Notes under the pieces: model-generated | Seen by the model: only the letters and a program-made list of their open reading frames with translations | Databases searched by the model: none | What the model was told of the DNA's origin: nothing | Shown: piece after piece, positions 1 through 25,854 of the stretch | Layout of the letters: each line of letters begins with the position of its first letter | How positions within the stretch are numbered: position 1 is the stretch's first letter | Virus record (IMG/VR): IMGVR_UViG_3300023110_001514 | Coordinates: 1 to 25,854 of that record | From: a virus | DNA: 25,854 bases | Direction: 5' to 3' (one strand) | Position numbers and translations under genes: made by a program

Positions 1-114
1 ATTGTAAATGTGGAAGAGCATACACCAGATCGGTATGAGGTGACCTCAGATCCAACGGTTTTACGAAAAGTGTATCCAGTACCAGAAGAAATTGCAGACA
101 CCTACGACATATAA
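1..114 (+). CDS. C-terminal fragment of an unidentified late gene (5' truncated by window edge)
   Basis: An open frame runs in frame 1 from the left edge to a TAA at 112-114, giving 37 residues that end VPEEIADTYDI. It has no start inside the window, so this is the tail of a gene that begins outside. The fragment is too short to identify. Position just upstream of the neck gene gp13 suggests another virion protein, but that is inference. Its stop codon lies inside the TATAAATA late promoter at 110-117, so the promoter of the next unit is embedded in the end of this gene. Confidence 0.6.
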   Translation: MVNVEEHTPDRYEVTSDPTVLRKVYPVPEEIADTYDI

Positions 115-117
115 ATA
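110..117 (+). promoter_or_regulatory. T4-type late promoter (TATAAATA) upstream of gp13
   Basis: This is an exact TATAAATA, the consensus read by the T4 late sigma factor gp55 with gp33 and the sliding clamp. It lies 35 bases before the gp13 start and overlaps the stop codon of the preceding gene. The same octamer recurs before gp18, gp21, gp22 and gp23, which supports it as functional. Confidence 0.85.
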
Positions 118-152
118 TAGAGATAAACATTTTCGATTAGAGAAAAGAAAAC

Positions 153-896
153 ATGCCACAGCCTACCTCAAGACAAGAATTCATAGATTATACGATGAGA
201 AAGCTCGGTGCTCCTGTCATCGAAATTAACGTGTCTGAAGAACAGGTAGAAGATCGAGTTGATGAAGCAATTTCCTATTGGCGAGATTACCATTATAATG
301 GAAGCCAATTAGTTTACCTGAAACATCAAATCACACAAGCAGATAAAGATAATGGATACATTACCTTGCCCCAGGGTTTGCTTGGTATTTCAAAGGTGTT
401 CGACCTATCATCGTCAATATCTACCGGTGCTGGAATGTTCAATGTACAATATCAATTTGTACTGAATAATTTGGAAGACATTACCGGCTATAATGTTCAG
501 CATTATTATATGACAATGCAACACCTTGAATTTCTGCAAGAGATTCTGGTGGGTAGACCATTAATTCGTTATAATAAGCACGTAAATAGACTGTTCATCG
601 ATGTAGAGCAAGATCATTTGGTAGTAGGTGATTATGTAGTTATTGAAGCTTATGATATCATTGATCCCAATTCATTCCCAGATGTTTGGGGTGATCGATG
701 GCTCCAAAATTATGCAGCAACCCTTGTGAGAGAACAGTGGGGGCTTAATCTTACTAAATTCACAGGCATGCAGCTTGTGGGTGGAGTATCCTTTAACGGA
801 GAACAAATTCTAGCAGAGGCGAGAGAAGATAGACAAAGAATGGAAGAAGAAGCAACCACAAGTCTACAGCCCCTGACCTATAACTTTATTGGGTAA
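153..896 (+). CDS. gp13: Neck protein gp13 (head completion / head-tail connector)
   Basis: This 247-residue protein matches the T4 gp13 neck family in overall sequence character and position, directly before gp14. T4 gp13 is about 309 residues, so this is a shorter form. The N-terminal segment (residues 1-50: REFIDYTMRKLG, then EQVEDRVDEAISYWRDYH) is the part I recognise from marine T4-like neck proteins. In T4, gp13 and gp14 form the neck ring that closes the filled head and provides the site for tail docking. The start is preceded only by an A/G-rich stretch (AGAGAAAAGAAAAC), a weak ribosome site. It is first in the unit after the TATAAATA at 110-117, and only three bases separate it from gp14. 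Confidence 0.88.
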   Translation: MPQPTSRQEFIDYTMRKLGAPVIEINVSEEQVEDRVDEAISYWRDYHYNGSQLVYLKHQITQADKDNGYITLPQGLLGISKVFDLSSSISTGAGMFNVQYQFVLNNLEDITGYNVQHYYMTMQHLEFLQEILVGRPLIRYNKHVNRLFIDVEQDHLVVGDYVVIEAYDIIDPNSFPDVWGDRWLQNYAATLVREQWGLNLTKFTGMQLVGGVSFNGEQILAEAREDRQRMEEEATTSLQPLTYNFIG

Positions 897-899
897 ATC

Positions 900-1598
900 A
901 TGGCCACCAATGTATTCTTCAGAAACTATGATAACTTCAATGAACAGAATTTAATTGATGATCTAGTAATCGAATCAATTAAAATGTATGGAGTCGATGT
1001 TCTGTATATCAGCAGAACTATAGGCTCTCGGGATTCTGTATTCAACGAAGACGACACACCCATTTATGATCAGGTTTTCGAATTTGAATCCTACGTCAAG
1101 AATGTGGAAGGTTTCGAAGGTGAGGGTGATTTCTTATCTAAGTTTGGTATTCAAATTCGTGATCAAATGACCCTGAGTGTGGCCAATCGGACATTTGAAA
1201 AATATGTTACCCGTGAAGAGAATACCATTGTAAGACCTCGAGAAGGCGATCTCATATTCTTCCCATTGAATAGTAAAATGTTCGAAATCAAAAACGTCGA
1301 ACATGAAAGTGTATTCTATCAGACCGGTGCCTTACAGGTATTCGATATCGTGTGTGAATTGATCGAATACAGCAATCAGATCTTCAGAACCGGCCGAGAC
1401 AATATTGACGCTTATTTTGATGACATTATTACTGATACATATACTACTGTCGGGGCAAACAACGCATCGACTCTCGTTGGATTGGCCAACACCGATCCGA
1501 TTGCAAGAAACCTTTTCTATGAAAGAGAGGGTGATTCAATCATTGACTTTACTGAAATCGATCCCTTCAGTGAGGTCATTGAGATACAGGATTCTTAA
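900..1598 (+). CDS. gp14: Neck protein gp14
   Basis: This 232-residue protein (T4 gp14 is about 256) begins MATNVFFRNYDN and continues with an NLIDDLVIESIKMYG segment typical of T4-like gp14. It follows gp13 by three bases and its TAA abuts the gp15 ATG directly, so the three genes are translationally linked. gp14 completes the neck with gp13 and is the platform for tail attachment and whisker assembly in T4. There are no signal peptide or membrane segments. Identification rests on family resemblance and on gene order gp13-gp14-gp15, which is nearly invariant in this phage group. Confidence 0.88.
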   Translation: MATNVFFRNYDNFNEQNLIDDLVIESIKMYGVDVLYISRTIGSRDSVFNEDDTPIYDQVFEFESYVKNVEGFEGEGDFLSKFGIQIRDQMTLSVANRTFEKYVTREENTIVRPREGDLIFFPLNSKMFEIKNVEHESVFYQTGALQVFDIVCELIEYSNQIFRTGRDNIDAYFDDIITDTYTTVGANNASTLVGLANTDPIARNLFYEREGDSIIDFTEIDPFSEVIEIQDS

Positions 1599-2414
1599 AT
1601 GGCAATCGCAAATTATTTTTACAATTCAACGACCAGAAAATATGTAGCTCTCTTTGGTACATATTTTAATCAGTTGACCATTGAAAGGCAGAATCTTCAA
1701 GGCACTCCAATTCAGCGTATGGTGGTGCCTATCTCATACGCACCATTTCAAAAGATTTTGGCCAGACTTGAACAAGACCCAGAATTCGCAAATAAATCAG
1801 GCATCACTTTACCTAGAATGTCATTTGAACTCACATCTATGGCGTATGATCCTGATAGAAAGATTTCACCCACGAGAAAGATAAGAAAGATCACCAAAGA
1901 CGAGTCTACGGGGGCTCGTAATTTCATCTATGCTGGCACTCCGTATAATTTAGATTTCTCACTCTATATAATGGCCAAATATAACGAAGATGCAGTAAAA
2001 TTACTAGAGCAGATTCTTCCGTTCTTTAATCCAGAATTTACGAGTACGGTAAGATTGATCGATGGAATTGAGCCAATCGATGTGCCTCTGATACTAAATA
2101 GTGTAGATACTGAAGAGTTATACGAAGCAGATTTTACAGAAAGACGCAGTATCCTTTACACACTTAATTTTACAATGAAGGCATGGTTCTTTGGCCCAGA
2201 GAGAGAAAAGAAGATTATCAAATTTGTGGATATTCGCGAATGGACCTCTATGGATCCACCCGAATCAAAAGGACCCGATGGTCAAATCACAATTCAGCCG
2301 GGCATGACCTCTGATGGTCAACCCACAACGATACTAAGCAATACAGTAGATTATAGTCTGATCGACTTTGATGATAACTGGGATTACATAGTCACACTTG
2401 ATGATGGTTCTTAA
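1599..2414 (+). CDS. gp15: Tail sheath stabiliser / tail terminator gp15
   Basis: At 271 residues this matches T4 gp15 (272) in length. It starts MAIANYFYNSTTRKYVALFG and carries the conserved block LPRMSFELTSMAYDPDRK near residues 69-86, which is characteristic of gp15. In T4 a gp15 hexamer caps the finished tail tube and sheath and is the surface that joins the neck. The ATG immediately follows the gp14 TAA with no spacer, implying translational coupling. The C-terminal 50 residues (PESKGPDGQITIQPG and onward) are acidic and low in complexity. Confidence 0.93.
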   Translation: MAIANYFYNSTTRKYVALFGTYFNQLTIERQNLQGTPIQRMVVPISYAPFQKILARLEQDPEFANKSGITLPRMSFELTSMAYDPDRKISPTRKIRKITKDESTGARNFIYAGTPYNLDFSLYIMAKYNEDAVKLLEQILPFFNPEFTSTVRLIDGIEPIDVPLILNSVDTEELYEADFTERRSILYTLNFTMKAWFFGPEREKKIIKFVDIREWTSMDPPESKGPDGQITIQPGMTSDGQPTTILSNTVDYSLIDFDDNWDYIVTLDDGS

Positions 2415-2430
2415 ATGATGGAGTTATATT

Positions 2431-2865
2431 ATGAAAATAGGTTTTACTTGTTCTACATTTGATCTACTGCATGCAGGTCACATACAAATGTTACGGGATG
2501 CTAAATCTCAATGTGATTATCTGATATGTGGCCTCCAGGTTGATCCTTCACTAGATAGACTGGAAAAGAACGCACCAATTCAGACATTGGTTGAAAGGTA
2601 TACACAGCTGAAATCCGTGCAATATGTGGACGAAATTATTCCTTATGAAACTGAATTGGATCTGAAAGACATACTTGAAATGTACCACATTGATGTTCGT
2701 ATTCTTGGTGATGAATATCGTAATTTAGAATTCACTGGCAAAGAAATATGTCAAAGCAGAAATATCGAATTATTCTTTAATAAAAGAGATCATCGGTTTT
2801 CTACTAGCGATCTAAGAAAAAGAGTCTGCCAGAAGGAGATAAGAGAAAATGCCAAAGAAAGATAA
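2431..2865 (+). CDS. Cytidylyltransferase-like nucleotidyltransferase
   Basis: This 144-residue protein has the full signature of the small cytidylyltransferase family. It opens with FTCSTFDLLHAGH, in which HAGH (residues 14-17) is the HxGH nucleotide-binding motif. It ends with FSTSDLRKRV (123-132), the position of the ISTS/R motif that closes over the triphosphate. The length fits glycerol-3-phosphate cytidylyltransferase (TagD-like) enzymes, which make CDP-activated alcohols from CTP; related proteins activate heptose or ethanolamine phosphate. The substrate cannot be decided from sequence. A GGAG lies about 12 bases before the start. It is an enzyme inside a virion-assembly operon, between gp15 and gp16, and its last 17 bases overlap the gp16 start, so it should be expressed late. 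It may modify surface polysaccharide or phospholipid precursors (inference). Confidence 0.85.
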   Translation: MKIGFTCSTFDLLHAGHIQMLRDAKSQCDYLICGLQVDPSLDRLEKNAPIQTLVERYTQLKSVQYVDEIIPYETELDLKDILEMYHIDVRILGDEYRNLEFTGKEICQSRNIELFFNKRDHRFSTSDLRKRVCQKEIRENAKER

Positions 2866-3313
2866 AATTGCTGAGACACTTGGTATTAGGGATCTTGACG
2901 AAATCAAATCTGAATTAGAAGTGGTAAATCAACCTGCTCCAGTACAAGAAACACTACCCGCAAATTCCTTTGATGGCGAAGACCGTCTGCCGGCCGTAAC
3001 ACAAGAGGCCGAGGAAAATCTAGCAGATATTGAACTTGCAAAAAGGAATATCGAAAATATTATCAATCTCGGTGATGATTCGGTAAAAGAAATGGTAGAG
3101 ATTGCGAAACAATCCGAATCACCCAGAGCATTCGAAGTCGTATCAACTCTTATGAAGACGTTACTCGATGCAAATAAAGATTATGTCGAAATGTCTACCA
3201 AGAAAAGATATGCAAGGGAAGAAGCTAACCCAAGTAAAAATCAGGTGACAAATAACAATCTAATCGTTTCAACGGCAGATCTTCTTAAGATGTTGAAGGA
3301 TGGAAGCGAATGA
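2849..3313 (+). CDS. gp16: Small terminase subunit gp16
   Basis: This 154-residue protein (T4 gp16 is 164) lies directly before the large terminase and overlaps its start by four bases. Residues 60-120 (IELAKRNIENIINLGDDSV, then a helical stretch reaching LMKTLLDANKDYVEMSTKK) are predicted helical and match the central coiled-coil oligomerisation region of the gp16 family. gp16 recognises phage DNA and regulates gp17 packaging activity. The start is preceded by AAGGAG about ten bases upstream, inside the end of the nucleotidyltransferase gene. The acidic, proline-containing N-terminus is likely disordered. Confidence 0.85.
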   Translation: MPKKDKIAETLGIRDLDEIKSELEVVNQPAPVQETLPANSFDGEDRLPAVTQEAEENLADIELAKRNIENIINLGDDSVKEMVEIAKQSESPRAFEVVSTLMKTLLDANKDYVEMSTKKRYAREEANPSKNQVTNNNLIVSTADLLKMLKDGSE

Positions 3314-4914
3314 TAACTGGTTATCTGGGCAATACCAATCTCAAAAAGATTGGTGAGCAGATAGAATTTACACCCGAGAATCTAAAAGAATATATGAGGT
3401 GTATGAACGACCCTGTATATTTTTGTAAATATATCAAAATTGTTCATGTTGATAAGGGGCTAGTCCCCTTTGACCTATATGATTATCAGGAAGAAATCGT
3501 CAATAAAATTACTGACCATAGAAGATTGGCAGTCCTCACTGCGCGTCAGTCAGGTAAGACAACTACAGCAGTCGCAGTGATTCTTCATTATATCCTTTTT
3601 AATGAATATAAAACAGTAGCCATTCTCGCAAATAAAGGTGATTCTGCCAGAGAAGTATTGAGCCGTGTGCAATTGGCATATGAAGCATTGCCCAAATGGA
3701 TGCAACAAGGCGTTGAAGAATGGAATAAAGGTAGTATCTCATTAGAAAATGGCTGTAAGATATACGCAGGAACGACTTCATCAAGTGCCATTAGAGGTAA
3801 ATCTATTTCATTCCTTTACCTTGATGAGGTCGCGTTTATCGAAGGCTACGATGATTTCTTCGCATCGGTCTATCCTACAATTTCATCTGGTGAGTCAACA
3901 AAGCTGATGATGACCTCTACTCCCAATGGTCTGAACCATTTTTGGAAAACCTGTAAGGGTGCTGAAGAGGGTACAAACGGTTATGAATTTACCAAGGTAA
4001 TGTGGGATGATGTTCCAGGTCGTGATGAAAAATGGAGACAAGAAACCCTCGAAGCCTTAGATTTTGACGAACAAAAATTTAGACAAGAGTATTGCTGTGA
4101 ATTTCTTGGTAGTTCTGGTACCCTGATTGATGGTTCAAAACTAAAAAATCTGGCATACTCTAGACCTATTGCAGAAAATGAAGGCCTTTACCAGTATATT
4201 AAAGCCGAAGAAGGCCACACTTATGTAATGACTGTGGATGTATCAAGAGGTAAAGGTCTTGATTATTCTACATTTAATATTATTGATATCACTGAAATGC
4301 CCTACCAACAGGTTTGTACTTACAGGGATAATCTGATCGGGCCTGTTGATTTTGCCTCAGTTATATATAGGGTAGGCTTACTCTATAATGAAGCTGCATT
4401 ACTTATAGAAATCAACGACATTGGTGAGCAAGTTTCTGATGTTCTTACTATGGATTATGGGTATGAGAATTTCTTGTATACAGAGAACGCAGGAAGAACA
4501 GGAAAGAGAATATCAAGTGGTTTTGGGAAGAAAGTTGATAATGGTGTGAGAACAACAAAAAGTGTGAAATCAATTGGCTGTACGATCTTAAAGATGTTGA
4601 TCGAACAAGACCAATTGCTTTTACGAGATTTTAACACAATACAGGAATTGTCCCGATTTTCGAAAAAAGGATCCTCATATGAAGCCGAATCCGGCGCTCA
4701 TGATGATTTGGTTATGAATTTGGTTTTATTCGCATGGCTATCAGATCAGAACTACTTCAAAGAGATGACTGATATAAACACCCTTATGAAATTAAGGGAA
4801 AGAACGGAAGAGCAAATTGAACAAGATCTTTTACCCTTTGGTTTTATTGACGATGGAAGTGATGATGAGATGTCCGTGTGGCAAGATGCCCGGGAAGGTT
4901 GGCAAATCCTGTAA
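3310..4914 (+). CDS. gp17: Large terminase subunit gp17 (packaging ATPase-nuclease)
   Basis: This 534-residue protein has both terminase domains. The N-terminal ATPase has a Walker A at ARQSGKT (residues 78-84) and a Walker B FLYLDE (168-173) with the catalytic Glu 173, followed by a coupling motif in TSTPNG. The C-terminal RNase H-like nuclease has its acidic residues at D310 (TVDVS), probably E367 (LIEIND) and D465/D466 (GAHDD). T4 gp17 is 610 residues, so this is a compact but intact form. It pumps DNA into the prohead through gp20 and cuts concatemers at headful. The start overlaps the end of gp16 (ATGA). The gene is followed by a 78-base gap carrying the gp18 late promoter. Confidence 0.98.
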   Translation: MITGYLGNTNLKKIGEQIEFTPENLKEYMRCMNDPVYFCKYIKIVHVDKGLVPFDLYDYQEEIVNKITDHRRLAVLTARQSGKTTTAVAVILHYILFNEYKTVAILANKGDSAREVLSRVQLAYEALPKWMQQGVEEWNKGSISLENGCKIYAGTTSSSAIRGKSISFLYLDEVAFIEGYDDFFASVYPTISSGESTKLMMTSTPNGLNHFWKTCKGAEEGTNGYEFTKVMWDDVPGRDEKWRQETLEALDFDEQKFRQEYCCEFLGSSGTLIDGSKLKNLAYSRPIAENEGLYQYIKAEEGHTYVMTVDVSRGKGLDYSTFNIIDITEMPYQQVCTYRDNLIGPVDFASVIYRVGLLYNEAALLIEINDIGEQVSDVLTMDYGYENFLYTENAGRTGKRISSGFGKKVDNGVRTTKSVKSIGCTILKMLIEQDQLLLRDFNTIQELSRFSKKGSSYEAESGAHDDLVMNLVLFAWLSDQNYFKEMTDINTLMKLRERTEEQIEQDLLPFGFIDDGSDDEMSVWQDAREGWQIL

Positions 4915-4925
4915 GTCCGGTATTT

Positions 4926-4933
4926 TATAAATA
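4926..4933 (+). promoter_or_regulatory. T4-type late promoter (TATAAATA) upstream of gp18
   Basis: An exact TATAAATA sits 59 bases before the gp18 start, in the gap after gp17. A strong AAGGAG (4981-4986) follows just before the ATG. This gives the sheath gene, needed in large amounts, its own late start. Confidence 0.87.
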
Positions 4934-4992
4934 TAGTTAGTGAAGATATCTGAAAATTTTTTAAAATACGATAATAATTAAAGGAGAAAAAT

Positions 4993-7023
4993 ATGGCTTT
5001 TTCCGTAAGTCCTTCCGTAATCGTTCGAGAAGTGGACGCATCGGCCGCGGTACCAGCCATCGCAACACCACCTGCCGCTGTTGCCGGTGTATTTAGATGG
5101 GGTCCTATTAACGAACCAATTCTATGTTCATCGGAAAATGATCTTGTAAATCGCTTCGGTAAGCCTACCGATGACAATTATGAGACATTCTTTGTTGCAG
5201 CAGATTATCTGTCATATGCAAATGCCCTATGGGTTGCACGTGTAGATAATGGAGCTGAAACAGCAGATGCATCCGACGTTGTACTGCATACTTCTGCAAC
5301 TGCTTACGCTAACACTGCTGCCCCCGGTTACATTGCCGGTCAGACACCAGGTTCCGTAGGTAGTGTTGATATTGCTAATACAACATATGGTGCATTTGAA
5401 GGTCTATATGCAGGTGCTCTTGCGAATGGTATTGAAATTTCGTATGTAAAAGATAGCAGCTATGAGGCAGCACTCTTTGGTGTTGGTGATATTCCTGCTT
5501 CTAACCCTTTTGCAACGGATACCCGCGCGGTTTCTGGTTCAATCGTTGCACCCACAGATCAAACTTTTGCATTTAATACCAACTCTTTCCAGTTTACCAC
5601 ATCTAGTAATACTGATTTCTATGATGTTACTGGCATGCCAGGTGATACTCTTGTAATCGGTAATGATTCAGTAGGCTATCAAGAACTGTCCATTTCTACT
5701 GTAACTCGAGAAGCAAACGAGATTGATTTAGACCCAACTGCAAACACGAATATTGTTGATGGATATTACACATATACATTCACAACGAGTGGTAATTACA
5801 CACTTGCAGAAACCGAACCTAACAGCCTGTCTCTTTCAGTTAAGTGGAAGCATTCGAATCTGTTTGGTAAGGCTCCAGATACTGGTAATTACCACGTTGC
5901 AGTAATCGATTCTACTGGTAGTGTTACTGGTAATCTTGGATCGGCAGTAGAAATTTATGAGAACGTATCTACATCACCGACTGCAACACTTCCTGATGGT
6001 AGAACAAACTACTATAAAGATGTGATTGATAACTTCTCTTCTTGGGTGAAGGTTGCAAATACTGTTCACTTTGAAGCTCAAACGGCATCTGTATATGAAC
6101 TTCTTGAAGGTGGTACTGATGGAACCACAGAGGCAGCAACATCTCTTGCCGCTCTTGCTGGTGGTTACGACCTATTCAAGAACTCTAATGAGATCGATAT
6201 TTCCTTTGTTCTTCAAGGTAAAGGCGATAACAGTGCTAATCTGGCAAATTACATCATTAGTAATATTGCTGATTACAGAAAAGACTGTGTGGCATTCCTT
6301 TCTCCATCGAAAGAAGCAGTTGTTGATGAATTAAGAACCAATGCTAAGATGACAAATACTATTGCATATCGCAATAAGCTACAGAGTTCTTCTTACTGGT
6401 TCATGGATTCTGGTTACAAGTACAGATACGACAAGTACAATGACAAGTACCGATATGTACCTCTCAACGGCGACATGGCTGGACTTTCATCTAGGGTAGA
6501 ACCTTATGAGTCTCCGGCTGGATTTAGAAAGGGCGTTGTGAAAAATGTTATCAAGCTTGCTTTCAATCCAAATAAGGCTCAGAGAGATCAACTTTACAGC
6601 GCAGATATTAACCCTGTAATGTCACAGGTTGGTCAAGGGATTGTCCTCTTTGGTGATAAGACTGGTCTTGGTTCGACTAGTGCTTTCGATAGACTCAATG
6701 TTCGAAGATTGTTCATTGCTGTTGAGAAGGCTATTGCTAATGCAGCTCAATCTTTCTTGTTTGAATTGAATGATGAATTCACTCAGACACAGTTCAGAAA
6801 CATTGTTGAGCCGTTCCTGAGAGATATCCAAGGTAGAAGAGGAATCATCGATTTCAGAGTGGTTTCTGATGCTACCGTAAATACTCCTACAGTAATTGAT
6901 CAGAACAAATTCAGAGCAAATATCTTTATCAAGCCTGCACGATCCATCAACGTCATCGAACTCACGTTTGTGGCTACTAGGAGCGGTGTAGAATTTGAAG
7001 AGATAGTCGGCGCGCTTACATAA
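4993..7023 (+). CDS. gp18: Tail sheath protein gp18
   Basis: This 676-residue protein (T4 gp18 is 659) is the contractile sheath subunit. Its N-terminus (SPSVIVREVDASAAVPAIAT and then AGVFRWGPINEP) and its C-terminal third (RRLFIAVEKAIANAAQSF near residue 573 and FVATRSGVEFEEI near the end) are conserved sheath motifs. The middle portion, about residues 90-400, is Thr/Ser/Asn-rich and variable, matching the surface-exposed protruding domains of gp18. About 138 copies surround the tail tube and shorten on contraction. The start follows AAGGAG at optimum spacing. No processing or membrane signals are seen. Confidence 0.97.
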   Translation: MAFSVSPSVIVREVDASAAVPAIATPPAAVAGVFRWGPINEPILCSSENDLVNRFGKPTDDNYETFFVAADYLSYANALWVARVDNGAETADASDVVLHTSATAYANTAAPGYIAGQTPGSVGSVDIANTTYGAFEGLYAGALANGIEISYVKDSSYEAALFGVGDIPASNPFATDTRAVSGSIVAPTDQTFAFNTNSFQFTTSSNTDFYDVTGMPGDTLVIGNDSVGYQELSISTVTREANEIDLDPTANTNIVDGYYTYTFTTSGNYTLAETEPNSLSLSVKWKHSNLFGKAPDTGNYHVAVIDSTGSVTGNLGSAVEIYENVSTSPTATLPDGRTNYYKDVIDNFSSWVKVANTVHFEAQTASVYELLEGGTDGTTEAATSLAALAGGYDLFKNSNEIDISFVLQGKGDNSANLANYIISNIADYRKDCVAFLSPSKEAVVDELRTNAKMTNTIAYRNKLQSSSYWFMDSGYKYRYDKYNDKYRYVPLNGDMAGLSSRVEPYESPAGFRKGVVKNVIKLAFNPNKAQRDQLYSADINPVMSQVGQGIVLFGDKTGLGSTSAFDRLNVRRLFIAVEKAIANAAQSFLFELNDEFTQTQFRNIVEPFLRDIQGRRGIIDFRVVSDATVNTPTVIDQNKFRANIFIKPARSINVIELTFVATRSGVEFEEIVGALT

Positions 7024-7029
7024 TAAATA
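7022..7029 (+). promoter_or_regulatory. Variant late promoter (AATAAATA) upstream of gp19
   Basis: AATAAATA differs from the T4 late consensus only in the first base and overlaps the gp18 stop codon. It lies 25 bases before the gp19 start, which has AGGAG at 7041-7045. The same variant precedes the 9155 gene. Being A/T-rich it could arise by chance, so it is weaker than the exact sites. Confidence 0.5.
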
Positions 7030-7054
7030 AGATTATTAAAAGGAGAACACGAAT

Positions 7055-7588
7055 ATGAGTTTTAATATCAACGAGTTTAAATCACAGCTTGTCGGCGGTG
7101 GTGCTCGTCCAACTCTTTTCCAAGTTCAGATTCTAAATCCTGTAGATCCGGCCGCTGACTTTAAAGTTCCATTTATGGTACGAGCGGCTGGTATTCCAGG
7201 CTCAACTGTAGGACAATATGAGGTGCCCTACTTTGGTCGGAATATCAAGTACGCAGGAGATCGAACATTTGAAGATTGGACAATCACAGTAATCAACGAT
7301 GAAGATTTTGCGGTTAGAAATGCTATGGAAGCATGGTCTAATGCTATCAATACCCATGATAGCAACGTAAGAGCTTTGCCACAAGATTACAAGTCAAATG
7401 CTATCATTACGCAATTTAGTAAAGATGGAGATCCACTTAGATCGTATGTATTTGAAGGCATGTTCCCTGTTTCAATCGACCAGATTGAAATGGATTGGGG
7501 TACAGTCGATGCTATTGAGGAATTCGGTGTAACATTCAGTTATGATTTTTGGAGAGTTGAAGGCGTAACCGGCATTCCTACAAGCTAA
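7055..7588 (+). CDS. gp19: Tail tube protein gp19
   Basis: This 177-residue protein (T4 gp19 is 163) directly follows the sheath gene. It carries conserved tube motifs: the N-terminal MSFNINEFKSQL, the AAGIPGSTVGQYEVPYFGR block around residues 48-66, and the EDWTITVINDEDF segment near 71-83. It ends with a SYDFWR-type strand. gp19 hexamers stack into the rigid inner tube through which DNA passes. It has a strong AAAGGAG ribosome site. There is no start overlap with its neighbours, and portal gp20 begins 23 bases later. Confidence 0.94.
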   Translation: MSFNINEFKSQLVGGGARPTLFQVQILNPVDPAADFKVPFMVRAAGIPGSTVGQYEVPYFGRNIKYAGDRTFEDWTITVINDEDFAVRNAMEAWSNAINTHDSNVRALPQDYKSNAIITQFSKDGDPLRSYVFEGMFPVSIDQIEMDWGTVDAIEEFGVTFSYDFWRVEGVTGIPTS

Positions 7589-7611
7589 TTGATTATTGAG
7601 GAATTTAAATA

Positions 7612-9117
7612 ATGAAGATTTTTGGCTTTGAGATTAAACGAGAAGCAGAAGAGGCCAATGAGGTACCGGTCTCTTTTGCTGAACCTCTCAACGATGACGG
7701 TGCGATTACTGTTGGTAGTGCCCTTGGTGGGTTCTATAATACATTAATCGATTTAGAGGGCTCGGCTAAAACCGAGTCCGAACTCGTCACGAAATATAGG
7801 GGTATGGCCATGCAGCCTGAGATTGCTCAGGCTATTGATGAGGTTGTCAACGAAGCAATCAATGTTGACACGCACGAAAAAGTTGTCGATATTGTACTAG
7901 AAGATACTGAACTACCAGACAAAGTAAAGAAAATGGTAGCTGAGGAATTTGATAATGTCCTCGGCTTGTTAGATTTTACTAATAATGCATATGATATGTT
8001 CAGCAAATTTTATGTTGATGGCAGAATGAACTATCATATCATCATTGACGATGATAATTTAAAGAAAGGGATCACAGAACTTAGATACGTAGATCCTCGT
8101 AAAATTAAATTGATTCGTGAGGTGGATAAAAAGGGCAAGGACGAATGGTCTGGAATGCCCACAAAAAAGGTGAAGAACGAATACTATTTGTATTCAGATA
8201 ATGGGTTTGGCAATGGCCCAGGTGATTCTTCTACCGGATATAAGATTTCGAAAGATTCTATTGCCAGGATTACATCGGGCTTGATGAATGAAAACAATTC
8301 ATTGGTCCTTTCATATTTGCATCCTTCTATCAAGCCTCTTAATCAATTGAGAATGTTAGAAGATGCAACGGTCATTTACACACTGACACGAGCACCAGAA
8401 AGACGTATTTTCTATATTGATGTAGGTAACTTGCCAAAGAATAAAGCAGAACAGTATCTCCGTGATATGATGGTTCGGCACAAGAACAAGTTACAATACA
8501 ATGCATCTACTGGTGAAATTGCAGATTCTCGTAAGATGATGACAATGACTGAAGATTTTTGGTTCCCTCGCCGAGGTGGTGAGAGATCCACAGAAGTAGA
8601 TACACTTGCCGGTGGTAGTGCACAGGGCTTGAGTACAGATGAAAATTTACAGTATTTCCAACGTAAATTGTATAAGGCGTTGAGAGTACCTTTAACCAGA
8701 TTGGAACCAGAGACAATGGTTTCATTTGGTCGTGTATCTGAGATTACACGAGATGAATTGAAATTCAGTAAATTCATTCGAAGGCTCAGAGCAAGATTTT
8801 CTTGGTTCTTCAATCTGGTATTGGAAAAACAGCTTGTCTTAAAAGGTGTAATGTCACCGGAAGAATTTGACCAGATCAGAAATAAAATTCGTTATGATTT
8901 TATTAGAGACAACTATTTTGAAGAACTAAAAGAGGCCGAGATTCTTAGAGAAAGAATGACTACTCTTAGAGAAATGGAAGAATCGGTCGGTGTTTATTAT
9001 TCTCGTCAATGGGTTGTCCGTAATGTTCTTCAGATGAGTGAAGAAGAATTTGAAGAAATTAGGGATCAGATCGAAGCAGAAAAAGAGATGTTCCCCGACG
9101 AAGATGAAGACATTTAA
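7612..9117 (+). CDS. gp20: Portal vertex protein gp20
   Basis: This 501-residue protein (T4 gp20 is 524) has the conserved blocks used as T4-like markers: KYRGMAMQPEIAQAIDEVV (about residues 63-81), the YVDGRMNYHIIID stem region (about 137-149), APERRIFYIDVGNLP (about 261-275) and the FWFPRRGGERSTEVDTLAGG segment (about 317-336). The C-terminus is acidic. A dodecamer of gp20 forms the unique vertex on which the prohead is built, and it later serves as the channel for packaging by gp17. A modest TGAGG precedes the start. No late promoter octamer is visible before this gene, so it is likely transcribed from the gp18 or gp19 promoters. Confidence 0.98.
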   Translation: MKIFGFEIKREAEEANEVPVSFAEPLNDDGAITVGSALGGFYNTLIDLEGSAKTESELVTKYRGMAMQPEIAQAIDEVVNEAINVDTHEKVVDIVLEDTELPDKVKKMVAEEFDNVLGLLDFTNNAYDMFSKFYVDGRMNYHIIIDDDNLKKGITELRYVDPRKIKLIREVDKKGKDEWSGMPTKKVKNEYYLYSDNGFGNGPGDSSTGYKISKDSIARITSGLMNENNSLVLSYLHPSIKPLNQLRMLEDATVIYTLTRAPERRIFYIDVGNLPKNKAEQYLRDMMVRHKNKLQYNASTGEIADSRKMMTMTEDFWFPRRGGERSTEVDTLAGGSAQGLSTDENLQYFQRKLYKALRVPLTRLEPETMVSFGRVSEITRDELKFSKFIRRLRARFSWFFNLVLEKQLVLKGVMSPEEFDQIRNKIRYDFIRDNYFEELKEAEILRERMTTLREMEESVGVYYSRQWVVRNVLQMSEEEFEEIRDQIEAEKEMFPDEDEDI

Positions 9118-9123
9118 TAAATA
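9116..9123 (+). promoter_or_regulatory. Variant late promoter (AATAAATA) upstream of the head-core genes
   Basis: AATAAATA overlaps the gp20 stop codon and lies 31 bases before the 9155 start, which has AAGGA at 9141-9145. It is the same variant as before gp19. Confidence 0.5.
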
Positions 9124-9154
9124 TTCATATTAGATAAAAAAAGGACTCACAGAA

Positions 9155-9760
9155 ATGAAACGGTTCAAGCAACTTCGCGAATACGCACAACCAAAATCTC
9201 CCGAAGAAAAGAGATTTAAGGATCAGCACTCTGTAGAGGTACTTGATCCCGAAGGTCATGGGGATGATATTAAGCCAAAGACCCAGAAGAAAAAGAGATT
9301 GGCAGATTATATGGACGGCCAAGATAAGGCCGCATATGATAAAGCTTATACTGTTAAGCAAGAATCTATCGAAGAAGATTGGGATGCGATCGAGGCAGAA
9401 ATATTGGAAAATCACGATATTTCTGAACTTTCCGAAGAGCAGCTCGATGAATTGATCGGTAAGATTGCAAAGGGTATTGGCAAGGGAGTCAAAAAGGCTG
9501 CCAAAAGAATGTCCACCTCTGGTCGAGCAGATGCGGCTGAAAAGAGAGCAGCTAAAGCAGAAAAGAAAAACAAAGATCGTGAGAGATTGAAGAAAGCTAA
9601 GGAGCGCATTGCAGCTGCCAAGGCAAAGAAAAATGAATCCTCTTTAGAAGAAGATATTGCTGATATTCTCGTAGAAGCATATGGAGAATCTTTGCTTGAG
9701 ATGACTGACGAAGAGATGGATTTAATCATCGATAGGCTTCACGAAGATCTGCAGGGCTAA
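9155..9760 (+). CDS. Putative internal head / prohead core protein
   Basis: This is a 201-residue, extremely charged protein at the place where T4 has the core genes 67 and 68, between gp20 and gp21. Residues 1-12 (MKRFKQLREYAQ) resemble the capsid-targeting N-terminus of T4 internal proteins (MKTYQEFI-E type). Residues 100-155 are a Lys/Ala/Glu-rich helix (AKGIGKGVKKAAKRM and onward), likely a coiled coil or DNA-binding arm. The C-terminal 40 residues are acidic. I do not recognise a direct family name; the core-protein role is inferred from position and composition. AAGGA precedes the start, and the next gene follows after four bases. Confidence 0.6.
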   Translation: MKRFKQLREYAQPKSPEEKRFKDQHSVEVLDPEGHGDDIKPKTQKKKRLADYMDGQDKAAYDKAYTVKQESIEEDWDAIEAEILENHDISELSEEQLDELIGKIAKGIGKGVKKAAKRMSTSGRADAAEKRAAKAEKKNKDRERLKKAKERIAAAKAKKNESSLEEDIADILVEAYGESLLEMTDEEMDLIIDRLHEDLQG

Positions 9761-9764
9761 TAAT

Positions 9765-10508
9765 ATGAAGAGCTTCAAAGATATCTACGAAGACGCACAA
9801 GACGAAAAAAGAATGATGCGCCAACAACTCATGTTTATCTCATATGCTGCAAAAGAAATTGCCGCATACGTAGATCGAGTTAATGATCCAGAAGAATGGT
9901 ATCAGAATAAAATGGCCACTACCCATTCAATGATGAAGACTCTTTATTCTTATGCACAAGGCCAGATGCAATCAATGAATGCAGATGATGATCTGATGGC
10001 TGGATACTACGGTGAAGAGATTACAAAGCTCGATGCTCGCAGAAGAGAATTCAAAGAAAAGCTTCGTAAATTGGCATATGAGAAATATGGCAAGAAAAAG
10101 GTAGATGCTGTTGATAAGGCAGAACTAGACGAAGAGACTTGGAAAGAAATCGAAGTATATGCTAAAAAGCACGGTGGTATCGACAAGAAAGATATGCTAA
10201 AAGTTGCGATGATGCTAAAGAAGGGTGATCGTAAAGGTGCTGAAAAATATGCTCGTGGATTGGATACAGATCCTCGTGATTGGCTATTAGATAAGATGGA
10301 TGATCTTGATGAAGCAAACTTCAAGCCTGGTAGCCTCAAATTGAAAGATGGTTCTAAGGTTAAGATTTCGATGGATAACGCAAAGGCGATCACTGCAGTA
10401 ATGAAGACACTCAGCCCAAAGAATCGTAAAGAGATGGAAACACGAATGATGGCTGATAAAAAAGGCTTTGATGAAATCATGGCCTTCGTTGATGCTGCAG
10501 GTATGTGA
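9765..10508 (+). CDS. Putative prohead core or internal head protein
   Basis: This 247-residue, mostly helical, charged protein begins MKSFKDIYEDAQ, echoing the N-terminus of the preceding gene and the T4 capsid-targeting motif. A Lys/Glu-rich middle part is followed by an LDE|AN site around residues 181-185, which fits the (L/I)xE|A/G/S cleavage rule of T4 gp21. After that comes a compact C-terminal domain (LKLKDGSKVKISMDNAKAI and then a short helix ending GFDEIMAFVDAA) that I associate with proteins of marine T4-like phages. It could be split in the head into two pieces (inference). It overlaps the next gene at TGATG. Confidence 0.55.
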   Translation: MKSFKDIYEDAQDEKRMMRQQLMFISYAAKEIAAYVDRVNDPEEWYQNKMATTHSMMKTLYSYAQGQMQSMNADDDLMAGYYGEEITKLDARRREFKEKLRKLAYEKYGKKKVDAVDKAELDEETWKEIEVYAKKHGGIDKKDMLKVAMMLKKGDRKGAEKYARGLDTDPRDWLLDKMDDLDEANFKPGSLKLKDGSKVKISMDNAKAITAVMKTLSPKNRKEMETRMMADKKGFDEIMAFVDAAGM

Positions 10509-10735
10509 TGGCTTGGGTTGCCGTAACAAATTCAAATGGTCTTTGGGAATACGATAATGCTGCTACTGCGGCGGACCCAGACACCTATGATGATATGAAT
10601 GGTACGGTAACGGCCGGTATTAGATCGTTTACACCAACTGGCGGGAATACGCAGTATACTTACATTAAATGTAGACGAACTGGGACAACACAGATTCGAG
10701 GTGAACTGTCCAAAAATTATTACGATGCGCAGTAA
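10508..10735 (+). CDS. Small conserved phage protein, unknown function
   Basis: This is a 75-residue protein. The ATG at 10508 overlaps the previous stop (TGATG); an in-frame GTG three bases earlier is an alternative. The sequence (MAWVAVTNSNGLWEYDNAAT and then a Thr/Gly/Tyr-rich part) looks like a small beta-rich virion-associated protein, possibly a decoration or internal protein. No catalytic motif, signal peptide or membrane segment is present. Its place in the head operon implies a late, head-related role, but the function is unknown. Confidence 0.6.
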   Translation: MAWVAVTNSNGLWEYDNAATAADPDTYDDMNGTVTAGIRSFTPTGGNTQYTYIKCRRTGTTQIRGELSKNYYDAQ

Positions 10736-10744
10736 TCGAAAAAT

Positions 10745-10752
10745 TATAAATA
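10745..10752 (+). promoter_or_regulatory. T4-type late promoter (TATAAATA) upstream of gp21
   Basis: This exact TATAAATA lies 31 bases before the protease start, in a 48-base gap. Confidence 0.85.
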
Positions 10753-10783
10753 CAATTTAAGAATAAAAAGGTAAGGTAAATTT

Positions 10784-11479
10784 ATGAAGCTTATTACAGA
10801 AATTACCGAAAATTGTGAGATCCTTTCTGAAATCAACGAAGAAACTGGCAAGAAGTCTTTCTTCATTGAGGGAATTTTCATGCAGGGAAATCTCAAGAAT
10901 CGTAATGGCCGTATCTATCCCAGTGAAGTCCTTGAAAATGAAATGAAGCGTTATCAAAAGGAATTCATCGATACGAAGAGAGCTTTAGGTGAACTTGGTC
11001 ATCCAGATGGACCACAAATCAATGGTGAGAGAGTATCTCATTTGATTACTGAGATGAAGAGAGATGGTGATAATTTTTATGGTAAAGCCAAAATTCTTGG
11101 TACACCTATGGGTGAAATCGTAAAGACATTTCTTGATGAAGGTGTGAAGATTGGTGTTTCTACCAGGGGTCTGGGTTCGGTGAAGGCAAAGAATGGAGTA
11201 ATGGAAGTACAAAAAGACTTCCATCTGGCTACCGTTGACATCGTTACCGATCCTTCTGCTCCTAATGCTTTTGTAAATGGCATTATGGAAAATGTAGAAT
11301 ACTATTACGATCTTGCATCTAATGCATGGCTTCCTGCTCAACAGCAAGAGGAAGTGGCTGAAGTGGTTGAGCAAATCACAAAGCAAGTGCATAAGAAGTA
11401 TAATAGAATTGTGAACAGAGTTGATGAGGAAACTGCATCGAAATTGTTCCAAAAATTCATTAGAACGCTTCAAAAGTAA
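10784..11479 (+). CDS. gp21: Prohead core protease gp21
   Basis: This 231-residue serine protease (T4 gp21 is 212) is of the herpesvirus-assemblin-like fold. The catalytic His lies in GELGHP (H73) and the nucleophile Ser in GVSTRGLGS (S126), both in the conserved spacing of the family. The N-terminal part contains NGRIYP, another hallmark, and DPSAPNAFVNG follows the active Ser. The protease cleaves the scaffold, internal proteins and the gp23 N-terminus at (L/I)xE sites before packaging. The C-terminal 60 residues are helical and charged and may be lost on self-processing. It has its own late promoter, and gp22 follows. Confidence 0.96.
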   Translation: MKLITEITENCEILSEINEETGKKSFFIEGIFMQGNLKNRNGRIYPSEVLENEMKRYQKEFIDTKRALGELGHPDGPQINGERVSHLITEMKRDGDNFYGKAKILGTPMGEIVKTFLDEGVKIGVSTRGLGSVKAKNGVMEVQKDFHLATVDIVTDPSAPNAFVNGIMENVEYYYDLASNAWLPAQQQEEVAEVVEQITKQVHKKYNRIVNRVDEETASKLFQKFIRTLQK

Positions 11480-11485
11480 AAGATT

Positions 11486-11493
11486 TATAAATA
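11486..11493 (+). promoter_or_regulatory. T4-type late promoter (TATAAATA) upstream of gp22
   Basis: This exact TATAAATA lies 43 bases before the gp22 start, in the gp21-gp22 gap. Confidence 0.87.
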
Positions 11494-11536
11494 GAGTTTG
11501 CAACAAGTTAAATTGTTACATAAAAGGAGACTAAAT

Positions 11537-12442
11537 ATGGCAGATGATCAAAGCAAGGTTGTTGCTGAAGAGGAAACTCTATCAGCCGCACCAGAAACTG
11601 TTGAAGAGCAGGTTGAGTCTGTTGAGGAAGTCGCACAGGAAGAGGAAGTAACTACGGAAGTAGTTGAAGAGGTTGTGGAAGAGACAGAGGTTGTTACCGA
11701 AGTCGATCCTACAATTGCTTCTATCTTTGAAGGCGTCGACCTTTCAGATGAATTCAAAAACAAGGTATCAGTTGTTTTTGACGCCGCAGTCAATGAGCAG
11801 GTTACAGAGAAAGTTAAGGCAATCGAAACTGATCTGAACGAGAAACTCGAAGCAGAGCTTCAAGAATCTCTGACAGCAAAAGTAGACGAGATTGTTGAAA
11901 ATCTTGACAAGTATCTTGACTATGTTGTTGAAGAGTGGATGTCGGAAAACGAAATTGCTATCGAGGCCGGTATTAAGGTTGAAATGGCAGAATCTCTAAT
12001 GACTGGTCTTAAGGATCTATTCGAAGAGCACAACATCGATGTAAATGATGAGACTGTTGATGTGGTAACAGGCTTGGAAGAGCAGGTTGCAGAAGCAGAA
12101 GCTAAGAGAAATGAACTCGTGAATGAGAACATTGCTTTGGCACAAGAAATTACCAATATGAAGGCTGAAAGAGTCTTTGAGGAAATTACTGAAGGTCTGA
12201 CTGCTACTCAACGCGAAAGACTAGTTGTTCTTTCTGAGAAACTAGATCGAAGTGATCTGGAAGATTACTCTGCTAATCTCCAGACCATTAAAGAATCTTT
12301 CTTTACAGAAACAGCTGTGAAAAAGGATGAGGTGATTGAGGAAGAAATCATTACGGAAGAGGAAGTAATTAAGCGTCCTGTTTCTGATTATTCTTCGGTC
12401 AATGCTCTTGTAGAGGCACTCAACGCAAGAAAAAGCAACTAA
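11537..12442 (+). CDS. gp22: Prohead scaffold (core) protein gp22
   Basis: This 301-residue, strongly acidic, Glu/Val-rich, largely helical protein lies between protease gp21 and major capsid gp23, the invariant place of scaffold gp22 (T4: 269). Residues 10-60 are a Glu/Val/Thr repeat-like stretch, and coiled coil is likely over 80-150 and 180-260. The start at 11537 is set by AAGGAG (11524-11529); a TTG 13 codons upstream keeps the frame open but has no ribosome site and lies only five bases after the late promoter. The scaffold shapes the prohead and is degraded by gp21. The composition alone would not prove identity; the neighbours do. Confidence 0.88.
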   Translation: MADDQSKVVAEEETLSAAPETVEEQVESVEEVAQEEEVTTEVVEEVVEETEVVTEVDPTIASIFEGVDLSDEFKNKVSVVFDAAVNEQVTEKVKAIETDLNEKLEAELQESLTAKVDEIVENLDKYLDYVVEEWMSENEIAIEAGIKVEMAESLMTGLKDLFEEHNIDVNDETVDVVTGLEEQVAEAEAKRNELVNENIALAQEITNMKAERVFEEITEGLTATQRERLVVLSEKLDRSDLEDYSANLQTIKESFFTETAVKKDEVIEEEIITEEEVIKRPVSDYSSVNALVEALNARKSN

Positions 12443-12454
12443 GAAATTAGTTTT

Positions 12455-12462
12455 TATAAATA
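12455..12462 (+). promoter_or_regulatory. T4-type late promoter (TATAAATA) upstream of gp23
   Basis: This exact TATAAATA lies 42 bases before the major capsid start, followed by AAGGAG at 12489-12494. It supplies a dedicated strong late transcript for the most abundant virion protein. Confidence 0.9.
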
Positions 12463-12504
12463 AACAGTAACACACTAATTTAAGTAACAAGGAGATAGAA
12501 TAAT

Positions 12505-13839
12505 ATGTCACAGACAAACTATCAGAAGCTTGTGGAAAAGTGGGGGCCAATCCTAGAGCACGAATCTTTTTCACCTATTGCTGATCAACACAGAAAGTCG
12601 GTAACCGCGACTATCTTGGAGAACACAGAACGTGCGCTGCAAGAATCCGGTGATCTTTCTGCAAACATGAGCTCTCTTCTTTCTGAAGCAGCTCCTGTCA
12701 ACGCTGCTGGCGCTGACGGTTTCACATCTGGTGCGACTGACGCTGGTCCGGTTGCTGGATACGATCCAGTCCTGATCTCTCTCGTGCGTCGTGCGATGCC
12801 CAACCTGATTGCATATGATATTTGTGGTGTCCAGCCTATGACTGGTCCTACAGGTCTCATCTTCGCAATGCGGTCTCGTAAGGGTACTCAATCTGGTGCA
12901 GAAACTGGTTACGGTGAAGCAGATACCACTCATTCTGGTGTAGGCACTCAAACTGGCACGATCCCTGTAGCAGATGCTGCTAATACTACTCTCTTTGAGA
13001 CTGGTACTGGTATGGCAACAAACGTTGCTGAAGCTCTCGGTGATGGTGTTGGTGCAGACTTCGCAGAAATGGCCTTCTCTATTGAGAAAGTAACTGTTGC
13101 TGCTAAGACACGTGCACTGAAGGCTGAGTACACCACTGAACTGGCTCAAGACCTGAAAGCTGTTCACGGTCTGGATGCTGAAACAGAACTGGCTAACATT
13201 CTCCAGTCTGAGATCTTGACTGAAATCAACCGTGAAGTTGTACGTACTATCTACACCACTGCTGAAGTTGGTGCTGGAAATACTGCTGCCTCTGGTGTTT
13301 TCGATCTCGACGTTGATGCTAACGGCCGTTGGTCTGTTGAGAAGTTCAAGGGTCTGATGTTCCAGGTTGAGCAAGAAGCTAACGCTATTGCTAAGGGAAC
13401 TCGTCGCGGTAAGGGTAACATTGTTATCTGTTCTTCTGATGTGGCTTCTGCTCTTCAGATGGCCGGTGTACTTGATCACACTCCTGCACTCAATGCCAAT
13501 GCTTTGGATGTTGATGATACTGGTAACACCTTCGCTGGTGTTCTGAACGGTCGCTTCCGTGTATACATCGATCCATATGCTGGTGGTAACTACATGGTTG
13601 TTGGTTACAAAGGTTCTTCTGCCTTTGATGCTGGTCTCTTCTACTGCCCATACGTACCTCTTCAGATGGTTCGTGCAGTTGGCGAGAACACTTTCCAGCC
13701 CAAGATCGGATTCAAGACTCGCTACGGCATGGTTGCAAACCCATTTGCTCAAGGCGATGCCTCTTCTCAAGGTCTTGGTGCTCTTACAGCCAACGTCAAC
13801 AAGTACTACAGAAAAGTACGAGTTACAAACTTGTTCTAA
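12505..13839 (+). CDS. gp23: Major capsid protein gp23
   Basis: This 444-residue protein (T4 gp23 is 521; marine relatives are typically shorter) has the gp23 hallmarks. These are the N-terminal LVEKWGPILEHE, the prohead cleavage site L59-S60-E61|A62 matching the gp21 rule, SLVRRAMPNLIAYDICGVQPM (about 92-112), GPTGLIFAMRSR, and the C-terminal RYGMVANPFA. After removal of the first 61 residues the mature HK97-fold subunit forms the capsid hexamers. Codon choice is visibly more uniform than in neighbours, as expected for a very abundant product. That regularity also creates a long antisense open frame, which is not a gene. A strong terminator follows. Confidence 0.99.
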   Translation: MSQTNYQKLVEKWGPILEHESFSPIADQHRKSVTATILENTERALQESGDLSANMSSLLSEAAPVNAAGADGFTSGATDAGPVAGYDPVLISLVRRAMPNLIAYDICGVQPMTGPTGLIFAMRSRKGTQSGAETGYGEADTTHSGVGTQTGTIPVADAANTTLFETGTGMATNVAEALGDGVGADFAEMAFSIEKVTVAAKTRALKAEYTTELAQDLKAVHGLDAETELANILQSEILTEINREVVRTIYTTAEVGAGNTAASGVFDLDVDANGRWSVEKFKGLMFQVEQEANAIAKGTRRGKGNIVICSSDVASALQMAGVLDHTPALNANALDVDDTGNTFAGVLNGRFRVYIDPYAGGNYMVVGYKGSSAFDAGLFYCPYVPLQMVRAVGENTFQPKIGFKTRYGMVANPFAQGDASSQGLGALTANVNKYYRKVRVTNLF

Positions 13840-13849
13840 TAACAAGAAG

Positions 13850-13861
13850 CCCTTTAAAGGG
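13850..13861 (+). repeat. Perfect 12-base palindrome after gp23
   Basis: CCCTTTAAAGGG begins 11 bases after the gp23 stop. GAAG and CTTC on either side can extend it as an imperfect hairpin. It sits just before the intrinsic terminator and may protect the 3' end of the gp23 messenger. Confidence 0.5.
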
Positions 13862-13870
13862 ACTACTTCA

Positions 13871-13898
13871 AGGGAGATCTTCGGATCTCCCTTTTTTT
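13871..13898 (+). terminator. Intrinsic terminator after gp23 (TTCG tetraloop)
   Basis: AGGGAGATC and GATCTCCCT pair as a nine-base stem closed by a TTCG tetraloop, followed by a run of seven T. This is a textbook Rho-independent terminator. It marks the end of the head gene unit, so the receptor gene downstream should need its own promoter or read-through. Confidence 0.92.
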
Positions 13899-14006
13899 AT
13901 GAGCTGTATTTGAGTAAAGTGTCATATCATTGAAACTCAATCTTAACACAAACTTCATAAAACTTTTGTTCCTCAATGATTAAATAAAGATATGAAAACA
14001 AAGAAC

Positions 14007-14038
14007 CCCCGGCCGCTAACGCGACGGGGATTTTTTTT
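14007..14038 (+). terminator. Second terminator-like hairpin in the leader of the TonB receptor gene
   Basis: CCCCG (14007-14011) pairs with CGGGG (14025-14029), and an inner CGC/GCG pair closes a TAAC loop. ATTTTTTTT follows directly. The run ends only 22 bases before the receptor ATG. It may be a back-up terminator for gp23 or an attenuator in the receptor leader. It is GC-rich, unlike the surrounding A/T-rich spacer. Confidence 0.65.
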
Positions 14039-14060
14039 GGACAAAAAGAGGAAACAAAGT

Positions 14061-16850
14061 ATGAAATTGAAACAACTTTTTGCAATGACCTTGGTACTAA
14101 TACCATTACTAGGTCTAGCAGAAGAAATCCACTATGATAGAAATCAACTCCCACAGCTAAACATTGCCATACTAGAACAAAGTGAATTTGCAGATCGTAT
14201 TGAGGTTACAACTGTACCTGTTGCAGAATTGAAGCCAGTACAGACTCAACGTGTAAAGGATCTGGTAAAACACGAAAAAAGATTAATCAAGGTTCAACAA
14301 GATACCTATAGACCGCTAGTAATCGATCATGATTACTACATTATTGATGGCCACCATCGGTATGATGCACTTACCGAGATGGGTGTAGAAAAGGCCAGAG
14401 TTGTTATAGTACACGCAAATATTGCTGATGTGGTAGAAGCGTTTCCTCAATACCGAGATGATACACCTACATACGAACCCATGGAAGAAGTTCGAGTAGT
14501 AGGCTCTCGAGCAAATCTAATCAATGCCGTCGATAAGCAAATGATGGCAGATAACATTATCTCAGTTGTCGATTCAGATGCACTAGGTAATTTCCCCGAT
14601 GCAACTGCAGCAGATGCTGTTCGGCGACTCTCTGGTATCAATGTAGAGAATGATCAAGGTGAAGGTCGGTATATTACCATTCGTGGTTTATCCTCTGACC
14701 TGAATGCAGTTTCTGTAAATGGTGCTTCTATGGTTGCACCAGAGAATGGCCGATCTGTTATCATGGATGGAATTCCAACTGAATTGCTTGACAGCATCAC
14801 AGTGGCAAAATCTTTGGTACCCGAAATGGATTCTGATAGTATTGGTGGCCGTGTAGAATTCAATACAAAGAGAGCAACCGAACTTGAAGATCGTTTATTC
14901 AATGTAAAGCTTGCTACCAAATGGAGCGAGAAGGATGATAAGAAGATGCCTAATGCATCTGTCATCTATGGTGATTATATTACCGATAATCTTGCACACA
15001 TTGTAGGTCTCACTTATTCTTCTCGCAGAATCATCTCGCATAATAATGAGACTGGTTTTGGTTGGGAAGATGGTTTAATGAATGACGATTATGAAATGCG
15101 TTGGTATGATGTTGAGCGCGAGCGATATGGATTTAGTTATGATATTGCTTACGATGCAGGAACAACTTTATACTATGCAAACATTCTTCATAACCAATAC
15201 GATGAGACAGAAACACGTTTTAAAAATGAATATGGTAAGATTAAGAACACCGGAGTAGTCTTTGATAATGCTGTAGAATCTTCTCGTGTTCGGCATGACG
15301 TGGAGACAAAACAACGGTATGAAACTAGAACAATCAGTGCAGCCTCTCTTGGATTCGAGCATTTGGGTGCCGTTACGATTGATGGTCAACTGTCTTTCTC
15401 CAGAGCAGAAGAGGATGATTCTGATAACGCCGATGTTACCTTCCGTAATTACGACAAAGATTTCGGTGCTCTTTTCGATTGGAGCAATCCACGACTCCCC
15501 ACAGTCACTCCATATGATCTCACTCTAAGAGATCCAGCTAATCTTGAATTTGATGCGTTCGAAACATGGTCGAATGTGAGTCAAGATGAAGAGGTTGCCG
15601 CACAGTTGAATTTCGAATTCGATACAGGCATTGGCATGATCAAGACTGGTGTGAAATATCGAGGTCGAGAAAAGGTCGTCGATGACTACATCATCGGCTA
15701 CACTTGGGATCGTACCCTTGCAGATTTCGAATCAGAATCCCCTGATTGGATTTGGGATCAAACATTTGGTTCTCACCTTTCTGGATCTGATACATATGCA
15801 CTACTTGATTCCGTCGGGCAAATGGAAGTCGATTTTGAAGATGATTTGAGCAGAGATTTTTCTACCAAAGAAAATATCATGGCTGCATATATTCAAGACA
15901 CGATTGACTTAGAAAATGCTGTTATCATTTTCGGTGTTCGGTACGAAGCCACTGATTTCAAATCTATTGCATATGATCAGAATGGTGATCTCGTATATGC
16001 AGAAAATGATTACGATTTTGTTGCTCCAAACCTGACGGTTAAGTATTTTTTAAATGATAATATTCAGGTTCGTGGCGCATTGTGGCGTGGACTCTCTAGA
16101 CCTGGTTTCAAAGAGACTGCTCCAAAAACATCTGTTGATGTAGACACCTCTGGTGATACTACTGGATCAGTTGGTAACCCAGATCTCTTACCATATGAAG
16201 CAGATAACTTTGATCTGTCTATCGAATATTATGGTGAAGGGATGACCTTTGCATCGATTGGTTTCTTCTATAAGAATATTGCTAATGCCATCTACCCAAC
16301 ATATCAACTGAATGGTACATTTAATGGCATTATATTCAACGATGGAGTAGAGACATGGATTAATGCTGATGATTCTACTGTAAGAGGTCTCGAGGTCAAC
16401 CTACAGTACGGCTGGGAGAATGGACTCTACGTTGCTCTAAATGGTACGCTCACTGACAGTGAATCCGTGTTCTCGTTCGATAATGATCAGACATTCTCTA
16501 CCCCTTTCCGTAAATTAGCTGACAAGGCTGCAAACTTGAGTTTGGGCTATGAGACAGATAAGATCGATATTCGACTTGCTGGGACATATAGAGATGAATA
16601 TCTTGATTGGCTTGCAGATGAAGATGGAGATATCACGAGTGTGAGTGATAATAACTCCAGATTTGTTGCACCTCATATGCAGATCGACTTGACTGCAAAA
16701 TATATCGTGAATGAATCAATGACGCTTCGATTTGAAGCAATTAACATCAATGATCGCGATGAGTATTACTACTGGGGTAATGAGAATCAACTCTCTCAGT
16801 TCGATAACTACGGTGTATCATATGTCGTGGGGATTGACTTCAGACTCTAA
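14061..16850 (+). CDS. TonB-dependent outer-membrane receptor with an N-terminal ParB/Srx-like domain
   Basis: This 929-residue protein has, in order: a signal peptide (MKLKQLFAMTLVLIPLLGLA, about 1-20); a ParB/Srx-like domain (about 30-125) with VTTVPVAELKPVQ, RPLVID and the signature IIDGHHRYDAL containing D96-G97-H98-H99-R100; a TonB box (EEVRVVGSR, 142-150); a plug domain (about 160-270) with DAVRRLSGINVENDQGEGR, YITIRGL and SDSIGGRVEFNT; and a beta barrel to the end (YVVGIDFRL). The plug and barrel have normal receptor length and resemble the Caulobacter/Alteromonas-type TonB receptors. Such receptors import siderophores, haem, glycans or vitamins with energy from TonB; the substrate is unknown. 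The start at 14061 is chosen because a signal peptide follows and AAGAGG precedes; an ATG at 13992 would place a terminator hairpin inside the gene. It is convergent with the metallopeptidase gene, overlapping by four bases. No frameshift or truncation is seen. Confidence 0.95.
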   Translation: MKLKQLFAMTLVLIPLLGLAEEIHYDRNQLPQLNIAILEQSEFADRIEVTTVPVAELKPVQTQRVKDLVKHEKRLIKVQQDTYRPLVIDHDYYIIDGHHRYDALTEMGVEKARVVIVHANIADVVEAFPQYRDDTPTYEPMEEVRVVGSRANLINAVDKQMMADNIISVVDSDALGNFPDATAADAVRRLSGINVENDQGEGRYITIRGLSSDLNAVSVNGASMVAPENGRSVIMDGIPTELLDSITVAKSLVPEMDSDSIGGRVEFNTKRATELEDRLFNVKLATKWSEKDDKKMPNASVIYGDYITDNLAHIVGLTYSSRRIISHNNETGFGWEDGLMNDDYEMRWYDVERERYGFSYDIAYDAGTTLYYANILHNQYDETETRFKNEYGKIKNTGVVFDNAVESSRVRHDVETKQRYETRTISAASLGFEHLGAVTIDGQLSFSRAEEDDSDNADVTFRNYDKDFGALFDWSNPRLPTVTPYDLTLRDPANLEFDAFETWSNVSQDEEVAAQLNFEFDTGIGMIKTGVKYRGREKVVDDYIIGYTWDRTLADFESESPDWIWDQTFGSHLSGSDTYALLDSVGQMEVDFEDDLSRDFSTKENIMAAYIQDTIDLENAVIIFGVRYEATDFKSIAYDQNGDLVYAENDYDFVAPNLTVKYFLNDNIQVRGALWRGLSRPGFKETAPKTSVDVDTSGDTTGSVGNPDLLPYEADNFDLSIEYYGEGMTFASIGFFYKNIANAIYPTYQLNGTFNGIIFNDGVETWINADDSTVRGLEVNLQYGWENGLYVALNGTLTDSESVFSFDNDQTFSTPFRKLADKAANLSLGYETDKIDIRLAGTYRDEYLDWLADEDGDITSVSDNNSRFVAPHMQIDLTAKYIVNESMTLRFEAININDRDEYYYWGNENQLSQFDNYGVSYVVGIDFRL

Positions 16851-18496
16851 AAAAGACAAATGTCGGCTGGGGCATTTGTCCAGATGCTCCAGACCGGCTC
16901 ATCTTCCACATCAATATTACGAGAGAATTGAATTTGATGTTCTTTCTCACTTAATTGACTCATCAGCCATCTTGCTCTTAGGAGAGAATCTACTGAATCC
17001 GTGGGTGGTGGCTGATTTTCTATTTCGTCTAAGCAGAAGCAACCACCATTAGTTCCAATGGAAACACTCTGTCCTGTTTCTGGTATTTCACAGGTAACAC
17101 TTCTATCTGAAAATCTGCCTGTTGCTAAGTCAGCATATGACATAATCGTACCGTAACCACCGTATATACCTTCATATTCTGGATTATCGGCCTGAGCATT
17201 ATAACCTGGTATATTGTATCCATAAGAATATTCAAACAAGCCTGGTTCATTTGCATCTTCCCATTCGTGCTGTAAGCCTAATAAATGACCCGCCTCATGT
17301 ATGAATGTCTCATGAGCCCTTTCATAATATCTAGTATTTGCTGCCTCTTGAAACGTGCTATTGTGGAAGCATTGAGTGATACCTCTACTCTTATCTATCC
17401 CTCTCGTAGCGTCCAAGTGAGCGACCCCACAAGCGACAGGGTCATTGTGTTTCTTCTTGAATAAAAACGCTAGGTCAGCATTAGCTTCACGTTGCCATCT
17501 ATCAATGTTCTGAAATTCATATTTACCATTGAAAAATGCCCGATATTGCCTATACAGGTCACCTTCAGCAACATCAACCATTACTATATCTGCTACTCGT
17601 AAAAGAACATATGTACCGCTTACCATAAACATATGATTTGCCTCGTAGAATTGCTTATCTACAAATTCTTCTACAGTCATACCATCACGTTCTTCTTCAG
17701 TCATATTCGTATCAAACACTACCAACATATCAATAATCGCGCGACCCGCGTGCTCTTCTACTGGCTGATATGGATACGATACATCGGTTTTTTGTTTAAT
17801 ACCATCACAGGTCATATAATCATAGCGACCGTCACCAGTATCAGTTCGAACTGTCGGGCAGTCTGTTGGTTTTTCCATTTGAACAAAACAAGATGGATCG
17901 AGGTGTACAGTACGTTCTGTATATGTGCCACCTTCTCCGTCTGCATAGTCTTGCAGTCTATCTTCTGGTAATAGATGATTGATGTTTTGCCAGTGGGGAT
18001 CGTATTCTTCTGGTGTCAATGATCCAGCACAATATGAGTCACCTAGTAGTGTACCTTCTTCGGGCGGTGGTTCCCAGCCACAATCTGCTGAATCAGTCTC
18101 TACCACCTCTGTATAAGAACCACCTTCGCCGTCAGCAAAATCCTGTACCTTATCAAAATCACCAAGATTTTGTATCGTATTGAGTAGGTCTAAAAATTGT
18201 TGTTCTGTACTGTTTGCACAGTAGGGATCGGAGAGGGGTGTACCAAACAGTGGTGGTTTTTCATACCCACAAGCTTCAGAATTTGGAGTTTCTTCAGTTG
18301 TTGATCCACCATTACCATCAGCAATGACTTGAATAAGAGTAGTACCGTCACACGATTCTTCTAAAACGGTTCCAGCATCGGGGTATGAGGGCGCGGGTGT
18401 TACAACAATTGGTTCGGTGGGTTCAGGTTCATTTGTACTGCCTCCACCACAAGCAGTAAGAAGGAAAATCAGTAGACTCAGGGTAATTTGTTTCAT
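16847..18496 (-). CDS. Zinc metallopeptidase lipoprotein (metzincin-like) with three Cys/ADGxGG repeats
   Basis: This is a 549-residue secreted lipoprotein. The lipobox LTAC places the lipidated Cys at 16; the +2 residue is Gly, which predicts outer-membrane sorting. Three repeats follow (about 41-77, 85-140, 148-203), each with a GTxL start, a Cys, an ADG(N/E)GG core (59-64, 121-126, 185-190) and a closing Cys, probably disulfide-bonded. The C-terminal domain has the zinc site HEAGHLLGLQH (H400, E401, H404, H410) and a Met-turn TIMSY (M452). This combination defines metzincins (astacin/reprolysin/snapalysin group). It probably cuts proteins at or outside the outer membrane; the target is unknown. 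GAGGT precedes the start, and a terminator overlaps the last codons. An AATAAATA lies upstream, so late expression is possible. Confidence 0.9.
   Translation of the reverse strand: MKQITLSLLIFLLTACGGGSTNEPEPTEPIVVTPAPSYPDAGTVLEESCDGTTLIQVIADGNGGSTTEETPNSEACGYEKPPLFGTPLSDPYCANSTEQQFLDLLNTIQNLGDFDKVQDFADGEGGSYTEVVETDSADCGWEPPPEEGTLLGDSYCAGSLTPEEYDPHWQNINHLLPEDRLQDYADGEGGTYTERTVHLDPSCFVQMEKPTDCPTVRTDTGDGRYDYMTCDGIKQKTDVSYPYQPVEEHAGRAIIDMLVVFDTNMTEEERDGMTVEEFVDKQFYEANHMFMVSGTYVLLRVADIVMVDVAEGDLYRQYRAFFNGKYEFQNIDRWQREANADLAFLFKKKHNDPVACGVAHLDATRGIDKSRGITQCFHNSTFQEAANTRYYERAHETFIHEAGHLLGLQHEWEDANEPGLFEYSYGYNIPGYNAQADNPEYEGIYGGYGTIMSYADLATGRFSDRSVTCEIPETGQSVSIGTNGGCFCLDEIENQPPPTDSVDSLLRARWLMSQLSEKEHQIQFSRNIDVEDEPVWSIWTNAPADICLF
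16849..16880 (-). terminator. Intrinsic terminator overlapping the end of the metallopeptidase gene
   Basis: Read on the minus strand, GACAAATG and CATTTGTC form an eight-base stem around a ten-base GC-rich loop, followed by six T. The hairpin is inside the last codons and the T run overlaps the final Phe and stop codons. On the plus strand no T run follows the stem, so it does not serve as a terminator for the receptor gene. Confidence 0.8.
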
Positions 18497-18560
18497 ATGT
18501 ACCTCATGTTTTTTGAAACATATCAGTACATAATACCACCATGAATCTACTGAATTTCTT

Positions 18561-18719
18561 TTATTTATTCTTATCCTGCCAAGGTTGTGTGCAATCCATT
18601 TTATGGCTTCCTTTCATACCACACTGAGGACAAGGCTTTGCAAAAATACGATCCCAATTACTCTCGTATACTTTACGATCTACCTTTATTGGTCTAGGTT
18701 TATCGCCTTTACCAGCCAT
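18561..18719 (-). CDS. Small zinc-knuckle-like phage protein (52 residues)
   Basis: This short gene starts MAGKGDKPRPIKVD and has a CPQC pair (30-33), His 39 and Cys 43. The C-x2-C-x5-H-x3-C pattern is close to a zinc knuckle. The basic N-terminus MAGKGDKPRP is one I associate with small proteins of marine T4-like phages. Its ATG overlaps the stop of the DsbA-like gene by one base (TAATG), so it is translationally coupled. The function is unknown; a small nucleic-acid-binding role is plausible from the basic and Cys/His content. Confidence 0.75.
   Translation of the reverse strand: MAGKGDKPRPIKVDRKVYESNWDRIFAKPCPQCGMKGSHKMDCTQPWQDKNK
18562..18569 (-). promoter_or_regulatory. Possible late promoter (AATAAATA) for the metallopeptidase gene
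   Basis: AATAAATA on the minus strand overlaps the stop of the 52-residue gene and lies 65 bases before the metallopeptidase start. It is the same variant found before gp19 and the 9155 gene. The motif is simple and A/T-rich, so the evidence is modest. Confidence 0.3.
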
Positions 18720-18991
18720 TATCCTACTACCTTTAACTCCACAGCATCAAGCAATGTATCTACGGTTTCCATCTCGGTTAAGAGTTGACTCATATTTTGT
18801 TGATGATAAATTCGAGCCATTTTCCGCAGATATTTTTTAGGAACACCCACATCTTCTTCTAGTGCAGCTAATGCATCTTTTTGGAAATCACGTTCTGCTT
18901 CAATTCGGGTAAAAGAATTGCTAATCTCTTCCATTGCGCCCTTGATACGCTTACGATCTTCGGGGCTGCTAGGGATAATCACGTCACTCAT
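18719..18991 (-). CDS. dsbA: DsbA-like double-stranded DNA-binding protein
   Basis: This is a 90-residue helical protein. The segment EEISNSFTRIEAERDFQKDA (residues 21-40), followed by VPKKYLRKMARIYHQQ (50-65), matches my recollection of the T4 DsbA family (89 residues in T4), which binds double-stranded DNA near late promoters. There is no connection with disulfide isomerase DsbA. The start is preceded by AAGGAG at good spacing. It is co-operonic with the next two upstream small genes. If correct, this early-strand protein would act on the TATAAATA promoters of the plus strand. Identification is from sequence memory, not a search. Confidence 0.72.
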   Translation of the reverse strand: MSDVIIPSSPEDRKRIKGAMEEISNSFTRIEAERDFQKDALAALEEDVGVPKKYLRKMARIYHQQNMSQLLTEMETVDTLLDAVELKVVG

Positions 18992-19012
18992 TATATAAAC
19001 TCCTTGGTTGGT

Positions 19013-19228
19013 TTAAACTGCGCTAATAATCGACTGAATCACATTGAAGGTTTTCTGAACCAGAATCTTGTTTTCTTCTAATTCAAGGTCACCTTCAAGT
19101 GATGCCAGATCGGTAAAGTCTTCTACAAGCTCATGAAATTCATCGGCAGTCAGATGGCCGGAATCTACCATCTCCTTATACTCTCTTACCCGAGCTTCTG
19201 CTTGTTTGATGTATTCAGTGATTGTCAT
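19013..19228 (-). CDS. Small helical phage protein, unknown function (71 residues)
   Basis: The protein begins MTITEYIKQAEARVREYKEM and is predicted to be two or three amphipathic helices with an acidic centre (FHELVEDFTDLASLEGDLEL). I recall related small proteins next to DsbA in T4-like phages, without an assigned role. GGAGG lies at proper spacing before the ATG, and the ATG overlaps the upstream lipoprotein stop (ATGA). No membrane or metal motif is seen. Confidence 0.7.
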   Translation of the reverse strand: MTITEYIKQAEARVREYKEMVDSGHLTADEFHELVEDFTDLASLEGDLELEENKILVQKTFNVIQSIISAV

Positions 19229-19599
19229 TTGACTCTTCCTCCAAATGTTTCTAGAGCGGAATCAATCGCAACTACGATATTCTTCCTTTTGATTTTACAA
19301 TAACCTTCACTGGGATTCTCCCTCTTATACAGCTCTTCTGCGAGAGAATTAATTTCACTATAAATTTTGGCAATGTTTGGGTTCAGTGTATTTTCACTAT
19401 AAGTGTGGAGTGTACGACTGATATAAGTAATGCGCTTGATCTCACCCCTGTGGCACGTTTGACTCCAATTTGCAGCCGTTCTCATTTCTGAGAGTTGCAT
19501 GAATTCTGCATTATCGAAATTACTGGGCATGAGATTTTGAATTGAACTACAACCTGTCAATAATATAAGACCGATCACACTTAATGCTTTTAACCGCAT
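19225..19599 (-). CDS. Small putative lipoprotein (124 residues)
   Basis: The N-terminus MRLKALSVIGLILLTGCSS is a classical lipoprotein signal peptide with lipobox LTGC (Cys 17) and Ser at +2, predicting outer-membrane sorting. The mature part is 107 residues, helical, with two further Cys (residues 49 and 98) that could form a disulfide. The function is unknown. Phage lipoproteins of this size act in superinfection exclusion or lysis (o-spanin), but neither a partner i-spanin nor a matching motif is visible here. AAAGGA precedes the ATG. It overlaps both neighbours, so it is part of the same operon. Confidence 0.75.
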   Translation of the reverse strand: MRLKALSVIGLILLTGCSSIQNLMPSNFDNAEFMQLSEMRTAANWSQTCHRGEIKRITYISRTLHTYSENTLNPNIAKIYSEINSLAEELYKRENPSEGYCKIKRKNIVVAIDSALETFGGRVK

Positions 19600-20063
19600 A
19601 TCTTTTTATCCTTTCTTCTGTGCATGAGTCTTCGTCGAGGGATTTCGTTTTCGGTACTCACGAATTCTCCATCCCTGATGGTATATATTTCCACCTTACC
19701 GCTGGATCGTATATATCGTCTACCACCGTCAATCATTTTGCCGTCAATCATTAAGCAATCGTGATGACATTGGCTATACCAAAGATTGCCATCTTTATCT
19801 TCAATCATACCAAATTCATATGTTTCAATGTCATCGGCATCAGTGATTAGAATGTGATCATCTTTTACGGTGAGACCGAAATATCGGTTACCAAAATCTG
19901 GGTGAGGGGTGTCCCGATAAAAGATATCGTACGGTCTATCTGATTGCATGAGATCTGTCGTGCAAATATATCTCACATCGACACCATCTTTTTCCGTGTA
20001 TAAAGCCGCGGCTTTTTCAACATTAAGAATAGGTGCGTGCTTGATTTCTATGTCAGCCACCAT
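19590..20063 (-). CDS. Conserved phage protein, unknown function (157 residues)
   Basis: This is a soluble protein, probably beta-rich, with FGNRYFGL (57-64), the YSQCHHDC segment (95-102) and MIDGGRRYIRSSG (110-122). I recall these short blocks from uncharacterised proteins of marine T4-like phages. The CHHDC cluster could bind a metal, but this is only suggestive. GGGAG lies before the ATG, and the start overlaps the end of the upstream membrane microprotein by 16 bases. The C-terminus is basic (RRRLMHRRKDKK). Confidence 0.72.
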   Translation of the reverse strand: MVADIEIKHAPILNVEKAAALYTEKDGVDVRYICTTDLMQSDRPYDIFYRDTPHPDFGNRYFGLTVKDDHILITDADDIETYEFGMIEDKDGNLWYSQCHHDCLMIDGKMIDGGRRYIRSSGKVEIYTIRDGEFVSTENEIPRRRLMHRRKDKKICG

Positions 20064-20227
20064 CCCAAATTTCTCCCATTATGTAAAATAATCATAAAAC
20101 AAGTGAATACGTGCAGAACCCACCAAAAGGTTCTCACTACAGCAACAGCATTTGCCTGTCGATCTGTTTCACCAACTTTTTCACCTAGGCTCTTGGCCCA
20201 AATTCTCCACCACTTTTTTAGTTTCAT
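20048..20227 (-). CDS. Small membrane protein (59 residues)
   Basis: The protein begins MKLKKWWRIWAKSLGEKVGE and has one membrane segment at about residues 28-48 (VAVVRTFWWVLHVFTCFMII). The basic, Trp-rich amphipathic N-terminus should lie on the cytoplasmic side. Its ATG overlaps the IscU stop (ATGA), the usual arrangement in this operon, which supports it as a real gene. I associate this architecture (WW-K/R-AK-LGEK then one helix) with T4-like marine phages. The function is unknown. Confidence 0.7.
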   Translation of the reverse strand: MKLKKWWRIWAKSLGEKVGETDRQANAVAVVRTFWWVLHVFTCFMIILHNGRNLGWWLT

Positions 20228-20607
20228 TGACTATTTTTATTTTGATAGTCTTTGATCGCAGCCTTGATTGCATCCTCAGCCAACACCGAGCAATGAATCT
20301 TTACAGGCGGGAGGCATAATTCTTCAGCAATTTCTCTATTGCTGATTTCTCCTGCTTCGTCAAGGGACTTTCCTCTAACCCACTCTGTGAGTAATGATGA
20401 AGAAGCAATAGCACTGCCGCATCCGTAAGTTTTGAATTTAGCGTCTTCAATAATTCCGTCATCCGATACTCGGATTTGCAACCGCATGACGTCTCCACAC
20501 GCTGGAGCACCGACCATGCCTGTTCCGACGCTTTCGTCATCTTCGGGAAGACGTCCGACATTTCTGGGATTCTCATAGTGATCTAGTACCTTATCTGAAT
20601 AAGCCAT
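20224..20607 (-). CDS. iscU: IscU-type iron-sulfur cluster scaffold protein
   Basis: This 127-residue protein is a full-length IscU. All functional residues are present: Cys 37 in PACGDVM with Asp 39, Cys 63 in TYGCGSAIASSS, and His 105/Cys 106 in LPPVKIHCSVLAEDAIKAAI, including the LPPVK chaperone-recognition motif used by HscA. IscU assembles [2Fe-2S] clusters with sulfur from IscS and hands them on to apo-proteins. There is no IscS, IscA or HscAB nearby, so the host partners would have to be used. The ELCLPP variant adds a fourth Cys (98), as I recall from mitochondrial and some alphaproteobacterial IscU. It sits in an overlapping operon of phage genes, so it is not a contaminant. Confidence 0.95.
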   Translation of the reverse strand: MAYSDKVLDHYENPRNVGRLPEDDESVGTGMVGAPACGDVMRLQIRVSDDGIIEDAKFKTYGCGSAIASSSLLTEWVRGKSLDEAGEISNREIAEELCLPPVKIHCSVLAEDAIKAAIKDYQNKNSQ

Positions 20608-20610
20608 TTA

Positions 20611-20790
20611 TTAACCTGTTATATATGTTACGAATGTGAATAAACCTGCTATGAATAGAATGGTAAAAATTAAGCCTGTCACTAAGAAAGCGGCAGGATT
20701 ACCTTCAGAAAAATCTCGCTCTCTATTAGCAGGACTTTGTACACCAAAGAACGCTGCTAAGACACTCTTAGCTGTCTCTAGTAGATTCAT
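20611..20790 (-). CDS. Small membrane protein (59 residues)
   Basis: The ATG at 20790 is chosen because GAGG directly precedes it and because a longer in-frame reading would run far into the upstream gene. The protein MNLLETAKSVLAAFFGVQSP has an amphipathic N-terminal helix, a charged DFSEGNPAAF linker (26-35) and one membrane helix (about 34-57). The function is unknown. It overlaps the upstream gene by 23 bases and lies three bases before IscU. Confidence 0.65.
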   Translation of the reverse strand: MNLLETAKSVLAAFFGVQSPANRERDFSEGNPAAFLVTGLIFTILFIAGLFTFVTYITG

Positions 20791-20962
20791 AGTCCTCGTA
20801 TTCATCATATTCGGGTATGTATTTATCCCAGCACCCTGGCGATTCGTGTTCAGCGTGCCAGTAACTGGCATTGTATTTACCATGTTTGAGAACAAATGCC
20901 TCGAAACTCATCTCTCGGGCATCTTCTTCTAATTCAAAAACGTATTGACCCATGCGGCTCAT
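20768..20962 (-). CDS. Small acidic phage protein (64 residues)
   Basis: This acidic, Tyr/Glu-rich protein starts MSRMGQYVFELEEDAREMSF and ends in an EYDEYEDYES tail. I recall short proteins opening GQYVFxLEE from marine T4-like phages, of unknown role. The ATG overlaps the upstream stop (ATGA), which explains the lack of a strong ribosome site. DNA mimicry is possible given the acidity, but no specific motif supports it. Confidence 0.65.
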   Translation of the reverse strand: MSRMGQYVFELEEDAREMSFEAFVLKHGKYNASYWHAEHESPGCWDKYIPEYDEYEDYESTRDS

Positions 20963-21159
20963 TGTTCATTATCCCAGTGCTTAAGCATTTCCATATCTCC
21001 GTCTTCATCTATTCTAGTTTTGATAAAGCCATCGCGAATCAAATGATCAATTACTTTTTCGACCACTTTATTGACAGCCTGTTGGTATCCCCAGTACCAT
21101 CCAAATCCTGTGAATACCATACCACAAGCAAGAAATTGCAATGTATTCATTGATACCAT
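20959..21159 (-). CDS. Small membrane-anchored protein (66 residues)
   Basis: The start at 21159 follows the upstream stop by one base (TAATATG); an ATG nine bases further in is an alternative. Residues 5-24 (NTLQFLACGMVFTGFGWYWG) form one membrane helix. A soluble tail with VIDHLIRDGFIKTRIDEDGD follows, a helix-then-strand pattern common in phage membrane microproteins. The function is unknown. It is translationally coupled on both sides. Confidence 0.65.
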   Translation of the reverse strand: MVSMNTLQFLACGMVFTGFGWYWGYQQAVNKVVEKVIDHLIRDGFIKTRIDEDGDMEMLKHWDNEQ

Positions 21160-21160
21160 A

Positions 21161-21397
21161 TTAACCGCCGTATCCGTGTTTTTGTAGAATTCTATCAGAT
21201 TCATCTAGGTCGTCAAACTGATCTTCGAAATCGGCATCAGTCTGTAAATGATATTCACTAATTAGCTCATTGGTGAGAGCCATATCAATAACGTCATCCT
21301 CTGACATATATTTGAGGCAGGATTCAATCAAATGATCCCTATCGATAATACCATCGTCAACATATTCTAATAGAAGGTTGGTGACAGTTCGCGACAT
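21161..21397 (-). CDS. Conserved small phage protein (78 residues)
   Basis: The start at 21397 is set by AAGGAG nine bases upstream; the longer open frame lacks a ribosome site. The protein MSRTVTNLLLEYVDDGIIDR, continuing with KYMSEDDVIDMALTNEL, is a small helical acidic protein. I recall the KYMSEDDV motif as widespread in T4-like marine phages, without an assigned function. The ribosome site lies in the last codons of the upstream gene, which overlaps by zero to a few bases. Confidence 0.75.
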   Translation of the reverse strand: MSRTVTNLLLEYVDDGIIDRDHLIESCLKYMSEDDVIDMALTNELISEYHLQTDADFEDQFDDLDESDRILQKHGYGG

Positions 21398-21399
21398 AT

Positions 21400-22008
21400 T
21401 TAAAGACTCCTTTGATTGCTGGAAGTTTGAAACCACTGTGGTACAGATCGCTTGGTCCACGTCATTTTGAACCGATCTTGTTTGGTTTGATAAAACATAC
21501 GATATGATTTTACGGGATCATCTGGAAACATACATTCTGGATTTGATCCCATTGCAAGCCTGAATGGGGTCAACCCTCCTTCGGGTATATTACGAGGTAG
21601 ATTTTTAAGAGGTTCTCTCAAGCGTCTCTCCGTAAGGTGCGTCTTACCATATCGGTATGTATATTCTTCACAAAGGGCAATAAAATGCCTGTAGTGCCAT
21701 TCATAATTGGCTGAAGATTCGGTAGTCCAAATCGTGCAAGGATGTTTATGGTGTACAGCCTTATATAGATTTAGCTCTAACTCGATCTCTGGGTGTACAT
21801 AGTATTTTGTAAGGGTTTTACCAGACTTGGAGAGTCGCATCTCACCAAATCCATCTAATAATCTATGAGCCGTTGAAAGCATCTGGCCGGATTCACATAT
21901 CATCTTGACTACATGCTTATCACATTGAGCTTGAGCAGACGCAATAGCATCAGGAATCAAAATAAATCCGCGGGGATCTGGATCGTATTCAAGACCGAAA
22001 ATATTCAT
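21400..22008 (-). CDS. Conserved phage protein, unknown function (202 residues)
   Basis: The CDKHVVKMICESGQMLSTAHR block (28-48, with Cys 29, His 31 and His 47), followed by HPCTIWTTESSANYEWHYRH, RYGKTH and the terminal SVPQWF, is a family I recall from many T4-like marine phages and some bacteria. It is usually annotated only as hypothetical. Conserved Cys, His and Glu residues suggest an enzyme or a metal site, but no known catalytic signature can be named with confidence. The start overlaps the upstream stop (ATGA) and the stop is three bases from the next gene's start. Confidence 0.8.
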   Translation of the reverse strand: MNIFGLEYDPDPRGFILIPDAIASAQAQCDKHVVKMICESGQMLSTAHRLLDGFGEMRLSKSGKTLTKYYVHPEIELELNLYKAVHHKHPCTIWTTESSANYEWHYRHFIALCEEYTYRYGKTHLTERRLREPLKNLPRNIPEGGLTPFRLAMGSNPECMFPDDPVKSYRMFYQTKQDRFKMTWTKRSVPQWFQTSSNQRSL

Positions 22009-22235
22009 GACTTAAATCCAAACCTCTTTGCTTCCACCTCCAATTCATCTTGTATTGCAACAGCACTGACTTTATAAATTGAGGCGAACAATTTAATTGC
22101 CTCAAGCCTAGTCAAGGGTGTTTCACCATAATCATCTCGGTCTTTTGTATCAAGGTCGTGCCAAATCAAAAAGTTTGTAGCAAGGCTTTGTTTACTATCA
22201 AAGATAAAGATTGAATCTGATGCAGCAGGTCCCAT
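22005..22235 (-). CDS. First gene of the early operon, small protein of unknown function (76 residues)
   Basis: The protein starts MGPAASDSIFIFDSKQSLAT with AAAGGAG at good spacing. It is the first gene after the sigma70 promoter at 22264-22292, about 20 bases from the predicted transcript start. Residues 38-65 (GETPLTRLEAIKLFASIYKV) are helical. No motif is recognised. Being first, it should be among the earliest and strongest expressed products of the cluster. Confidence 0.7.
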   Translation of the reverse strand: MGPAASDSIFIFDSKQSLATNFLIWHDLDTKDRDDYGETPLTRLEAIKLFASIYKVSAVAIQDELEVEAKRFGFKS

Positions 22236-22263
22236 CGGAAAGCTCCTTTCGATTTATGTGGTC

Positions 22264-22292
22264 ATTCTATCAATAATTGAGATAAAAGTCAA
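22264..22292 (-). promoter_or_regulatory. Host sigma70-type promoter for the 22235-18561 operon
   Basis: On the minus strand, TTGACT (22287-22292) and TAGAAT (22264-22269) are separated by exactly 17 bases. A TGA directly before the -10 makes it an extended -10, and an A-rich tract lies upstream. It is placed between the stop of the 77-residue gene and the first gene of the next operon. This is what an early phage promoter read by unmodified host polymerase looks like. Confidence 0.88.
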
Positions 22293-22300
22293 TACCTTTT

Positions 22301-22534
22301 TTAGAATAAAGTGTCATTACCGCCGTAATATCTAAGAACCTTTTGAAAGGCATCGATGTGCGATTGGATATTGGTAATATCTTCTAGTCGATCATTGGAA
22401 AAGATGCCGAGTTGGTGGTCGTTTTCGACACGACCTTCGAAATCTTTTTCCAGCGCTTCAAGCTCTTCTCTGAGACCATGCAAAACGACGGCATCAACTT
22501 GTTCGGGCTCCATCTCAATCACGAATTTACTCAT
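22301..22534 (-). CDS. Small helical phage protein (77 residues)
   Basis: This acidic, coiled-coil-like protein (MSKFVIEMEPEQVDAVVLHG, continuing with LREELEALEKDFEGRV) has heptad-like spacing of Leu and Val. TGGAG precedes the start, which overlaps the upstream gene by eight bases. The -35 box of the next operon begins nine bases after its stop, so the two operons are adjacent with no separate terminator visible. The function is unknown. Confidence 0.7.
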   Translation of the reverse strand: MSKFVIEMEPEQVDAVVLHGLREELEALEKDFEGRVENDHQLGIFSNDRLEDITNIQSHIDAFQKVLRYYGGNDTLF

Positions 22535-22784
22535 CTTCGTTCTCCAGTTCCCACATTTCGTTTTCCCATTGATTCATAAAGTTAGAAAACCCTACCTGCA
22601 ATACGCTGTATTCACTCAACCGAAATTCTCGCCATTCTTCAATGTCATTAATTTGTTCTTGAGTGATTTCGGTGATTTCGTCCACACCATAAAATTCCAT
22701 GATGTATTCGTATATCTGTTCGTTGATTTGGTTTTCATAATACTCTTCAGCCTTGTAGGGCTTTCGCATTTCAAACTTTTCCAT
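22527..22784 (-). CDS. Small acidic phage protein (85 residues)
   Basis: The core ENQINEQIYEYIMEFYGVDE (17-36), followed by SNFMNQWENE near the C-terminus, is one I recall from T4-like cyanophage small proteins of unknown role. It is strongly acidic and helical with a Trp/Met-rich C-terminus. GAGG precedes the ATG. It overlaps the downstream gene by eight bases and lies two bases from the upstream one. Confidence 0.7.
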   Translation of the reverse strand: MEKFEMRKPYKAEEYYENQINEQIYEYIMEFYGVDEITEITQEQINDIEEWREFRLSEYSVLQVGFSNFMNQWENEMWELENEDE

Positions 22785-22786
22785 AA

Positions 22787-23245
22787 TTAGAACCTCGTGT
22801 TGTAACGATTTTCGGGATCAACCTCATCGGCAACTAATGGTGTACCCATGAATGTTTCTGAGTCTTCGCAATCCCAGTTATTTTCTGACAGCCACCAATC
22901 ACCTTCCTCTTCAAGCGTCTCTTGGAACCATTCTTCAGAGAGAGTCGTATTATCGGAAAGCATAGGCTCGAAAAAGCAAGAACACTGATCGAAACATTCT
23001 ACGAATTCATGTTCTTCAAAATCACACTCCGGTTCACAGTCGATCTCACTATCATCGGAAAGATATGATTCCAGCAAAGCCTTTTCGTCTTCGTTGGTGA
23101 TTTTTACGATATAAGACCCAGACCTATACATGGATTCTACACGACAACGGTCATTACTTTCGTTGTCTTTCCAATACTCCCACTGTACAAAGCTCTTTTT
23201 GTACTTGGGGTAGATCATATATTCTTTGCCAATTACGATTTCCAT
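22787..23245 (-). CDS. Acidic cysteine-rich protein, unknown function (152 residues)
   Basis: The protein has a Cys cluster at residues 70-90: C70, C74, C84, C88 and C90, with CEPEC and CFDQCSC spacing, plus C34 and C126. Such spacing could hold zinc or an iron-sulfur cluster, but the pattern does not match a named family. The rest is very acidic with many Trp residues (GDWWLSENNWD). The N-terminal part is basic-aromatic (KYKKSFVQWEYW). AGGAG lies before the ATG. I do not recognise a homologue. Confidence 0.72.
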   Translation of the reverse strand: MEIVIGKEYMIYPKYKKSFVQWEYWKDNESNDRCRVESMYRSGSYIVKITNEDEKALLESYLSDDSEIDCEPECDFEEHEFVECFDQCSCFFEPMLSDNTTLSEEWFQETLEEEGDWWLSENNWDCEDSETFMGTPLVADEVDPENRYNTRF

Positions 23246-23271
23246 AATATCTCCTGATGATTTAATTATCG

Positions 23272-23655
23272 TTACGAACCTACTACATACCTCAGCAATC
23301 CGCCAGCAAGCATGAGTGCGATTACACCGTTGAGTAGAATGAGTGCTCTATCTTTCCACATGAAACCCACAATCCACCAACCTACTGCTCCGATCCAACT
23401 GAGAAATATATCCCACACCTGTAAAGGGTGCCCTAAGAGAAGCGCATCAGGCGAGTTACTAGCACGAATACTAATTGCTACCATAATAATACAACTACTA
23501 GCCCATTTGATCCACCAACTGAGATCACCTTTCGGGGTAGCGCTTTTTACGATTCGATTACTGTGCTTGATTTCAGCAACAGTGAATTCTGCTGATTGTC
23601 CTTCAATGATTACATTATCTAGTTTTTCGGATTCTGGAGTTACTTTTCTAGCCAC
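23272..23655 (-). CDS. Membrane protein with three predicted helices (127 residues)
   Basis: The start is placed at a GTG (23655) that has AAGGA seven bases upstream and overlaps the previous gene by eight bases; the open frame continues further upstream, but without a ribosome site and across the upstream gene. Membrane helices lie at about 47-64, 82-99 and 104-123. The last two (VGWWIVGFMWKDRALILLNG) form a motif I recall from T4-like marine phage membrane proteins. Residues 1-45 are a soluble, hydrophilic cytoplasmic part. The function is unknown. Confidence 0.68.
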   Translation of the reverse strand: MARKVTPESEKLDNVIIEGQSAEFTVAEIKHSNRIVKSATPKGDLSWWIKWASSCIIMVAISIRASNSPDALLLGHPLQVWDIFLSWIGAVGWWIVGFMWKDRALILLNGVIALMLAGGLLRYVVGS

Positions 23656-23788
23656 CGTCGTATCCTTGTCGCTTCCAGCGTTCGAGTGTTTCCTTTTCAA
23701 TCTCTTTTTGTGAGTAATACATGGTGATTCCACCAAATACCATCGGGGTCAAAAAGATACATAACAGCCCTATTACACCTACACTCAT
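23648..23788 (-). CDS. Membrane microprotein (46 residues)
   Basis: This short gene, MSVGVIGLLCIFLTPMVFGG and then a charged tail (QKEIEKETLERWKRQGYDGG), has one N-terminal membrane helix (about 3-24). GAAGG precedes the ATG, which overlaps the upstream stop (ATGA). The tail carries the ribosome site for the next gene. The tight coupling on both sides is the main evidence that it is real. Confidence 0.65.
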   Translation of the reverse strand: MSVGVIGLLCIFLTPMVFGGITMYYSQKEIEKETLERWKRQGYDGG

Positions 23789-24120
23789 CCTTCTTTCTCC
23801 AAGTCCCACACACACTTATTAGGTGGGGCTTTCCTGGTCATCTTTTTGGTGTAGAGGTGACCATTTTTCTCGGCATCTTGGAACACAAGTGCAGTGATAA
23901 AGAATCCACCGATCACAAGTAGATGTCCTCCAACACTATAGATGCCCCAGTAAATCGTATATCCTGCCCAGAAGGTAAAGATTGCAGTCCACATCACGGA
24001 CAGGTAAAACATCAGAATAAACTGTGTGAACGGATTCGGAATATGCCGAAGGGGATTTATTTTCAAATCAAAAAAGAAATTGTATAGGTCATAGACCCAT
24101 AGACCAAGCTGTTTAAACAT
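23785..24120 (-). CDS. Conserved phage membrane protein (111 residues)
   Basis: INPLRHIPNP (21-30) leads into membrane helices at about 32-57 and 61-80 (MFYLSVMWTAIFTFWAGYTI and HLLVIGGFFITALVFQDAE). The proline-rich entry and the FQDAE exit are features I recall from small T4-like cyanophage membrane proteins. The C-terminus is basic and hydrophilic. AGGAG precedes the ATG. The function is unknown. Confidence 0.75.
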   Translation of the reverse strand: MFKQLGLWVYDLYNFFFDLKINPLRHIPNPFTQFILMFYLSVMWTAIFTFWAGYTIYWGIYSVGGHLLVIGGFFITALVFQDAEKNGHLYTKKMTRKAPPNKCVWDLEKEG

Positions 24121-24128
24121 TCTAACTC

Positions 24129-24455
24129 CTAAAGTTCTGCTACGTGCTTACAGGTCCGACGAAATTTATAGCCGGGACAGTTACACACACCATCAATGAT
24201 AACGTATGTCTGACCCTTGGAACCTTTGACCGTAATTGCATCTTCAGGTAATGATTCATCCATGACTCCAAGCTTCTCAAATTTCCTACGAGATTTTGAG
24301 AAACCTTTCAAGGGGTTTTTAAAGACAGTACGTGGTCCAGTCGGAGATTGGAACGCAACCAGATGGCCGGAAGAATTGACCCAATAAGTGCCGTTATTGG
24401 CAGTCAAAGCTGGGTCATCCCATTTGGTAATCTCTTTCAATATTTCAATGGGCAT
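24129..24455 (-). CDS. SWIM zinc-finger protein (108 residues)
   Basis: The C-terminus carries C91-N-C93 and C102-K-H104, the CxC(n)CxH pattern of a SWIM zinc finger (VCNCPGYKFRRTCKH), which binds DNA or proteins. A strand-rich middle (YWVNSSGHLVAFQSPTG) precedes it. The ATG at 24455 has GAGG nine bases upstream; an ATG at 24464 has that GAGG directly abutting it and is less likely. The zinc finger is at the very end with only four residues beyond it, which is normal for the small phage forms. The target is unknown. Confidence 0.78.
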   Translation of the reverse strand: MPIEILKEITKWDDPALTANNGTYWVNSSGHLVAFQSPTGPRTVFKNPLKGFSKSRRKFEKLGVMDESLPEDAITVKGSKGQTYVIIDGVCNCPGYKFRRTCKHVAEL

Positions 24456-24633
24456 TCGGGGCATCCTCGAGTTTTAATGCAAGCTCTTTAATACGTGTAT
24501 TCAGTTCTGCTAATCGATCAAGCTTTTCGTAGTAAGCCTGTCCATCATCATATTCTAAACGATCACGTACCAAAGCTGCTTCATCTTGTAGACTTTCGAT
24601 TGCTGTTTTAATTTCAATCTTAGTCAGTTCCAC
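24445..24633 (-). CDS. Small coiled-coil protein (62 residues, GTG start)
   Basis: The start is GTG with AAGGAG at ideal spacing. The protein (MELTKIEIKTAIESLQDEAA, continuing with LDRLAELNTRIKELALKLED) is almost wholly helical with heptad Leu/Ile spacing, suggesting a dimeric coiled coil. The ribosome site lies in the final codons of the upstream gene. The function is unknown. Confidence 0.68.
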   Translation of the reverse strand: MELTKIEIKTAIESLQDEAALVRDRLEYDDGQAYYEKLDRLAELNTRIKELALKLEDAPNAH

Positions 24634-24635
24634 TT

Positions 24636-24818
24636 TTATCTCCTTACAAAGTCTTCGAAGAACTCTCCCCCAAGTTCGTCGATGTCGTCACAAAGATCTT
24701 TAAATTTACACAATAGGTAATAGAAAAGATCCCACATTAAAACGGGAATTATCACTAAAGCAATTTTGAAAATTCGCTTCCATTCAAACTCCTCAAACAC
24801 TTCTCTGCGTATTCGCAT
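24636..24818 (-). CDS. Small membrane protein (60 residues)
   Basis: One membrane helix at about 17-37 (FKIALVIIPVLMWDLFYYLL) is flanked by a basic N-terminus (MRIRREVFEEFEWKR) and an acidic C-terminus. GGGGGA precedes the ATG. The final codons contain the AAGGAG used by the next gene. The function is unknown. Confidence 0.62.
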   Translation of the reverse strand: MRIRREVFEEFEWKRIFKIALVIIPVLMWDLFYYLLCKFKDLCDDIDELGGEFFEDFVRR

Positions 24819-24834
24819 TTATCCCCCGCTTTTC

Positions 24835-25071
24835 TTATTGTACCCAAACATGGTTATACTTATCTGGGTAATTCTCGCAAGTGTAATCAAACTTGGTATC
24901 ATAATTGATTACACGGACACATTCACCAGTAGAGTTACTGAAGTGCACATCAGGCATTGAAGATAACCCAATCATCGCAAAAATGATGCCCATAAAAAGA
25001 GCACAGATAATCATCACCGATATGCAATAATGGATATACATCTCAATCACTGGGTCTTTCGAAAGCCTCAT
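24835..25071 (-). CDS. Conserved phage membrane-anchored protein (78 residues)
   Basis: One membrane helix (about 12-36) is followed by MPDVHFSNSTGECVRVINYD and CENYPDKYNHVWVQ, a C-terminal domain I recall as strongly conserved in T4-like marine phages. Cys 51 and Cys 65 could form a disulfide if this part is periplasmic. The ATG overlaps the upstream stop (ATGA). The function is unknown. Confidence 0.78.
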   Translation of the reverse strand: MRLSKDPVIEMYIHYCISVMIICALFMGIIFAMIGLSSMPDVHFSNSTGECVRVINYDTKFDYTCENYPDKYNHVWVQ

Positions 25072-25421
25072 GCAAAGTCCTCTTCAAATTCTTTTTGAAT
25101 TGCAGTCTGTTTCAGAACAGATTCTACAGCATCGACAGCAGAACGTCGGTGACCACCAATGTGCCAATCATAAGGTGTACCGTCACGTGATCGTCGACCA
25201 CCATCAAAATCTTTCCAATCGTAGATTGTGGCAATCACGTAGGTACTGAAGCTAGGATCGAAGAACTCTAGTTCCCACTCAGTGTTCACCTTGCCATCAC
25301 CACTTGGTGTATCATAATGGGGTTCACCAAATGCCTCAACCATCTCATCGTAAGTTGCAGAAACGTGTCCCTGCAAAGAAGTCATGTTACTCGTACCACG
25401 GCCGATTAATTTAAATTTCAT
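25068..25421 (-). CDS. Conserved soluble phage protein (117 residues)
   Basis: The protein has FGEPHYDTPSGDGKVNTEWE (31-50), VIATIYDWKDF and WHIGGH blocks, a small alpha/beta arrangement I associate with uncharacterised proteins of marine phages. No catalytic signature is seen. Its start overlaps the upstream stop by one base (TAATG), so the two are coupled. The function is unknown. Confidence 0.72.
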   Translation of the reverse strand: MKFKLIGRGTSNMTSLQGHVSATYDEMVEAFGEPHYDTPSGDGKVNTEWELEFFDPSFSTYVIATIYDWKDFDGGRRSRDGTPYDWHIGGHRRSAVDAVESVLKQTAIQKEFEEDFA

Positions 25422-25854
25422 TACGCTGCCTCCTGAGGTGCATATTTGTCGAACCAGGCTGAAAGCCCTGAATAGGGGACAATATCCCCGTTAATCATTT
25501 CGTATGAGGCCCCGTATGTCTCAGTCTCACCATTATCCAACACATCGTATGAGGTGAACTCCTTAGCAATTTCTTTGCGGAGGTAACCAAACTCTGTGTT
25601 GTTTGAGGTACGGGTGAAGGACACTCGGTCTTCCTTGACCGTGCCATAATAGGGAGCATCCCATTCAGCACAGTGATCGGTAACGTTGAAGTCGATATCA
25701 TCGACCACAGTCTCGCCGATAGAGTACTCCTGAAAGTATTCGCTCTTACTGGTGCAAGCAGCCTCGACTTTGGCCCACCACTTGGGGTCCATGTTCTCTT
25801 CAACAGTACAGTCGAAGATATAGGTGTTGCCACCCTTGGGTTTCCAGTATTGAG
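25421..25854 (-). CDS. Unidentified phage protein, 5' end beyond the window
   Basis: The frame is open from the right edge to the TAA at 25421-25423. The ATG at 25792 (MDPKWWAKVEAACTSKSEYF) lacks a good ribosome site. Upstream codons continue in a protein-like way (YWKPKGGNTYIFDCTVEEN), so the gene most likely starts outside. The visible 144 residues are acidic and aromatic with no recognised motif; the stretch around FSFTRTSNN-like coding (VSFTRTSNNTEFGYLRKEIA) suggests a mixed alpha/beta fold. The function is unknown. Confidence 0.65.
   Translation of the reverse strand, partial: QYWKPKGGNTYIFDCTVEENMDPKWWAKVEAACTSKSEYFQEYSIGETVVDDIDFNVTDHCAEWDAPYYGTVKEDRVSFTRTSNNTEFGYLRKEIAKEFTSYDVLDNGETETYGASYEMINGDIVPYSGLSAWFDKYAPQEAA

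Follow-up and report, generated by a model that had tools for sequence, protein, structure and literature searches.

A TonB-dependent receptor gene of a T4-like phage encodes, between its signal peptide and its TonB box, a domain predicted to have the ParB/sulfiredoxin (Srx) fold. We estimate a probability of about 0.5 that this gene specifies a PhoB-inducible phage organophosphate importer, in which the GHHR loop of the periplasmic ParB-fold domain acts on the phosphorylated ligand. In the current study, we computed the receptor architecture, the predicted fold of the domain, its recurrence among phages, purifying selection, swapping and loss of the domain, the phosphatase-linked ancestry of the receptor, and the 11-nt repeats; the ligand, the control by PhoB and the phosphoryl-binding role of the domain are what we infer. 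The link to phosphorus, i.e., the receptor clade together with the PhoB-box-like promoter, had been missed in the earlier note on this DNA.

The receptor gene and its neighbours

The window, i.e., the whole stretch of DNA that was analysed (25,854 nucleotides), contains an open reading frame at 14,061-16,850, immediately 3' of the major capsid gene (phrog_138, E = 7e-163) of a T4-like phage. It encodes a signal peptide, a ParB/Srx-fold domain of about 110 amino acids, a TonB box, a plug and a barrel. The features of the locus, with the basis of each assignment, are as follows.

13,919-13,969, plus strand: five PhoB-box-like 7-mers in tandem, with a spacing of 11 nt (half-site score, self-repeat test, spacing control)
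14,006-14,038, plus strand: terminator-like hairpin and T8, 3' of the PhoB-like repeats and 5' of the start codon (sequence)
14,061-14,120, plus strand: signal peptide, MKLKQLFAMTLVLIPLLGLA (sequence)
14,127-14,465, plus strand: periplasmic ParB/sulfiredoxin-fold domain (Pfam ParBc_2, PHROGs, AlphaFold2 and Foldseek)
14,346-14,360, plus strand: DGHHR, the Box II or P motif (GxxR), phosphate-binding loop of the fold (homologue alignment, PMC12704722)
14,484-14,510, plus strand: TonB box EEVRVVGSR (sequence), also the switch point of recombination between L006 and L009
14,544-14,849, plus strand: Plug domain (Pfam PF07715)
15,420-16,850, plus strand: beta-barrel of a TonB-dependent receptor, TIGR01782 family (Pfam PF00593, NCBIfam 443 bits)

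The protein is a TonB-dependent receptor by its TonB box and its TIGR01782 score (443 bits; cut-off 310), and its Plug and beta-barrel matches exceed the curated Pfam cut-offs. An RBS-like stretch, AGAGGAAA, lies immediately 5' of the start at 14,061. An alternative start at 13,992 is unlikely because it is placed just ahead of the terminator-like hairpin, the RBS-like stretch being found at 14,061 instead. All relatives keep a leader on the receptor, with differing letters. The placement of the domain in the periplasm as a receptor extension, as had been suggested earlier, is supported. The N-terminus of the window protein has no match to Pfam STN or CarboxypepD_reg, and a misread domain of either type is ruled out by Pfam and by the predicted fold. 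The full-length AlphaFold2 model (pLDDT 57.5) is too poor for reading the contact between the domain and the plug.

It should be noted that the receptor gene is convergent with a gene for a reprolysin-like metzincin lipoprotein (16,847-18,496, minus strand), and that in contig L006 a partial gene resembling it also adjoins the receptor.

Identity of the N-terminal domain

The motifs LKPVQ (14,229-14,243), RPLVID (14,310-14,327) and IIDGHHRYDAL (from 14,340) lie between the signal peptide and the TonB box. The earlier note had read them as ParB/Srx-like, and their position, Pfam and PHROGs bear this out. ParBc_2 (PF08857) scores 25.6 bits against a cut-off of 23.6 for the isolated domain, and 21.7 bits, under the cut-off, within the whole reading frame; several PHROGs families of ParB match as well (phrog_620, E = 2e-7). 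Structure prediction, proposed earlier as a check, returned a ParB/Srx fold and not an unrelated one: with 45 homologues, AlphaFold2 gave a pLDDT of 90.4 and a pTM of 0.83. Foldseek comparison of this model with the PDB gave ParB-N, Noc, sulfiredoxin, SerK and SbnI as top matches (E down to 1e-5), and the named viral structure matches are mostly ParB/sulfiredoxin proteins. Across the 45 homologues, the D, the G and both H of DGHHR are invariant and the R is kept in more than 90%; every receptor version retains the GxxR loop. By its predicted fold and its GxxR Box II motif, the domain is thus a member of the ParB/sulfiredoxin superfamily.

The features of partition ParB proteins (ParA-binding motif, helix-turn-helix and dimerisation domains) are absent, the TonB box and plug coming next instead, and the TIGR00180 score of the window protein is 14.6 bits against a cut-off of 58.45. 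Sulfiredoxin chemistry is ruled out, since GHHR has no catalytic Cys before HR and the domain contains no cysteine at all. The family score for SerK serine kinase lies far under its cut-off (21.1 versus 380 bits); the profile match between the domain and SerK is weak (E = 0.002), and the position of the catalytic Glu30 of SerK is apparently Gln, in an ambiguous alignment. Of the traits described for DdrB-like ParB (an active-site Arg, a lineage-specific Asp/Asn and a Tyr helix), the Arg is present.

Relatives, recurrence and exchange of the domain

The closest free-standing relative is a leaderless phage ORF of 107 amino acids from marine phages (L024-L028; 38% identity). The domain had been suggested to be born by fusion with a small secreted ParB-like phage protein: a phage origin is partly supported by these stand-alone ORFs, but they have no signal peptide and thus lend no support to a secreted fusion partner. 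More distant homologues in other phages are fused to P-loop kinase, cytidylyltransferase-like, GNAT and class II RNR-like proteins, and have in common an N-terminal R..MPQ element, LKP.Q and DGHHR. In L059 and L065, the same ParB-like domain is N-terminal in a class II ribonucleotide reductase-like protein. In Spirobacillus, two neighbouring ParBc_2 genes (L102/L103) have lipoprotein-like leaders; judging from these leaders, exported ParBc_2 proteins occur in bacteria.

Apart from the window, about ten viral contigs encode the same two-domain receptor, some of them being near-identical (the set comprises L003, L006, L007, L009, L011, L012, L018, L019, L020, L021, L098 and G001, the last being a relative of 169,742 bases). 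The receptor gene follows gp23 in the window, L006, L009 and L011, and occupies other sites in L020, L098 and, for a receptor that has no such domain, L097; across the genomes, sites away from gp23 are near baseplate, gp32/gp47-like and polymerase genes. Such a shifting position is as expected for a movable cassette. In the 169-kb relative, the domain of the receptor is the sole ParB-like domain found. Locus L111 of that relative (3600-3920, minus strand) encodes a small exported protein that has a c-type-haem motif, CSACH.

Where dS was measurable, both the domain and the receptor are under purifying selection (domain dN/dS about 0.07-0.28). The receptors of L006 and L009 are 97.1% identical and their domains 63.6%, with nucleotide identity jumping at the TonB box, and the L009 domain is 79% identical to that of L011; the domain was therefore swapped in one piece. 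L097 and L143, within the phage clade, have no ParB-fold domain, which reflects either two losses or repeated gains; thus, the receptor can exist domain-free.

These observations bear on a simpler explanation, according to which the ParB-like domain is a mobile cassette from T4-like phages that settled in the extension position and is tolerated there as a spacer, without a task related to any particular ligand. The domain is promiscuous, being fused to kinases, nucleotidyltransferase-like proteins, GNAT proteins and an RNR, and it is swapped by recombination and missing from L097 and L143. However, the motif residues are invariant even though the domains of the receptor copies are only 54-72% identical, and dN/dS is well below 1. 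We regard this explanation as possible, though unlikely.

Phosphatase-linked ancestry of the receptor

Among bacterial relatives scoring at least 182 bits, a phytase, phosphatase or phosphoesterase gene is beside or close to the receptor gene in 10 of the 10 inspected, one gene away in the case of Polymorphobacter; among those at or below 171 bits, a phosphatase-type neighbour was seen in 0 of 6, the 182/171-bit split having been picked after the data were seen. In trees, the phage receptor clade is nested in the phosphatase-linked group (100/100); its sister is the prophage-flank receptor L145 (100/100), the gene of which is followed by that of a PF02333 phytase. In a second T4-like phage lineage (L147/L148), the receptor has no ParB domain and clusters with a Sphingomonas receptor linked to a phytase; at 7133-10439 of L147, the receptor gene is directly 3' of a calcineurin-like phosphoesterase gene. 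A search of the 169-kb relative for phosphatase, phytase and TonB homologues gave nothing significant. Judged by these sequence relationships, the receptor is probably a phage importer of organophosphates, with a phytate-like compound as the presumed ligand.

This ancestry also bears on another explanation, in which the domain is an NTP-binding or nuclease module that would scavenge phosphorus from nucleic acids in the periplasm, or cut the DNA of superinfecting phages. ParB/Srx domains bind CTP, ATP or GTP (PMC12704722), several are reported as nucleases (PMC5512222), and the Pfam label of the family is putative ParB-like nuclease. Against this, no defence-family match was obtained, the receptor clade is tied to phytases and phosphatases, and the sequence permits no assignment of catalytic nuclease residues. 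A module of this kind is decidedly unlikely, and a nuclease role of the domain is not supported.

The Novosphingobium relative has an STN domain in the same position and is beside sigma-factor and FecR genes, which would suit a signalling extension reporting receptor occupancy to an inner-membrane partner, STN-like. No sigma/FecR-like gene was noticed near the phage receptors, in neighbourhoods that were viewed rather than searched systematically, and the fold of the domain is unlike that of STN. We consider such signalling very unlikely, and the earlier idea of a signalling module coupled to the receptor found no support, as no sigma/anti-sigma partner was seen.

Where the phages have the ParB-fold domain, the bacterial relatives carry CarboxypepD_reg, STN or nothing. 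No bacterial receptor with this domain as an extension was encountered: the profile of the domain matched none of 16 bacterial relatives (bacterial chromosomes being lightly sampled), and in a tblastn search of a plasmid/chromid collection, nearly all bacterial matches begin at the TonB box. One narrow pattern scan of bacterial chromosomes gave one weak match, and the phylum of G002 (58 genomes) a single weak one as well, in a frame of 154 amino acids. The pairing of the ParB fold with a TonB receptor only in phages is provisional, because the chromosome search consisted of that one scan and that one small phylum. Searches of the literature yielded nothing relevant on a ParB-like TonB extension or on a link between phage TonB receptors and phytase.

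Upstream region and predicted PhoB control

The repeats at 13,919-13,969 read GTGTCAT ATCA TTGAAAC TCAA TCTTAAC ACAA ACTTCAT AAAA CTTTTGT. Scored with the complete 18-bp PhoB matrix of E. coli, only L021 was clear, and the window and L006 were moderate; therefore, we used half-site and spacing tests. In the window, self-repetition at 11 nt has p = 0.007, and spacings of 9, 10, 12 and 13 are not significant. For three half-sites at eight loci, only 11 nt is significant among spacings of 8 to 14 (Fisher p about 1e-4, an optimistic value because the loci are related). In the 169-kb relative, the receptor ranks first of 116 upstream regions by the three-half-site score. Matrix-free 11-nt periodicity was detected in the window, L009, L020, L097 and L143 (p 0.003-0.01), with L011 borderline (0.05). 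With the E. coli half-site matrix, L009, L098 and L097 do not reach significance; of these, L009 and L097 still have the 11-nt repeat. Given 7-mers at the 11-nt spacing of a PhoB box, the gene is predicted to belong to the host Pho regulon.

The domainless homologue of L143 (2241-9758) has a clear PhoB box (TTGTAACAATCTTGTAAC) and TATAAT, and is followed by CsgG/curli-like genes. Terminator-like hairpins are also present in L003, L006, L009 and L011, the last three with different sequences; a hairpin kept despite sequence change may be an attenuator. No Rfam leader was found upstream of the receptor.

The highly improbable idea that the phage receptor is a decoy altering adsorption of the phage itself or of its rivals draws on the adjoining capsid gene and on the pelagiphage Skadi, whose TonB-receptor gene was read as adsorption-linked (PMC10504331), but the mobile locus and the PhoB-like repeats suit nutrient import better.

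Proposed mechanism

In the importer that we propose, the receptor would be made in phosphate-starved infections because host PhoB would activate the phage gene; a precedent for a PhoB-controlled phage phosphorus gene is cyanophage pstS, which is under host PhoBR (PMC10976474). Once in the outer membrane of the host, the receptor would take up phosphorylated organic compounds that serve phage production. The ParB-fold domain may derive from a mobile domain of T4-like phages, taken up where the bacterial relatives have CarboxypepD_reg or STN. Its DGHHR loop may bind phosphoryl groups of the incoming ligand in the periplasm, and perhaps dephosphorylate them or pass them on; in this fold, nucleotide binding depends on the Arg of GxxR (PMC12704722). 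A stronger version, in which the domain of this PhoB-controlled importer is an enzyme that removes or transfers the phosphate of the ligand (e.g., of inositol phosphates), is clearly unlikely.

Several observations count against the proposal: the 169-kb relative has no detected phosphatase or phytase homologue, the receptors of L097 and L143 are domain-free, and the E. coli half-site matrix is null in L009, L098 and L097. The terminator-like hairpin, which separates the repeats from the gene, counts against it as well. The known ligands of the ParB/Srx fold are ATP and CTP, which one would not expect in the periplasm, and this also speaks against the proposal.

The ParB/Srx fold is known from the cytoplasm, where it acts as a nucleotide switch; here it is periplasmic, on an outer-membrane receptor, so that its ligand in a compartment poor in nucleotides can be tested directly. 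The domainless L097 and L143 and the domain-swapped pair L006/L009 are natural controls for experiments. If true, a phosphate-removing domain would be an extracytoplasmic, nucleotide-independent activity for this fold.

Comparison with known systems

The main texts of PMC12704722 and PMC5512222 make no mention of TonB, and that of PMC12704722, a 2025 survey of the fold, makes none of the periplasm or signal peptides. The phage ParB-CTPase-fold fusions (PMC12704722) and DdrB-like ParB (PMC5512222) have the same fold, a Box I-like helix/loop and GxxR Box II; the phage domain of PMC12704722 is fused to many partners, as here, but those partners are cytoplasmic or injected. SerK, SbnI and ParBc_2 have the DGHHR loop and the fold in common with our domain, which is far under the SerK cut-off.

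Pairs of TonB-dependent transporters and phytases have been noted previously (PMC3400609). The phytase/phosphatase-linked receptors of marine Gammaproteobacteria (Catenovulum, Pseudoalteromonas, Acinetobacter) resemble that of the phage, with plug and barrel 31-34% identical and in the same clade; however, they carry CarboxypepD_reg, STN or no extension, whereas the phage receptors carry the ParB/Srx domain, with no phytase gene found. Phage receptor genes are also represented by the SusC of Mar_Mega_1 (PMC9723777) and by Skadi (PMC10504331), a ParB domain going unmentioned in the available text of these papers, and by L147/L148, which have TonB receptors but no ParB domain. A functional parallel is cyanophage pstS (PMC10976474), likewise a phage envelope gene for phosphorus uptake under a host starvation regulator; pstS is a periplasmic phosphate-binding protein, whereas the protein described here is an outer-membrane TonB receptor for which PhoB control is predicted. 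Our findings suggest that phages of heterotrophic bacteria gained outer-membrane receptors for organic phosphorus at least twice, in parallel to pstS of cyanophages.
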